Assembly: GCA_017853885.1 (NCBI GenBank)
Contig: JAFMIR010000002.1
Span: 124,001 to 188,000 of the forward strand
Reading direction: 5' to 3'
DNA length: 64,000 nt
Source of the DNA: Prosthecobacter sp.
GTDB lineage: Bacteria > Verrucomicrobiota > Verrucomicrobiia > Verrucomicrobiales > Verrucomicrobiaceae
Shown here: positions 1 through 64,000 of the stretch, piece by piece
Position numbering within the stretch: position 1 is the first letter of the stretch
Layout of the letters: every line of letters starts with the position of its first letter
Program-made: the position numbers and the translations under genes
The notes under the pieces: generated by a model
Seen by the model: the letters and a program-made list of their open reading frames with translations, nothing else
The model's database searches: none
Told to the model about the DNA's origin: nothing

Positions 1-784
1 TTCCCCCGTTCATTTTTTCTTCTCGTAGCAGGTAGCTCGGGTGATAGGTTACCATAACTGCGGTGCCTTGGAAATCATGGAACCTACCGCGAAGACTTCC
101 GACCGAACCTTCCAATCCAAGCCCCTTTGATGCCGTAGCCCCAAGGGCCACGACGATCTGCGGGCGTAAGATGTCGATTTCGGTCATCACAAAAGGAAGG
201 CAGGTAGCCATTTCCAGATCATTGGGGGCACGGTTGGAATTGCCTTGGTTTTCTATCGCTGGGCGGAATTTGCAGATGTTGCTGATGTATACCTGTGAGC
301 GTTCGAGTCCCATGGCCTTGAGGATCTCAGTGAGTTTTTGGCCAGCTGGCCCGACAAAGGGTTCACGTTGTCGTTCCTCCTCCGCTCCGGGTGCCTCGCC
401 GATAAGCATCAGTCTTGCATTTGGATCACCCGCGGAGAACACCATTGTTTCGCGCAGCGAGCCAAGCTGGCGAGCGACTTCCCAAGTCTCTGCCATAGCA
501 ACAAGAGAGGCAATTTTCTCAGCGTTCGTGTTACCGTTGGTCGGCAGGATGCACACATGTGGTTTCGAAGATGCTGGAGGATGTTCAAGAATTTGACGTG
601 CTTCCGCCGAAGGTGTGGTAGGCAGGGGAGCGGGCGATTCAGTCATCGGCTCAGGTAAATGGCTGCCCCTATTCTTTAAACGCGTCGCTTTTTGAAGCAC
701 GGATGGACGCAGCAGCACATGTGATTCTCCCTTAGACTGCCGAAGCAGCAGATGGTCTCGAAGTAGTGCGGTGGCGTTGGGCAT
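1..784 (-). CDS. Uracil-DNA glycosylase, family 4-like (3' end outside window)
   Basis: The frame is open from the ATG at 784 to the window edge, so about 261 N-terminal residues are visible and the C-terminus is missing. The family motif GEAPGAEEERQREPFVGPAG is at about residues 129-148, and a YHPSYLLR motif of the leaving-group loop lies near residue 248. Family 4 enzymes excise uracil from DNA in base excision repair. The first ~110 residues are a poorly conserved extension, as is common in this family. Most family 4 enzymes carry a CxxC pair just before the VFxxGxPxA stretch as ligands of a 4Fe-4S cluster. Here that stretch (AETWEVARQLGSLRETMVF) has no Cys, so the cluster may be absent. 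An in-frame stop lies a short way upstream of the chosen ATG. Confidence 0.85.
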   Translation of the reverse strand, partial: MPNATALLRDHLLLRQSKGESHVLLRPSVLQKATRLKNRGSHLPEPMTESPAPLPTTPSAEARQILEHPPASSKPHVCILPTNGNTNAEKIASLVAMAETWEVARQLGSLRETMVFSAGDPNARLMLIGEAPGAEEERQREPFVGPAGQKLTEILKAMGLERSQVYISNICKFRPAIENQGNSNRAPNDLEMATCLPFVMTEIDILRPQIVVALGATASKGLGLEGSVGSLRGRFHDFQGTAVMVTYHPSYLLREEKMNGG

Positions 785-1127
785 CGATAGTAGCAAAATG
801 GGTGACGAGGTAATTTACAGACGGGCACCTGAATCTACATGGTCAAGGAGCATATTGGAGGGTAGGGGGCAAGAGCGGCATTCTCCATGTCATCTAAGAT
901 GCAGACCAGTATACGTTTGAGTTGAAAGTGATGTCACTGTCTTAAGCGGTTGCATGAATGGATGGCTGTTCGTGTCATGCAGGGGTTTGTAGCTGTTGTC
1001 ATGTTTATGTGGCACCTTGCCTACATTCATGGAGGAGTTAGCTTTGTAACCTAAATAAACTGTTATTGTGGCTACAGGTTATCGTAATACATCTTTAAGA
1101 GTCGGCGCTTCAGAAAGTGAGTGCCCC
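785..1127. other. Intergenic region without recognised gene
   Basis: These 343 bases separate the DUF1501 stop from the glycosylase start. Frames in both directions are short and look like no family I know. No convincing terminator with a T-run follows the DUF1501 gene. The promoter of the glycosylase gene should lie here, but I cannot point to clear -35/-10 boxes. Confidence 0.5.
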
Positions 1128-2576
1128 CTAGCTGAAAATCTCTCGCAGCACGTTCCCATGTACATCGGTGAGCCGCAGATCTCGGCCGCCAAAACGGTAG
1201 GTGAGCTGTTCGTGATCGAGGCCCATGAGGTGAAGGACGGTTGCCCACATGTCATAGACCGTGCAGACCTTTTCGGTGGCGTTGTAGCCAAACTCATCTG
1301 TTGAGCCGTAGATGTGGCCGCCTTTGACTCCGCCACCGGCCATCCAGACGGTAAAGCCGTAGGGATTGTGATCGCGGCCGTTGGTGCCTTGGGCGAAGGG
1401 CGTGCGGCCAAATTCGCCGGCCCAGACGATGAGTGTGCTGTCGAGCAGGCCGCGGGCTTTGAGATCCTTGATTAGCGAGGCGATGGGCTGGTCGATCTGA
1501 TTCGCCATCTTGCCGTGGCCTTCTTTGATCGCGCCGTGATGGTCCCAAGGATTGGCCCCATTGCCGCCGCCGAGATTGTAGGCTAGCGTGCTGAGCTCGA
1601 TGAAGCGCACGCCGCGTTCGACGAGTCGTCTGGCGAGCAAGCATTGGCGTGCGTAGGCGGCTTTTTTCGGCTCGGGATCGTCGAGGCCGTAGAGTTTCTT
1701 GGTTGCCTCGGTCTCGCCGGAGATGTCGCAGAGGTCGGGCACGGCGGCCTGCATGCGCCAGGCCATCTCGTAGTTCGAAATGGCGGCTTCGATGTGCGTG
1801 TCGTGCTGCGTGGTGCTGGCAAAGCGCTGGTCCATCGCGCCGATGAAGTCGAGCTGGCGGCGTTGGGCATCGTGCGATTGTCGCGGGCGGATATTCGCGA
1901 CGGCTTCGGCCTCATCGGCCTTCACGATACTAGCCTGATGTTGCGCAGGCAGGAAGCCATTGCTGAAAAGGCCCACGCCGCCATGCGGTGTGGTCGCGCC
2001 GCCGCTTTGCAGCACGACGTAACCGGGCAGATCGCGTGATTCGCTGCCGAGACCGTAGCTCGTCCAGGCACCGGCGCTGGGGAAGCCGAGGAAAGGAAAG
2101 CCGGAGTGCATGAAGAAATTGCCCTGCGCATGCTCGCTGAATTTCGCGGTCATGCTGCGGAGCTGGCAGATGTCGTCGATCACGCCGCCGATCTGCGGAA
2201 AGAGATCGCTCACCTCGATGCCGGACTGGCCGTAGCGTTTGAAGTCCCAATGCGAGGGCTGCACGGTGCCGTTGTTGTTGAACTGCGTCTTCTTCACCGC
2301 CACCGGCATCGGCTTGCCTTCGAATTTCTTGAGCATTGGCTTGTGATCAAAGGAATCGACGTGGGACACGCCGCCGCTCATGTAGAGGAAGATGACGCTG
2401 CGTGCCTTCGGCGCGAAACGCTTGGCGCGATGGACGAGGGAGGCTTGGGCGTCCTCATGCATGAGGCCAGCGAGTGCGGCCATGCCGAAGCCGGTGGAGG
2501 CGTGGGAGAGGAGTGCGCGGCGGGAGACGTTCGCTGCTCTCAGTTCTCGGTTCTCAGTTCCCAGTTTAGGAGTCAT
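1128..2576 (-). CDS. DUF1501 family secreted protein (sulfatase-like fold)
   Basis: About 482 residues. DUF1501 proteins have an alkaline-phosphatase/sulfatase-like fold and usually sit beside a DUF1549/DUF1553 cytochrome-like protein in Planctomycetes and Verrucomicrobia. Their substrate is unknown; polysaccharide use is often proposed. The N-terminus has [20 protein letters not shown], a twin-arginine-like signal, so export by Tat is likely. Visible family features are [18 protein letters not shown] near the start, [13 protein letters not shown], and [20 protein letters not shown] with clustered His/Asp/Gly. The frame is open up to 2798, but the upstream part overlaps the four-helix-bundle pseudogene, so the ATG at 2576 was chosen. 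The first codons after that ATG are made of heptamer repeat sequence, so the native start may have been altered. Confidence 0.88.
2539..2566. repeat. Heptamer tandem tract, four units
   Basis: Four consecutive 7-base units close to CTCAGTT (variants CTCGGTT and CCCAGTT) lie inside the first codons of the DUF1501 gene. On the coding strand they read as GAACTGAG-type repeats and give the peptide GTENREL. A related tract in the opposite orientation lies on the far side of the pseudogene at 2973-2992, and a third four-unit heptamer tract is at 6211-6238. Heptameric short tandem repeats (STRR) are known from cyanobacteria; linking these to that class is my inference. Confidence 0.7.
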
Positions 2577-2610
2577 AAGTATTTGGGCGGCTGTTGAGAT
2601 GCCTAGAAAG

Positions 2611-2959
2611 CTAGTTGATGAAGGCACCAATCTTGTTTCGAGTGAGGTTGGTCTCCGCATATGTCGAATCGAATGGACCCGTGCTGCACTATCTCTGATC
2701 GAGGTAGCAGTAGAGATGGCTTTGGAGTTCCAAGCATAAACGTTTTGCGTATTGAAGAAAGCGAATGAATTTCTTGTTGGTGACGCCATCAAAGCCATCG
2801 GTGATGTTGTGCATGATCGAGTCTGAAGAACGGATCATCTGATCTTTGAGAGAGAAATCTTTTCCTAAAACTACTTGAGGTGGCGAAGGCATAAACCGCT
2901 CCGCAGATCTCTCTTGCAACCTGCCAAGATTTGATGTTTTCAAATCGATCGATTTTCAT
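2611..2959 (-). pseudogene. Four-helix-bundle protein (TIGR02436-like), frameshifted and with internal stop
   Basis: Reading from ATG 2959, the first frame gives MKIDRFENIKSWQVAREICG and continues to SSSFRK. At the run of four A's near 2863-2870 the similarity moves to the next frame, [20 protein letters not shown], then [24 protein letters not shown] at 2689-2691 interrupts that frame after YLDQR. The same frame then continues with the typical C-terminus ([19 protein letters not shown]) to a TAG at 2611-2613. The total of 349 bases equals the usual ~115 codons plus one base. The family is the 23S rRNA intervening-sequence / bAvd-like four-helix bundle of unknown general role. Two independent lesions argue for true decay and not one sequencing error. 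It sits between the DUF1553 and DUF1501 genes, in their orientation. Confidence 0.82.
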
Positions 2960-2972
2960 ATTGGTGGGTTTG

Positions 2973-2992
2973 GAGACAGAGAACGGAGAACC
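2973..2992. repeat. Short heptamer tract flanking the pseudogene
   Basis: Two clean 7-base units (GAGAACG, GAGAACC) follow a degenerate GAGACA. They are the reverse complement of the unit type at 2539-2566, so the two tracts face each other across the pseudogene. The tract starts just past the stop codon of the PSCyt1/DUF1553 gene (3000-3002). Confidence 0.5.
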
Positions 2993-2999
2993 AGCCAAC

Positions 3000-5900
3000 C
3001 TAGCGAAGGTAGATGAACTCTTTGAGGTTGATCAGCGACTGCGCGAGGCTGGTCCATGCTTGCACTTTGGGATCATCGTTACTCGTGGCTGTGCGAGCGG
3101 CTTCGAGGGCTTGATTCACGATGTCGCGCTGCGATTGGAGCGCATGAAGTTGCTGGCGCTGAGGCTCCGTGAGAGCGGCGAGGATGTCGGATTCGCGAAG
3201 GGTGTTGGTTTCGATGGTGGCGGTCTTGGCGATCTCCTCAGGCGTGAGAGCACGGTCGTAGAGGCGGGCGCGGTAGATACGGCCGCGGAGGCCGTGGTTG
3301 CCGCTGGGCTTGGCGTGACGGCAGCCGAGGAGGATTTGGCTCTCGTTGGATTCGAAGGTAGCACCAGGGGCTTTGCGGTAGGTGCGGCCGTAGGGTTGAC
3401 CATTGCGGTAGCCGCGGATGGTGCCATCGGATTGATAGACGACGGCGACATGTACGGGACGTGTTGCGGCTTCGATCTCGGAGCGGCCTTCGAAGAGTTC
3501 GCTGCGTTCAAAGAAATTGCTGCCGGCGACCCAGTGCGCGGGTGTTTTTTCGGCAAAGACGAGTGAATCGAACAAGCCACCATCCTTGTGCTGCACGGTG
3601 ATGACGCCGCCGCCTTGCTGCTTGAGGTCATCGAGCTGCACCCAGGCTTCGAGAGTCTTGGCAGTGAGTGTTTTGGGCAAGGAACCGCTTTCGGCCATGG
3701 ACTGGCCATCGACGACGAGGGCTCCGTTTTCGAGGCGGGCATTGCCGGTGAGCTTGAGCGGGAGTTTGCCACGGGTGTCGTTGAGGTCATCGAAGGTCCA
3801 TTCGGCGAGCGGGGAAGGGACGGAAGAGACCGAAGTGACGGAAGGGCGGTTTTTGAGGAGTTTTTGGCGGGCGGGCTCGAGGATGGCGGTGATTTGGCGA
3901 TTGAGCGCTGCGAGCTGGTTTTCTTGTTGGGTGAGCTTTTGGGCTTGTTGGGCGCTTTCGGCTTGGAGGGAGGTCAGGTGGGACTGGCTTTGTTTGATCT
4001 CGTCGTCGGTGGCTTCGCGGGAAAAAGCTTCATGGAACATCTGGCGGATGCGGAGGTCATCTTGGCGGTTTTTGGCGTCGTTGAGGGTGCGCAAAGCCCA
4101 ACTGCGTGCCCAGTCGATGACGTTGGGATCATTGAGCAAGGTCAGCGATTGCGCGGGAACGTTGGTGGAGTCGCGATTGCCACGAGTGGCGAAGGGCACG
4201 GGTGCATCAAAGGTGGTGAGGAAGGGGGGAAGCGAGTTGCGGATGACTTTGACGTAGATGCTTCGTCGCTCATCGCCGCTGCCAACGGACTCGCCGTAGA
4301 GGGTGGGATCGAGTCTGCCGGAGAGGGTGATAATGGAGTCGCGAATGGCTTCGGCTTCGAGGCGGCGGGTGCTCCAGTGGCTAAGGAGTTTGTTTTCGGG
4401 ATCGCTGGCGTTGTTGCCGGAGGCTCGCTGGAAGGTCTTCGACATGAGTATGTCGCGCAGCAGGCTTTTGACGCTGCCGCCGGAGTCGATGAAGCGTTGG
4501 GCGAGGAAGTCGAGCAGTTCGGGATGCGTCGGGAGGTCGCCGAGTTTGCCGAAGTTATCGACGCTGGCAACGATGCCGCGGCCAAAGACGTGATGCCAGA
4601 TTCGGTTCACAATGACGCGTGCGGTGAGAGGGTTTTTTTTCAAGTCCGCCAAGTGCTCGGCGAGTTCGAAGCGTCCGCTTTGCTCAGTTGCGAAGGGCTT
4701 GGGATCGAGCGCTTCAAGAAAACGACGCGAAACAAGCTCGGCAGGCTGCTTGTGATCGCCACGGACGAAGAGCGGTGTGTCCTTGGCGTCGGCTTCGATG
4801 ACGCCGGGTACGCGAGTGGGCATGGGGAGCTTGGCTTCGAGGTCGCGGTAGCGATGGAGAAATGGAGTGATGGAGTCGAGGGAGAGTTTTTTGGATTGAA
4901 TGAAGGCGTCGAGGGCCTCAGCATCGGCATCGGTGAGGGTGTTTGACTGCCAAGTTTCGACAAGCTTTCGAAGTGATGCTTTGGAAGCAGATGGTGCAGG
5001 AGGCGACTTGGCATCCTTGGTGATGGCGGCATCATTCAGCACGAACCATGACGGCGTGTCAGCTTTGTATTCTGCTGGCATGTCGGCAGCGGTGGTGACT
5101 TGGAGAAAGATTTCGTCGCCTTTCCAGAATTCGAGATCAAGGCTGCGCCAACCGAGCTTTTCGTCTTTGGCGTCCTTGAGTTCAATGGCCTTGTGGATGG
5201 TGCCGGTGCGCGGGTAGTTCTGGACGACGTATTTGGCCTTCACGCCGCCGTTTCCAGCAACGCGGAACCACAGCGTGCCTCCTTCGCACCTGAAGCGGTC
5301 GGTGAAGAGGAAGGCGCGCTCTTTTTGCGAGAGGGTGTTGGAGATGTAGCCGCTGGGATGGATTCGGATGCCTTCTTCGGTCAGTGAAAACTCGCCCGGT
5401 TTGGAATAAGGTAGGCCTCGAAATTTGAGTTGAGGGTTTGTAGGTAGGAGAATCGAGGTAGGAGATCCTTTTTCAGGTGGGAGTTTGGAGAGCCAGTTGG
5501 CGATGAGAGTGGCTTTGATCTCGGTTTTGAGTTTTTGGAGTTCGGTACGGACGGCATCGCCGGTGCCGGGGGCGTTGGCGTCGATGACGGCAGGGTGGGT
5601 GCTGGTGAAGATGCCGTATAGGGCGTAGAAGTCGGTCTGGCTGATGGCGTCGAACTTGTGGTTATGGCAGCGGGCGCAGCTCACGGTGAGCGATTGGAAG
5701 GCCTTCGTGATGGTGTCGATCTGGTTGTCGGTGAAGGTGACCATTTCATCGAGCGAATCGACGGGTGAGAAGCCATGCAGCACCATGCGAAGCTGGGCGA
5801 TGCCGATGGCGCTTTCGTTGAGGCCGTTCTTGAGGCGTGGCTTCGGGAGTAGGTCTCCGGCGATGGCTTCTCTGATGAGCTGAGGATACGGAACGTCGTC

Positions 5901-6689
5901 GTTGAAGGCGCGTATGAGGTAGTCGCGGTAACGGTAGGCGTAAGGGATGGCTGGATCTCCTTCGGAGCCGTAGGACTCGGCGTAGCGGACCCAGTCCATG
6001 AAGTGGCGCGCCCAGCGCTCGCCGTAGGCCGGTGAATTTAAGAGAGCGTTGATCTGTTCTGGCGGGTCCGACTTGTCGGACAGGTTTGAAGGTGGGAGAC
6101 CGGTGAGGATGTAGCTGATGCGGCGGCGGAGGGTGGCGGGATCAGCGAGCGGTGCGGCGGGGATGTTTTGTTTTTTTAGTTCGGCGTGGATGAACTCATC
6201 GATGCTGTTGAGCTTTGAGTTTTCAGCTTTGAGTTTTTGAAACGCCCACCACTGCTTGCGGCGCTGGAGGATGGCTGGCCACGCGGTTTCTTTCTGCATC
6301 TGTTCCTTGCTCGGCGGGGCATCACGTGGATCTGGGGCACCTTCGCGAATCCATCGATCGAAGTCGGCAATCACTTTCGCATCGAGCTTGGCGCCATTTT
6401 TCGGCATCTTGAGGTCTTCGTGCTCGTGGCGGAGGGTTTGGAGAAGGAGGGAGTTCTCTGGATCGCCGGGCTTGATGGCATCACCGGAGTCGCCGCCTGC
6501 TTGCCAGCCGGAGCGGGAGTCGAGCAGCAGGCCGCCTTTTCGCTTGGTGGCGGTGCTGTGGCATTCGTAGCACTCCTGCGCGAGGATGGGACGGATGCGG
6601 GCCTCGAAGAAGTCGAGTTGTTGAGGAGTCGGCGCGGCGAGGAGATGGCCGAAAGAAACAAAAAGGGCCGAAAAAAAGCTGAGTTTCAT
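3000..6689 (-). CDS. PSCyt1-DUF1549-DUF1553 protein with C-terminal LamG-like domain
   Basis: 1229 residues. A signal peptide (MKLSFFSALFVSFGHLLAA) is followed by the Planctomycete cytochrome C domain with heme motif CYECH at 40-44. The DUF1549 domain (about 160-370) holds FMDWVRYAESYG and a second heme-type motif CARCH at 337-341. The DUF1553 domain (about 670-930) holds NPLTARVIVNRIWHHVFGRG. A coiled region is followed by a concanavalin/LamG-like jelly roll at about 1010-1190. Such proteins are exported, probably heme-binding, and pair with DUF1501 partners. The gene begins inside the stop of the IclR gene (ATGA overlap at 6686-6689), so translation is probably coupled. Residues 152-163 (LKAENSKLNSID) are encoded by a heptamer repeat tract. 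Confidence 0.92.
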   Translation of the reverse strand: MKLSFFSALFVSFGHLLAAPTPQQLDFFEARIRPILAQECYECHSTATKRKGGLLLDSRSGWQAGGDSGDAIKPGDPENSLLLQTLRHEHEDLKMPKNGAKLDAKVIADFDRWIREGAPDPRDAPPSKEQMQKETAWPAILQRRKQWWAFQKLKAENSKLNSIDEFIHAELKKQNIPAAPLADPATLRRRISYILTGLPPSNLSDKSDPPEQINALLNSPAYGERWARHFMDWVRYAESYGSEGDPAIPYAYRYRDYLIRAFNDDVPYPQLIREAIAGDLLPKPRLKNGLNESAIGIAQLRMVLHGFSPVDSLDEMVTFTDNQIDTITKAFQSLTVSCARCHNHKFDAISQTDFYALYGIFTSTHPAVIDANAPGTGDAVRTELQKLKTEIKATLIANWLSKLPPEKGSPTSILLPTNPQLKFRGLPYSKPGEFSLTEEGIRIHPSGYISNTLSQKERAFLFTDRFRCEGGTLWFRVAGNGGVKAKYVVQNYPRTGTIHKAIELKDAKDEKLGWRSLDLEFWKGDEIFLQVTTAADMPAEYKADTPSWFVLNDAAITKDAKSPPAPSASKASLRKLVETWQSNTLTDADAEALDAFIQSKKLSLDSITPFLHRYRDLEAKLPMPTRVPGVIEADAKDTPLFVRGDHKQPAELVSRRFLEALDPKPFATEQSGRFELAEHLADLKKNPLTARVIVNRIWHHVFGRGIVASVDNFGKLGDLPTHPELLDFLAQRFIDSGGSVKSLLRDILMSKTFQRASGNNASDPENKLLSHWSTRRLEAEAIRDSIITLSGRLDPTLYGESVGSGDERRSIYVKVIRNSLPPFLTTFDAPVPFATRGNRDSTNVPAQSLTLLNDPNVIDWARSWALRTLNDAKNRQDDLRIRQMFHEAFSREATDDEIKQSQSHLTSLQAESAQQAQKLTQQENQLAALNRQITAILEPARQKLLKNRPSVTSVSSVPSPLAEWTFDDLNDTRGKLPLKLTGNARLENGALVVDGQSMAESGSLPKTLTAKTLEAWVQLDDLKQQGGGVITVQHKDGGLFDSLVFAEKTPAHWVAGSNFFERSELFEGRSEIEAATRPVHVAVVYQSDGTIRGYRNGQPYGRTYRKAPGATFESNESQILLGCRHAKPSGNHGLRGRIYRARLYDRALTPEEIAKTATIETNTLRESDILAALTEPQRQQLHALQSQRDIVNQALEAARTATSNDDPKVQAWTSLAQSLINLKEFIYLR
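6211..6238. repeat. Heptamer tandem tract inside the DUF1549 region
   Basis: Four 7-base units (GAGCTTT-like, GAGTTTT, CAGCTTT, GAGTTTT), seen also as a 14-base direct repeat, lie in frame in the PSCyt1/DUF1553 gene between the PSCyt1 and DUF1549 domains. The encoded peptide is LKAENSKLNS, a polar linker. The unit resembles the one at 2539-2566. Confidence 0.6.
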
Positions 6690-7471
6690 GCCAGGAGCCT
6701 ACGGGTGATGGTTTCGGCGGCCTGGATGCAGAGGTGGCCGAGCGTTTCGAATTGATCGCGTTTCACGCGGAAGCTCGGGGCCATGACAGTGATGGCGGCG
6801 ACGGGGTAGCGATATTCATCCAGCACGGCTGCCGCGGTGCAGTGGATGCCTTCGAGACCTTCACCGAGATCCGTAGCGTAGCCGTGTTTGCGTGTCTTGG
6901 ACAGATCTGCTTCTAGACTCCTGCGAGTAGCGAGCGTGGTGGAGGTGAACTGCTTGAGTTTTACTTCATCGAAGAAGGCATCGAGCTCGGCGGCGGGTAG
7001 ATGCGCGAGCACAGCCTTGCCCGGAGCGCACGAATACATGGGAACCTGAAGGCCTACAGTGCTGCTAACCTTGATCGGCTGGGAGGAGATGCACTGTTCC
7101 AGCACTGTCATCTTGTGATTCACGCTGGTGAGGAGTTGGGTGGTCTCGCCAGATTCATCACGCAGCCATTTGAGGGATTCCAGAGCGCACAGGACAAGAC
7201 TTTTTTCCCGCACTTGTGGACGTGAAAGGTCAAAGAGTTTGTTGGTGAGCACGAAGCGCTTGTCATCCTCACGGCGCTGGAGATAACCGCGGTTGTGAAG
7301 CGTTCCGGTAATGCGGAAAACGGAGTTTACCGGCAAATAGAGTTCTCGGGCGATCTCGGTTAGGCTCAGTCCGGAGCGATACCGTCCGAGGAGTTCGAGA
7401 ATGGCCAGTGTGCGCTCCGTGCCGGGCGCTAGGGTGTCGTCGGTGAGGGGGATAGCGGGCTCTTTGATCAT
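6686..7471 (-). CDS. IclR family transcriptional regulator
   Basis: 261 residues from ATG 7471; a TTG two codons upstream (7477) is an alternative. The N-terminal winged helix-turn-helix spans about residues 15-75 (GTERTLAILELLGRYRSGLS, then LTEIARELYLPVNSVFRIT). The C-terminal effector domain carries APGKAVLAHLP and YATDLGEGLEGIHCTAAAVL, both typical of IclR. These proteins bind small metabolites and repress or activate catabolic genes and often themselves. The stop overlaps the start of the PSCyt1/DUF1553 gene, so that gene and DUF1501 are the likely targets. A perfect palindrome covers the start codon, which suggests autoregulation. The effector cannot be told from sequence. Confidence 0.93.
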   Translation of the reverse strand: MIKEPAIPLTDDTLAPGTERTLAILELLGRYRSGLSLTEIARELYLPVNSVFRITGTLHNRGYLQRREDDKRFVLTNKLFDLSRPQVREKSLVLCALESLKWLRDESGETTQLLTSVNHKMTVLEQCISSQPIKVSSTVGLQVPMYSCAPGKAVLAHLPAAELDAFFDEVKLKQFTSTTLATRRSLEADLSKTRKHGYATDLGEGLEGIHCTAAAVLDEYRYPVAAITVMAPSFRVKRDQFETLGHLCIQAAETITRRLLA

Positions 7472-7505
7472 TTCCAAATCCAGAAACGTTTCTGGATTTG
7501 GAAAT
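7470..7505. promoter_or_regulatory. 36-base perfect palindrome, probable IclR operator
   Basis: The arm ATTTCCAAATCCAGAAAC is followed directly by its exact reverse complement. It covers the ATG and the ribosome-binding region of the IclR gene and begins four bases after the hemB stop codon. IclR-family operators are often palindromes with TTTCC or GAAAC half sites, so an autoregulatory operator is the best reading. No T-run follows it on the minus strand, which argues against a simple hemB terminator, though an RNA hairpin hiding the start is possible. Confidence 0.75.
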
Positions 7506-7508
7506 TTA

Positions 7509-8489
7509 TCAGGAGTTTTGCCATGCCGCAGACCACTGCTTGGCGAAGTAGGTTAGAATCATGTCGGCGCCGGCGCGACGGATTCCAATCAGGGATTCAT
7601 GAACGACTTTGCCTTCATCGATCCAGCCGGCGGCGACGGCGGATTTGATCATGAGATACTCGCCACTGACCTGATAGGCAGCAATTGGCAGGGGGGTGGC
7701 GTCACGAAGGCGGGTGATGATATCGAGGTAGGGGCCTGCGGGCTTCACCATGAGGATATCAGCACCTTCGGCCTCATCGATCGCGGCTTCACGAAGGGCT
7801 TCGCGAGCATTCGCGGGGTCCATCTGATACGTCTTCTTATCGCCGGCACGCGGTGCGGAGTCGAGAGCGCCACGGAAGGGGCCGTAGTAGGCGCTGGCAT
7901 ATTTTGCGGTGTAGCTCATGATGGAGACAGCCTCGAAACCAGCTGCATCGAGCGTGCTGCGTATCGCTGCGACGCGGCCGTCCATCATGTCGCTCGGCGC
8001 GACGATGTCGGCACCGGCGCGAGCATGGCAAAGCGCTTGCCGCTGGAGTACGGCAACGGTTTCATCATTCAAGATGCGGCCGTCATCGGAGACGAGGCCG
8101 TCGTGGCCGTCGATGTTGTAGGGATCGAGGGCGACATCGGTGATGACAGTGAGGCTCGGGTGGGCCTTCTTTAAGGCACGAATGGCTCTTGGCACAAGGC
8201 CGTCATCGGCACCGCAGGCGGCTGCGTCGCGGGTTTTGAGCTCATCGGGTATGCGAGGGAAAAGAACCACGGCAGGCACTCCGAGTTCGTGGGCTTCACC
8301 GGCTTCCTTCACAAGGCCTTCGATGCTCCAGCGCGTGCAACCGGGCATGGAGGCAATGGGCGTGTTTTTGGTGCCCTCCTCAAGAAAGAGCGGGTAGATG
8401 AGGTGGCCTGGGTTTAGATCATTTTCACGAACAAGACCACGAATGGTATGAGACTGACGATTACGGCGCGGGCGGATAGGGAGGTTCAT
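7509..8489 (-). CDS. hemB: Porphobilinogen synthase (delta-aminolevulinate dehydratase)
   Basis: 326 residues from ATG 8489; a TTG at 8510 would add seven residues. It condenses two 5-aminolevulinate molecules to porphobilinogen in tetrapyrrole synthesis in the cytosol. The two Schiff-base lysines are in SYTAKYAS and DILMVKPAGPYL. The metal region reads DVALDPYNIDGHDG, with Asp in place of the three zinc-binding Cys of the E. coli type, so this is the Mg-dependent, zinc-free class as in Pseudomonas. It lies 43 bases after the M81 peptidase gene on the same strand. The heme product may matter for the cytochrome-like protein encoded two genes downstream, but that is inference. Confidence 0.96.
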   Translation of the reverse strand: MNLPIRPRRNRQSHTIRGLVRENDLNPGHLIYPLFLEEGTKNTPIASMPGCTRWSIEGLVKEAGEAHELGVPAVVLFPRIPDELKTRDAAACGADDGLVPRAIRALKKAHPSLTVITDVALDPYNIDGHDGLVSDDGRILNDETVAVLQRQALCHARAGADIVAPSDMMDGRVAAIRSTLDAAGFEAVSIMSYTAKYASAYYGPFRGALDSAPRAGDKKTYQMDPANAREALREAAIDEAEGADILMVKPAGPYLDIITRLRDATPLPIAAYQVSGEYLMIKSAVAAGWIDEGKVVHESLIGIRRAGADMILTYFAKQWSAAWQNS

Positions 8490-8531
8490 CAAAGATGGCA
8501 AGCGTTCCAAGATTCAATTTTTAGCACGGTT

Positions 8532-10004
8532 TCAGACGGGAGAAAGTGTTGTCTGCTCTTGGTTAACCAAGGCTTCGCATATCATGATGGGCTTGGCATG
8601 CCGATACGGCAACGACTTCAAATTGCTGCTACACGGCCCCGGCGTGTCCACCCAGAGCATGCGTGTGGCGATTTTGTCATAGGCGCGGCGGTGGGCCACG
8701 GCAGCTTTGACGGCGACAACGCTCAATTGCTCTAACGCGATACCTTGGCTGTGCCATTGACCGAGGTCGAAGGGTGGCGTCTTGACGCTAGTGATCAGGA
8801 TGGTGAGGCCTAAGTGCTTCACAACGGCGCAGCGGCCCATATCGAAGAAATCGCCGCACATGCTGGCTAGGTGGCTGTTTTTGTCTTCGAGTTCAAAAAG
8901 ACCGTCCTTGAGACTTATGAGCTCTACTTCGAGCTCAACGGGACCTTCATCAAGACGTGAACCTTTGCCGCCGAGACGGATGCAGCGTTCGCCTGCTTCG
9001 AGAGCACGCACCGATTCGGGGTCAGCGATGCAGATGGCGGCGTTATGGATACGATGCCGAAAAAGTGCACGCAGCAGGCCAGTGCAATCACCTGGCGCCC
9101 CACCGCCTATGTTGTCCGAGGGCTCGACGAGCACGGTGAGCCCGGAGGGCAGGGGATTCAGCCCCGCGACCACTTCATCCGCAGGTGGATCGGTGACGAG
9201 GCCGAGGTGGTTCAGTTCATGTGCCTTCGCTTCGATTTGTGCGAGATGCAGATAAGCATCACCCGTCGTGCAAGCTACAAAGCTTACGCCAGTGTCTGGT
9301 GTGTCGGCAAAGCTAAAGCCTGCGACCACGTTCATTGCCCACAGCGTCTCGTCTGATGCTTCCAACTGCCGTGCGAGTGTTTCGAGGCTTTGCATCGGAT
9401 CATTGGCAGTGCCTGTGCCGGTGGGTGGCCAGATGAGACCCGGCTGCATGATCTGCATTTTTGGGCGTTGATCGGTGCTGAAGTGGCGCATCAGCAGTCG
9501 TGCGGCGATGAGCGCGGCTTCTCTGGCATCGGTGTGCGGGTTCTCGCGGTAACCTACGAGGCAGTCGGCGAATGTGGCCATCTTATTCGAAAAGTTCGCA
9601 TGAAGATCAAAGACACCGAAAATGGGCACATGCGTGATGGCGCGGATGCGCTGGAGGATCTCACCCTCGACATCGAGGATAGTCTCCGAAGTCATTGCAC
9701 CATGCAGGATAAGGTAAATGGCATCAAAGTTTTCGTTTTGCAGGCATGGCTCTAGATCGTTCCAGAACTGGTGAATGACCTTGTCGGCAACGGTGGCAGA
9801 TGGCTGCGCTCGATAGTCGATTGCCGGAACGATGTGCCAGTGGTTGTCTGTGGCGAATTCGAGCACGCCACCAAGCGGCGAGGCATCCCCTCTGCAGTCG
9901 AGCAACTCCTCACCACGGCGGATCTGAAAGTCAGTCAGCGTGGTGAGACCATCAAGAAAAGTATGCGTCTCGTGGAAGAGACCTGCGAGAAGAATTCGTG
10001 GCAT
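8532..10004 (-). CDS. M81 family metallopeptidase (MlrC-like)
   Basis: 490 residues. The N-terminal domain has GLFHETHTF at about residues 8-16, then LILHGAMTSE, and FGVFDLHANFS, which supply the His/Asp zinc ligands of the MlrC (microcystinase C) family. The C-terminal half has DNIGGGAPGD and a conserved Gly-rich sheet region. Family members cleave small peptides; MlrC finishes linear microcystin breakdown, but most homologues have unknown substrates. No signal peptide is seen, so it is probably cytosolic. It starts nine bases after the end of the L,D-transpeptidase gene, so the two are likely cotranscribed, which hints at recycling of cell-wall or dietary peptides. Confidence 0.9.
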   Translation of the reverse strand: MPRILLAGLFHETHTFLDGLTTLTDFQIRRGEELLDCRGDASPLGGVLEFATDNHWHIVPAIDYRAQPSATVADKVIHQFWNDLEPCLQNENFDAIYLILHGAMTSETILDVEGEILQRIRAITHVPIFGVFDLHANFSNKMATFADCLVGYRENPHTDAREAALIAARLLMRHFSTDQRPKMQIMQPGLIWPPTGTGTANDPMQSLETLARQLEASDETLWAMNVVAGFSFADTPDTGVSFVACTTGDAYLHLAQIEAKAHELNHLGLVTDPPADEVVAGLNPLPSGLTVLVEPSDNIGGGAPGDCTGLLRALFRHRIHNAAICIADPESVRALEAGERCIRLGGKGSRLDEGPVELEVELISLKDGLFELEDKNSHLASMCGDFFDMGRCAVVKHLGLTILITSVKTPPFDLGQWHSQGIALEQLSVVAVKAAVAHRRAYDKIATRMLWVDTPGPCSSNLKSLPYRHAKPIMICEALVNQEQTTLSPV

Positions 10005-10013
10005 GGCGCTACA

Positions 10014-10979
10014 TTAACGCACTATCACGGTGGTTCCTGGCCGGATGAGCGAAGGAAGGCGGATGGCATCCCAATTGGCGAAACGGACACATCCCGCACT
10101 TCGGGAACGGCCGATGGTGCGGGGAAAAGCAGTTCCGTGGAGGCCGATGCCGCTTTTGCTCAGGCCACACCAGATGATGCCGATGGGGCTGTTCGGCCCC
10201 GACGGAAGCTGATAGGCTGCTTCACCTCTTACACCCTCTTCCAAAAATTGCTTGTCATAGCGAAAACTGGGAGTGGTCATCATGTTGTTCACCGTCCATG
10301 ATCCGAAAGGAATGAACTGTGGTTTCCCAGGTGTGATCGGAAAGGCGGCGATCATTATTTCATCGACATTGTACACAATCCCCATGCGTTCATAGGTGTC
10401 GATGACCATAGTGTTGCTGCTTAGCTGCCTGTCTTTTCGAAAAGTCTGCATGGGCTTTACATCTTCGATTTTGAAAGGTGTGATATTTGGTACGATGATC
10501 ACCTCACCCTCGACCATCGAATCGATGTTCTTTTTGGGATTGATCTTGGAGAGAAACGTTTCGTCTGTATGGAAACGCTCAGCTACGAGCTCCGATAGGC
10601 TGCGGTAGCTCATAAAGGAAAATTCGGCTTGTTTGGCAGGATCATTAGGCAGGTCTTTATTGATAAATTTGAACAAATCCTCCGTCACTTTGAAGGCGGC
10701 GAAGATTACTCGCACCTCTTGCTGCGCCGCAGCCTCCACTCTGGCCCAATCTTGGAGTTTGCTATGGCCTTTTGCGAAGTTGTAATTCACCACAGCCTTA
10801 TGAGTGAATTCGCCGATGGTTCCATCAAGTTTGCCTGGGCTGAAGAGGTTTTTATCTAGGAAGATCTGGATTCGTAGCAAGGTATCACGATCCTTCGGTG
10901 CCGAAGTATGGTTCTCCGGTTCGCTATAGGCATGAGCAATTGCAAGCGTGCTGAAGCAAAGGAAAACCGACAGGTGCAT
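10014..10979 (-). CDS. L,D-transpeptidase (YkuD) with peptidoglycan-binding-like domain
   Basis: 321 residues. A signal peptide (MHLSVFLCFSTLAIAHA) is followed by a helical peptidoglycan-binding-like segment at about 33-70, a LysM-like stretch at about 125-165, and the YkuD catalytic domain at 185-321. Catalytic residues are His281 (GIGLHGTAFP) and Cys297 (GRSRSAGCVRF), where most relatives have SHGCIR. The enzyme makes 3-3 cross-links or anchors protein in the periplasmic cell wall. It starts 12 bases after the protease/SirB1 gene and ends nine bases before the M81 gene, which suggests one transcript. Confidence 0.9.
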   Translation of the reverse strand: MHLSVFLCFSTLAIAHAYSEPENHTSAPKDRDTLLRIQIFLDKNLFSPGKLDGTIGEFTHKAVVNYNFAKGHSKLQDWARVEAAAQQEVRVIFAAFKVTEDLFKFINKDLPNDPAKQAEFSFMSYRSLSELVAERFHTDETFLSKINPKKNIDSMVEGEVIIVPNITPFKIEDVKPMQTFRKDRQLSSNTMVIDTYERMGIVYNVDEIMIAAFPITPGKPQFIPFGSWTVNNMMTTPSFRYDKQFLEEGVRGEAAYQLPSGPNSPIGIIWCGLSKSGIGLHGTAFPRTIGRSRSAGCVRFANWDAIRLPSLIRPGTTVIVR

Positions 10980-10991
10980 GGCTTAGACATC

Positions 10992-13202
10992 TCACTCTTC
11001 GCGAAGGGATTGCATCCAACGGTCGAGCTGCTGGATGAGCTCGGGTGGACCGTCGTCGGGAAAGTTTTCGATCAACCAGCTCACGTCCTCTCGCGCGGCG
11101 GCCTTTTCACCAAGGCGCTGACGCAGTTGCGCACGCGTAAGACGCTCGGCGGCAGCCTTGGGATCGATGGCTAGCACGAGGTCAAGGTATGGCAGGGAGT
11201 CACGGATGGAGCGGGTCTCATCAAAAGTGGTGCCCAGCAAGTTGCGCAGCATGCGGAGAAGAATGTCACGCTTTGTGGCGGGTGTCAGTGATTCCTCCTC
11301 GAATTCACCGCTATCGGTGAGCTGGAGTGCTGCTTGCTCAACGGTGAGCTCCTTGCCATTCTCAAACACGTCAACGAGCTTTAATTCACCTTCGGGTCCG
11401 TCACGGTAGCCTACCATAAATTTGCCTGGCAATGGCACCCCAAACACTCCCTGCACACCGAGGCGCGCCGCGAGCTCGATGTAGAGCACACTTAGGGTGA
11501 TTGGAAGACCTTCTCGATCATCCAAGACTTCGTTCACGTAGCTGTTGCTCCGGCTCTGGTAGTCGCCTCGGCTGCCATGAAAGCCATTTTCCTCGAATAG
11601 GTAGCGGTTCAGGCGTTGCACGGCGGATAAAGTGTCTTTCTTGATCTGCGGATCGTCTTTTAAGTCGGTGATCATCAGATTGAAATCGTTTAGGTAGGAG
11701 CTCACATCGAGCTCGGTATTGTCATGACGGGAGAGCAGCAGTGTGCAGCGCAGTAGATTGATCTGTGGTTCCGGCTTTTTGATTTCAGCGAGGATCTCCT
11801 TGGTAATGGCACGACGGTGCAGCTCACGATCAAGTTCACGCAACTTCGACGCTTCGTCCTCAAGCTGCTTGCGCTGCTCTGCGATGATGCGGCGCGCAGC
11901 AGCGGGATGGTCGAGCAGCTTTTCGAGTGTCTCAGGCCGTGTTGAGGTGGCTGTAAGGTGCGCCTCGAGCTCATTGCGGAATCGGGTGGCGAGTTCGGGT
12001 TCGACCGGTTTTTCGGACAAATCGGTTCCGAGGCGGAACGCACGAAAGTCAGCTGTCGTATTGCGAAATTTGCACAGTCCGACTAATCCGTTCCTTAGCC
12101 CGGTGTCTTCCGTTTCGATGGCTTTTTTGCCGTTGACGAAGCAAGTGATCTTTCCTGGCTCTACTCTCACTCTTAGCGCATTCCACTCACCGGGTTTGTA
12201 GGCTTCACTCGGCACATCGGCTAGGATACTCCAAGAGTACACATCCGGTCCATCAAAGCGGGTGAGCCTCAGTTTACCGCCGGAGGGGTAGAAACCGTAA
12301 TGCTTATCCGCTCCATCTGAGCAGAAGGCAAGGCCAGCAGCGCCGCTTTCGTCATCGAGCTTCACTGTTGCGGCCACTTCGAAGGAACCCTCCGGCACTT
12401 TTTGCGCTGAAAGACACAGCGCACGCCCGCCGAAACCATTGCCTGGCAGCTGCGCACGAACTACGCCTGCATGCTGTGTCCACTGGGATCCAAGATGAAT
12501 TTTCCAGAGCTTGGGATTAAGAACGCCGATGGTTAGCCAACGACTCATAGGCACTGGATTGGGCTTTTCGATCAACTCCTTCAATGCGTTCACCGGCATG
12601 GCAAAGCCTAGGTTCTCGGTCTTGATGTGCTTCAGAGTAAGCAGACCGAGAACCTTACCCTTCATGTCAAGTAAAGGTCCGCCGCTGTTGCCTTTTTCGA
12701 TCGGAATGGCCACTTGAAGCATGTCGTTTCCATCGATCTCACGCGTGGCAGATAGCACGCCCTGCACGATGCTGAAGCCTAGCCCCTCCGGTGCACCCAT
12801 TGCGACAACACTTTCTCCCTGTCTCACTTTGGCTGAGTCTCCCAAAGACAGCGGTTTTAGACCTTTTGCATTGATTTTGAGTAGGGCTAGATCACGATGT
12901 GCGTCGGTAGCATGGATGGTGACGACCTCGTGTGTCTTGCCATTGAGCATCTCAACTTGGAGACGACGTGCTTCACCGATGACATGCAGGTTCGTGGCAA
13001 TCAATCCATCATCGCTAACGATAAAGCCTGAGCCGATGCCGTCTGTGCCTTCACGACCGATCTGCGTGATCTTCACCAAAGCGGGCGCGATGCCTTCTGC
13101 AAGGTCCGCAGCGGTTTGCGTCTTAGGAGCGGTAGGTTTGCTTTTCGCGTGCAGTGTTCCCGTAAGCAGGATGGCGAGCAATACAAAGGGGAGAGACTTC
13201 AT
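10992..13202 (-). CDS. Secreted trypsin-like protease / lectin-like / SirB1 fusion
   Basis: 736 residues. A signal peptide (about 1-19) precedes a DegP-like S1C protease domain (30-215) with the full triad His73 (TNLHVIG), Asp104 (HRDLALL) and Ser173 (GNSGGP). Residues about 225-392 look like a LamG/DUF1080-type jelly roll. Residues about 480-620 match the SirB1/transglutaminase-like family (NSYVNEVLDDREGLPITLSV, then GVPLPGKFMVGY), followed by a TPR-like C-terminus. SirB1 relatives usually have PGHF; here it is PGKF, so this domain is probably not catalytic. There is no PDZ domain. It is the first gene of the run ending at 1128. The combination suggests a periplasmic protease with added binding modules; the substrate is unknown. 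Confidence 0.85.
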   Translation of the reverse strand: MKSLPFVLLAILLTGTLHAKSKPTAPKTQTAADLAEGIAPALVKITQIGREGTDGIGSGFIVSDDGLIATNLHVIGEARRLQVEMLNGKTHEVVTIHATDAHRDLALLKINAKGLKPLSLGDSAKVRQGESVVAMGAPEGLGFSIVQGVLSATREIDGNDMLQVAIPIEKGNSGGPLLDMKGKVLGLLTLKHIKTENLGFAMPVNALKELIEKPNPVPMSRWLTIGVLNPKLWKIHLGSQWTQHAGVVRAQLPGNGFGGRALCLSAQKVPEGSFEVAATVKLDDESGAAGLAFCSDGADKHYGFYPSGGKLRLTRFDGPDVYSWSILADVPSEAYKPGEWNALRVRVEPGKITCFVNGKKAIETEDTGLRNGLVGLCKFRNTTADFRAFRLGTDLSEKPVEPELATRFRNELEAHLTATSTRPETLEKLLDHPAAARRIIAEQRKQLEDEASKLRELDRELHRRAITKEILAEIKKPEPQINLLRCTLLLSRHDNTELDVSSYLNDFNLMITDLKDDPQIKKDTLSAVQRLNRYLFEENGFHGSRGDYQSRSNSYVNEVLDDREGLPITLSVLYIELAARLGVQGVFGVPLPGKFMVGYRDGPEGELKLVDVFENGKELTVEQAALQLTDSGEFEEESLTPATKRDILLRMLRNLLGTTFDETRSIRDSLPYLDLVLAIDPKAAAERLTRAQLRQRLGEKAAAREDVSWLIENFPDDGPPELIQQLDRWMQSLREE

Positions 13203-13681
13203 GCGGCTACTATTAGAGATTCAATGGACGAAAGGGCAAGCGCGGGATCAATTGCACAACAATTTACTCACTCCTTACTGATAGCGGCTTCGCGATGAAT
13301 TAGGTTGGGGGCAGGATGGTTATATTCATCGGTTAATGCTGACATCGAAGGGATGTGCTGTTTGAGAAGTTCCTTACGTTGAGCGGTCTGAAGTTATGAT
13401 CGACGGTAAGAAGAATCGTGCAGAAGGAATGGCGCAGAGCGAGTTTTTAATTTGGGTTGTGGCAAAGTATGCCAGCATTGCCAAGTGGCCGGTGCTGGGT
13501 GTTTTTTACCTAAGCTAAGAGGACAAGTATCCTCGAGATTAAGGAGGACGTCTGTCCTACCATCTGCGGAGCTGCTTCAATACCTAAACATTCTGCACTG
13601 CGGTAGCGCCAATCCATAAAGTCAGGATTGTGAAGATAAGATGCATTCGGCATTAAAAGCCACGATCCAAACAGCTGAGAA
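13203..13681. other. Intergenic region with two short hairpins
   Basis: These 479 bases lie between the accA stop and the start of the protease/SirB1 fusion gene. I see no supported gene. They should contain the promoter for the minus-strand run. The only structure I can point to is a pair of related inverted repeats at 13519-13558. Confidence 0.5.
13519..13558. repeat. Two adjacent short inverted repeats (AGGAC...GTCCT type)
   Basis: GAGGACAAGTATCCTC at 13519-13534 folds with a five-base stem. AGGACGTCTGTCCT at 13545-13558 folds with a five-base stem and four-base loop. Both begin AGGAC and lie ten bases apart, so they look like two copies of one small unit, either a dispersed intergenic repeat or an operator pair upstream of the protease gene. 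Confidence 0.45.
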
Positions 13682-14641
13682 TCAGTTTTCCGTGAACTGA
13701 CCTAGTGCGCGAAATTTTTGGTAGCGGTCTTCTAGCAGTTTTGTGCCTTTGACCTTGGAAAGCTCGGAAATGGACGCTAGAACAGCATTTTTGAGCGACT
13801 GCGCCGCTCCGGCGAGGTCGTTGTGGGCGCCGCCGAGGGGCTCGGGGATGACGATGTCGATGATGCCGAGCTGCTTCAGATCCGGAGCGCTGACTTTAAG
13901 GGCAGTAGCGGCCTCCGGTGCATATTTGCGATCTTTCCAAAGGATAGCCGCACATCCCTCCGGGCTGATCACGGAATAATAAGCGTTTTCCATCATCAGC
14001 ACACGGTCGGCGATACCTATACCCAGAGCGCCTCCACTGCCACCTTCGCCAATGACAACCGCAATAATTGGGGTCTGTATGGTCATCATCTCGCGCAAAT
14101 TGAAGGCGATGGCTTCAGCAATGTTACGCTCCTCGGCCCCGATGCCAGGAAATGCACCGGGCGTATCGATAAGGGTGACGATGGGTAGGCCAAACTTTTC
14201 TGCCATGCGCATGACACGAAGAGCTTTGCGGTAACCTTCTGGGTGGGCACTTCCAAAGTTACGCAGGAGGTTCTCCTTTGTGTCACGACCCTTTTGATGT
14301 CCGAGGATGGCCACGCGCTGGCCGCCGATAGTGGCAAAACCGGCGGGCATTGAGTTGTCGTCGCCTATGTGACGGTCACCATGAAGCTCCACAAATTCAT
14401 CACAGATTTGCTTCACATAATCCAGCATGAATGGACGATTGAGGTGGCGAGAAATTTGCACGCGCTGCCACGGATTAAGATTCGCGTGTGTTTCGCGCTG
14501 CAGTTTGTCGAGTTTGGTCTCGAGATCAGCGATTTGTGAGGAAAGTTTATCACTTGGTTTTGAGGCTGCCTTGGCTCTCAAAGCTTCAAGTTCATCCCGG
14601 AGCTTTTGAACGGGTTTTTCGAATTCAAGGAGCGATTTCAT
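13682..14641 (-). CDS. accA: Acetyl-CoA carboxylase carboxyltransferase, alpha subunit
   Basis: 319 residues, the usual length. It transfers the carboxyl group from biotin carboxyl carrier protein to acetyl-CoA, the first committed step of fatty acid synthesis, with AccD as partner (not in the window). A coiled N-terminus (1-50) precedes the crotonase-like domain with PEGYRKALRVMRMAEKFGLP, DTPGAFPGIGAEERN and GEGGSGGALGIGIADRVLM, all typical of AccA. It follows the LysM gene by 27 bases on the same strand. Confidence 0.97.
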   Translation of the reverse strand: MKSLLEFEKPVQKLRDELEALRAKAASKPSDKLSSQIADLETKLDKLQRETHANLNPWQRVQISRHLNRPFMLDYVKQICDEFVELHGDRHIGDDNSMPAGFATIGGQRVAILGHQKGRDTKENLLRNFGSAHPEGYRKALRVMRMAEKFGLPIVTLIDTPGAFPGIGAEERNIAEAIAFNLREMMTIQTPIIAVVIGEGGSGGALGIGIADRVLMMENAYYSVISPEGCAAILWKDRKYAPEAATALKVSAPDLKQLGIIDIVIPEPLGGAHNDLAGAAQSLKNAVLASISELSKVKGTKLLEDRYQKFRALGQFTEN

Positions 14642-14668
14642 AGGGTGAAAGAACGGTGAAAAATTGCA

Positions 14669-15613
14669 TCATCGAGCCATATCAACTTTTGAGCCCTTGC
14701 GCACAAGGGCAAAGAGCTCTTCGAGGTCCTCACGGGTTAGGAAAATGCCATTTTCAATGAGAGGTATGGGTGCGGCAGTGCTCACTGTCGAACCATCTTT
14801 TGCAAGTGCTGAAGGTGTGCCAACAACGGCATCAGCCCTAGGCGCAGAGGGAACCCTGAAAGCGAACGATATGTTTGCAACATTTGGGCGATGTGCAGGC
14901 ACCCATTTTTCGGCCTCGTGATAATGAGAATCTGTGGCAAGGATGGTCTTTCCCTCAAACTGAGCGGTTTTGCTGCCAATCTCAAAAGATGCTGGCGCTT
15001 GAATGTTTGTTGGAAGCCGAATGTCTTGAGCGGTGTAAAACTTGAAGGGGTAGTCCTTACCGTTGATGTTACGAAATAAAATGACTTCTTTTCTGCTGAT
15101 GGAGATTCCGAGGTTGAACTGAATAGGAGCCACCGTGAGGCGGTCCCCTGGCTGGAGAACGGTGCTCATCATGCCATTCAGTCGAAGAATAAAATCCACG
15201 TTGGTTTGGTTTTTTTGAGCGATAAGATTCAGCGAGTCGCCAGGTTGAACAATGTAATCTTTTTTTCCGGCGGTGTAGCTGGGGGAGAAAAGTTGGTCCA
15301 TGTTGACTTCACCGATGATACGGCGTGCCTCCGCGCAGGTTTCGGAATCGGGGAATTGCTGAAGAAGTTTGTAAAGCGCATCACGCCCCTCGGCAATACT
15401 GCCGCCGCGGATGAGATCAGTGGCGGCAGCAAAGCGGCGTGCGCCTGGATCAATGCGCGGACGGTCTTTGTCTTTCATTGAAGCAAGATCTCTTGCCACC
15501 ATCTGCTCTCGCATAAGTACATTTTCATATACCCACCAGCCAGAAGCAAGTACTCCGGCAAACAAGCCCACAACGAGCAATAACAGCAGGAGTTTGAACT
15601 GGGCCTTCGCCAT
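14669..15613 (-). CDS. Membrane-anchored LysM protein with degenerate YkuD-like tail
   Basis: 314 residues. One N-terminal membrane segment (about 7-30) is followed by a TPR-like helical part (55-105) and a LysM domain at 119-163 (DYIVQPGDSLNLIAQ). Residues about 168-314 follow the pattern of an L,D-transpeptidase: ISISRKEVILFRNINGKDY resembles the first YkuD strand, and FLTREDLEELFALVRKGSKV resembles the segment that follows the catalytic SHGCIR motif. The motif itself is missing: the corresponding place reads PLIENGIFL, with no Cys. It is therefore likely a peptidoglycan-binding protein with an inactive transpeptidase fold. It is cotranscribed with accA and the 175-residue hypothetical gene. 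Confidence 0.75.
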   Translation of the reverse strand: MAKAQFKLLLLLLVVGLFAGVLASGWWVYENVLMREQMVARDLASMKDKDRPRIDPGARRFAAATDLIRGGSIAEGRDALYKLLQQFPDSETCAEARRIIGEVNMDQLFSPSYTAGKKDYIVQPGDSLNLIAQKNQTNVDFILRLNGMMSTVLQPGDRLTVAPIQFNLGISISRKEVILFRNINGKDYPFKFYTAQDIRLPTNIQAPASFEIGSKTAQFEGKTILATDSHYHEAEKWVPAHRPNVANISFAFRVPSAPRADAVVGTPSALAKDGSTVSTAAPIPLIENGIFLTREDLEELFALVRKGSKVDMAR

Positions 15614-15631
15614 CGCTGATTTACGAAAAAA

Positions 15632-16159
15632 TTAATCGAGTAGACCCCGGCGCTTGAAGTCGAAAATATTGATATTAGAAGACTTCTCGATCATTTCGAC
15701 TGTGAATTTCAGAAGGCAAATCTCCCAAGTGTCATCCACCCCTTGTATGATGGCGCGGGCAGGATTGCCACATGCACGTAGTTCAGCCTTTAGCTTTCCG
15801 CAGACTTCTTGCATCGACTCATGAACAATTTGTTCCTGAACATCCGTTTTACGAAACTGAAATCCGTATTTGAGGATGGCCAACTTGTGCATGTGCTGTT
15901 TTAAAAAAGCCCCGAATGCCTCGGCCTCGACACCAAATCCCTCAAAATTGAAATTTTCTTCAGGGTCCGGCCTCAGAATGAGTGGCTTTTCTGCAGTGAG
16001 TCGTCCTTCACGTACCCGAACGGCTCCAACGCTGTCCATCAACTCGGAAACAAGCTGAAACTCGAACTGCGTTGTCCCAAATGTGTCGATGCGTCGGTCT
16101 GGCTCATGAAGAACATGTGTGTTCTCCAAAGCGTATTGAAAATCAAATTCGGTTGGCAT
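15632..16159 (-). CDS. Conserved hypothetical protein
   Basis: 175 residues from ATG 16159. The longer frame reads through the tRNA-Leu gene, where it gives the well-known false peptide MAELVDAPDLGSG, so the inner start was chosen. There is no signal peptide or membrane segment. The sequence has a mixed alpha/beta look with DFQYALENTHVLHEPDRRID near the start and a basic end, FDFKRRGLLD. I do not recognise a family. It lies 18 bases before the LysM gene on the same strand, so it probably shares a transcript with it and accA. Confidence 0.7.
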   Translation of the reverse strand: MPTEFDFQYALENTHVLHEPDRRIDTFGTTQFEFQLVSELMDSVGAVRVREGRLTAEKPLILRPDPEENFNFEGFGVEAEAFGAFLKQHMHKLAILKYGFQFRKTDVQEQIVHESMQEVCGKLKAELRACGNPARAIIQGVDDTWEICLLKFTVEMIEKSSNINIFDFKRRGLLD

Positions 16160-16239
16160 GTAGGAAGCGAGTAAAATTAGGCATAGGTGGTGCTGGGGCC
16201 AGCGATTTCTGAATGAGGCAACCGCATGTCTGGCTAGCT

Positions 16240-16324
16240 TGGTGCCTGAGACAGGACTCGAACCTGCACTTGTTTCCAAACCAGAACCTAAATCTGGCGC
16301 GTCTACCAATTCCGCCACTCAGGC
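16240..16324 (-). tRNA. tRNA-Leu (anticodon TAG)
   Basis: The minus strand folds as a class II tRNA with acceptor GCCTGAG / CTCAGGC, discriminator A and an encoded CCA. The anticodon arm is CCAGA TTTAGGT TCTGG, giving anticodon TAG (Leu, CUA codons). A long variable arm and a TΨC arm with GGTTCGAGTCC are present. Confidence 0.96.
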
Positions 16325-16949
16325 ATGAGGTGCGATAGGGGAAGTTCGTCATGTCGCACACAGCTGCAATGTTTTTCTACTTCTTTAGGCACATCGCTGC
16401 ACATTTGAGATCTGTAAAAAGCAACATGAGTTTTAAAGTGCCAATGACCCTATTTTATTCATCTGTATGAACTTAGTAACTCCTAGTTCATGCCCCGAAT
16501 AAATCTAAAAGTCGATCGGCAGTTCTTAGGATGGCATGACTCAACGCAGGGTGACGAAAGGTCGGCCGATAAAAATTACTGTTATCGAATTCGATCATGG
16601 ATCAGCAATTTCGACATGATTGGAAACGAGGCAGGCTTAGGAAAATCCCAATGAATGCCTGCCAAGCTTCTTTTAAAGCGTCATTTTTATCCTTCTACTC
16701 TCGATGAAAATCTTCAGCCTAATTCGGTGTCATTCTTTGATTTGGGTTATGCTATAATACTAGGAATTCAATAGTCTAGGTGGCACCGAATGATTCTTGA
16801 TAACAGCCAAACAATTCTCATAAAAAAAGTCGATTAGCCATTGTCATCCTCAACTTCATGCTATGGCAAAGTTTGTTGGGCAGAAAATTATGGCTTTGAT
16901 CGTTAATTTTGAATTGCTTAAATTCTTGCTTATACCAATAGTTTTATAG
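16325..16949. other. AT-rich intergenic region beside tRNA-Leu
   Basis: These 625 bases are visibly richer in A/T than the neighbouring genes and contain no supported reading frame on either strand. They hold a possible promoter (-35 TTGAAT at 16909, -10 TATACC at 16931, spacing 16) before the L,D-transpeptidase gene and a TATAAT at 16753-16758. ATTCGGTG (16723-16730) and CACCGAAT (16784-16791) form an inverted repeat around the TATAAT. No att site or integrase remnant was seen, although tRNA ends are common insertion sites. Confidence 0.45.
16909..16936 (+). promoter_or_regulatory. Possible promoter for the L,D-transpeptidase gene
   Basis: TTGAAT and TATACC are separated by 16 bases in an AT-rich stretch. 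The -10 box ends 13 bases before the GTG start at 16950 and 61 before the ATG at 16998. If this promoter is used, the ATG start is more plausible. Confidence 0.3.
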
Positions 16950-17762
16950 GTGCAGACGATACTTTCATCTTGCAGACCTTTTGTTCATCTCTTGCGGATG
17001 ATCGCATTGGTGTTTTGCGCATCGCTTCTTACTCAATGTAACAGCGTGAAGAAAGCGGATGTTGTCGTTAGTGTGAAGCAGCAAATGCTAGGACTGTATG
17101 AGCAGGGGCAGCTGAAAAAAACCTACAAGATTTCGACGTCGAAATTTGGTCTTGGTGATCGTCCGGGCAGCAACTGCACACCAATTGGCCAGCACCAAGT
17201 GGTTGCCAAGATCGGTCACGGTCTACCTGCAGGTGCTGTGCTGAAAAGTCGTCGTTGGAATGGCGAGGTGCTTAAACCAAATGCGCCGGGCCGTGACCCA
17301 ATTGTTTCGCGCATTCTTTGGCTCAAAGGTAATGAGATCAACAATCGCAATGCTTTTGGACGTTATATCTACATTCATGGCACGCCAGAGGAGCGGCGAC
17401 TCGGCGAACCTGCCAGTTATGGTTGCATCCGTATGGGTATGAAGGATGTGGTGAATGTCTTCGAATGTGTCAATGTGGGTGCTAAGGTGCTTATTACTCA
17501 GGGGCCATTACCGATTAGCGAGAAGCCCATGAACAAAAAGAAAGATGACGATGATCGTCATGTGTTGTCCGTCCGCGTGGTCAGTTTGCAATCTGACGCC
17601 AAGGAGAGAGATCAAGCTGAAGCGAATGAAAAGATCAGAGAAAAATGGGGTCATGAAAAGACATTTTCAGCCAAGTCTTCTATTTCCTCGAAAAAGCGCA
17701 CGATAAAATCCAAGACGGCTTCGAAATTCACGAAGTCTGTTTCCAAAAAGTCTTCGGTGTAG
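16950..17762 (+). CDS. Lipoprotein L,D-transpeptidase (YkuD/ErfK type)
   Basis: 270 residues from GTG 16950; ATG 16998 (residue 17) is an alternative that leaves a compact signal, MIALVFCASLLTQC. Cys30 sits in a lipobox (LLTQC), so membrane anchoring is likely. The YkuD domain spans about 37-180, with His143 (YIYIHGTPEE) and Cys159 (SYGCIRM), so the active site looks complete. The C-terminal 90 residues are rich in Lys and Ser and low in complexity, perhaps binding teichoic-like or nucleic polyanions, but this is a guess. It acts in peptidoglycan cross-linking in the periplasm. It is convergent with the Dabb gene. Confidence 0.88.
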   Translation: MQTILSSCRPFVHLLRMIALVFCASLLTQCNSVKKADVVVSVKQQMLGLYEQGQLKKTYKISTSKFGLGDRPGSNCTPIGQHQVVAKIGHGLPAGAVLKSRRWNGEVLKPNAPGRDPIVSRILWLKGNEINNRNAFGRYIYIHGTPEERRLGEPASYGCIRMGMKDVVNVFECVNVGAKVLITQGPLPISEKPMNKKKDDDDRHVLSVRVVSLQSDAKERDQAEANEKIREKWGHEKTFSAKSSISSKKRTIKSKTASKFTKSVSKKSSV

Positions 17763-17776
17763 TGGGTGACAAGAAT

Positions 17777-17824
17777 GATTCCTTTGCCAACTGCCTACTT
17801 CCTTGATTGGCTGAAAAAGGAGTC
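17777..17824. terminator. Possible bidirectional terminator
   Basis: An imperfect inverted repeat (GATTCCTTT-GCCAA against TTGGC-AAAAAGGAGTC) lies between the two convergent stop codons at 17762 and 17833. The stem is interrupted by a few unpaired bases and no long T-run follows. Confidence 0.35.
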
Positions 17825-17832
17825 AATAAAGA

Positions 17833-18207
17833 CTATTTGTTAGCGATGTAATCAATCACGCACACTTTTTCGAGAAGTGGCTTTAGCTTGGAAACAAATG
17901 CTTGGTGCTCGGGGTGAGGCAGGTAGCTTTCGAGACCTGTCTTGTCAGCAAACGTGATCAAAAAGCAGTGGGTGAAACCATCGTTGAGACCTTCAGGGCT
18001 CACGTTGGTTCCCCATTCAAAGGCTTTTACTGTATCGATTTTGCCGGCCAAGTTGATGAAAGCCTTTTCAAGGTCTTGCACCTGTTCTGTGGAGGCAGTT
18101 TCTTTGAATTTAAAAAACACAACGTGGCGATATGGAGCGTCAACTGCAGTGGAAAACGTGGTCATTGTAAAAAGTAGGACGGCGATCAACAGAATGATTG
18201 ATTTCAT
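17833..18207 (-). CDS. Exported Dabb (stress-responsive A/B barrel) domain protein
   Basis: 124 residues from ATG 18207. The longer frame to 18246 would overlap the MFS gene end and adds only basic residues. A signal peptide (MKSIILLIAVLLFTMTTFSTA) precedes a Dabb ferredoxin-like domain: HVVFFKFKETASTEQVQDLE, FEWGTNVSPEGLNDGFTH and the HPEHQAFVSKLKPLLEKV end. Dabb proteins form dimers and have diverse or unknown roles. It lies 35 bases after the MFS gene on the same strand. Confidence 0.85.
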   Translation of the reverse strand: MKSIILLIAVLLFTMTTFSTAVDAPYRHVVFFKFKETASTEQVQDLEKAFINLAGKIDTVKAFEWGTNVSPEGLNDGFTHCFLITFADKTGLESYLPHPEHQAFVSKLKPLLEKVCVIDYIANK

Positions 18208-18242
18208 GCGGATTCGTAGACTTGCGTTGCGATTTCTACGCG

Positions 18243-19511
18243 TCAACCGACTTCAATGCGAAGCCTTGGTTCAGGGATACGGATCAGAATCAAGGTGGAG
18301 ATAAGTGCGAAGAAACCAGCGAGAGTTGCCACGAAGGGATATGACTGCGTTTGACGAAAAACGAGCCCACTTAAGATTGTGGCTAACAGCAAGGCCCAAA
18401 CGTTACAGAAGCCCAAAATCGCCTGATAAGTGGAGCGACGTTCTGCTGGACATAATTCAGCTGTGAGCGTCAGATCTCCCACTCGGTCGAGAAAGAGTCC
18501 AAAACCAAAAATGAAGTAGACCGCAGTAAAGCCGATGAAGGAGTCGGTGAAACAGGACCAAACACATAACCCCATGCATATAAGGCGGGAAAATATGAGC
18601 AGCACTTTGCCGCCGCTATGATAGCCTAACCACGCTGCAAGTAAGCTTCCAAGGATCGTGCCCACGTTTTGCATCGACACAAAGCGGCCGACATCTGCCT
18701 CCGCACGACCGGTGACTTTCAGTGCATGTAGGGTCAAAAATGAAACCAGCATGAGGTAGCCCATTCCCGTGAAACGTGAGGCGACCAGACGCAGCAGGTG
18801 CGGCTGTGCGGTCAGCATGTGGGGTAGCGAGCGCAGATAGCTCCAGTAAGAAGCGTGCTGTTTGGTGGACACATGCATGGAATCACCCACCTCTTTTATC
18901 GGCAGCTGTGAGAGCCAAGAGAGCATTAAAAAGCCGAATGCGATGAGATGCAGTACTGCATAGCCTTGATGCCCTGGCAGATGGGTTAGCACCTGGTGAA
19001 TCACCGCGCCCGCACCCATGCCAATCACCGCCTGCATGATGTAGCGGGCAGCCCAGCCGGCCGCACGGATACGCTCTGGCACCATGCGGGTGACCATTTC
19101 CATCCACGCCACCACGCCCACGCCGCCGACGAGGCCGCTCATCACAGGCGTTAGAACCACCACCGGCAGAATCCAGCCCTCTAAACGCTCCGCAAACCAC
19201 AGCACCAACCCCGCGATGAGATAGGGAAGCCGTTGCAGCAACCCAAAGCAAAGCACCCAGCTCTTGAAATGTGTCAGCCGCTCCACCTTGGGCGATACAA
19301 ACAAGCCCGCGAACGCGAACGTGGCGGCCAGCACTGCGGGCATGATCGAGATGATCAAAGGACTGCCATGCAGCGACTCGACCATTTTCGGCATCACCGT
19401 CTCCGGCTGCAAAAAAGCCACGCCACCCATGTATAGCCCGCCTTCGAGGCAGTGACAGACAAAATTACGCCTCACATGCTGATCATGATGAGTGTGCTTC
19501 GAAGCGGACAT
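18243..19511 (-). CDS. Major facilitator superfamily transporter
   Basis: 422 residues with about 12 hydrophobic segments, beginning after a His-rich cytosolic N-terminus (MSASKHTHHDQHVRRNF). The loop between helices 2 and 3 has the MFS-like basic pattern (SPKVERLTHFKSW), and the second half starts after a central loop at about 205-225. No signature residues show the substrate. The gene follows the prolyl oligopeptidase start region on the same strand (93 bases from the end of that gene) and precedes the Dabb gene, so these may share a transcript. Confidence 0.82.
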   Translation of the reverse strand: MSASKHTHHDQHVRRNFVCHCLEGGLYMGGVAFLQPETVMPKMVESLHGSPLIISIMPAVLAATFAFAGLFVSPKVERLTHFKSWVLCFGLLQRLPYLIAGLVLWFAERLEGWILPVVVLTPVMSGLVGGVGVVAWMEMVTRMVPERIRAAGWAARYIMQAVIGMGAGAVIHQVLTHLPGHQGYAVLHLIAFGFLMLSWLSQLPIKEVGDSMHVSTKQHASYWSYLRSLPHMLTAQPHLLRLVASRFTGMGYLMLVSFLTLHALKVTGRAEADVGRFVSMQNVGTILGSLLAAWLGYHSGGKVLLIFSRLICMGLCVWSCFTDSFIGFTAVYFIFGFGLFLDRVGDLTLTAELCPAERRSTYQAILGFCNVWALLLATILSGLVFRQTQSYPFVATLAGFFALISTLILIRIPEPRLRIEVG

Positions 19512-19604
19512 TGCGGGAAATGCTGGGCAGGGGAGAGTGAGAATCCTGCCTCAAGATGGCCGGAAGGAAAGCGATTCATCCGCTTTGCGCCTCGTGTCCT
19601 GACC

Positions 19605-21707
19605 TCAGGGCATGTTCAGATGCTTCACGAGGAATGCCCATTCATCGGCGGTCTTCTCAATCATCTTGCTCAAGGCCGTTCCCGCACCGTGACCGGCACT
19701 GGTTTCTATGCGGATAAGCGCCGGCGGGCCGTCTTTGGCTTGGTATTCTTGTAGGCGTGAACCGAACTTGAAGCTGTGGGCGGGCACCACACGGTCATCA
19801 TGATCGCTCGTTAGCACAAGTGTGGCCGGATATCGAGTGCCGGGCTTCAAATTGTGATACGGTGAGTATTGGAGCAGCGCCTTGAACTCCGCGCCGTTCT
19901 CCACGCTGCCGTAATCACTGCGCCAGCCCCAGCCGATGGTGAACTTCTCAAAGCGCAGCATGTCGAGCACGCCCACCGCAGGCAACGCGGCGGCATACAA
20001 CTCCGGACGCTGCGTCATGCACGCACCCACGAGCAGGCCGCCATTGCTGCCGCCTTGAATCGCGAGCTTGCCACTGCTGGTGTACTTGTTCGCGATGAGC
20101 CATTCGGCGGAAGCGATGAAGTCATCGAAGACGTTTTGCTTGCCCAGCCTCACGCCCGCCAGATGCCAGTCGCGACCGTATTCGCCGCCACCGCGCAGGT
20201 TCGGCATGGCAAACACACCGCCCATCTCCAGCCACACGGCCCTTGAGATAGAAAACGACGGCGTGAGGCTGATGCTGAAACCGCCGTAGCCGTAAAGCAG
20301 CGTCGGATTCGAGCCATCGAGCTTCAGCCCCTTCTTGTGAACGATGAACATCGGGACCTTCGTGCCATCCTTGCTGGTCACAAAGACCTGCTTCGTCTCA
20401 AACGCCGCTCCATCGAATTTCACGTCCGGTTTCCGCCAAAGCGTGCTTTCGCCGCTTTCGAGGTCCATGCGATAGATCGCGCCGGGCTCCGTGAAGCTCG
20501 TGAAGGTGTAAAACGTGCTTTTGTCCGTGCGATGACCTCCAAAGCCTCCCGCCGAACCGATGCCGTGCAGCTTCACCTCGCGGATGAGCTTTCCATACAT
20601 GTCGAAGCACTTCACCTCGGTCTTCGCATCGCGGAGATACTGGCAGAACATTTTGCCACCGACGGTGCTCACGTTCTCCAGCAGCACCTTTGGCACCTCC
20701 GGCACGATCACCCGCCAGTTGCCACGTTGTGGCTTGCGAATGTCGATGGCGATCACCTGGTAGCAGGTGGCATTCAAATCGGTGTGGAAGTAAAAAATCG
20801 GTCCTACGTTGTCGATGAACTCGTAACGGGCGTCGTAGTCGTTCAGCAACTCGACCACCGGCGCATCCGGCGCGATCTTTTTGTAGAAAAGCCGGTTCTT
20901 TGGCTCGGTGCCGAGCCACACGGGAATGATGAGATATTCACCATCCTCGGTCACATGCCCGCCAAAGCCCCACTTGGGCTCGTCTTGGCGTTCATAGACC
21001 AGAAGATCGTCTTTCTGGCTCGTGCCGAGTTTGTGGAAGTAGAGCTTATGAAACTCATTCTTGGCCGTGAGAGCCGCTCCGGGCTTCGGAGTATCGTATC
21101 GGGCATAAAAGAACCCGCTGCCATTTTTCAGCCACGAGATGCCGCTGAACTTCACCCATTGAATGACATCATCGAGGTCCTTGCCGCTGGCGATGTCGCG
21201 CACGCGAATGGTCGTCCAATCACTTCCCGCCTCGGAAACGCCGTAAGCGATGTGTTTGCCATCCTCACTCGGCTCGTAGTCGGTGAGTGAGGTGGTGCCG
21301 TCCTTCGACATCGCATTCGGATCGAGCAGCACAGCTGACTTCGCCTTCAGCGAGTCGGCTTTCATCAGCACGGACTGATTCTGCAACCCGCTGTTATACG
21401 AATAGAACCAGCGTCCACCACGCTCGAAGGGCATGCTGACGCGTTCGTAGTTCCACAGCTCTTTGAGTCTCGACTGAATCTCTGCCCGACGCGGCAGCTT
21501 CTCCAAGTAACCGAAGGTGACCTCATTTTGAGCCTTCACCCAGTTTTTGGTCTCCTCCGAGTTGTCGTCCTCCAGCCAGCGATACGGATCGGCGATCTTC
21601 ACCCCGTGCAGCGTCTCAACGACCTCGTCCTTTCGAGTTGCCGGGTAAGTCAAGGAATCAGCGGCAAGGGTGGAGACGGTCATGGTGAGCAAGACGAGCG
21701 AGCGCAT
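19605..21707 (-). CDS. Prolyl oligopeptidase family serine peptidase (S9A)
   Basis: 700 residues, the usual length. A short signal peptide (MRSLVLLTMTVSTLAA) suggests export to the periplasm. The beta-propeller domain occupies about 80-440 and the alpha/beta hydrolase domain flanks it. Catalytic residues are Ser554 (GGSNGG), Asp in SDHDDRVVP (about 637-638) and His673 (SAGHGAG). N-terminal DPYRWLEDDNSEETKNWV is diagnostic of S9A. The enzyme cuts short proline-containing peptides after Pro. Confidence 0.95.
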   Translation of the reverse strand: MRSLVLLTMTVSTLAADSLTYPATRKDEVVETLHGVKIADPYRWLEDDNSEETKNWVKAQNEVTFGYLEKLPRRAEIQSRLKELWNYERVSMPFERGGRWFYSYNSGLQNQSVLMKADSLKAKSAVLLDPNAMSKDGTTSLTDYEPSEDGKHIAYGVSEAGSDWTTIRVRDIASGKDLDDVIQWVKFSGISWLKNGSGFFYARYDTPKPGAALTAKNEFHKLYFHKLGTSQKDDLLVYERQDEPKWGFGGHVTEDGEYLIIPVWLGTEPKNRLFYKKIAPDAPVVELLNDYDARYEFIDNVGPIFYFHTDLNATCYQVIAIDIRKPQRGNWRVIVPEVPKVLLENVSTVGGKMFCQYLRDAKTEVKCFDMYGKLIREVKLHGIGSAGGFGGHRTDKSTFYTFTSFTEPGAIYRMDLESGESTLWRKPDVKFDGAAFETKQVFVTSKDGTKVPMFIVHKKGLKLDGSNPTLLYGYGGFSISLTPSFSISRAVWLEMGGVFAMPNLRGGGEYGRDWHLAGVRLGKQNVFDDFIASAEWLIANKYTSSGKLAIQGGSNGGLLVGACMTQRPELYAAALPAVGVLDMLRFEKFTIGWGWRSDYGSVENGAEFKALLQYSPYHNLKPGTRYPATLVLTSDHDDRVVPAHSFKFGSRLQEYQAKDGPPALIRIETSAGHGAGTALSKMIEKTADEWAFLVKHLNMP

Positions 21708-21744
21708 AAGCTAAGAGCCTCCATCACTGGCGGGGACTTATCAA

Positions 21745-21764
21745 CTCAGCGAATCCGCGCTGAG
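21745..21764. terminator. Hairpin after gyrA
   Basis: CTCAGCG and CGCTGAG form a perfect seven-base stem with a six-base loop, directly after the gyrA stop codon. There is no T-run on the minus strand, so it may be a Rho-assisted terminator or a 3' end stabiliser. Confidence 0.4.
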
Positions 21765-21770
21765 CCAGAA

Positions 21771-24389
21771 TCAGGTTTCAGGAGCCGAAGGCTCGTCAGA
21801 TTCAGCCACCAGTGGAGTTTCCGCAGTTACATCTTCCTCATCGGATATCACAGTGGCAACATCCTGAATTGTTTCGCCCTCATTGAGGGTCATTAGTTTG
21901 ACGCCTTGGGCGTTGCGGCCCGTTTCGCGAATCTGGCTGACCTTGATGCGCACACTCTGCCCCTTGCTGGTCATCAGCATGAGCTCATCGCTTTCCTTAA
22001 CTGCCAAAGCGGCTACGACCTTGCCTGTTTTTTCGGTGACATTCATCGTAGTGACCCCTTTGCCCCCCCGATTGGTGAGAAGACGGTATTCATCAAAGCT
22101 TGTGCGTTTGCCAAGACCATTCTCGCTAACAACCAAGACCATTGTATCTAGCTCATTCGTAATGCAACTGACCAGAAAGTCCTCTGCATCGAGCGTGATG
22201 CCGCGCACGCCAGCCGTTGCACGTCCGATAGGGCGCAGATTGGGAAACTCAGGATCGTGACCCGTTTCATGAAAGCGGGCACACATGCCTTCATGTGTGA
22301 CAAGACAAATCTCCTTGTTGCCATCAGTCAGAACTACATCGACCAAGTCATTTTTTTCATCGAGTTTAATGGCGATGATGCCATCCTTACGGTAGTTTTT
22401 AAACTCCTCTAAAGCTGTCTTTTTGACTGTGCCGTCTTTAGTGGCAAAAAGGACAAATTTGTCTGCAGCCCACATGGCTTCGTCCTCAGCTCCTTGGGCT
22501 TTCAGGATGAGCACGCTGGCGATTTTTTCCTCGGGGCGGAGGTTGAGCACGTTTTTGATGCTGCGGCCTTTGCCGGTGCGGGTGGCCTGCGGGATCTGAT
22601 AAACGCGCTCGACATACATGCGGCCCGTGTTCGTGAAGAAGAGCAGGAAATCGTGTAGCTGGGCGCTGAAGAGATGCTCGACGAAGTCGTCGGCGTCCTC
22701 CTCGCTCTGTGCCTCGCGGGTTTCCATGCCCTTCAGTCCCTTGCCGCCGCGGCCTTGTAGGCGGTATTCGGCTGTGGGCGTACGCTTGATGCTGCCCAAG
22801 TGCGTCATGGTGACGATGGCGGCCTCGTTCGGGATGAGGTCCACGCTTTCGATATCACCGGAGACCGCCTCGATGCGCGTGAGGCGCGGTGTGGCGTGCT
22901 TGGCCTTGATGACATTCAGCTCGTCTTTGATGATCGTGAGCACGCGGTGCTCGTTCGCGAGAATGTCGAGCAGGTCCTTGATGGTGGCGAGGATGGCGTC
23001 GTACTCGGACTTCACCTTGTCGCGCTCCATGCCGGTGAGCTGGTAGAGGCGGAGCTCGAGGATGTCATCAACCTGCTTGTCGGTGAAGACGTAGCGGCTG
23101 TCCTGGATGCTCGGCTGGCTGCGAATGAGGATGCCGAGCTGCTCAGCGGTGGTCACAGAGAAGCTGTAGGCCTTCAATCCGGCGCGGGCCTCGTCGCGGT
23201 TGTGGCTGTCGCGGATGATCTTGATGAAATGATCGAGGTGACCTAGCGCGAGGAGGAAAGCTTCGAGTTTTTCGGCCTGCACCTCGGCTTTGCCGAGCAG
23301 GAACTTCGTGCGGCGGATAATGACCTCACGGCGATGCTCGATGTAGCAGCCGATGGCGTCCTTGATGCCGAAAACGCGCGGACGATTCCCGTCGATGGCG
23401 AGCATGTGGACACTGAAGGAGGATTCCAGCTCAGTGTGCTTGTACAAATTGTTCAGCACCACCTGTGCACGCGCGTCTTTCTTCAAATCGACGACGAGGC
23501 GCGAGTTCTCATCGGACTCGTTTCGCACGCCGCTGATCTCCGGGATGATTTTTTCGTTCGCGAGCTCGGCGATCTTCTTTTCGAGCTCCGCGCGGTTCAC
23601 GTTGTAGGGGATCTCGGTGATGACGATTTGCTCGCGGTTACCGTTTTCGACGATTTCGGCTTGGCCGCGGATGCGCACGCTGCCGTGGCCAGTTTCCATG
23701 TATTCGCGGATGCCCGTGGTGCCCATGATGGTGCATCCCGTCGGGAAATCGGGGCCTTTGATGTGCGCCATGAGCTCCGGCGTGGTGATCGCTGGATTGT
23801 CGATCTGCGCGCAAACCGCATCGACGACCTCGCCGAGGTTGTGAGGCGGCATATTCGTCGCCATACCGACAGCGATGCCGGTGCCGCCATTGACGAGTAG
23901 GTTCGGAAAAGCTGCGGGGAAGACGGTGGGCTCGGTGAGACGTTCGTCGTAGTTCGGGACGAAATCGACCGTGTCCTTGTCCATGTCCTGCATCAAAGCG
24001 CCCCCGAGGTGCGTCATGCGAGCCTCCGTATAACGCATGGCCGCCGGAGGATCGCCTTCCACGCTACCGAAGTTCCCCTGCGGATCGATCAAGGTCTCCC
24101 GCATGGCCCATTCCTGCCCCATGTGCACCAGCGTCGGGTAAATGACCGCCTCGCCGTGTGGATGGTAGTTACCCGAGGTGTCACCCGCGATCTTGGCGCA
24201 CTTCACATGCTTCTTCGGCGGGTAGAGTGAAAGCTCATGCATCGCGTAAAGAATACGACGCTGGGAGGGTTTGAGACCGTCTCGGACATCCGGCAGGGCG
24301 CGGGAGATAATGACGGACATCGAGTAGTCGAGGAAGCTGTTCTTTACTTCGTCGGCGACCGAGATCGGGCGTGTGATGGAATCTTGCAT
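21771..24389 (-). CDS. gyrA: DNA gyrase subunit A
   Basis: 872 residues. It breaks and rejoins DNA and, with GyrB, introduces negative supercoils. The winged-helix/tower domain includes the catalytic Tyr120 ([11 protein letters not shown]). The C-terminal beta-pinwheel has the GyrA box, here QGRGGKG. The quinolone-determining region reads [11 protein letters not shown]: the positions matching E. coli Ser83 and Asp87 are Ala81 and Pro85. The C-terminus is acidic ([18 protein letters not shown]). It follows gyrB by 46 bases on the same strand, so both are likely cotranscribed. Confidence 0.98.
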
Positions 24390-24435
24390 CAGTGGAATCG
24401 GAAAAGGGTTACGTCAGGCGGTGGCTTGATCACGA

Positions 24436-27054
<2,619 letters not shown>

Positions 27055-27141
27055 TTAGGCTAGCAAGATGCCCCCTGTGGCAAAGGTTTTTTTTGGACTA
27101 AAAAATGAGTTTTTTGGGTCCTCATTGATTGATGTCAAATC

Positions 27142-27171
27142 TTGCTGCGTGGCATTTTCTCGTCATTTAAT
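27142..27171 (+). promoter_or_regulatory. Possible promoter for the ABC/TPR operon
   Basis: TTGCTG and TTTAAT are spaced by 18 bases. The -10 box ends only 17 bases before the ATG at 27189, which would give a very short leader, so the assignment is weak. Confidence 0.28.
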
Positions 27172-27188
27172 CCGCGTCAGCCATACGC

Positions 27189-28049
27189 ATGAGCGAAATC
27201 CCTCCGGCAGTTAGCGTCCGTCATCTCTCCAAGGTCTTCAAAGGCAACTTGGTGACGGGTCCATTCATGGCGGTGAAAGATGTGAGTTTTGAAGTGAAAG
27301 TGGGCGAGGTTTACGGACTCATCGGGCCAAATGGCAGCGGCAAATCGACTACGATGAAAGTCATACTAGGATTGCTCGCTCCCACGAAAGGGGATTCAAG
27401 CATTTTTGGCAAGTCGAGCACGGATGTAACAAGTCGTCGAGATGTGGGTTTTCTGCCTGAGAATCCATATTTCTACAAACACCTGACCGGCTTGGAGACA
27501 CTGCTTTTCTACGGACGCCTTTCTGGCCTGAGTGGAGCCAATCTCAAAGAGCGTGCGCAGGCCATGCTGAAGCTAACCGGGCTTGAATCGGCCGCAGATC
27601 GTCGTGTGGGAGGTTATTCCAAAGGCATGCTGCAACGTCTCGGACTAGCGCAGGCCTTGGTTCACGACCCACGGCTACTGGTGCTTGATGAGCCGACCGC
27701 TGGTGTCGATCCAGCTGGCTCGCGTAAAATTCGCGATCTCATCTTAGAAATGAAGCAGCGTGGCCTTACGGTGCTCGTCACCTCTCATCTACTGGAACAG
27801 ATGCAGGAGGTTTGTGACCGTGTAGGAATCATGGCGCATGGCAAAATGGTGCGTGAGGGACACCTCGATGCGCTCACCGCGGTCGAGAACCAGACTGAGA
27901 TTACCCTGGAGAACGCCAGTGAGGCTCTCCTTGCCCAAATCGAGCAGCTCGTGAAGGATAGCGGTGGTGACACGAGGCTGGTTAGCAGCGGCAAGCCGCG
28001 CAATACGCTCGAACGACTCTTCTTGGACGCCACGGAGGATAAATCATGA
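27189..28049 (+). CDS. ABC transporter ATP-binding protein (ABC-2 type)
   Basis: 286 residues. Walker A is GPNGSGKST, the signature is GGYSKGMLQRLGLAQAL, and Walker B is LLVLDEPTAGVDP, followed by the switch His in TSHLLEQM. The fold is that of ATPases that drive ABC-2 exporters such as those for drugs, lipids or NosF-like factors. Its stop overlaps the permease start (ATGA at 28046-28049), so the two are translationally coupled. The substrate is unknown. Confidence 0.93.
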   Translation: MSEIPPAVSVRHLSKVFKGNLVTGPFMAVKDVSFEVKVGEVYGLIGPNGSGKSTTMKVILGLLAPTKGDSSIFGKSSTDVTSRRDVGFLPENPYFYKHLTGLETLLFYGRLSGLSGANLKERAQAMLKLTGLESAADRRVGGYSKGMLQRLGLAQALVHDPRLLVLDEPTAGVDPAGSRKIRDLILEMKQRGLTVLVTSHLLEQMQEVCDRVGIMAHGKMVREGHLDALTAVENQTEITLENASEALLAQIEQLVKDSGGDTRLVSSGKPRNTLERLFLDATEDKS

Positions 28050-28954
28050 GTTCTGTCTTCAGACATTCGGATGGTCTTGGATTAAAAATCTCCCGTGTGT
28101 GGACGCTGGCGCACGCCACGTTCACTCAGCTCATCCGGATGAAGATCCTGTTTTTTCTGTTGTTCTTCTGCGTGCTGGTGGTGGGTTCAGGTTTTGCTTT
28201 CTCGGTCATCAATCCAGAGCAGCAGCTTGGCCTACTCAAAACTGTGTCGCTCGGCACATTGCAGATTTTCAGCCTCGTCATAGGCATTGTATCCACTGCT
28301 CTGCTGCTGCCGAAGGACATGGAGGACCGCACGCTTTACACGATTCTCTCCAAGCCGGTGCCCCGTTTCGAGTACCTTGTAGGTAAGCTGCTTGGTGTGC
28401 TGTTGCTCATTGGAGGTGGTTTGATCATCATGGATCTTGTGCTCAGCGTGGTCATCTACGCGAGGCAGGGCATGGTTATGCAGGAGACGCTGCGGGCGCT
28501 GGAATTTAACGGTCAGGCAAGTCCTGAGACCATGGAGCGTCTCAAAGGCATCGTGGCTAGGCAGGGCCTGACGTGGGAGATGCATTGGGCAGTGCTGGCA
28601 ATTTTCTTAAAAGCCGCTGTGGTCACCACTTTGGCACTGGTGTTAGCCTGCATTGCTAGTTCAACTCTTTTCACCATAGTTGTGGCTGTCTGCGCCGTTA
28701 TTATTGGCCATGGGGAGCATTTGCTACGCGAATTTTTTCTACATCCCTATCTGAGCGGACAGTTGGAGCGCTTTGCAGCACTTGCATTTGCAATGATTTT
28801 TCCGGACTTGTCACAGTTCGATATCGTGGATGGTGTTGTAGCTGGTGAATCAGTGCCCTTGTCCGCGGTGCTCGACATGGTTGGTTTAGCTACTCTTTAT
28901 GTTGGCGGGCACCTAACTATCGCGCATCTACTTTTCGTGGAGAAGGAATTATGA
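28046..28954 (+). CDS. ABC-2 type transporter permease
   Basis: 302 residues with about six hydrophobic segments: FFLLFFCVLVVGSGFAF, the segment around IFSLVIGIVSTALLL, VLLLIGGGLIIMDLVL, and further ones at about 185-235 and 275-295. The loop LLPKDMEDRTLYTILSKPVP is the usual cytosolic coupling region of NosY-like permeases. It overlaps the ATPase gene upstream and the TPR-like gene downstream by four bases each. Confidence 0.88.
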   Translation: MSSVFRHSDGLGLKISRVWTLAHATFTQLIRMKILFFLLFFCVLVVGSGFAFSVINPEQQLGLLKTVSLGTLQIFSLVIGIVSTALLLPKDMEDRTLYTILSKPVPRFEYLVGKLLGVLLLIGGGLIIMDLVLSVVIYARQGMVMQETLRALEFNGQASPETMERLKGIVARQGLTWEMHWAVLAIFLKAAVVTTLALVLACIASSTLFTIVVAVCAVIIGHGEHLLREFFLHPYLSGQLERFAALAFAMIFPDLSQFDIVDGVVAGESVPLSAVLDMVGLATLYVGGHLTIAHLLFVEKEL

Positions 28955-29760
28955 AGCGTAAATTCCAAACCTTGGCGATAATCCTGATTCTTGGCGTGAT
29001 GAAACTGCCACTAGAGCGGCGGGTGACATCTGAGTTACGAAGCATGAGGCTTATAGATGAGCCGATGTCTGTTGGAGCAGTGGAAAGCATGGGACAGAGT
29101 GGTCTTGCAGCAATATTCGGTGGGGTGCGGGGGCTGGTAGCCTGCATGTTGCAGCTCCGTGCTTACACTGAATTCAAACGTGTTAATTGGGCTCAGGTTG
29201 ACAGCCTGTATCGCATTGTGACGCGTCTGCAGCCACGCAATGCCAGCTACTGGGATGAAGCTGCATGGCACATGGCATACAACGCCGCTGGTTTCTATCT
29301 CTATAACCGAGACAAGAATTTGGATCGCAACGCTGAAATTCGCGGTCAACTCTATCACGAGCATGTTCAACGTGGCATCAATATCCTACTCGAAGGTCTG
29401 AAGTTTTCGCCTGAAAATCCGCGTTTGTGGGAACGGTTGGCCGATATTTACTTCCGGCGCAGCTACGACATGGCAAAAGCTGGTGACGCCTACTTGGAGG
29501 CCAGAAGGCATGGTGCCCCTGCGATCATGCTCCACATGGCCGCGTTTGCGTATGCACAGTCACCTCAGGATGTGGAAAGCCATCAGAAGGCTTACAAGAT
29601 TCTCAAAAGTGAATATGACAGAGGTATGAGAAGCCCTGGCATTATCGAACACATTAAAAACTTGGAGGGCTGGCTAGGCATCCCGGGAGGCTTGCGAATC
29701 AGGGACGCCATACCTCAGCCGAAAGCGCCTCAAAAAGTGCCCGGCCCACGCCTCAGATAG
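28951..29760 (+). CDS. TPR-like protein linked to the ABC-2 transporter
   Basis: 269 residues. An N-terminal hydrophobic segment (TLAIILILGVMKL) may anchor it. The rest is helical with TPR-like repeats: VDSLYRIVTRLQPRNASYWD, HVQRGINILLEGLKFSPENP and RLWERLADIYFRRSYDMAKA. It ends in a basic, Pro-rich tail. The ATGA overlap with the permease (28951-28954) makes it a likely accessory part of the same transporter. I do not know a named family. Confidence 0.75.
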   Translation: MKRKFQTLAIILILGVMKLPLERRVTSELRSMRLIDEPMSVGAVESMGQSGLAAIFGGVRGLVACMLQLRAYTEFKRVNWAQVDSLYRIVTRLQPRNASYWDEAAWHMAYNAAGFYLYNRDKNLDRNAEIRGQLYHEHVQRGINILLEGLKFSPENPRLWERLADIYFRRSYDMAKAGDAYLEARRHGAPAIMLHMAAFAYAQSPQDVESHQKAYKILKSEYDRGMRSPGIIEHIKNLEGWLGIPGGLRIRDAIPQPKAPQKVPGPRLR

Positions 29761-29834
29761 ATTTTTCAAAGAAGGCCAATTTCCATTTGCGAAGCTAAGG
29801 CTCGCATCTACCATCGTGGCCCACCAAACGGTAA

Positions 29835-29911
29835 GGAGCGGTAGTTCAGTTGGTTAGAACGCCAGCCTGTCACGTTGGAGGTCGCGGGTTCGAGCCCCGT
29901 CCGCTCCGCCA
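29835..29911 (+). tRNA. tRNA-Asp (anticodon GTC)
   Basis: 77 bases including the encoded CCA. The acceptor is GGAGCGG / CCGCTCC with discriminator G. The anticodon arm CCAGC CTGTCAC GTTGG gives anticodon GTC. The TΨC arm GCGGGTTCGAGCCCCGT is standard. Confidence 0.97.
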
Positions 29912-29930
29912 GTTGGTGTTCGAAATGCCA

Positions 29931-29957
29931 AAAGCAGCTTCTTCAAAGAACTGCTTT
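29931..29957. terminator. Bidirectional terminator between tRNA-Asp and the TPR gene
   Basis: AAAGCAG and CTGCTTT pair over seven bases. After one bulged C, TTCT and AGAA extend the stem around a TCAA loop. A short T-run follows on the minus strand. It lies 19 bases after tRNA-Asp and just past the stop of the convergent TPR gene. Confidence 0.55.
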
Positions 29958-29962
29958 AAATC

Positions 29963-31813
29963 TTAGCGAAAAATTTGATTATATAGGTTTCGTTCCTCTG
30001 GAAACATCCGCGATTGTGGGCTAATTGCATTTGCTACGTTTAGCGCTTCGCTGCGGAACCCGCTTGCCGCCGCAATCGCAGCGAACACAGCACGCTGACC
30101 TTCCGAAAGAAGATTGAGGTCCATATGTTGAATATAGCTCATGGATTGCTGTTTGTCAGCAAGGCGATAGTAGGCGAGCGCTACCATTAATTTGCGAGGA
30201 TTGTCATTCGGTTGGTTTTGTAGAAGTTTTTGCGCTTTGCGGAGGCTGGTCTCCATGTTGTTTCCCAGCAATATGCTAATATAAAGAGCCTTATCGAGAA
30301 ACTCACTGTCTTCGGGAAATCGAATCACAGCCTCTTGGGCAGCATGAAAATACGAATCTGAGTTGCCGTTGTTCAGGCTCGCGTTGAGCAGGCCGATGAG
30401 CGCTTCTCTCTCTAGGCGTGGTGACATGTTATTTGCATTGCGACGTGCGGTCCGAATCGTGAGTTGGTAGGCTTCCTCTGCGATATCGAAATGTCCTCTG
30501 GCATCCGCATATTCGGCGATACGCTGTAGTGCATTGAGCCGACCTTCTCGTTCGGCATGACTCTTGGCGCTAATCAAACGGGATCGAAGCTCCTCTTGTG
30601 ATAGGTTCGATACAAAGGCCAGATGAGCGCGGAACATAGCGTGAGTGGTTTTGTCTAAAATTTTTCGCACTTCTTCATCTTTTTCAATCAACCGGTCGAT
30701 CTGCTCGAACCGTTTCAAAACGGTGAGTGCCGTGAGATAGTTCTCAAGCAGGCCTTGATGACGTTTTGCCTCATCTTCGGATACAATGCTGACAATTTCT
30801 AGCCACTGCTGTTCATGCTTGAGCCACGCGATGAATGGAACAAGTTCCTCCCGCTTCTTGTCCCTGAAAAGAACAATGGCTGACTCGATAATGGCTTTTT
30901 TACGTTCGGGATAGAGTGCTGTCTCTCGTTGTAGGGAGGCTACAAGATGACTTTCAATGCCCAACGGGTGTGTTCGGAGTCGTTTGATTAGGGGGATAGA
31001 AATCTCTGATGGAAGTCCTTGGATGCTGTTGAGGAATTCAATTGCTCTGAGGCCTGTTGCATCATCAGATTGGGCGATCTTCCATGCAGTGTTGATGCCC
31101 TCGCTGAACTGCGATGGGATACCTGATTCAACCTGAACTCGTGCAAGCCGTAGCAGGGAATCGTGGTCATTGGGGTTTTTGTCAGAAAGGCCCTTCATGA
31201 TGTTCAACAGCGCTGTATTTTGCTGTTTTTTTCCATAGATTTCCTCTGCCAGCTTGGCGAGTGCTGGGCTTGCAGACTCCTGCCGCAGAAGCAGGTCGAG
31301 TTCCTTCTGGGCGTCTTTGTCCCGGTTCAGGTTCTTGAGTGCTTTCACGCGGCGTATTTTGTCCTCATGTGTCTCAGCTCCCTGTTCACGGAGTTTGTCG
31401 AGAAAGTACAGTGATTGTTCTCTCTTCATGAGCGTGAAAAACTCACTATTAAGGCGGATGGCCTCCACATTATGTGGAGCTTTTTGATAAGCCTCTTGGG
31501 CCTTGAACACAGCGTTGGCAATCTGCCCGTTTTGCATCATGTCACGCGCCTCACGGACCATGACCTCTGCCTGGGAGCTTTGCCATGAATCTTGAATCGG
31601 CTTGGCATAGAGGATGGCTGCGATAATGATTGAAGCACAAAAACTGCTGATCAAAGCCAGTGCTATGTAGCGTGCGATTGGACTCTGCCGGTCTCGTTCC
31701 GCAACAGAGCCGGGGACTAACCAATACCATGCTTTGACGAACGGTCTAATCAGCACAGGGCTCCTGTCGGAGACATGCTGTCGTGTCGGGTCAATGGTCT
31801 GGTTGGTCAGCAT
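29963..31813 (-). CDS. Membrane-anchored TPR-rich protein
   Basis: 616 residues from ATG 31813. The longer frame to 31915 overlaps the end of the chorismate-lyase-like gene. One membrane segment lies near residues 50-75 (ARYIALALISSFCASIIIAA), preceded by a cytosolic N-terminus. The large C-terminal part is all-helical with TPR-like pairs (for example MMQNGQIANAVFKAQEAYQK and FDIAEEAYQLTIRTARRNAN). It lies 70 bases after the UbiC-like gene on the same strand. No enzymatic motif is visible; a scaffold role is likely. Confidence 0.78.
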   Translation of the reverse strand: MLTNQTIDPTRQHVSDRSPVLIRPFVKAWYWLVPGSVAERDRQSPIARYIALALISSFCASIIIAAILYAKPIQDSWQSSQAEVMVREARDMMQNGQIANAVFKAQEAYQKAPHNVEAIRLNSEFFTLMKREQSLYFLDKLREQGAETHEDKIRRVKALKNLNRDKDAQKELDLLLRQESASPALAKLAEEIYGKKQQNTALLNIMKGLSDKNPNDHDSLLRLARVQVESGIPSQFSEGINTAWKIAQSDDATGLRAIEFLNSIQGLPSEISIPLIKRLRTHPLGIESHLVASLQRETALYPERKKAIIESAIVLFRDKKREELVPFIAWLKHEQQWLEIVSIVSEDEAKRHQGLLENYLTALTVLKRFEQIDRLIEKDEEVRKILDKTTHAMFRAHLAFVSNLSQEELRSRLISAKSHAEREGRLNALQRIAEYADARGHFDIAEEAYQLTIRTARRNANNMSPRLEREALIGLLNASLNNGNSDSYFHAAQEAVIRFPEDSEFLDKALYISILLGNNMETSLRKAQKLLQNQPNDNPRKLMVALAYYRLADKQQSMSYIQHMDLNLLSEGQRAVFAAIAAASGFRSEALNVANAISPQSRMFPEERNLYNQIFR

Positions 31814-31883
31814 GAAGTACGCTACATGAATGATATGACGCTGCGTGGATCGCGTCACGCTGAAATTTAGCTGCAAAAATGCC

Positions 31884-32450
31884 TCAAAACATGCGTGGTA
31901 ACACCTCAACGACATCGGCTAGGACTCTGCCGGAACCATGGCGCAACTCATTACAGCGTCCAAAGAGCATTTGACCACTCATGGCGCCTAGCAAATCAGC
32001 CAGACGCTGGTCCACTGAAATGCGGAAATAGCCACGGGGATGGCTGGAATGCGGCACGGAATACTGCTCCAAAATGGCACCAAAGGGCACTCGACCTTCC
32101 AAAACGAGGTTTTGAGCCTCCTCAGGCAGCAAATCTAGGTGAATACCAATGGCTCCAAACTCCACCGGCTTGCCATCGCTACGACGGTGCAGGACGCTGG
32201 CACGCACGAGATAGTTTCCGATCCGTGCTCGCGCAGCGACATCTAAGTCAATCGAGCTCGCATGATACTCTCGAAGACGTGGCGTCATGTCTTGATCGTG
32301 CACCAAGAGGCTGCGCTCATGATCGGCTAGGGCTTCGGGTTCAACAAAAGTCACCCTCGGGCGTGTGTTGCCTATGCCGTAAAAAAAAATCAAAGGAGCG
32401 AGCATATCCTCGTCCTGCCGGAGTGCGGCGCTTTCAGGTGTAGCGGGCAT
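31884..32450 (-). CDS. Chorismate lyase-like protein (UbiC/UTRA superfamily)
   Basis: 188 residues from ATG 32450. The longer frame overlaps the end of the radical SAM gene and has no similarity there. The pattern LLVHDQDMTPRLREYH, then YLVRASVL with a conserved Arg, VPFGAILEQYSV (compare PLG in UbiC) and a C-terminal FGRCNELRHGSGRVLADVVE is that of chorismate pyruvate-lyases, which split chorismate to 4-hydroxybenzoate and pyruvate. The Arg and the late Glu that bind and act on chorismate in UbiC appear to be kept. The start overlaps the radical SAM stop by 17 bases, so the two are coupled. Confidence 0.62.
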   Translation of the reverse strand: MPATPESAALRQDEDMLAPLIFFYGIGNTRPRVTFVEPEALADHERSLLVHDQDMTPRLREYHASSIDLDVAARARIGNYLVRASVLHRRSDGKPVEFGAIGIHLDLLPEEAQNLVLEGRVPFGAILEQYSVPHSSHPRGYFRISVDQRLADLLGAMSGQMLFGRCNELRHGSGRVLADVVEVLPRMF

Positions 32451-33774
32451 ACTGGCGATGCTGGGGCAGGAAGAAATCATGAAGAAGGCGGTCCACCTGC
32501 AGCAGTCCAGTCCGCGTGAGCGAGACGCCTGCGTCATCCAGCTTAGCAAAGCCCTCCTTTGCAAGATAATCAAGCTGCGGGCCAAAATGTTTCCTCGGAT
32601 CCTCGCCATACTTCTTGATGTAAGGAGCCCAGTCGCTGCGGCCAAGTTTGAGCTTCAGAATGAACTCGCGGACAAAACGGTCCTCATGCGTGGTTTGGTA
32701 GGCACGGAAAATGGGTAGTTTTCCTGAGTCAACAGCCTGCATGTATGGACCAACATCGGCTTGGTTCTGGTAATGCACACCACCCAAGTGGCCAAAAGAA
32801 GCTACGCCACAACTCAAAAGATCTGCCCCGTCCCAAAGCGAATCACGATAAACAAATTTGATGCGTTTGGGATTCTTCACCACTGTGTAAGCACTTGTGA
32901 CGGTGTATCCGGCTTTTTGGAATTCATCAAAAGCGTAGCTCACCCAGTCGCGCTTGATCTGCCAGTCGGCAACTGGAGCTGTCACCTTACCCTCGGCCTT
33001 CATCTGCTGGTAAATCGTAGTATTGAAAGGCACTTCCATTTGATAGATTGTCACTGCATCAGGTTGCATATCAATGGCTTTGGCCACGCATACCTTCCAA
33101 TTTGCCTCCGTTTCATTCATCATGCCGGCAATGAGGTCGATGTTGATGTGTTCAAAGCCAAGACTGCGGGCGAAATTGTAAGCTTTACCGATCTCTGCGC
33201 TGCGGTGAGCCCGACCGTTTGATTCGAGAATGTGATCGTCAAAGTTTTCCACTCCAAGGCTAAGGCGTGTCACGCCCACCTCGCGGATGCCGGTTAGCTT
33301 GGTTTCATTTAGTGTTCCGGGTTCAGCCTCAAAGGCCACCTCTTCGGCTTCATCCCAAGGCACCAACGCTTTCATGCGATCCGTGAGGTCCTTTAATTGC
33401 GGCACTGAAAGATAGCTGGGTGTCCCGCCGCCAAAGTATACAAAGTGAGCTTTTCTTCCGTTGAGGTAGGGCTTTGCGGTCAGACGCTCCATTTCGCGCA
33501 TCCCGGCGTCGATGTAGGCTTTGATTTCGCCGGCGTTTTTGTCTGTATACACTTTAAAGTAACAGAAGTGACATCGCTTGCGGCAGAATGGTATATGAAA
33601 GTAAACGCCCAGTGGCACGCGGGAAGGGGCTTGCCCGTGTAGCACCCGCTCGACAAATGGCACCTGCTCAGGTGTCCAAAATGAAAAAGGCGGATAATTT
33701 GAAACAAAATAGTTCCCGGCCTCGGTCTTCTCGACCTTCTTTTCGATGACTGGGCTTTCGAGCGTGGTTTGCAT
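32434..33774 (-). CDS. Radical SAM protein, HemN/HemW-like
   Basis: 446 residues. The 4Fe-4S motif is Cys64-x3-Cys68-x2-Cys71 (PFCRKRCHFCYF), followed by FVYFGGGTPSYL, the SAM-binding Gly motif, and FEAEPGTLNETKL. The C-terminal part resembles the HemN domain (DRFVREFILKLKLGRSDW). Family members include coproporphyrinogen dehydrogenase and the heme chaperone HemW; many others are mis-named. With no other heme gene beside it and a UbiC-like partner overlapping it, a distinct substrate is possible. Confidence 0.85.
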   Translation of the reverse strand: MQTTLESPVIEKKVEKTEAGNYFVSNYPPFSFWTPEQVPFVERVLHGQAPSRVPLGVYFHIPFCRKRCHFCYFKVYTDKNAGEIKAYIDAGMREMERLTAKPYLNGRKAHFVYFGGGTPSYLSVPQLKDLTDRMKALVPWDEAEEVAFEAEPGTLNETKLTGIREVGVTRLSLGVENFDDHILESNGRAHRSAEIGKAYNFARSLGFEHINIDLIAGMMNETEANWKVCVAKAIDMQPDAVTIYQMEVPFNTTIYQQMKAEGKVTAPVADWQIKRDWVSYAFDEFQKAGYTVTSAYTVVKNPKRIKFVYRDSLWDGADLLSCGVASFGHLGGVHYQNQADVGPYMQAVDSGKLPIFRAYQTTHEDRFVREFILKLKLGRSDWAPYIKKYGEDPRKHFGPQLDYLAKEGFAKLDDAGVSLTRTGLLQVDRLLHDFFLPQHRQYARYT

Positions 33775-34137
33775 GCAAGGATAGAAACGATGTTGTAGAC
33801 GTGAATCTGTTTAGAAACTCGTGAGCTGGGCAGGTGGGGGCAAGGTTTCATCGAAGATGTGTGGGCAAACACAAACATTTCATAGTTTGCATGATGAAAA
33901 AGTTGGGGTGCTGATCGATGAAGCAGAGTAGAACTGCAGCTTCTTGATGATGTGTTTTGTGGCGCGGCTCCTAATTTTCAGTGGTCTGTTGCTGAATTCA
34001 GAGCACTTTCAGGATACAGATCACCAAACTCATTTTTGGAGCACTATCCACCTTGTTGAATCTAGTTTTTCGTTTTTGTTTATTCGGAAAAGCAAGATTA
34101 TTTCAAAATACGGGGGATCTTCAGATTTCGTACAAGC
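33775..34137. other. Intergenic region without recognised gene
   Basis: These 363 bases lie between the dapB stop and the radical SAM start, both on the minus strand. A plus-strand frame of 66 codons (33944-34144) has no family likeness and runs into the end of dapB. The region is AT-rich and should hold the radical SAM promoter and the dapB transcript end, but I see no clear boxes or hairpin with a T-run. Confidence 0.45.
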
Positions 34138-34869
34138 TCACTGAAGTCCAAGCACATCCTGCATGGAATAGAGGCCCGGTTTCTGATTTTCTAGCCAAAC
34201 GGCAGCACGGATGGCGCCATTGGCGAAGGTGTCGCGTGAACTGGCTTTGTGAGTAAGCTCGACACGCTCGCCGACATTAGCGAAAACGACTGTGTGATCG
34301 CCAACGACGTCACCGCCGCGGAGGGCGTGAACGCCGATTTCTTTAGGCGTGCGCGCCCCCACATCGCCGAAGCGACCATGTCTGCAGTCTTTGTCGTATT
34401 CCAAGCCACGAACATCAGCAAGGATCTCGACCAGCGTGCGGGCGGTGCCGCTGGGAGAGTCCTTTTTCATTCGGTGGTGCATCTCAACGACCTCAAGATC
34501 GAAATCAGGACCGAGCAGTTCGCAGGCTTTGCGAGTAAGCCAGAAAAGTGTATTTACACCGACACTGTAATTGGAAGCGAAGACGATAGGCAGCGTTTGG
34601 GAGGCTTCGCGGATGGACGTAAGTTGCTCTCTTGTGTGGCCAGTCGTGCCTATGACGAGGCGTTTGTTCTGCTTCAGACACTCATTTAGGAGTTCATCTG
34701 CAAAATGGTGCGAGGTGAAGTCGATCACCGTGTTGCTTTTGGCAAGTGCGGTCGAAAAATCGTCTCCCAGATCGATGGCGGCGGAGACGGTGACTTTTTG
34801 AGATTCAGCGGCGCGGAGGAGTGCTTGGCCCATGCGGCCTTTGCATCCAGTGATAAGCAGGTGAGTCAT
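34138..34869 (-). CDS. dapB: 4-hydroxy-tetrahydrodipicolinate reductase
   Basis: 243 residues. It reduces the dihydrodipicolinate precursor with NAD(P)H in the lysine/diaminopimelate pathway, which also feeds peptidoglycan. The N-terminal Rossmann motif is ITGCKGRMGQALL. The catalytic region VVEMHHRMKKDSPSGTA holds the His pair and Lys of the family, and the dimer domain ends with ALRGGDVVGDHTVVFA. It lies 30 bases after the SMP-30 gene on the same strand. Confidence 0.97.
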   Translation of the reverse strand: MTHLLITGCKGRMGQALLRAAESQKVTVSAAIDLGDDFSTALAKSNTVIDFTSHHFADELLNECLKQNKRLVIGTTGHTREQLTSIREASQTLPIVFASNYSVGVNTLFWLTRKACELLGPDFDLEVVEMHHRMKKDSPSGTARTLVEILADVRGLEYDKDCRHGRFGDVGARTPKEIGVHALRGGDVVGDHTVVFANVGERVELTHKASSRDTFANGAIRAAVWLENQKPGLYSMQDVLGLQ

Positions 34870-34899
34870 GATGGTTAGGGAGAAAGAATGAGAGATGGC

Positions 34900-35802
34900 T
34901 CAGCCGAGGAAGCTTTGGGAAGGAACGCCGGTGGCGCCGGGGCGACAGACAAAAAGACGACCTGCGAGAGGTTCTTCGAGACCAGGCTTAAGTCCAGTGG
35001 TGATGTAGAGGTCTTTTAAATCGGGACCACCAAAGGCACAGGCAGTGGTTTCGATGCAGGGAAAGTCAATCTGTTGCTCGATCTTCCTTGTGGCGGGGTT
35101 GAAGCATACCACCTTCGCTCCATGACAGAATGCAATCCATAGCCGATCTTCACTATCGATGGTCATACCATCGGGCGCAGAAGCGTCGGCGTGGGTATCC
35201 CAAAGAAGCCGTTCACCGCTGATGGCGCTGGTCGCGACATCGAAGTCAAAGGCACGAATCTTCTTTGATGGTGTGTCAATGTAGAACATGGTTTGACCAT
35301 CTCGGCTCCAGATGATGCCGTTGGAATTGGTGACGGGGCTGAACTTCTTCTCGACTTTCAAATCGGTGTGCAGGCAGTACAACGAGGCCTCAGGCCGCTT
35401 CTTGAGACAGATTGTGCCGGCCCAAAAACGACCTTCTGGATCGCACTTTCCATCGTTAAAGCGGTTGTCCGGCAGGCTGGGCTCTGGATCTGTAATGGCG
35501 GTAGAAGTGCCGGTGGCCTCGTCGAGGAAGAAAAAACCGCCGTCACCTGCCCATAAGAGTCCGCCTTTGGCTCGCGGAACAACGGTGCCGACACGTTGGC
35601 CAACGTTCCAGATCTGCTCATGCCCCGTGGAGGGTGTAAAGGCAATAATCATGTGTGCCTCGATGTCGACATAAAGCAGGCGGTTTTGATGCCAGATTGG
35701 GCCTTCGCCCCAGACGGAGACGTGGTTGGAGATGGGTTCGGGAGTCAAAGCAGATGCAGTGGTGTACAGTTGGTTCTTGAAACTGGAAAGACGCTTTCGC
35801 AA
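34900..35802 (-). CDS. SMP-30/gluconolactonase family protein
   Basis: Up to 300 residues. No ATG is present near the start: TTG 35802 opens the frame, but TTG 35748 (giving LTPEPISNHVSVWGEGPIWH) better fits the family start. The six-bladed propeller shows GEGPIW, NRFNDGKCDPEGRFWAG, TNSNGIIWSRDG and SAPDGMTIDSEDRLWIAF, which carry the metal-binding Glu, Asn and Asp. The family hydrolyses sugar lactones such as gluconolactone. It is divergent from a LacI regulator 55-110 bases away, which probably controls it, and it is followed by dapB. Confidence 0.85.
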   Translation of the reverse strand: MRKRLSSFKNQLYTTASALTPEPISNHVSVWGEGPIWHQNRLLYVDIEAHMIIAFTPSTGHEQIWNVGQRVGTVVPRAKGGLLWAGDGGFFFLDEATGTSTAITDPEPSLPDNRFNDGKCDPEGRFWAGTICLKKRPEASLYCLHTDLKVEKKFSPVTNSNGIIWSRDGQTMFYIDTPSKKIRAFDFDVATSAISGERLLWDTHADASAPDGMTIDSEDRLWIAFCHGAKVVCFNPATRKIEQQIDFPCIETTACAFGGPDLKDLYITTGLKPGLEEPLAGRLFVCRPGATGVPSQSFLG

Positions 35803-35856
35803 TATGCAATCCTGGCCAGTTGACGTCTACGCAGGTCTCTGAGAAAGAGAAGGAAA

Positions 35857-36858
35857 ATGAAGCATGTCACCCTCAACGACATTGCCCGTCGTCTTGGCAT
35901 CTCCAAAATGACCGTGTCTCGTGCGCTGCGGGGAGAGGAGCATGTTGCCGTTGGGACAAAAGAAAAGGTCGTGCGCACAGCTCTGGAAATCGGATATCGA
36001 CCCGACCCAGAGATCGCGAAGCTCATGACCCATATGCGGCAGTCGAAGACCCGTCGGGCTCCGCCTACGCTGGCTTTCGTTTGGGCGGAGAACGATCCAG
36101 CTCCAACGCCGGCCTCTTGGCAGCAGAAGCTACTGCGAGGTGCGCGCAAGCAAGCGGAAAGACTAGGCTTCGAATTGCAGGAATTTCACCTCCAAGGCCG
36201 TAGCATGACAGGGAGGCGTCTTTCGAGCATTTTAGAGGCACGGGGCATTAGTGGCTTGATTTTGTCACCGCTCGTATCACGCACACGCGGACATGTCACG
36301 ATAGCATGGGAGAAGTTTGCCTGCGTGGTCATCGGCTTGGGTTTTGCCAGGCCGGCGCTGCATCGCGTTCATCATCACCATTACCTTGGAATGATGACGA
36401 CTCTGCGCATGCTGCGAAAAAAGGGTTTTAGGCGGATTGGTTTCTACTGTGGCAGCACGATCAATGAGCGTATGTTTCGAGCATGGTCGTCCAGTTTTCT
36501 GGCCCACCATCCGTTGGCGAAAGTGGCGGGGTTATTGGCGCTTCGAAAAACTCCCTCGAAGGTCGATTTCATGGAGTGGATTGAAAAAGCTAACCCTGAA
36601 GTAGTGATCGATGGTGGCCACATCGTCGTGGAGTGGCTCAAAAACCTCCCAATAGCAAAAAGACCTCCACTTGTCACGCTGGGTTGGCGTGCAGATTACC
36701 CTCAGGTGCCAGGCATCGATCAGCAGCCGGAGGTATTGGGGGCTGCGGCCGTAGATCTTCTCGTGGCACAGTATCAGCAGAATGAGAAAGGTATCCCTAA
36801 AGCTCCTCGGATCGTGATGACCGAGGGCTTTTGGAGACCCTCGAACCTATCCAAGTAA
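35857..36858 (+). CDS. LacI family transcriptional regulator
   Basis: 333 residues. The N-terminal helix-turn-helix and hinge read VTLNDIARRLGISKMTVSRA and continue to IGYRPDPE at residue 52. The periplasmic-binding-like effector domain follows (about 60-330), ending in a typical PRIVMTEGFWRP. A GAGAAGGA ribosome-binding sequence precedes the ATG. It faces the SMP-30 gene across a short divergent region, so that gene is the likely target and a sugar or lactone the likely effector (inference). Confidence 0.92.
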   Translation: MKHVTLNDIARRLGISKMTVSRALRGEEHVAVGTKEKVVRTALEIGYRPDPEIAKLMTHMRQSKTRRAPPTLAFVWAENDPAPTPASWQQKLLRGARKQAERLGFELQEFHLQGRSMTGRRLSSILEARGISGLILSPLVSRTRGHVTIAWEKFACVVIGLGFARPALHRVHHHHYLGMMTTLRMLRKKGFRRIGFYCGSTINERMFRAWSSSFLAHHPLAKVAGLLALRKTPSKVDFMEWIEKANPEVVIDGGHIVVEWLKNLPIAKRPPLVTLGWRADYPQVPGIDQQPEVLGAAAVDLLVAQYQQNEKGIPKAPRIVMTEGFWRPSNLSK

Positions 36859-37133
36859 AAAGAACTTTTGGTAGCTGCGACTTTGGTGAGAAAATGTTGG
36901 GGAGCGGAATGGCCCGAAGAATAAATTCACTTCTATTGAGCTTGTTATGCTCGGAATGCACGAAGGCTCATTCTCCATTCGCAATGCCTTCAGCTGGACC
37001 TTTCTGCAAGCCACAGACATGCGCAGGTTGCCGATAACGGCAAGAAAGTAAGCATAAGATCGATGCCGAAACGAAGTTGTCTTGTGAGCGAATGTCTCGC
37101 TAGATGATTCTGGCACTATTAAAGCTGTGCGTA

Positions 37134-38141
37134 TTAGCTTAAACATGTTTTTGCGGCCGACTCACAGCGCACCGCACCGATACCGGGGCGGTCAGGCATT
37201 TTCAATTGTCCTTCCGGCGTGAAAAGTAAACCGGTGAAATCATCGTTTGTGATGTGTAGGTGCCCGTCGAGATCGATCCAGTCAGCCCACGGAGCTAGGT
37301 GTGCTGCAGCCGTGGTGCCGAGGCTGCTTTCGATCATGCAGCCGAGCAACACTTTGAGCCCTACGGCTTTCGCTTTAGCGATCATGTGGATGGCTCCTTC
37401 GAAGCTGCCGCACTTCAGAAGCTTCACATTAGCGCCGTCAATATAAGGAGCCAATTTTGTTAAATCATCAATGCTTTGAACACTTTCATCTGCAAAAATC
37501 GGTGGGCATTGCGAGGGCAGTCGTGAGCGCAAATCCTCCCAAACCTCAATGCCATGGGAATGATGTATCGGCTGCTCGATCAGAGTCGGTTGGTATTCTG
37601 CAAGCTTTTCAATCATGGCAGCTGCTTGAACGGGGTCCCAGCCTCCATTAATATCCAAGAGGAGTTGCACATGCGGCGCCGCGTAGCGGGCGCTGGAGAC
37701 TGTCGCAATGTCGAGACCAAGATCACCTGATCCTAGCTTTAGTTTAAGCACGTGGAACTGTGTGGCGAGTTCCTCAACGCGCTTTTCGAACGCATGGAGG
37801 TCGTCCGGAATGCTCAGTGAATGACAGGCGGGCGGCGGATGGCCCTGCGGCCCGAGCGTTTTTGCTGCGAAAGAACTCAGCGGAATGTTCTGGGCTTGGC
37901 AGACGATATCATGCCGCAAAAGGTTGAATGCTAAAGTCGCAGTGCGTGGCAGATGCTTCGGCAAAATCGGCAGGGATGCCATGCGTAGAGTCTCTTCCGG
38001 ATCCTCGGTATAGTAAGGTGCGAAAGGTGCCTCCGCTATGTGGTCAGCCTCTTGCAATCGAAGCACTTGGCGTGTCGAAGAGACACCATGAGCGATTCGA
38101 AAAGGAACCTGAAGATAAAGTGTGCGGAGCGATGCGGTCAT
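37134..38141 (-). CDS. Dipeptide epimerase-like enolase superfamily protein
   Basis: 335 residues. An N-terminal capping domain precedes the barrel with KLKLG (catalytic Lys pair), metal ligands in LLLDING, LIEQP and FADES, and a second Lys in VKLLKCG. This set is that of muconate-lactonizing-like L-Ala-D/L-Glu epimerases, which convert cell-wall or other dipeptides. The exact dipeptide cannot be read from sequence. It lies 160 bases after the M16 peptidase gene on the same strand; joint peptide use is plausible. Confidence 0.85.
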   Translation of the reverse strand: MTASLRTLYLQVPFRIAHGVSSTRQVLRLQEADHIAEAPFAPYYTEDPEETLRMASLPILPKHLPRTATLAFNLLRHDIVCQAQNIPLSSFAAKTLGPQGHPPPACHSLSIPDDLHAFEKRVEELATQFHVLKLKLGSGDLGLDIATVSSARYAAPHVQLLLDINGGWDPVQAAAMIEKLAEYQPTLIEQPIHHSHGIEVWEDLRSRLPSQCPPIFADESVQSIDDLTKLAPYIDGANVKLLKCGSFEGAIHMIAKAKAVGLKVLLGCMIESSLGTTAAAHLAPWADWIDLDGHLHITNDDFTGLLFTPEGQLKMPDRPGIGAVRCESAAKTCLS

Positions 38142-38301
38142 GGGTTAATTACGCATTGTGGGCTGATTCGATGGTGGGCAAGCTACAGATGTCCTGATGA
38201 GACAACTTTTGAGGTCCAAGCCTACAACTGGCAAAACCTTCCTCTTTTGCTAAGCATGGCCGACTTTTCGCGGGCAAATTAACAGGGTCGAAACGATCTT
38301 T

Positions 38302-40854
38302 TCACTTCGGCAGCACACGCACTATGAAGGCTTTTTTTTCTCCGAAATACTTGCCGGCGACATGCTGGATCTCCTTGGCACTGATATCGGCCATGATGCC
38401 AGGGAGTTTTTGGAAGTAGTCCCAGCCTCGGCCGCTGAGCTCATGCCAAGCTAGGTTGTCAGCCATCCCAGAGTTTCCCTGTTGTGCTCGTAGCCAAGAG
38501 CTGCGCCAAGTGACGCGTGCGCGTTCTATTTCGTCAGTATGGAGACCGTTGAAGGCAAGGTCGTTGATTTGTGCCATGAGTTCTTTCTCCGCCTTTTTAA
38601 CTTTTTTTGGATCGGTGCCCACGTAAAAGTAAAACGCACCAGCACCCATCGCAGCAAAGTTTTGGGCTCCGATGTAATACGCGAGACCAAGTTCCTCACG
38701 AAGGCGGTTGAAAAGACGGCTTCCCATATCACTGCAGGCTTCGTCGATCAGGCTGAGTGCATGAATATCGTGGTCTTCGATGCCAACCGTGCGGAAGCCA
38801 ATAACGATCACGGCTTGCTCTTTGTCTAAATGCTCTGTCCATGCGTCTGGTTTGGAGCTGGCGTGGTAAGTGCGGCTGTGTGTGCCGTGGCGTGGGTCTT
38901 TCGGGAGCTTAGCGAATGCTTTTTCGACCTGTTTTTTGATTTCGGTAGCCTTCACATCTCCAAACACAGAAAGAACTCCATTGTGGGTCGCAAAGCTTGC
39001 ACGGATCATATTTTGGCAATCGCTGAGCTTGAGGTTGGCGACTGTTTTTTCGTTGCCTAAGGCCGTGCGATGAAATGGCTGACCAGCAAAAATCTCGCGG
39101 CGCGCCTTGCGCATCGCAACGGTGAGAGGATCTTCTTTTTCTTCAAGGATATTAGCAATCTGACGCTTCTTCACATCGGCGAGAGCACTGGACGGTAGAA
39201 CAGGATTCAAGATGAGATCAGAAAGCAGATTCAATGCAGCGTCCTCATCACCGCGCATGACATCGGCGCCGAGAATGAAACGATGTGCATCCGCATTGCA
39301 GGTAAGAGAGCCTCCACGGTTCTCTAATTCGGCTGCGATTTCGGCGGCCTGGCGTTTCTTAGTGCCTTTGAGCAGCATATGAGCTGAGATTTGTGTCACG
39401 CCAGCTGTCAGATTAGTCTCAGCAGGTACGCCTGCCAGAAAGTTGGTGCGAATGCTTACCAGCGGAAGACGAGGGTTCTCACCGACGAGCAGGCGAAAAC
39501 CGTTTTTGAGCGTAAAGGCTTGGATCTCAGTTTGGGAGCTTTCGGATTTGTTTGGAATGATTTTCTTGTTTTCGACATCGGGGCCGACGAGAACGGTGGA
39601 GATTGCATCGGGTAGCAAATAGTGGCGTGCCACGCTGCGGATAATCTCGGGGGTAAGTGCGGTGATGGCGGCGAGATACTGGCGTTGGTAATCGAGGGAT
39701 CCTGCGAGTAGCCAGCCATAGCCTAGTGTGCTGGCTTGACCTTTTACAGTTGTCTGGCTGCGGATCAGGCTGCCAAGCGTGGCACGCACAGCCTTATCTA
39801 GCTCCGGTCGAGTCGGTCCGCTACGGCGTATCTGTTGAATGACCTGCGTCATGGCTTCTTGAAGCCTATTGGTGTCGGTGGGATTGCATTCGGCTTCGAC
39901 GGTGAAAAGGCCGCATTCGGCGGCGCACCAAGCGCCCGCCCATACCCAGTGTGCTAGGGCTCTTTTCTCACGAAGATCTTGATACAGCCGCGAGCTGCGG
40001 CCGCTACCGAGAAGGAATGCCAACACGTCGAGTGCTGCTTTATCCGGATGGCTTTCGCCGGGAATCTGCCAGCCAAAAGCCAAGCGAGTGAGATCCGTGG
40101 CGAAATTTTTCGATGCAAGTCGCGTGCCCTGCTGGCGCGGTTCAAGCGGCAGCAATACAGAGGAAAAAGCGCGGCGCTTCCAGTTGCCAAAGTGCTTTTT
40201 GACTGATTCTAAAGTTTCAGCAGTGTCCACCTCGCCTGCGATAACGACAAAGGTGTTATTGGGCACGTAGTGACGCTGCACAAAATCAGCCACATCGGTG
40301 CGGGTGATTTGATCAAAAACCTCGCGATGACCGATGATGGGGTGTCGAAGTGGATGCTGGCGGAAAACGGTGTCCATAAGCAGGTGCTGCGTGACATCGC
40401 CGGGATCGTCGTTCCCCATTGCCATCTCGCGGCGGATGACATCCATCTCTCTCGCTAGTTCATCACCATCGAGTTTCGAGTTGCGCACCATGTCTGCGAG
40501 GATGTCAAGATAGCCATTGGTATGTTCGGCGAGACCGTCGATCCAATAAACTGTGCGATTGAAGGTGGTGTAGGCATTCACATAGCCGCCGAGCTCTTGG
40601 ATGCTTTGCGATATTTTTGCCGCATCCCTTTTCTGTGTGCCTTTGAAAAGCATGTGCTCCACGCAATGTGCAATCCCAGCACCCGTTTGCTTTTCCTCGT
40701 GAAGGCTCCCGGCTTTGATCCATACCTGCACACTGACCAGTGGATGCGCGTGGTCTTCTCGGACCAAGATTTCTAAGCCGTTGGGCAGCGTGGTGATGCC
40801 AGTGTGACATGGTGGCACCGTGGGTATGCGTTTGGAGATGGAGAGACGTGGCAT
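38302..40854 (-). CDS. M16 family zinc metallopeptidase, two fused domains
   Basis: 850 residues from ATG 40854. The first M16 half (about 15-420) has the inverted zinc motif HxxEH at His63-Glu66-His67 (HCVEHMLF) and a distal Glu in DVIRREMAMG. The second half (about 450-850) repeats the fold but has ISAHMLLKG where HxxEH should be, so it is the inactive, substrate-holding half. Other marks are RLYQDLREKRALAHWVW and RLFNRLREELGLAYYIG. Both halves in one chain is the pitrilysin-type layout. There is no clear signal peptide. It probably degrades peptides. Confidence 0.92.
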   Translation of the reverse strand: MPRLSISKRIPTVPPCHTGITTLPNGLEILVREDHAHPLVSVQVWIKAGSLHEEKQTGAGIAHCVEHMLFKGTQKRDAAKISQSIQELGGYVNAYTTFNRTVYWIDGLAEHTNGYLDILADMVRNSKLDGDELAREMDVIRREMAMGNDDPGDVTQHLLMDTVFRQHPLRHPIIGHREVFDQITRTDVADFVQRHYVPNNTFVVIAGEVDTAETLESVKKHFGNWKRRAFSSVLLPLEPRQQGTRLASKNFATDLTRLAFGWQIPGESHPDKAALDVLAFLLGSGRSSRLYQDLREKRALAHWVWAGAWCAAECGLFTVEAECNPTDTNRLQEAMTQVIQQIRRSGPTRPELDKAVRATLGSLIRSQTTVKGQASTLGYGWLLAGSLDYQRQYLAAITALTPEIIRSVARHYLLPDAISTVLVGPDVENKKIIPNKSESSQTEIQAFTLKNGFRLLVGENPRLPLVSIRTNFLAGVPAETNLTAGVTQISAHMLLKGTKKRQAAEIAAELENRGGSLTCNADAHRFILGADVMRGDEDAALNLLSDLILNPVLPSSALADVKKRQIANILEEKEDPLTVAMRKARREIFAGQPFHRTALGNEKTVANLKLSDCQNMIRASFATHNGVLSVFGDVKATEIKKQVEKAFAKLPKDPRHGTHSRTYHASSKPDAWTEHLDKEQAVIVIGFRTVGIEDHDIHALSLIDEACSDMGSRLFNRLREELGLAYYIGAQNFAAMGAGAFYFYVGTDPKKVKKAEKELMAQINDLAFNGLHTDEIERARVTWRSSWLRAQQGNSGMADNLAWHELSGRGWDYFQKLPGIMADISAKEIQHVAGKYFGEKKAFIVRVLPK

Positions 40855-40942
40855 GGGCGAAGAGTATGAGCAAGTCGGACATGCACACACTAAGGTGCCG
40901 TGCAAGTCCACACACCGGTTTTGGTGTAGGTCTTGTATCAGA

Positions 40943-40964
40943 CTAATGAGGTGATTCTCATTAG
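40943..40964. promoter_or_regulatory. Perfect inverted repeat upstream of the M16 gene
   Basis: CTAATGAG and CTCATTAG form a perfect eight-base pair of arms with a six-base spacer (GTGATT). The right part, TGATTCTCATTA, resembles Fur-type boxes. It lies about 90 bases before the M16 start and after the TIGR04138 stop, so it could be an operator or a terminator hairpin; no T-run follows. Confidence 0.4.
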
Positions 40965-41033
40965 ACGCTTATGATCTATAGTGCACGAAAGACGGCGATT
41001 TCTAACTCATGTTAGGCAGACAACAGCTGCATT

Positions 41034-41435
41034 TTATGCCAAATTACCTTTTTGAGATGTTGGCAAAAAGGGTTCCGTGAAAGCCGTGGCAAAGCTGAAT
41101 CCTCCATCGAAGTCTTCCAAGGTGTCACCTTCGTTTTTACCGAAGTAGCCCGCACCTATCAGATTATAGACAATGTTGCCGACATCGAGCCCACGCGAGA
41201 GTCCCCATTCTTCGAGGATGATGAGGGACATGGGGCCAAACTCGCGTATCACGTGCTCACGAAAGCCCTCCAAAAGTTCTTGTCCTGTCACATGCTTGTC
41301 ATCCGCTCCATCACGGAATTTAGAACAGGCGGCATGCAGTGCGTCGCGCACCAATTCGTAGGCTGCAGGGTGGTAGCGCGGGTCTTTTTCGAGGCAGAGG
41401 TGGATAGCCTCTGAAAAACTGATGGGAGACTGCAT
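41034..41435 (-). CDS. TIGR04138 / Minf_1886 family protein (Verrucomicrobia/Planctomycetes-restricted)
   Basis: 133 residues from ATG 41435. The layout FSEAIHLCLEKDPRYHPAAY, then VTGQELLEGFREHVIREFGP, then LEEWGLSRGLDVGNIVYNLI matches the small family known from Verrucomicrobia and Planctomycetes. The function is unknown. It has no signal or membrane segment and is divergent from leuD, 110 bases away. Confidence 0.85.
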   Translation of the reverse strand: MQSPISFSEAIHLCLEKDPRYHPAAYELVRDALHAACSKFRDGADDKHVTGQELLEGFREHVIREFGPMSLIILEEWGLSRGLDVGNIVYNLIGAGYFGKNEGDTLEDFDGGFSFATAFTEPFLPTSQKGNLA

Positions 41436-41545
41436 GGGTAGCAATTCCAATCATGGCAGGGCAGGGGAGGCTACGCAAGGAGTGTGATGTTTCAGGTTTT
41501 GCCACCCTTGCGCACTGGCGGTTCGCTGCTAATTGTGCTAGTTCC

Positions 41546-42151
41546 ATGGCATTAGCAAAAATCACCTCAGTTTCCGGCCGCGGTGTCCACGTTCCCGGCA
41601 CGGACATCGACACCGATCGCATCATTCCCGCTCGTTTTATGAAGTGCGTAACCTTCGATGGATTGGGAGAGTTCGCCTTCTACGACGTGCGCTACGACAA
41701 AGATGGCAAGGCGATTTCACATCCCCTGAACGATGAACGTTTTACCGGGGCTTCGATCCTGCTTTCAGGTGAAAATTTTGGTTGTGGCAGCTCCCGCGAG
41801 CATGCCCCCCAAGCGCTCTATCGCTTTGGTTTTCGTGCGATCATAGCGCAAAGCTTTGCTGAAATTTTTTTCGGCAATTGCACCACGCTTGGCATTCCCT
41901 GTGTTTCTGCTGCAGCCGAAGATATTGCCCAACTGGCTGCCGCGATTGAAAAAGATCCACAGATCGAGGTTAACGTAAATGTGGAGAGCAAGGTCGTGAC
42001 GTTCGGCGCCCAAAGTTTTGCCATTAGTATGCCTTCTACGGCTCGCGAAGGCCTTCTGAGTGGCAAGTGGGATCCCATCGCAGAGCTTTTGGACAACAAA
42101 GCAGCTGTTCATGAGCGCCTTAAGGCGCTTGGTTTTGCTCAAGCCGCGTGA
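41546..42151 (+). CDS. leuD: 3-isopropylmalate dehydratase small subunit
   Basis: 201 residues from ATG 41546; the longer frame to 41453 has no similarity. With LeuC it isomerises 2- to 3-isopropylmalate in leucine synthesis. Diagnostic motifs are GTDIDTDRIIPARFM near the start and SGENFGCGSSREHAPQAL. No leuC is present next to it in the window, so the two subunits are encoded apart or beyond the window. The divergent TIGR04138 gene shares its upstream region. Confidence 0.95.
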   Translation: MALAKITSVSGRGVHVPGTDIDTDRIIPARFMKCVTFDGLGEFAFYDVRYDKDGKAISHPLNDERFTGASILLSGENFGCGSSREHAPQALYRFGFRAIIAQSFAEIFFGNCTTLGIPCVSAAAEDIAQLAAAIEKDPQIEVNVNVESKVVTFGAQSFAISMPSTAREGLLSGKWDPIAELLDNKAAVHERLKALGFAQAA

Positions 42152-42253
42152 TGTGCAAATGAATGTGAATGGAGCGAATCTCTTCAATCAAAAAGTTTGC
42201 TACCATAGGTGCTGCTTGCTGTTTTTTTGCTTTCTGCTCGAAGCTGTTTGATC

Positions 42254-43921
42254 ATGGATCTTATTTACGTCATTGGCCATCGCAATCCCGACACGGATGC
42301 CATCTGCTCAGCCATTGGCTATGCCGCCTTCCTGCGCGATGTGAGGAAGATGAACGCGTTAGCTGCATGCTGCGGCGAGGTGAGTGTGCGCACAAATTGG
42401 GTTCTTCAGACTGCCGGGGTCGATCCGCCAAAGCTTTTGCTAGATGTGCGTCCCACAGCGGCCGTGATCTGCCGTAAGGACGTGCTTACGGCAAAGCCTG
42501 AAGACACGTTTCTCTCCGTCTATCGCAAGATGATCGAACATGGCTTCCGCTCGATTCCTGTCATAAATGATGATGGGTGCCTCATTGGTGTGCCTTCCAT
42601 TCAGGACATGGCACAGCTTTTCCTGCCTGCTGAGGCGGGCACGCAGTCAGGTAACCGTGCAGTGCCAACCAGTTTACAAAACATCGTCGCTGCTCTTGGT
42701 GGCACACTCGTAGGTGACACGACTGTTGTCGACAAGGTACAGGAATTCGTTCTCGTGGTGGCTGCTTCGAGCGTCGAGACTTCACGCCAGCGGGCGATGC
42801 AATTTAAGTCTAGCGATGTGGCTCTAGTCACTGGTGACCGTCCTGAGATTCATGCGTTGGCGATTGAGCTTGGCGTGCGTTGTCTGATCATTACAGGCGG
42901 TTTTCAGCCTTGGGAAAGCATTTTGGAGCAAGCAAAAGCGAAAGGAGTCGCCATCATCTGTTCTCCGCATGATACAGCGAGCACATCCCAGTTGCTTCGT
43001 TTCTCGCGGCCCATTGGCGAGGCTTTGACGGAGGATTTTCTTTCGTTTGGCTCAAGGACGCCGCTGAAAGAGATTGTGCACGCTGTCCAAAGTTCTGCTC
43101 AGCCGCTCTTCCCGGTGGTGGATAATGAAACGCGGCAACTGATTGGCGTTTTCTCGAAGTCTGACCTTATCGACACGCCGCGAGCCAAGCTGGTGCTTGT
43201 TGATCATAATGAGTTCGCCCAAGCTGTGGCTGGTGCGGACGAGGCGGAGATTATTGAGGTTATTGACCACCACCGGCTCAGCGGCAATCTGCGCACCAAG
43301 GAGCCGATTCGCTTTCTTAATGAGCCCGTGGGCAGCACTTCCACCATTGTTGGCATTATGTATCGCATGCGCGACGCAGTGCCAGACAAGGGTACAGCCA
43401 TCTGTCTCTGTGCTGGCATCATTTCGGACACGCTCCATCTTACAAGCCCCACCACAACGAACACCGACAAGGAAATTCTCGCCTGGCTTGCCAGCATTGG
43501 CGGCATTGACAGTTTACAGTTTGTGACAGACTTTTTCGCTGCGGGCTCCATGTTGCGTGAAAACACTCCTGACCGGGCCTTGGAGAGTGATCGAAAAGTT
43601 TTTGAAGAAAATGGCTGGCACATCAGCATCAGCCAAATTGAGGAACTCGGGCTTGATGAGTTTTGGAGGCGTCAAAAAGATCTACAGGCTGCACTACAAT
43701 CCTTACTTGCGAAGCACTCTCTGCATTTCGCTTGCCTGATGGTAACAGATATCACTCGCCACCACAGTGTTCTACTTGTAGCAGGTGATTCGCGTGTCAT
43801 TGCGGCTATTGACTATCCGCAGGTAAAGCAACACGTTTATGACATGCCGGGAGTTGTCAGCCGCAAAAAGCAACTCTTCCCATACATGAGTCATGTAGTG
43901 ACTAAATTGGCCGCACCTTGA
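42254..43921 (+). CDS. Family II (manganese) inorganic pyrophosphatase with CBS and DRTGG domains
   Basis: 555 residues from ATG 42254. The DHH part starts with YVIGHRNPDTDAICSA (metal-binding His and Asp) and resumes after the insert with VIDHHRL. The insert holds a CBS domain (about 65-120), a DRTGG domain (about 125-235) and a second CBS domain. The DHHA2 domain closes the protein, ending with MPGVVSRKKQLFPY. It hydrolyses pyrophosphate; in studied CBS-PPases AMP/ADP inhibit and ATP or diadenosine polyphosphates activate. It lies 135 bases before rpsO. Confidence 0.93.
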   Translation: MDLIYVIGHRNPDTDAICSAIGYAAFLRDVRKMNALAACCGEVSVRTNWVLQTAGVDPPKLLLDVRPTAAVICRKDVLTAKPEDTFLSVYRKMIEHGFRSIPVINDDGCLIGVPSIQDMAQLFLPAEAGTQSGNRAVPTSLQNIVAALGGTLVGDTTVVDKVQEFVLVVAASSVETSRQRAMQFKSSDVALVTGDRPEIHALAIELGVRCLIITGGFQPWESILEQAKAKGVAIICSPHDTASTSQLLRFSRPIGEALTEDFLSFGSRTPLKEIVHAVQSSAQPLFPVVDNETRQLIGVFSKSDLIDTPRAKLVLVDHNEFAQAVAGADEAEIIEVIDHHRLSGNLRTKEPIRFLNEPVGSTSTIVGIMYRMRDAVPDKGTAICLCAGIISDTLHLTSPTTTNTDKEILAWLASIGGIDSLQFVTDFFAAGSMLRENTPDRALESDRKVFEENGWHISISQIEELGLDEFWRRQKDLQAALQSLLAKHSLHFACLMVTDITRHHSVLLVAGDSRVIAAIDYPQVKQHVYDMPGVVSRKKQLFPYMSHVVTKLAAP

Positions 43922-44056
43922 AAAAGACCTTTTACTTTCTAGAGGCCTTAAACTTCTGCTTGCCAAAGAGACCTTCAGTGTCAAAATCCGCGCCCTCTAA
44001 CCCATCCAATATTCCTCTTGCTGGCAAGTAGCCCGCAAATTCCCCATCAAAGAAAC

Positions 44057-44317
44057 ATGAGCGAAGTCTCCACCATCGATCCCGCCTCCTTTAAGCAGCA
44101 CGCCAAAGATACTGGCAGTGCTGACGTGCAGATCGCTAGTCTCACGAAGCGGATCAACGAACTGACTCAGCATCTTGCTGCGCACCAAAAAGATCATTCT
44201 ACCCGTCGTGGCCTCCTTCAAAAGGTTGCCCGCCGTCGCAAACTGCTCGACTACTTGAAAGTCACTGCCAATGAACGCTATCTGGCCGTGATCAAAAGTC
44301 TTGGCCTACGCCGCTAA
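44057..44317 (+). CDS. rpsO: 30S ribosomal protein S15
   Basis: 86 residues from ATG 44057, the usual length; the longer frame to 44018 is upstream leader. It binds 16S rRNA and helps assemble the platform of the 30S subunit. [20 protein letters not shown] and [20 protein letters not shown] are diagnostic. It precedes pnp, the common bacterial order, and is followed by a hairpin. Confidence 0.97.
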
Positions 44318-44330
44318 CCATCAAATCTAC

Positions 44331-44367
44331 CGAAGGGTGATGCCAAGTGCATCGCCCTTCGCGTTTT
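44331..44367 (+). terminator. Hairpin between rpsO and pnp
   Basis: CGAAGGGTGATG and CATCGCCCTTCG pair over 12 bases with one G-U, around a seven-base loop, followed by CGTTTT. It could end part of the rpsO transcripts or act as an RNase processing site, as in other rpsO-pnp operons. Confidence 0.65.
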
Positions 44368-44532
44368 GAAGCATGGTGTTGGAGATCCTAAATCAGTTTG
44401 TCATTCAATAGATTAGGCCCGTGGAAGGTGTCTGACTCTAGGTATAAGTATTTGTGCCGCTTTCTGGATCCAGTTCGTGCCTTGCTTTATCGCAACCTTT
44501 TCCTCTAAACCAAAACAAAATACATCGCTACC

Positions 44533-46680
44533 ATGGCCATCCATAAGCAAACCATCCAGCTCGGTGCTGGCACCCTCGAAATCGAAACCGGTAAGCTCGC
44601 CAAGCTCGCAGACGGTGCTGTTACCGTCCGTCTCGGCGACACCATTGTGCTCGTCACTGCTGTTTCTGCCACGAAAGTCAAGGACGGGCAGGACTTCTTC
44701 CCGCTCAGCGTCGAGTATAAGGAGAAAGCTTCCGCCGCGGGGCGCTTCCCCGGTGGCTACTTCAAGCGTGAAGGCCGCCCAACCGAAAAGGAAATCCTCA
44801 CGGCCCGCATGACTGACCGCCCGTTGCGCCCTCTCTTTCCGAAGGGCTATTTCTACGATACTCAAGTCATCTCCATCCTCCTCAGCGCCGATGGCGAAAA
44901 TGACTCTGATATCCTTTCCATCAATGGTGCGTCTGCAGCCCTCTGCCTATCCGACATTCCCTTCGCTGGTCCCGTTGGTGCTGTGCGCGTCGGCCGAATC
45001 GATGGTGGTTTTGTGGTTAATCCCACCCATTCTCAGCGCGAGAGCAGTGACCTTGACCTCGTCTATGTCGGCAACAAAACCGATGTCATTATGATTGAAG
45101 GTGCTGCCAACGAACTACCCGAGGCGGATTTTGTTAAAGCTCTCCATTTCGCCCAGAGTGAAGTCAGCAAAATTGTCACGGCCCAAGAAGAGCTCGCTAA
45201 GCTTGCTGGCAAAGCCAAGCGCGAAGTGCCACTCATGCTGGTGAGAGACGAGCTCTTGGAAATCGCCTACGCTATTGCTGGCGACCGCATTGAAGGCGCG
45301 CTCTACACTCCTTCCAAGGTTGCTCGCGGCAAGGCTGTTGGCGCCCTCAAGGACGAGGTCGAGGCCGCCATCAAAGCCAAATTTCCTGAGGCCACTGGCT
45401 TCGAGATCAGCCAAGCTTTTGACTACCTTCAGAAGAAAGCCTTCCGCATCTCGATCCTCGACAAGAAAAACCGCTGCGACGGACGTGGTGTCGATCAGAT
45501 ACGCCCGCTCTCTGGCGAGGCGGGGGTCCTCCCTCGCACTCACGGCTCCGCTCTCTTTGCCCGCGGTGAGACACAGGCCCTTGCCATTGCAACCCTCGCT
45601 CCCGCTGACGAAGCCCAAGAGATCGACACCTACGCGGGTGGTCCGGACACGAAGCGCTTTATCCTCCACTACAACTTTCCTCCTTTCTCAGTCGGTGAGA
45701 CAGGTCGTTTCGGAGGTCAGAATCGACGCGAGATCGGTCATGGAGCTCTTGCTGAGCGTTCGATCGAGCCTGTTATCCCGCCGAAGGAGACCTTTCCGTA
45801 TGCCATTCGCGTCAGCAGTGAAGTGATGGAGTCCAACGGCTCGACCTCGATGGCTTCTGTTTGCTCTGGTGTGATGGCTCTCATGGATGCGGGCGTCCCG
45901 TTGAAGCGTCCCGTTGGCGGTATTAGCGTCGGTCTTGTTACTGAGTTCGACGGTGACAACATGAAGCGCTATCTTACACTTCTCGACATCATTGGTAGTG
46001 AAGATCACTTTGGCGACATGGACTTCAAACTTTGCGGCACCAGCGAAGGTGTTACGGGTTTCCAGCTTGATCTCAAGCTTCCTGGCATTCCTCTCACCAT
46101 CCTTGAGGAAGGTATCGTAAAGGCCAAGGCAGGGCGCACCCAGGTGCTTAACGCCATGGCAACCGCTATTGCTGAGGTTAAGCCGCTAAGCCCACATGCT
46201 CCGCGGATTGAGATCATCAAGATCAATCCCGACAAGATCGGAGAACTCATCGGCCCCGGTGGTAAAAACATCAAAGCCATCCAAGCCGAATCCGGTGCTG
46301 AGATCAGCATCGAGGATGACGGCACAGTCTTCATCTACGCCTCCCGTAAGGAAAGCCTCGATCGCGCCGTGGAAATGGTTAGCGGTCAGTTCCAAGAAAT
46401 TGAAGTCGGCAAGCTTTACACAGGCCGAGTCGTCAGCACGACAAATTTTGGTGCCTTCATGAACCTTGGTGGTAAGAAAGACGGTCTGATTCACATCAGT
46501 GAACTCGCTGATTTCCGCGTCAACAAGACCGAAGATGTCGTCAAGACAGGTGACATTGTTACTGCCAAGTGCATTGGCATTGATGAGAAAGGTCGCATCA
46601 AGATGAGTCGCAAGGCGGCTATGAAGGAAAAAGATGCTGCTGCAAGTGGCGACGCAGCCCCTGCTGCCGATAACAGTTGA
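44533..46680 (+). CDS. pnp: Polyribonucleotide nucleotidyltransferase
   Basis: 715 residues. It degrades RNA from the 3' end by phosphorolysis. Two RNase PH domains (about 1-230 and 300-540) are joined by a helical part. The second carries FSVGETGRFGGQNRREIGHG and the active-site Asp in SMASVCSGVMALMDAGVP. A KH domain (IEIIKINPDKIGELIGPGGK) and an S1 domain (GKLYTGRVVSTTNFGAFMNL) end the protein. It ends in an Ala/Asp tail. Confidence 0.98.
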   Translation: MAIHKQTIQLGAGTLEIETGKLAKLADGAVTVRLGDTIVLVTAVSATKVKDGQDFFPLSVEYKEKASAAGRFPGGYFKREGRPTEKEILTARMTDRPLRPLFPKGYFYDTQVISILLSADGENDSDILSINGASAALCLSDIPFAGPVGAVRVGRIDGGFVVNPTHSQRESSDLDLVYVGNKTDVIMIEGAANELPEADFVKALHFAQSEVSKIVTAQEELAKLAGKAKREVPLMLVRDELLEIAYAIAGDRIEGALYTPSKVARGKAVGALKDEVEAAIKAKFPEATGFEISQAFDYLQKKAFRISILDKKNRCDGRGVDQIRPLSGEAGVLPRTHGSALFARGETQALAIATLAPADEAQEIDTYAGGPDTKRFILHYNFPPFSVGETGRFGGQNRREIGHGALAERSIEPVIPPKETFPYAIRVSSEVMESNGSTSMASVCSGVMALMDAGVPLKRPVGGISVGLVTEFDGDNMKRYLTLLDIIGSEDHFGDMDFKLCGTSEGVTGFQLDLKLPGIPLTILEEGIVKAKAGRTQVLNAMATAIAEVKPLSPHAPRIEIIKINPDKIGELIGPGGKNIKAIQAESGAEISIEDDGTVFIYASRKESLDRAVEMVSGQFQEIEVGKLYTGRVVSTTNFGAFMNLGGKKDGLIHISELADFRVNKTEDVVKTGDIVTAKCIGIDEKGRIKMSRKAAMKEKDAAASGDAAPAADNS

Positions 46681-46711
46681 GGGACCAAAGCAATTTCCAT
46701 GTAATCACAAA

Positions 46712-46740
46712 GGGGCCACCTTGCAGGGTGGCCTCTTTTT
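46712..46740 (+). terminator. Rho-independent terminator after pnp
   Basis: GGGGCCACC and GGTGGCCTC form a nine-base stem (one G-U) with a six-base loop and are followed by a T-run. Confidence 0.9.
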
Positions 46741-46975
46741 TGTCTTAAAAAAAGATCACTGCTGTTTCTGTAAGTAGCGGATGTTGAGCCGCTCGTATTT
46801 GTCAGGATCAAGGCTTTTTCAGTGGGTAGGCGACGCATGAAGATCATTTCATCGAATCAGTTGGAAGGATCATGCTTTACAAATCCAAGATACCCCGGTT
46901 TGTTTAAGCTGGGGAGACATCCTGCCCATTTGTTCTTTGAAAGTTGGTCTTGTCGATTGTTGTTCTGTCTTTCCT

Positions 46976-48484
46976 ATGTCCGCGGTTCTCACAGCTCGCT
47001 GCATTACCAAAAAGTTCCCAGGTGTTGTCGCCTTAAAGGATGTTTCCTTTGATCTGCAGGTAGGTGAGATTCATGCTCTCTGTGGTGAGAACGGTGCGGG
47101 CAAGAGCACTCTTATTAAATTGCTCTGCGGTATTCATCCGCACGGTAGCTATGAAGGCTGCTTTAAGGTGCAGGGTGAGGAGGCACGCTTTGCTGGCATC
47201 GGTGATGCATCGAAGGCGGGTATCGCTGTTATTTATCAGGAGCTCGCGCTCGTTGAAGAGATGTCAGTAGCGGAAAACATCTTTCTTGGTTGTGAGCCTC
47301 GTCGCTGGGCTGGCTTGATCGACTGGCCGCGCATCTACCGCGAGGCTAAAGCCTTGTTGAAACGCTTCAAAGTGCAGCTTGACCCCGCCGCACCCGTTTC
47401 CTCACTAGGGATCGGTCAAAAGCAGCTCGTCGAAATTGTAAAAGCATTGGCAAAGAATAGTCGCATACTTATTCTTGATGAGCCCACAGCCGCGCTTGCC
47501 GAACACGAAGCACTCATCTTGCTTGGCATTCTGCGAGATCTGCGCCAGCGCGGAATTGCCTGCATTTATATTTCGCACAAACTGGATGAGGTCTTTAGCA
47601 TTGCCGACCGCATCACGGTGCTACGCGACGGCAGCACTGTTGGCACGCAAGCGGTCATAGATACCAGTAAAGCTGACGTGATCCGTCGGATGGTTGGTCG
47701 TGAGATTGGCGATCTTTTTCCTCGCCGAGTTTCAGAGCCGGGTGAGACCCTTTTAAAAGTGAAAAAACTCACTGTGGCCGAAAGCAGTCATGAGGCTCCG
47801 AAGCTTCACCAGATCAGTTTTGAACTGAAGTCCGGTGAAGTTCTTGGTATCGGCGGCTTGATGGGTGCGGGACGAACCGAACTCTTGATGCATCTGTTCG
47901 GAGTCTGGGGGTACCGTCAAGAAGGCGAGGTCACGCTGAGAGGGTGCGACTTGAAAAAAAATACCCCCAAGGAAAGCATCGATCTTGGAATGGTGCTCGC
48001 CAGTGAGGACCGACGACGTTATGGCCTTTTGCTCGAGCAGGGAATAGGCTTCAACTTATCACTCTCCTCTTTAAAGACTCTTTGTAGCTTTGGTTTTGTT
48101 TGCAAAAGAGATGAGGCAAAGCGCAATCAGGGAATTTTTGACGATTTGCGTATCAAGGCCACAGGTCTCGATACCATTGCTGGCCGACTTTCGGGCGGCA
48201 ACCAGCAAAAAATCGTGCTTGGCAAGGCTCTTTTGGCACAACCATCTGTGATTTTGTTAGATGAGCCAACGCGTGGTATCGATGTTGGGGCAAAACTTGA
48301 AATCTACGAAATCATCAACCAACTCACAGCAGCAGGAAAAGCGGTCCTACTTGTCTCCAGCGAGTTGCAGGAACTCATCGGAATGAGTGACCGCATTCTG
48401 ATGTTACGCGAAGGTAAGATTGGAGGTGAGTTCAATCGAGTAGAGGTCAGCCAAGAGAAACTCCTGCAGGCTGCCGTTTCCTAG
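46976..48484 (+). CDS. Sugar ABC transporter ATP-binding protein (XylG/RbsA-like, two ATPase domains)
   Basis: 502 residues from ATG 46976. The first ATPase domain has GENGAGKSTL and LILDEPTAAL; the second has a degenerate Walker A (GLMGAGRTEL) and signature LSGGNQQKIVLGKALL with LLDEPTRGID. This is the two-domain layout of CUT2 importers for xylose, ribose or other monosaccharides. No permease or binding protein gene follows: the next gene is convergent, ten bases away. Such partners must lie elsewhere or be lost. The sugar is not known. Confidence 0.9.
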   Translation: MSAVLTARCITKKFPGVVALKDVSFDLQVGEIHALCGENGAGKSTLIKLLCGIHPHGSYEGCFKVQGEEARFAGIGDASKAGIAVIYQELALVEEMSVAENIFLGCEPRRWAGLIDWPRIYREAKALLKRFKVQLDPAAPVSSLGIGQKQLVEIVKALAKNSRILILDEPTAALAEHEALILLGILRDLRQRGIACIYISHKLDEVFSIADRITVLRDGSTVGTQAVIDTSKADVIRRMVGREIGDLFPRRVSEPGETLLKVKKLTVAESSHEAPKLHQISFELKSGEVLGIGGLMGAGRTELLMHLFGVWGYRQEGEVTLRGCDLKKNTPKESIDLGMVLASEDRRRYGLLLEQGIGFNLSLSSLKTLCSFGFVCKRDEAKRNQGIFDDLRIKATGLDTIAGRLSGGNQQKIVLGKALLAQPSVILLDEPTRGIDVGAKLEIYEIINQLTAAGKAVLLVSSELQELIGMSDRILMLREGKIGGEFNRVEVSQEKLLQAAVS

Positions 48485-48493
48485 TGAGAGACG

Positions 48494-49063
48494 TCACATC
48501 TCAAGAAAATTTTTCAGCAGTCTTTGCCCCTCCTGTGTAAGGATCGATTCTGGATGAAACTGAACTCCATGAATGGGGAATTCCTTGTGCCGAAGTCCCA
48601 TGATCTCAGACTCATCATCACAGACGGTGGCTGTGATTTCTAAGCATTTGGGCAGAGTGGCTCTCTTTACTAATAGTGAATGATAGCGTGTGGCCTCAAA
48701 GGGATCTGGCATGTCTTTGAAAACAGAAGTGCTAGTATGGTGAATCATCGATGTCTTGCCGTGCATCAAACGATCTGCCCGCACAACATCTCCACCGAAT
48801 ACGTGGCCAATGGCCTGATGGCCGAGACAGACACCAAGTAGAGGGATTTTTTTTCCAAATCGTTCAATGACTGCGCAGCTGATACCCGCTTCTTTGGGAG
48901 TGCAGGGGCCGGGTGAGATGCATATGTGCCCAGGATTGAGTTTTTGGATCTCATCAAGTGTAACTTGATCATTGCGACGGACTTCCATGACGGCTCCCAT
49001 TTCGCCGAAATATTGTACAAGGTTGTAAGTGAAGGAGTCGTAATTATCGATAATCAGCAGCAT
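48494..49063 (-). CDS. Anthranilate/aminodeoxychorismate synthase glutamine amidotransferase
   Basis: 189 residues. It supplies ammonia from glutamine to TrpE- or PabB-type partners (not in the window). The triad is visible: Cys in [12 protein letters not shown], then His and Glu in [25 protein letters not shown] at the start is diagnostic. Sequence alone does not separate TrpG from PabA. It is the last of a minus-strand series starting with the secretin. Confidence 0.95.
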
Positions 49064-49078
49064 GATGTCAGATGAGGG

Positions 49079-49576
49079 TCAGAAGCCGCGTAAAGTGAGG
49101 ATACGGTCGAGTTCAGATTGAAAAGATGGGATGTCGGCTGCGGGAGGTTGATAACCAGAAACAGGACCACGCATGCCGAAGCGTCCCATCTGGTCCATGA
49201 ACCACATGACGGTGTTGCCATCACTAAATGTAGCTTTTCCGCTGATTGAAACGCCCACAGGAGGAATTTCATCCACTGTCACAGTCAGCGAGCAGGTAGA
49301 GGGCTGGCTAGGTGCAGGTTGTTCAGTTTGGAGCTGTTGAACCTCATCATCGGTGGCTGGCGGCAATGCTTCGGCTGTAGCCTCCACCTCAGGCGGCTTT
49401 TCACGAGGCCTATCGTTGAGTTTCACGCCGAGCTCGAGTATGAGCAAGCGTGTCTCCATGTAAGTGAGTGTAATCCCGAGTTGCGCGCGTAGACGGTCCT
49501 GAATCTGGTTCAGGTTTGCGCCTTCTTCGGCCCATTTGGCAATTTGTTGACGTTGATCTGATGTGGGGCTGGGCAT
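49079..49576 (-). CDS. Conserved hypothetical protein with helix-turn-helix-like start
   Basis: 165 residues. Residues 6-52 (SDQRQQIAKWAEEGANLNQI and on to ILELGVKL) look like a small helix-turn-helix. A Pro/Glu-rich linker (55-90) leads to a beta-rich end (TCSLTVTVDEIPPVGVSISG). I know no family. It lies 21 bases after the 289-residue gene and 15 before the amidotransferase gene, same strand. Confidence 0.7.
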   Translation of the reverse strand: MPSPTSDQRQQIAKWAEEGANLNQIQDRLRAQLGITLTYMETRLLILELGVKLNDRPREKPPEVEATAEALPPATDDEVQQLQTEQPAPSQPSTCSLTVTVDEIPPVGVSISGKATFSDGNTVMWFMDQMGRFGMRGPVSGYQPPAADIPSFQSELDRILTLRGF

Positions 49577-49597
49577 GAGATTGGGGCGAGCACGAGT

Positions 49598-50467
49598 TCA
49601 GCCATTCATCTTATCTGTGATGATGTGTGAGAGAATAGATGCTTTTTCGCTAATTTTTTTGATCTCTTGGTGTGTCAAGGCTTTGCCTTGGGGCACGTCC
49701 ATCAGGGGCATGAGTTCCTCGATGCCTTTGCGTATCGCGATCAGGTTGGGGTTGTTCAAGAGAGAAGGGTGGAGGCTGTCGAGACTGCCAAGATAATACT
49801 CCACAATGTCGCGTCGTGTCAGCTGTCGTGTTTTTTCCTCCGTGTAGTCCATAACGATGGTCTTGGTGGAGATCTCCAGTGCTCGCAGCCAACCACCTAG
49901 GCTTATGAGGTGGGCAATGTCGACGTCACGCAGGAGAACCATCTCAGCTTCGACATCCGCCTGCGTGCGGGTGAGTTCTTCTTTGAGGTCATTCCATTCA
50001 CCTCTTAGACTGTGTTCAAAAAGACTCTGAGTGTGTTTGTTCATGCGTCCACCGGCCCCGAGGGCTTTGCCATATTTGATCATGGCGCGTCCAACGAACT
50101 CCATTTCATCCACCTTCTCGGTTTGCACGATAAGAAAGCCGTCGGCGATCAGAGTGCCAAGGCCTAACGAAACGATAACGCGATCCGAAGGTGTTTTATC
50201 TGTGAACGGACGCTTTAGTTCATCATATTTCAACTTTCCAACCTTGTTGAGCATGTCGAATAGCTTTCGGATGGAGGGGGTTGTGAAATCGTTGACGCCA
50301 AACTCCTCACGCACATGCTCATCGCTTAGCACGTCTTCTGGTATGGGAGGCTTGGTTGCTTGCGCGGAAGGAGATGGAGGTGAGAGCTGCTGTGCCTTGG
50401 TGGGCAACGTTGCCACTATGAGCAAAGCCAATAGAATGGAGTGGCTGGCGGATGTGCCTGAGAACAT
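49598..50467 (-). CDS. Conserved hypothetical exported protein
   Basis: 289 residues. A signal peptide (about 1-25, ILLALLIVATLPTKAQ) precedes a Pro/Ser-rich linker (26-43). The rest is helical (for example RKLFDMLNKVGKLKYDEL and MEFVGRAMIKYGKALGAGGR). No catalytic motif is seen. It lies 75 bases after the secretin gene, same strand, which suggests a periplasmic role linked to the secretin (inference). Confidence 0.72.
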   Translation of the reverse strand: MFSGTSASHSILLALLIVATLPTKAQQLSPPSPSAQATKPPIPEDVLSDEHVREEFGVNDFTTPSIRKLFDMLNKVGKLKYDELKRPFTDKTPSDRVIVSLGLGTLIADGFLIVQTEKVDEMEFVGRAMIKYGKALGAGGRMNKHTQSLFEHSLRGEWNDLKEELTRTQADVEAEMVLLRDVDIAHLISLGGWLRALEISTKTIVMDYTEEKTRQLTRRDIVEYYLGSLDSLHPSLLNNPNLIAIRKGIEELMPLMDVPQGKALTHQEIKKISEKASILSHIITDKMNG

Positions 50468-50542
50468 GATAAAGAATGATACGAGGCCGGATCGGCATTT
50501 CCAGCGGTAGCTCCGTAAAAGTCAGGACTTCCTGATGTTTCT

Positions 50543-53050
50543 TTACTGGCTGACGCTTGCTGTGTCGCGGTTGATCTTCTGTCCCGAGGGATCGATGACA
50601 TTGACCGTAACAAAGATGATAATGTTCTTGGTGTCGGTTCGCTTGACGTGAGTGCGAAACAGCCTTCCCACAAATGGTAAATCGCCCAAAACCGGCACTT
50701 GGTCGTCCACGATGGTGTGCTCCTGCTGCTTCAGGCCACCCAAGACCACCGTCTGCCCGTCCCACACTTTGACAGCGGTGGAAACTTTGGAAGATTTGAA
50801 TACAGGTTGCAGGATTTTATTGGGTGTGATCAGCTGTTCAGGAGTGAAGAGCGGTATGTAGGATGTGGTGCCTCCAGAGGTCACTTGCTGAAAAGCTGAG
50901 CTGTTCGGGGAATTGATGGGACTTCCATAGTTCACAAATCCCTCAAAATCGACTACTTCAGGCGCGAGTACGATTTCCACACTTCGTGCATCGTCGGAGA
51001 CTACAGGTTCTACCTCCATGGTGACTCCCGTTTTTCGGGTTTCAAACGCCGTTGGCGTGGTTGGTGTAGCGATCATTTGGCTACCAGCTCCCCCGATCAA
51101 ACCGCCACCGCCTGTATTGCCTTGAGGCAATTGAGGTGGATCAAACTCAGTGGGGTAAATGAATTCCCGGGTAATCTCGACGGTGGCTTTGACGCCGCTC
51201 TTGGTGGTGACGCTTGGACTCACGGCAACATCCACGCCTTTCTTCTGCGCTAGGCCACGGAGCACAGTCTGGAACTGAGGATCTGTGAACACCCCAGCTA
51301 GTGACAAGGCACCTGGTGCGACAGATGGTGCAGCCGTAGCGGATCCGGTCTCTAGCAGGGTTGATAGGGCATTTTGGCCAGTCGCAAAAGTGCCTGAGCG
51401 ATTTCCGGCGGTGATAGGCCCACCGCCTCCGGCATTTATAGGCGTGACACCCAACGGGGTAGGGCCACCTGTTGCTGAGGCCACGGACTGAGCGGGGAAG
51501 ACCTGCGCCCCATTCAGTACGACAGGAGGGATAGTTGCGTTGCCGCCGAAAGGATAAGCTGTCGGTGAAAATGGAACGCCAGATCCAGCCGTCCCTCCGC
51601 CGGTAAAAACGTTATTTCCGTTGAATCCGACTCCGCCCATCAACCAGTCGAAACCTAGTTCATCCAGATTCTTTTGGGATACTTCAAGCATCCGCATGCT
51701 CACAACAACCATCTTTGGGCTGCTTTTGGCGGCGAGATCTACGAGATTCTCCACCATCTCCATGTTCGTGGCCGTGTTACGCACGACGAGCGTGCTTGTG
51801 CCAGCAGAGAAGCTAGCGCTTGAGTCTTTGGGGAAGGGGACGCCTCGACTTTCGAGGAATTCCTTGGCTCCCATGCGCTTGAGGTTGAAGCCACCACCAG
51901 CCTGAGCAGCAGGCTGAGCGAATGGATCCGCGCCCGCAGGCGCTGTGGCGGCCACGGGGCTGTTTTGAATGAAATCCGGGGGCACCCGAAAACTGCGTGT
52001 GATCAGGGTCGCATTTTTCTCGCTGAGTGACGAGATCATCACCGCGTGCTCTTCGACTCGGTAAGTGACACCGGCTGATTCACAGATGTAACGCAGCACC
52101 TCCTCGAGGGGGACATCGTTGAGCGTTAGACTGATTTGCCTCCCTCGTGATTCTTCTGGCACATTCAACACGAAATCCACCCCTTTGCCCATCGGGTCAA
52201 GATCGCGGCTGCGAAGACGCAAGAGTTCAAGGATTTCGATAAGGGTGGCTTGCTCGAATTCTACCTTGGGCAAGCGATAGCTGCGCAGCTTGGTTGTAAT
52301 TCCATCGCGACCGCTGGATGCAGTCGAGGAGGCTTGCACCCGTGCCCCAAAAAGAGAGCTCAGCTCCGCTGAAGAAGGTGGTATGGGATCTTCCCATGTT
52401 TGAGTTACGGCATTAAGCATCTTAGAACGCCGCTGATCGCCTGCGGCGTCGAAATATCGGGCTTTCTCGCGTTCCGCGCGCTCCATGCCACGACGAGCGG
52501 CGCTGTTGGTGGGATCGATTTGGAGGACATCTTGGTGAAGACGAATGGATAGATCAAAATCACCCAGCTCAATGGCTGAACTCGCTTTTAATAAGAGGCC
52601 CTGAACACTGCGAACTTTTTGGATATGTGCGTTTGTAAGTGCCGGAGGAAAGCGATCAGGGTCTGCCAGGCGCTTTTGCATCTCCATGAGCTGCTTATCT
52701 TGGGGGTTGATTTTTAAGAGCTTGTTCAGCAGCTCATGAGCCTCCTGGCTTTTGCCAGTCACGCCGAGCTCTTCGGCATACAGGCAACCGACTGAAAGAT
52801 ATCCAGCCTGGGTCATACTGCGAGCTTTTTGAGTTAAAGGAGCCTCAGGAAGGGTTTGATAAAAAGACTCTAAAAGCTTCAGAGCCTCTTCCGTTTTACC
52901 CTGCATTACCAATTCGGAAGCCTGATTCAGTTGAGCGCCAGTTGCATCGACTCGCGATTGACGGTTCAATGCCTCTCGTTCAGCAAGCTGAATCACGGTT
53001 TCAGCTGCGTGAAGTGGCAGGATAGCAATCAATACTAGCAGACTCAGCAT
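50543..53050 (-). CDS. Secretin (GspD/PilQ-like, Amuc_1098 type)
   Basis: 835 residues from ATG 53050, where a good signal peptide begins (MLSLLVLIAILPLHAAET); the longer frame to 53170 lacks one. A TPR-like region (20-190) precedes an N-domain (EILELLRLRSRDLD) and a secretin_N domain. The secretin domain ends with QTVVLGGLKQQEHTIVDDQV and PVLGDLPFVGRLFRTH, the classic secretin signature. A Gly/Pro/Thr-rich stretch of over 100 residues interrupts the secretin region. It forms an outer-membrane ring for type IV pili or type II secretion; the Akkermansia protein Amuc_1098 is the nearest named one. No pilM/N/O genes are beside it. Confidence 0.9.
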   Translation of the reverse strand: MLSLLVLIAILPLHAAETVIQLAEREALNRQSRVDATGAQLNQASELVMQGKTEEALKLLESFYQTLPEAPLTQKARSMTQAGYLSVGCLYAEELGVTGKSQEAHELLNKLLKINPQDKQLMEMQKRLADPDRFPPALTNAHIQKVRSVQGLLLKASSAIELGDFDLSIRLHQDVLQIDPTNSAARRGMERAEREKARYFDAAGDQRRSKMLNAVTQTWEDPIPPSSAELSSLFGARVQASSTASSGRDGITTKLRSYRLPKVEFEQATLIEILELLRLRSRDLDPMGKGVDFVLNVPEESRGRQISLTLNDVPLEEVLRYICESAGVTYRVEEHAVMISSLSEKNATLITRSFRVPPDFIQNSPVAATAPAGADPFAQPAAQAGGGFNLKRMGAKEFLESRGVPFPKDSSASFSAGTSTLVVRNTATNMEMVENLVDLAAKSSPKMVVVSMRMLEVSQKNLDELGFDWLMGGVGFNGNNVFTGGGTAGSGVPFSPTAYPFGGNATIPPVVLNGAQVFPAQSVASATGGPTPLGVTPINAGGGGPITAGNRSGTFATGQNALSTLLETGSATAAPSVAPGALSLAGVFTDPQFQTVLRGLAQKKGVDVAVSPSVTTKSGVKATVEITREFIYPTEFDPPQLPQGNTGGGGLIGGAGSQMIATPTTPTAFETRKTGVTMEVEPVVSDDARSVEIVLAPEVVDFEGFVNYGSPINSPNSSAFQQVTSGGTTSYIPLFTPEQLITPNKILQPVFKSSKVSTAVKVWDGQTVVLGGLKQQEHTIVDDQVPVLGDLPFVGRLFRTHVKRTDTKNIIIFVTVNVIDPSGQKINRDTASVSQ

Positions 53051-53215
53051 CTTGGTGTGAATCCGGCGCACGGGAGTAAGATGAGGAAGAAATTCGAAAA
53101 GCATGCGGGGGGAGCGCGCAAAAAAAGAACCGGAAAACGATTGCATAACAGAACGCCCTGTATTTCCCAAGTATTTTCTTATCCTTGGCCTGACATTTCA
53201 GCCCCACTTTGCCTG

Positions 53216-53857
53216 ATGCCCAGCCCCCTCTTATCCATCGACCTTTCGACTTCATATGGCAGCATTGCGGTCGTCTGTGGTGAGGAGGTCGGGTTTGAGG
53301 CTTCTTTTCAATCAGAAAGATCGCACAACGCTCGCCTATTTGCCCCTCTTCAGGAGGCCTTGGCTGCCGCCGGGCCAGAGCTCGCGGGAGTGGTTGTTGG
53401 GGATGGGCCAGGCTCCTATACTGGTGTCCGCATTGCTATGGCGGCGGCACAGGGGGTCGCACTCTCCCGGGATGTGTGGTGCGTCGGGTGGTCCTCACTG
53501 ACGGCGCCAGACGTTGATATGGGTTTCAATTACCGTGTGATTGGCGATGCTCGGCGGCAGAGCTTCTACCTTGCTGAGGTCAAAGACGGCCGCTTAATGC
53601 CGGGGATCGAAACAGTTTCACCTGAAATAGCCCATCAGCGTTGTCAGAATGACCCTCACTGGCTCACTTTTGATCCTCAGGCACCTCTCGGACTTGCGCA
53701 GGTGATTCAGGTGCGGCCATGCGCGGTTCGTTTGGCGCAGATCGTTGCCTCTTTGCCCAAAGCGGAGCTTGCGGAGTTGATCGCTCGCCCGCTCATTCCG
53801 CATTACTTGGCCGAGGCCTTCATCACGAAGCCCAAACGATCCCTCGGTATCGCTTGA
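53216..53857 (+). CDS. tsaB: tRNA threonylcarbamoyladenosine biosynthesis protein TsaB
   Basis: 213 residues from ATG 53216; the upstream part of the frame overlaps the divergent secretin start. TsaB works with TsaD and TsaE to make t6A on tRNAs reading ANN codons. The ASKHA-fold marks are SIDLSTSYGSIAV, SHNARLFAPLQEAL and GDGPGSYTGVRIAMAAAQGV. The C-terminal half is short and divergent, as usual in TsaB. Confidence 0.92.
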   Translation: MPSPLLSIDLSTSYGSIAVVCGEEVGFEASFQSERSHNARLFAPLQEALAAAGPELAGVVVGDGPGSYTGVRIAMAAAQGVALSRDVWCVGWSSLTAPDVDMGFNYRVIGDARRQSFYLAEVKDGRLMPGIETVSPEIAHQRCQNDPHWLTFDPQAPLGLAQVIQVRPCAVRLAQIVASLPKAELAELIARPLIPHYLAEAFITKPKRSLGIA

Positions 53858-53935
53858 GGCGCCCGCTTAGCAACGGTCCTTGCACGCGGCTTAGCCCGCT
53901 CCATGTTTCTTGCCCTTTTCCCTTTCCCCGCTCTC

Positions 53936-56900
53936 ATGTTCAATTGGATCATTAAAAAAATTCTCGGCTCAAAGAACCAGCGCACAGTGCGTAAGCTCCA
54001 GCCGATTGTCGCCGAGATCAACCGCATCGAAGAGCAGCTCCAACAGCAGGATGAACAGCACCTGCGTGACCATGTGCAGAAGTGGCAGAACCAATTTCGC
54101 GCCTTCCACACGCCTCCATTCCTCGGTGGTGTGGCCTTGCGTATTGCGGATGAGCAGCAGGTGAATACCTCGCTAGAGGGCATTGCGCCTTACTTTGCAG
54201 CACTAAAGGCTCATTTCAGCTCGCTCGCTGATGACTACCTAGTCCCAACTGCATGGGCGAATGCCTCGTTGGAGGACAAAAAGGCTCGCATCGACCGGGC
54301 TCGCGATGCTTGGAACGAAATGCAACCCAAGTTTGCCGACATTGAACAGAGGATGCTCAATGACATTCTTCCCGAGGCCTACGCCGTTGTTAAAAATGCC
54401 GCCCGCCGCCTATCAGGCAGTGACATCATGGTATGTGACACGCCGTTGAAGTGGAACATGGTTCATTTTGATGTTCAGCTCATCGGAGGGATTGCTCTGC
54501 ATCGCGGAATGATCGCCGAAATGGCGACCGGTGAAGGAAAAACGCTGGTAGGCACTTTGCCCGTTTTTCTCAACGCACTCACAGGCCGCGGCGTGCATGT
54601 CATTACAGTGAACGACTACCTCGCACGGCGCGACAGCGAGTGGATGGGACACCTTTACAAACGCCTCGGCCTCACTGTCGGCTGCATCCAAAATGACCAG
54701 TCCAGCAATGTTCGCGCAGAGCAATATCGCTGTGACATTACCTATGGCACGAATAGCGAGTTTGGCTTCGACTACCTACGTGACAACGGGATGGCCTCTA
54801 GTAAGGATCAGCAAGTTCAGCGCGGTCACTACTTCGCCATCGTGGACGAAGTAGATTCCGTGCTCATCGATGAGGCCCGCACCCCTCTCATCATCAGCGG
54901 TCCTGTTGCCGTAGCCGAGTCCTCCCACCACTACGAACGTTACAAGCCGCTTGTCGAGCAGCTCGTTCGCCGACAGACAACGCTTTGCACGAAAATCATC
55001 ACCGAGGCCAAGGAGCATGCCAGCAAGGGGGAGCGTGACATTGCTGGGAAAAAGCTTTTTCAAGTCCATCTGGGGCAGCCCAAGAACCGCGCTCTTATGC
55101 GCTGTATGGAGGATCCTGAGCTGCGACGTGACATGGAAAAAGCAGAGCTTGCCCTTTATCAAGACACGCAAAAAGTCGAATACTTCAAACTCAAGGAAGA
55201 GCTCTACTACTCCATCGAAGAGAAGAGCCACGATGCCGATCTCAGTGAGATGGGTCGAACCTTTTTGAATCCCGATGATCCCGATGCATTTGTGCTCCCA
55301 GATATCGCCACCATTTATAGTGAGATCGACGGCGACACCTCGCTCTCTGACCAGCAGAAGATTCAGAAAAAAAACGAGACTCAGGATCGCCTCTCACATC
55401 AAGGTCAGCGAATTCACCAGATCAGTCAGCTTCTTCGTGCTTATACACTCTATGAAAAAGATGTCGAATACGTCGTGGAGGATAACAAAGTTATCATCGT
55501 TGATGCACAGACAGGTCGCAAGATGCCAGGCCGTCGTTGGAGCGATGGATTGCACCAAGCTGTTGAAGCCAAAGAAGGTGTCCATATTGATGCCGAGACG
55601 CAGACGCTCGCAACCATCACAATTCAGAACTACTTTCGCCTCTATCAAAAGCTTGGCGGCATGACCGGTACTGCCGAAACCGATGCTGCAGAATTCAATG
55701 ACATCTATGGTCTCGATGTGCTGACGATTCCCACCAACCGGCCGGTGAGGCGCAAAGACCACAATGACAGTATCTATAAGACCCGCCGCGAGAAATTCAA
55801 CGCTGTCATCGAGCTTATCAAAGAACTCCATGCCAAAGGCCAACCTGTGCTCGTTGGCACCGCCAGCGTCGAGGCCTCCGAGATGGTCTCACGCATGCTG
55901 AAGCTGCAAAAGATTACGCACAACGTTCTCAATGCAAAATACCACCGTCAGGAGGCTGAGATTGTTGCCCGTGCCGGTCATCGAGGAGCCGTCACCATTT
56001 CCACCAATATGGCTGGTCGTGGAACCGATATTAAACTGGGTGAGGGTGTCTCTGAGCTCGGTGGGCTGTTTGTGCTCGCCACTGAGCGACACGAGTCCCG
56101 TCGTGTGGATCGCCAGCTGCGCGGACGCTCGGCGCGTCAGGGCGACCCTGGTGAGAGTAAATTCTTCCTCAGTTTCGAGGACGACCTCATGCGCAATTTC
56201 GGTGCTGCAGAGCGAATGACGAAAATGATGGAGCGTTTTGGAATGAAGGAGGGTGAGGAATTGCAGCATCCTTGGCTCAATCGCAGTGTCGAAACAGCCC
56301 AAAAGCGTGTAGAGCAACGCAACTATGTCTGGAGGAAACGTGTGCTGGAATACGACGACGTCATGAACCAGCAGCGTGAGGTGGTCTATGAGTGGCGCAA
56401 TGATGTGCTCAACAGCAACGACACCCGTATTCTGATCGATGATGCTGTTGAAAAAGGCATTCGTGATCGCATGGGTGAATTTGTCCCCGCTGAAAAATCC
56501 AATGAAGTTCCTGACTACGAGGGCCTCATTCACTGGATTAATACTACCTTTCCAATTGGTCTGAAGGCTGAGGATGCCGACTTTAGCAGCCGTGAATTCG
56601 AAGGAAATGTCGAATTCATCAAAGAACGAATCATTCACGCTTACGAGGTGAAGGTGGAGGGGGGCAATCCTACTGCGTTACAAGAGATCGAGAAGATGAT
56701 CCTGCTCAATGCCATCGATCGGCTCTGGCAGGAACATCTTTATGCCCTCGATGCCTTAAAAGAAGGCGTCAGCCTTCGCACACATGGTCAGAAAGATCCG
56801 CTCATCGAATTCAAACAGGAAGCTTTTGGTGCATTCGCTGAGCTCATGCGCCATATCAATAGTGAGGTGCTTGCTAATCTATTCCGCAGCACTCAGCAAC

Positions 56901-57169
56901 TCGCCGCCTTCGAGAGTTTCCTAGCTCAGATGGCTCTTCAAGCCTCGGCAACGGGCGGGGAAGGTGAGGAAAACACAAACGAGGGGCAGTCGCGACGTTC
57001 CCGCCAAGCCGATGAGGACTCTGACCCTGCTACGACGGGGCCAAGGCTCATCATTCCTCAGCGCACGACACCAGCAAAGCAGTCCAAATTCCAAAATGTC
57101 GGTCGCAATGATCCATGCCCCTGTGGTAGTGGCAAAAAATACAAGCAGTGTTGCGGACGCAACGCCTGA
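53936..57169 (+). CDS. secA: Preprotein translocase ATPase SecA
   Basis: 1077 residues from ATG 53936, longer than the ~900 of E. coli. SecA drives proteins through SecYEG. It has Walker A (MATGEGKTLVGTLP), Walker B (IVDEVDSVLIDEARTPLI), NMAGRGTDIKLG and RQLRGRSARQGDPGES. The extra length lies in the region between the first ATPase half and the preprotein cross-linking part (about 345-500). The zinc-binding end CPCGSGKKYKQCCG, which contacts SecB or phospholipid, is present. Confidence 0.98.
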   Translation: MFNWIIKKILGSKNQRTVRKLQPIVAEINRIEEQLQQQDEQHLRDHVQKWQNQFRAFHTPPFLGGVALRIADEQQVNTSLEGIAPYFAALKAHFSSLADDYLVPTAWANASLEDKKARIDRARDAWNEMQPKFADIEQRMLNDILPEAYAVVKNAARRLSGSDIMVCDTPLKWNMVHFDVQLIGGIALHRGMIAEMATGEGKTLVGTLPVFLNALTGRGVHVITVNDYLARRDSEWMGHLYKRLGLTVGCIQNDQSSNVRAEQYRCDITYGTNSEFGFDYLRDNGMASSKDQQVQRGHYFAIVDEVDSVLIDEARTPLIISGPVAVAESSHHYERYKPLVEQLVRRQTTLCTKIITEAKEHASKGERDIAGKKLFQVHLGQPKNRALMRCMEDPELRRDMEKAELALYQDTQKVEYFKLKEELYYSIEEKSHDADLSEMGRTFLNPDDPDAFVLPDIATIYSEIDGDTSLSDQQKIQKKNETQDRLSHQGQRIHQISQLLRAYTLYEKDVEYVVEDNKVIIVDAQTGRKMPGRRWSDGLHQAVEAKEGVHIDAETQTLATITIQNYFRLYQKLGGMTGTAETDAAEFNDIYGLDVLTIPTNRPVRRKDHNDSIYKTRREKFNAVIELIKELHAKGQPVLVGTASVEASEMVSRMLKLQKITHNVLNAKYHRQEAEIVARAGHRGAVTISTNMAGRGTDIKLGEGVSELGGLFVLATERHESRRVDRQLRGRSARQGDPGESKFFLSFEDDLMRNFGAAERMTKMMERFGMKEGEELQHPWLNRSVETAQKRVEQRNYVWRKRVLEYDDVMNQQREVVYEWRNDVLNSNDTRILIDDAVEKGIRDRMGEFVPAEKSNEVPDYEGLIHWINTTFPIGLKAEDADFSSREFEGNVEFIKERIIHAYEVKVEGGNPTALQEIEKMILLNAIDRLWQEHLYALDALKEGVSLRTHGQKDPLIEFKQEAFGAFAELMRHINSEVLANLFRSTQQLAAFESFLAQMALQASATGGEGEENTNEGQSRRSRQADEDSDPATTGPRLIIPQRTTPAKQSKFQNVGRNDPCPCGSGKKYKQCCGRNA

Positions 57170-57272
57170 TTTGAATCATTCTGAGCCGTACTTTTTTACC
57201 ATTAAAAATCAGCGGTTGAACAGCGAACTAGGTAGCGCTTTTCTCCACTCTATCCCAAGAACCTTCTCAATC

Positions 57273-58649
57273 ATGAATTACGATCTCATTGTCATCGGTG
57301 GCGGCCCTGCGGGCTACGTTGCCGCCATCCGCGGTGCTCAACTCGGCAAGAAAGTGGCCTGTGTCGAAAACGACCGAGCGGGAGGCACTTGTCTCAACTG
57401 GGGCTGCATTCCCACCAAGGCTTTACTCAAGAATGCTGAATTGTACCATACACTGTCTCATCGGGCTACTGAGTTCGGAATGAAAATTGAAGGTCTTAGC
57501 TTCGATTGGAGCAAGGTCATCGGTCGCAGTCGAGGGGTGAGCGATAAACTCAACAAGGGTATTGAGTTCCTTTTTAAGAAGAACAAAGTCGATTATCTAA
57601 AAGGCACCGCCAGCATTCCAGTTGCCGGCAAAGTCGAGGTTACTTCCGCTGAAGGTAAAAAAGAGATACACGAGGCAGCAAACATCCTGATTGCCACTGG
57701 TGCCAAAAGCCGCCCGATGCCCGGGTTTCCGTTCAACGGCAAAACCGTGATTGGTAGCAAAGAAGCTATGACCCTCGAAAAACAGCCGAAGAGCGTCATT
57801 GTTATCGGTGCAGGCGCCATCGGCATCGAATTCGCTTACTTCTTCAATGCTTACGGCACCAAAGTAACCGTTGTCGAGATGCTTCCTAACATTCTTCCAG
57901 TCGAGGATACCGAGGTCAGTCAGACATTGGAAAAAAGCCTGACGAAAGCTGGCATTCGAATTCTCACCAACACCAAGGTCGCCAGCACTTTCGAAGATGG
58001 TAAAGGTGTGAAAATCACCGTGGAAGGAGCTTCCGCCGAAACGCTTGAGGCCGAAGTGGCTCTTGTTGCAATCGGAGTGGCTCCTGTGCTGCCAGGTGGT
58101 ATTGAATTGAAGCTCACGGACCGAGGTTGGTTGCAAACGGACGAGCGCTATCAGACCTCAGTCAAAAGCATTTATGGCGCGGGTGACATTATTGGACCGC
58201 CATGGTTGGCTCACGTTGCCAGTTATGAAGCTGTGCAGGCAGTTGAAGGCATGTTCACCAAGCATAAACCCAAAAAAGTCGGTGTGTTCCCCGGTTGTAC
58301 TTACTGTCATCCGCAAGTTGCCAGTATCGGCCTAACGGAGCGCGCTGCGAAAGAAAAAGGCCTCAAATTTAAAATCGGTAAATTCCCTTATGTTGCGAGC
58401 GGCAAAGCTCTCGCCGCTGCTGAACCGGAAGGTTTTGTCAAAATTCTTTACGGAGAGCCACATGGCGAAATTTTGGGAGCACACATTATCGGAAGTGAAA
58501 GCACCGAGATGATTGCTGAAATTGGCCTTGCGATGAATCTCGAAGCCACATGGGACGAAATTGAAGCGACCATTCACGCTCATCCAACGCTCTCAGAGAT
58601 GGTTAAAGAGGCCACCGAAGTTGCCAAGGGACATCCGATTCATGTGTGA
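57273..58649 (+). CDS. lpdA: Dihydrolipoyl dehydrogenase
   Basis: 458 residues from ATG 57273; the longer frame starts inside secA. It reoxidises dihydrolipoamide in 2-oxoacid dehydrogenase or glycine cleavage complexes. FAD motif: VIGGGPAGYVAAIRGAQLG. Redox disulfide: GGTCLNWGCIPTKALL. NAD motif: IGAGAIGIEFAYFF. The dimer end HAHPTLSEMVKEA supplies the catalytic His-Glu. No E1 or E2 gene is in the window. Confidence 0.96.
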   Translation: MNYDLIVIGGGPAGYVAAIRGAQLGKKVACVENDRAGGTCLNWGCIPTKALLKNAELYHTLSHRATEFGMKIEGLSFDWSKVIGRSRGVSDKLNKGIEFLFKKNKVDYLKGTASIPVAGKVEVTSAEGKKEIHEAANILIATGAKSRPMPGFPFNGKTVIGSKEAMTLEKQPKSVIVIGAGAIGIEFAYFFNAYGTKVTVVEMLPNILPVEDTEVSQTLEKSLTKAGIRILTNTKVASTFEDGKGVKITVEGASAETLEAEVALVAIGVAPVLPGGIELKLTDRGWLQTDERYQTSVKSIYGAGDIIGPPWLAHVASYEAVQAVEGMFTKHKPKKVGVFPGCTYCHPQVASIGLTERAAKEKGLKFKIGKFPYVASGKALAAAEPEGFVKILYGEPHGEILGAHIIGSESTEMIAEIGLAMNLEATWDEIEATIHAHPTLSEMVKEATEVAKGHPIHV

Positions 58650-58834
58650 ATGAGGTTGCAGACCTGATTGTTGATTCTCGATCGGGTTGCATCGCATTTG
58701 AAACACCGTTTTAATTGCAAAGCGCTCCAATAAGTTGCCGAAAAATATTTGGCTTCATGTTGGCACTTTGTCATGTACCCATTATCGCATTGGGCATTAG
58801 CATATGAGTAATCACTGGGAACTGTGCAACAGAA

Positions 58835-60205
58835 TCAGTATCGCTTCATCTTGCCGCTTGCTGTCATCGGAATTTGAGTCACGAAGGAGAAAACAAGTGG
58901 AACTTTGTAGGCTGAGAGGCGTTGTTGGCAGAGTTTTTTCAGTTGCTTGGCAAGTGTGTCTTCCATTTTATTTTGTGTGATCAGTTCGGCGACGGGAACA
59001 TGACCTAGAACAGGGTGTGGGCGGGCGAGAACGCGGGCGGATTTCACCATAGGATGCGTAGTTAAAACTGACTCGACCTCCTCCGGGAAGCATTTCATTC
59101 CACCCACATTGATGACGCTTTGTGAACGACCCTTGAGAAAAAAGCAGCCGTTTTCATTGACCTCCGCGATGTCGCCGGTAGGAAACCAGCCTTCGCGGAG
59201 AACAGTCTCACTACTCTGCCATGGGCTGAGATAGGCATCAAATAAGCCTGGGCCCCGCAGGAGAAGTTCGCCATTATCCAGTTTGGCTTCAAAGGAGGGA
59301 GTTGGCTTGCCAACAGAGGTCGGGTGAGTGGCTGCGTGTTCGAGGTTGATGAGCGGTAGGCCCACCTCAATGACGCCCAGCGCCTGAGTGATGTGCACGC
59401 CGGTCTTCGAGTGAAACAAATCAGCCACCTCTTGGTTCAAAGCAAACGCCGTGCTAACAACGAGTCGCAGTTTTTGCATCGCAGCGATATCAGGTTGGCT
59501 GGCGAGGAGTGTGTAGTGATAAGGAGAGCCATAAATGACCGTGGCTCTGTGCTTACGCATGAGACAGAGCATCATTGCGGGGTCGGCAGAGGGTGCAAGG
59601 AGAGTGGTTGCACCATGGTAGAGATACAAAATGATCGATACAGCAAAGTGGTGCGCCATTGGCAACACCCAGAGCACGCGATCTACGGGACTGATGCACA
59701 GTGCCTCATTCGCTGCGGAGATGCGAGCCAGTAGTGTTTCATGAGAGATGACGACACCTTTGGATCGTGCGGTGGTGCCGGAGCTGAAGCGGATAAAAGC
59801 TGAGTTCAGTGAATCGAAAGCTTCCGATATTTCAGTGAAGTTCGAGAACTGCATAAGCTCCAAATGCCAGTCGTCAGCATTCTTGGCGCGAAGTATGGCG
59901 TGCACTGAAGTGCGTTCGATAAGTTCCTGCTGCTCGTGAAGGGTCAATTCAGAAGCTATCGGAACGAAGCATGCGCCTGATTTTAGGATGGCAAGAGCTA
60001 GAACTATGTAATCCGGTCCGTTAGGTGCATCTAAGCCGATCCGAGGTTGTTTTGCCGGTGAAGGCCAATTCAACAATCTTTGTAGGGTTTTCTCAGTTTG
60101 GCTGACACGAGCCTGTAAGTCAGCGTAGCTCAACGAGCCACAAGGACTTATAACTGCCATCTCCGGGCCGTGATGGCGCTCGAAAATGAGGTCAACGATG
60201 TTCAT
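58835..60205 (-). CDS. AMP-binding acyl-CoA synthetase/ligase family protein
   Basis: 456 residues from ATG 60205; the longer frame reads the ilvE gene out of frame. The adenylation P-loop FSSGTTARSKGVVIS, the TGDIAEVNENG hinge region and the final PMTASGKMKRY with the catalytic Lys are present. It activates a carboxylic acid as acyl-AMP for transfer to CoA or a carrier protein; the substrate is unknown. Its start overlaps the ilvE stop (TGATG), so the two are coupled. Confidence 0.88.
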   Translation of the reverse strand: MNIVDLIFERHHGPEMAVISPCGSLSYADLQARVSQTEKTLQRLLNWPSPAKQPRIGLDAPNGPDYIVLALAILKSGACFVPIASELTLHEQQELIERTSVHAILRAKNADDWHLELMQFSNFTEISEAFDSLNSAFIRFSSGTTARSKGVVISHETLLARISAANEALCISPVDRVLWVLPMAHHFAVSIILYLYHGATTLLAPSADPAMMLCLMRKHRATVIYGSPYHYTLLASQPDIAAMQKLRLVVSTAFALNQEVADLFHSKTGVHITQALGVIEVGLPLINLEHAATHPTSVGKPTPSFEAKLDNGELLLRGPGLFDAYLSPWQSSETVLREGWFPTGDIAEVNENGCFFLKGRSQSVINVGGMKCFPEEVESVLTTHPMVKSARVLARPHPVLGHVPVAELITQNKMEDTLAKQLKKLCQQRLSAYKVPLVFSFVTQIPMTASGKMKRY

Positions 60206-61092
60206 CAAGCGTAAGGCACGGGCGTGCCGGTGCTGTTCGCGAGCTTCTTGAAGCGCGTGATCAGCTCGTTCGTGATCTTGCCCGGCTTGCCGTCGCCGAT
60301 GGGACGGCGGTCGTATTGCACGGCGGCGATGACTTCGGCGGCGGTGCCGGTGAGGAAGCACTCGTCGGACGTGTAGATGTCAAAACGTGTCATGTTTTGC
60401 TCGGCGAAGGGCAGGCCCATTTCTTGGATGATTTCGATGACTGCACGACGTGTGATTCCGTCGAGGGCCCCGGCGGAGATTGGCGGAGTGGTGACCTTGC
60501 CGTTCTTCACGATGAAGACATTGTCGCCAGTGCATTCGGAGACGTAGCCCTGGTCGTTGAGCATGATGCCCTCCTCGCAACCGGCCTGGATACACTCGAT
60601 CTTGGCCATGATATTGTTGAGATAGTTCAGGCTTTTCACTTGGGGGCTCAAAGCGGCGCTGTTCGGCCGGCGTGTGCCGCAGGTGATGAGGTGGAGGCCG
60701 TTTTCGTAGCGCTCCTTCGGGTAAAGCGTGATCGTGCTGGCGATGACGAAGACACTAGCCTTCGGGCATTGGTAGGGATTGAGGCCGAGCGAGCCGACAC
60801 CGCGCGTGACAACGAGGCGGATGTAGCCATCGCGGAGGTGATTTGCTGCTACGGTCTCGACTGTGGCCCTTTCTAGTTCCTCAAAAGTCATCGGAATAGT
60901 CAGGCAGATAGCCTTAGCGCAGTCATAGAGGCGGTGGAGATGCTCCGTGAGGCGGAAGACGCGGCCATTGTAAATGCGAATGCCCTCAAATACCCCGTCG
61001 CCATAAAGCAAGCCGTGGTCGAAGACAGAGATCTTCGCCTCGGATTCAGGAACCAGTTTGCCGTCGAGCCAGATGAGTAGAGGTTGGGACAT
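60205..61092 (-). CDS. ilvE: Branched-chain amino acid aminotransferase (class IV)
   Basis: 295 residues from ATG 61092; the upstream part of the frame overlaps the divergent MFS gene. FDHGLLYGDGVFEGIRIYNG is diagnostic; the PLP Lys lies in SPQVKSLNYLNNIMAK. ECTGDNVFIVKNG and the GITRRAVIEI segment bind the cofactor phosphate. It interconverts Leu, Ile and Val with their keto acids; D-amino acid transaminases share this fold and cannot be fully excluded. Its stop overlaps the start of the AMP-binding ligase gene. Confidence 0.9.
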   Translation of the reverse strand: MSQPLLIWLDGKLVPESEAKISVFDHGLLYGDGVFEGIRIYNGRVFRLTEHLHRLYDCAKAICLTIPMTFEELERATVETVAANHLRDGYIRLVVTRGVGSLGLNPYQCPKASVFVIASTITLYPKERYENGLHLITCGTRRPNSAALSPQVKSLNYLNNIMAKIECIQAGCEEGIMLNDQGYVSECTGDNVFIVKNGKVTTPPISAGALDGITRRAVIEIIQEMGLPFAEQNMTRFDIYTSDECFLTGTAAEVIAAVQYDRRPIGDGKPGKITNELITRFKKLANSTGTPVPYA

Positions 61093-61208
61093 GGGAGCAG
61101 CTTTCAAAACACACGAGGGAGGATTTTGCAAGTGCCATGGCAGTAGGGTCGGAGCAGGTTCTTTTGCCTTGCCAATTTCGGAGCTGCTCCCTAGCCTCAC
61201 TGCCGCTT

Positions 61209-62441
61209 ATGACAGACACCTCTGGTAGCTCTATCAAATTCAAGCTCTTCCTGATGATGATCCTCGAGATCGCGATCTGGGGAGCCTGGCAGATCAAAAT
61301 ATTCTCCTACATGGGTATGTTGGGCTTCATGCCGGACCAGCAGTGGCTAGTGGGTAGTTCGTTCGGCATCGCGTCGATCGTGGGTATCTTCTTCAGCAAC
61401 CAGTTTGCCGACCGCAACTTCTCCGCAGAGCGTTTCTTGGCCTTCTCGCATGTGGTCGGCGGCGCGGCTTTGATCGCCACGGCCTTCCAAACTTCATTCT
61501 GGCCCTTCTTTGGCTGCTTTGTCACCTACTGCCTGCTCTATGTTCCGACGATCTCGGTCACCAACTCGCTCGCCTTTGCCAATCTGCAGGACCCGGCCAA
61601 GGATTTCGGTTTTGTGCGCATGGGTGGAACCATCGGCTGGATCATCGTGAGCTGGCCCTTCATCTTTCTACTCAGTGAGAAGGCGGGTGCATCCGAGACA
61701 AAGTGGGTCTTTATCGTGGCGGGCATCATTTCGTTCGTTCTGGCCGCCTTCAGCCTCACGCTACCACACACACCGCCACGCAAGGATGTGGATGGTATGG
61801 ACAAGGTGGCCTGGCTGAAAGCCGTGAAGCTGTTGGGCAATCCCTTTGTGCTGGTGCTATTTCTGGTGACTTTCATCGACTCGACGATCCACAACGGTTA
61901 CTTCGTAGTCATCGATGGATTCCTGCAAAAAGTGGGAATCTCAGCGAATATGAGCATGGTGGTCAGCAGCATAGGGCAGGTGGCTGAGATCGTAACCATG
62001 CTGATCCTCGGCGCGGTGCTCAAGAAGATCGGCTGGAAGATCACGCTCATCCTTGGCATTGTGGGCCATGCAGCTCGGTTTGGCATCTTTGCCTTCTTCG
62101 GCACGCCAGACAGCCAGTGGCTCATCATTGCGGTGCAGGTGCTGCATGGCATCTGCTACGCCTTTTTCTTCGTCACCGTGTACATCTTCGTGGATGCGGT
62201 CTTTCCGAACGATGTGCGTACGAGCGCTCAGGGCCTCTTCAACTTGCTGATCCTCGGCGTGGGCATGGTGGTGGCCAGTAAGCTCTTTCCGCAACTGCTC
62301 GCCAACTACACAAACGATGGCGTGGTGGATTACAAACAGCTTTTCTTTGTGCCTTCCGGCATGGCACTGGTCGGCATCCTGCTTCTCGCTTTCTTCTTCC
62401 GCCCGCCGACACACGGCCCGGAAGGCGAGGTGAAGCATTAA
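61209..62441 (+). CDS. MFS permease, nucleoside:H+ symporter type (NupG-like)
   Basis: 410 residues from ATG 61209. About 12 hydrophobic segments are visible. The start FKLFLMMILEIAIWGAWQIK and GFVRMGGTIGWIIVSWPFIF are like the Nuc_H_symport family, which takes up nucleosides or, in this phylum, other small solutes. It is divergent from ilvE, 116 bases away, and convergent with the ABC exporter. Confidence 0.82.
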   Translation: MTDTSGSSIKFKLFLMMILEIAIWGAWQIKIFSYMGMLGFMPDQQWLVGSSFGIASIVGIFFSNQFADRNFSAERFLAFSHVVGGAALIATAFQTSFWPFFGCFVTYCLLYVPTISVTNSLAFANLQDPAKDFGFVRMGGTIGWIIVSWPFIFLLSEKAGASETKWVFIVAGIISFVLAAFSLTLPHTPPRKDVDGMDKVAWLKAVKLLGNPFVLVLFLVTFIDSTIHNGYFVVIDGFLQKVGISANMSMVVSSIGQVAEIVTMLILGAVLKKIGWKITLILGIVGHAARFGIFAFFGTPDSQWLIIAVQVLHGICYAFFFVTVYIFVDAVFPNDVRTSAQGLFNLLILGVGMVVASKLFPQLLANYTNDGVVDYKQLFFVPSGMALVGILLLAFFFRPPTHGPEGEVKH

Positions 62442-62546
62442 TGCGCGAATACATGCAAAGAGTTAAGTGTGATGCTGGATTGAAAACAGCGTTCCTCTTT
62501 TTAAGGCTGCACTATTGCACCACTCTTTCGCACTGAACATGAAGCT

Positions 62547-64000
62547 TTACGAAGGTCCGATAAGGGACTTCCGGCAAAGATCGGCATAGAGGCCGCCCGC
62601 GGCGATGAGCTCGTCGTGGGTGCCTTGCTCGGTGATGCGGCCGTGTTCGAGGACGTAGATGCGGTCGGCGTTGCGCACGGTGCTGAGGCGGTGGGCGATG
62701 ACGAAGCTGGTGCGCTTCTTCATGAGCCGTTCGAGTGCTTCTTGGATCTGTCGTTCTGTCTCGGTGTCAACGCTGGCAGTAGCCTCGTCGAGGAGGAGGA
62801 TGGGCGGATTGCGTAATAGGGCACGGCCAATGCTGATGCGCTGTTTTTCGCCGACGGATAGCTTGATGCCGCGCTCGCCGACGTGTGTGTCGAGCTGATT
62901 GGGCAGGCGTTTGACGAACTCGGAGGCATTGGCGCTCTCCAGCACGCTCCATAGCTCGGTTTCTGTGGCATCGCGTTTACCGATGAGAAGGTTGTCGCGA
63001 ACAGTGCCGTTGAAGAGGAAGCTCTCCTGCGTAACGTATCCGATCTGACGGCGCAGGCTGGCCTTGCTGATGCTCTTCACCGGCGTGCCGTCGATGGCCA
63101 GCGTGCCTTCGTCGTGCTCATAAAAGCGCGTGAGGAGGTTGATAAGCGTCGATTTTCCCGCGCCGGTGGGGCCCACGAGAGCGATGGTTTGGCCGGGCTG
63201 CGCATCTATGGTGATACCGTGCACGGTGGGCAGCTTCCCGGTGTAGCTGAAGCCAACGTTGTCGTAGCGGATGTGGCCTTTCACGTTCGATAGCGTGAGC
63301 CCGTCATCAATACCATGCTCTTCTTCGGCATCCATGATACCAAAGACTCGCTCGCCTGCAGCGCGACCTGCCTGAATCATCTGGTTAAGGCTGTGTAGTT
63401 GCTCGACAGGATCGTAAAAGAGGCGAGCAAGGAGCAGAAAGGCGGTGAGGTCGCCGGGCTTCATGTTGCCATGCATGATGGAGCGCGCACCGAACCATAG
63501 GACGATCAGCGTTCCGAAATCCTTCATCAGCGCCATGGAGGGACGGTAAATGGACCAGACATGCATGAGATGAAGTGTGGCATTTTTTAATGCTCCGGAG
63601 CTTTCATTGAAGCGGGAATGCTCCTCCTTTTCCATGGCGTAGGCTTTGATTTGGCGCATGCCGCTGACGTTGTCGTGGAGCAGCGAGTTCATGCTACTAG
63701 ACGCCACTCGGACGCGGCGATGGCGGTCACGGGCGCTTCGGGTATATAGAACAGCCCCGAGTGCTAAGAAGGGCATCGGCAGCATGGCTGTCCAAGCCAG
63801 CGTAGCATCGGCATAAAACATGAAAGCAGCCACGATGATGATTTGCAGTACAGCTACGAGGCCTTGCTCGATGCCGTCGATAAGAACACGCTCTACAGCT
63901 GGAATATCCTCGGAGACAGTGGTCATGATGTCGCCCGTGGGTCGGTTGTCGAACCAGCGCAGAGGAAGGCGTTGCAGCCTCTCGTAGAGGTCACTGCGCA
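62547..64000 (-). CDS. ABC exporter with fused membrane and ATPase domains (5' end outside window)
   Basis: The frame is open to the window edge; the visible start would be near YERLQRLPLRWFDNRPTGDI, which is inside the first part of the transmembrane domain, so the N-terminus is missing. The ATPase domain has Walker A (GPTGAGKSTL), signature LSVGEKQRISIGRALL and Walker B (ILLLDEATAS), with the His switch in IAHRLSTVRNAD. This is an MsbA-like half transporter for lipids, drugs or peptides; the substrate is unknown. Confidence 0.93.
   Translation of the reverse strand, partial: RSDLYERLQRLPLRWFDNRPTGDIMTTVSEDIPAVERVLIDGIEQGLVAVLQIIIVAAFMFYADATLAWTAMLPMPFLALGAVLYTRSARDRHRRVRVASSSMNSLLHDNVSGMRQIKAYAMEKEEHSRFNESSGALKNATLHLMHVWSIYRPSMALMKDFGTLIVLWFGARSIMHGNMKPGDLTAFLLLARLFYDPVEQLHSLNQMIQAGRAAGERVFGIMDAEEEHGIDDGLTLSNVKGHIRYDNVGFSYTGKLPTVHGITIDAQPGQTIALVGPTGAGKSTLINLLTRFYEHDEGTLAIDGTPVKSISKASLRRQIGYVTQESFLFNGTVRDNLLIGKRDATETELWSVLESANASEFVKRLPNQLDTHVGERGIKLSVGEKQRISIGRALLRNPPILLLDEATASVDTETERQIQEALERLMKKRTSFVIAHRLSTVRNADRIYVLEHGRITEQGTHDELIAAGGLYADLCRKSLIGPS

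Follow-up and report, generated by a model that had tools for sequence, protein, structure and literature searches.

How does an HtrA-type protease choose its substrates when it has no PDZ domain? The question is raised by a single gene of Prosthecobacter sp. that lies on the reverse strand of the window, which is the whole stretch of 64,000 nucleotides that was analysed. The gene encodes a 736-residue protein in which a protease domain is followed by a jelly-roll and a SirB1 domain. The answer put forward here, tentatively and as a little short of probable, is an exported, PDZ-less HtrA-type protease that would recognise substrates through two other modules, a glycan-binding jelly-roll and a menin-like SirB1-TPR scaffold. 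The parts of the gene are as follows.

10992..13202, reverse strand: whole gene, 736 aa, HtrA-type protease, jelly-roll and SirB1/TPR (open frame, ATG start, Pfam)
13143..13202, reverse strand: signal-peptide-like N-terminus, residues 1-20 (sequence, hydrophobic core)
12564..13115, reverse strand: S1C/HtrA-type protease domain, residues 30-213 (Trypsin_2 2.8e-30; HtrA1/HtrA2 structures; fold match)
12984..12986, reverse strand: catalytic His73, invariant in 64/64
12891..12893, reverse strand: catalytic Asp104, invariant in 64/64
12684..12686, reverse strand: catalytic Ser173 (GNSGG), invariant in 64/64
12021..12557, reverse strand: jelly-roll, DUF1080/levanase-module-like, residues 216-394 (PF06439, levanase profile match, all-beta model)
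11763..12020, reverse strand: weakly conserved linker that includes a long helix, residues 395-480 (conservation and model)
11238..11762, reverse strand: SirB1/Transglut_core2 domain, residues 481-655 (PF13369 6.6e-35; model pLDDT 93.2; menin fold)
10995..11237, reverse strand: C-terminal TPR helices, residues 656-736 (TPR_9 6.1e-7; model helices; 47/48 members)

Pfam divides the protein into Trypsin_2 (residues 57-187, 2.8e-30), 3keto-disac_hyd, also known as DUF1080 (272-390, 1.4e-7, above the cut-off), Transglut_core2 (520-653, 6e-34), and TPR_9 (670-718, weak), with a further match to Laminin_G_3 (0.0012). Trypsin_2, DUF1080, and Transglut_core2 are matched in the same order in all 48 members scanned, including those at only 41% identity, and TPR_9 is matched in 47 of them. 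The first-pass annotation had read the gene as a protease with a full triad and no PDZ, joined to a LamG/DUF1080-like domain and a SirB1 domain. Pfam, the predicted structure, and the 48 relatives agree with it. That annotation was without the signal-peptide-like start, the C-terminal TPR region, and the long helix before SirB1, all of which are added here. In the predicted structure, the long helix bridges the jelly-roll and SirB1. The full-length model has a pTM of 0.69, a moderate confidence in domain placement. Mean pairwise identity among 48 sequences is 0.585 for the jelly-roll, 0.578 for the protease, 0.496 for SirB1, 0.375 for the TPR region, and 0.299 for the linker.

The N-terminus resembles a signal peptide, and a hydrophobic N-terminal core (mean KD >= 1.6, a lenient scan that was the same for both groups) is present in 78 of the 80 fusions with a full N-terminus versus 5 of 23 standalone SirB1 proteins. 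The fusion protein is therefore most likely exported. Export, if true, would be unusual for a SirB1 domain.

The protease part is closest in sequence and fold to HtrA1/2, DegP, and DegS. HtrA2 and HtrA1 are the nearest solved sequences (E about 1e-31), and the model superposes on HtrA1 (3tjn) with a Z of 29.0 and an rmsd of 2.9 A over 189 residues, at 41% identity in the superposition. HtrA chains fill the list of the fold search with the full model, which is thus uninformative for the jelly-roll. The full catalytic triad reported at first pass is borne out, with H73, D104, and S173 kept in all 64 members compared. Judged by these residues, the protease should be active. The absence of PDZ also holds; no PDZ family is matched by Pfam up to an E of 1 in the 736-residue protein, and none is among the Pfam families listed for 48 fusion members. 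The NCBIfam HtrA, DegS, and Do models cover the protease part only and score far under their cut-offs (Do, 141.1 bits vs 416.2). As for a defence system, the PADLOC matches are limited to the protease component of the RT-Protease and PDC-M35A models.

The protein shares with the HtrA/Deg proteases (MEROPS S1C; DegP, DegS, HtrA1/2) a protease domain with the H/D/S triad and a signal-like start. Unlike them, it has no PDZ, falls under the Do cut-off, and carries two other modules after the protease. HtrA-type proteases that have no PDZ exist, so a substitute for PDZ is not required. A comparable pairing is the S1C-NTF2 unit of RsgI9 (7sjy), which also joins an HtrA-type domain to a non-PDZ partner but differs in partner domain and organism. 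RsgI9 is placed in a substrate-sensing family (PMC12203970).

Gene neighbours offer little guidance. A YkuD L,D-transpeptidase gene (window 10014-10979, same strand) starts 12 bases downstream of the fusion gene, and an M81/MlrC-type peptidase gene (window 8532-10004, same strand) follows it after a 9-base gap. Relatives of YkuD adjoin 10 of 40 fusion loci and those of M81 adjoin 9 of 40, all of them near relatives of the window. When 482 neighbouring ORFs from 60 loci were clustered, the largest cluster was found in 12 loci. An operon logic was therefore set aside, as YkuD and M81 are kept in near relatives only and no cluster exceeds 12 of the 60 loci. With no widely shared neighbour, no pathway is indicated and the context gives no function. 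Promoter and terminator scans at the locus were within chance.

PF13369 (Transglut_core2) scores 117.2 bits against a cut-off of 23.5 and is matched in 48 of 48 members. The NCBIfam SirB1 model PRK10941 aligns to residues 488-724 (7e-13) at 48.6 bits vs an equivalog cut-off of 391. Predicted alone, the SirB1-TPR half has a pLDDT of 93.2 and a pTM of 0.86. Human menin is its first Foldseek match (E 9.8e-4, probability 1.00). In a structure comparison, menin occupies the first 39 rows (about 240 residues aligned, Z falling from 15.8 to 14.4). The first row that is not menin is a TPR protein with a Z of 10.7 over 70 residues. The best menin superposition (Z 15.8) covers 239 residues at an rmsd of 5.0 (4-5 A across rows) and about 10% identity. 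Structure prediction had been suggested as a check on the domains, and it returned an all-beta jelly-roll and a SirB1-TPR half that folds confidently, with menin as the best match. In a viral fold library, the best match to the same half is a giant-virus (Solivirus) protein, BFVD A0A3G5AFW4, with a Foldseek E of 1.4e-4.

Menin (MEN1), the best solved fold match, has the same make-up, namely an inactive transglutaminase-like domain with TPR helices. A sequence-based search with the SirB1-TPR half did not find menin. Given this and the identity of about 10%, the match is a likeness of fold, with homology not shown. Two further points stand against the menin reading: TPR helices raise such fold scores, and the Foldseek E is only about 1e-3. 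According to PMC10318531, menin is a eukaryotic scaffold without a catalytic Cys, the function of Transglut_core2 is stated as unknown, and the Transglut_core2 domain of FBXO21 is inactive. The title of a structure paper in its reference list gives MLL and JUND as ligands of the menin pocket. The earlier suggestion that the SirB1 domain acts as a peptide-binding scaffold gains from this fold match and from what PMC10318531 says of FBXO21 and menin. On the strength of the model, the domain is likely a non-enzymatic scaffold, and peptide binding is what we infer from the likeness. A broader reading is possible, if rather doubtful. SirB1 proteins in general would be the prokaryotic counterpart of menin, a dead transglutaminase with TPRs that holds peptides, placed here in an exported HtrA with a glycan-binding module, so that a menin-like pocket replaces PDZ.

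The SirB1 domain of the fusion has its own conserved residues, along with one position where the family varies.

11718..11723, reverse strand: Asp494-Asn495, fusion-specific (80 and 80 of 83 fusions vs 0 and 2 of 23 standalone)
11568..11579, reverse strand: HGSR motif, residues 542-545, with H542, S544, and R545 fusion-specific (H 81, S 79, R 80 of 83 vs 4, 2, 2 of 23 standalone)
11511..11519, reverse strand: DRE motif, residues 562-564, with D562 and E564 fusion-specific (D 80, E 83 of 83 vs 0, 0 of 23)
11475..11477, reverse strand: Glu576, fusion-specific (80/83 vs 0/23 standalone)
11421..11423, reverse strand: Lys594, the PGKF residue (His 35, Lys 29, Arg 17, Gln 2 of 83 fusions; His 21/23 standalone)

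At eight positions, then, one residue is near-fixed among the fusions (79 to 83 of 83) but seldom seen in the standalone proteins (0 to 4 of 23). That charged and polar positions are kept across two phyla while the linker stands at 30% identity suggests a specific contact. Chance fixation on the stem of the clade may also be their source. When the full model was superposed on HtrA structures, the last aligned residue fell at 541-565, in or beside this patch, in 26 of 50 cases, each with a chain 272 residues long or longer. From alignment end points and a model with a pTM of 0.69, there is a hint that the patch may lie near the start of the next HtrA domain.

These residues also bring in the best-surviving alternative, which we consider unlikely. 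Here the protein would be a sensor. The jelly-roll would bind sugar, the SirB1-TPR half would clamp the protease, and the ligand would switch proteolysis on; the SirB1 patch would dock the protease, and there would be no peptide site. The PDZ domains of DegS provide such a switch, as ligand binding to them turns proteolysis on. Near-fixed, fusion-specific residues are expected of an inter-domain interface, the superposition end points fall in or beside the patch, and RsgI9 is another case of an HtrA-type domain with a non-PDZ partner. The same eight residues could make a ligand site, however, and the superposition evidence consists of first and last aligned residues in that moderately confident model. 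No regulator gene is linked among the neighbours of 40 and 60 loci.

Alone, the jelly-roll matches PF06439 at 9.8e-9 (36.0 bits vs a cut-off of 26.8). PF06439 is matched at E <= 0.01 in 48 of 48 members, and some relatives score under the Pfam cut-off. Residues 216-394 are all-beta in the full model, at about 90 pLDDT. The family profile of the jelly-roll matches three levanase-module structures (4azz/4b1l/4b1m) with E from 1.5e-7 to 1.9e-7, over positions 26-167, or 142 of the 179 positions of the profile. The match to DUF1080 hydrolase structures is weaker and partial (3.7e-4 over 49 positions), and the jelly-roll is therefore read as a binding module. We take the levanase module to be CBM66. 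CBM66 binds fructan. The jelly-roll is as conserved as the protease (0.585 vs 0.578), which favours a specific ligand over a passive linker. The first-pass annotation had proposed that a binding module directs the protease to polysaccharide; the levanase-module match is consistent with this, and the jelly-roll is best described, from profile likeness, as a putative glycan-binding module. For the wall targeting also suggested at first pass, the adjacent YkuD gene offers little, being kept in only 10 of 40 loci. The jelly-roll differs from the known levanase and DUF1080 domains in being set between a protease and SirB1, and the likeness is one of sequence profile.

The same PF06439 match, which exceeds its cut-off, could instead mean that the jelly-roll is a 3-keto-glycoside hydrolase and the protein a two-enzyme periplasmic machine. 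A 3-ketotrehalose hydrolase is among the single-domain DUF1080 proteins that have been characterised (PMC9007349). This is very improbable, as the profile is closer to the levanase module than to the DUF1080 hydrolase structures and no widely recurring neighbour cluster lies beside the fusion.

Enzymatic activity can also be asked of the SirB1 domain. By our own reading of the fold, the catalytic Cys would be expected at the start of the core helix, in columns 565-570, and none of the 83 fusion rows has a Cys there. His594 is replaced in 48 of the 83. The domain is therefore no Cys-His enzyme. The annotated lack of the PGHF His is correct for this protein, where residue 594 is Lys; among standalone SirB1 proteins, His is retained in 21 of 23. 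The proposed conservation of the PGKF Lys was not found, as only 29 of 83 fusions have Lys. A special role for Lys594 was accordingly rejected; it is one of several substitutions, and a tree of 66 members requires at least 6 events between His and another residue at this position. In that tree, the clade holding the window's family, f1, has His594 in 0 of 29 rows. E. coli YchA/SirB1 has PTQL instead of PGHF, with Gln for His, so loss of the His is neither special to the fusion nor SirB1-defining. YchA and FBXO21 share Transglut_core2 with the fusion, and in YchA a TPR region follows as well. They differ in that those examined are standalone or have more TPRs, whereas a distinct set of fixed residues and a signal-like start mark the fusion.

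A new active site might have been built from H542, D562, E564, and E576, which 80-83 of 83 rows share and which either adjoin in sequence, or sit on, the helix expected to carry the old one. The fold matches, however, are to a probably inactive scaffold (PMC10318531), and no enzyme with the H542/D562/E564/E576 set was found. We regard a new site as highly unlikely.

The fusion is a real and recurrent protein family without a name. A GTDB scan gave 23 fusion loci, and a search profile was built from 20 of those loci and the relatives of the window protein. With it (E <= 1e-80), the fusion was identified in 91 of the 141 genomes from the window's order. The matches fall in three family groups (f1, f62, and f63), with one copy each except for one genome with two partial pieces, and no f2 genome in this search has a match. 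A draw of 337 genomes across the window's phylum gave 7 with a match, all f1. It is without the fusion-bearing f62 and f63 genomes, so it understates the order. A second phylum, probably Planctomycetota from the title of one of its loci, has the fusion in 21 of 294 genomes; in 20 of these the match spans at least 690 of the 727 model positions. All four parts are present by Pfam in 3 of 3 proteins scanned there. Restriction to Verrucomicrobia, which had been raised at first pass, is thereby ruled out. On the 66-member tree, a single change separates the verrucomicrobial rows from the planctomycetal ones, at low branch support (35). The fusion also occurs in MAG records under the title Akkermansia muciniphila, which are scattered across the tree; these titles may be wrong. 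A chance fusion or assembly error has nothing found in its favour and is ruled out by recurrence in 91 of 141 and 21 of 294 genomes.

Among the frames examined in both phyla, no half-built fusion or intermediate architecture was seen. The jelly-roll model gave 4 matches in 194 genomes of the window's phylum, all in the fusion, and in 199 second-phylum genomes 14 of 15 matches were in fusion-length frames and one in a 378-aa frame. SirB1 matches occur in 83 of 149 second-phylum genomes. Ten long frames from these were examined; two carry SirB1 without a protease, as read from the translation, and eight carry SirB1 with TPR arrays, to which one adds HEAT repeats and a cyclase-like region. In the window's genome, another contig holds a separate SirB1 gene of the standalone type (22582-23016), in which PGHF is intact; this genome therefore has both forms. 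No description of the fusion was found by title or abstract start in the open-licence PMC literature, within which it is not previously described. This agrees with the earlier remark that no named family has this domain order.

In the mechanism proposed, the jelly-roll would bind a glycan or glycosylated surface and anchor the protease there. The SirB1-TPR half, a dead transglutaminase fold, would hold a segment of a client or a regulatory peptide in the manner of menin. The held peptide would allow a substrate to be presented to, or gated for, the protease. The biological role may be quality control or processing of envelope proteins. If true, this would be a PDZ-free way for HtrA-type proteases to choose substrates.

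A tie between SirB1-type domains and proteolysis recurs, loosely: SirB1 and Transglut_core2 are both named in a domain-map legend of a study of a plant Clp protease system (PMC8889267). Members of the Transglut_core2/SirB1 family occur in E. coli and, as FBXO21, in humans, and the covalent joining to a protease offers a direct way to approach the family. Should the SirB1-TPR half deliver peptides to the protease, this could be assayed in one polypeptide, and the same role would be suggested for SirB1 and for FBXO21, which mediates ubiquitylation of EID1 (PMC10318531).
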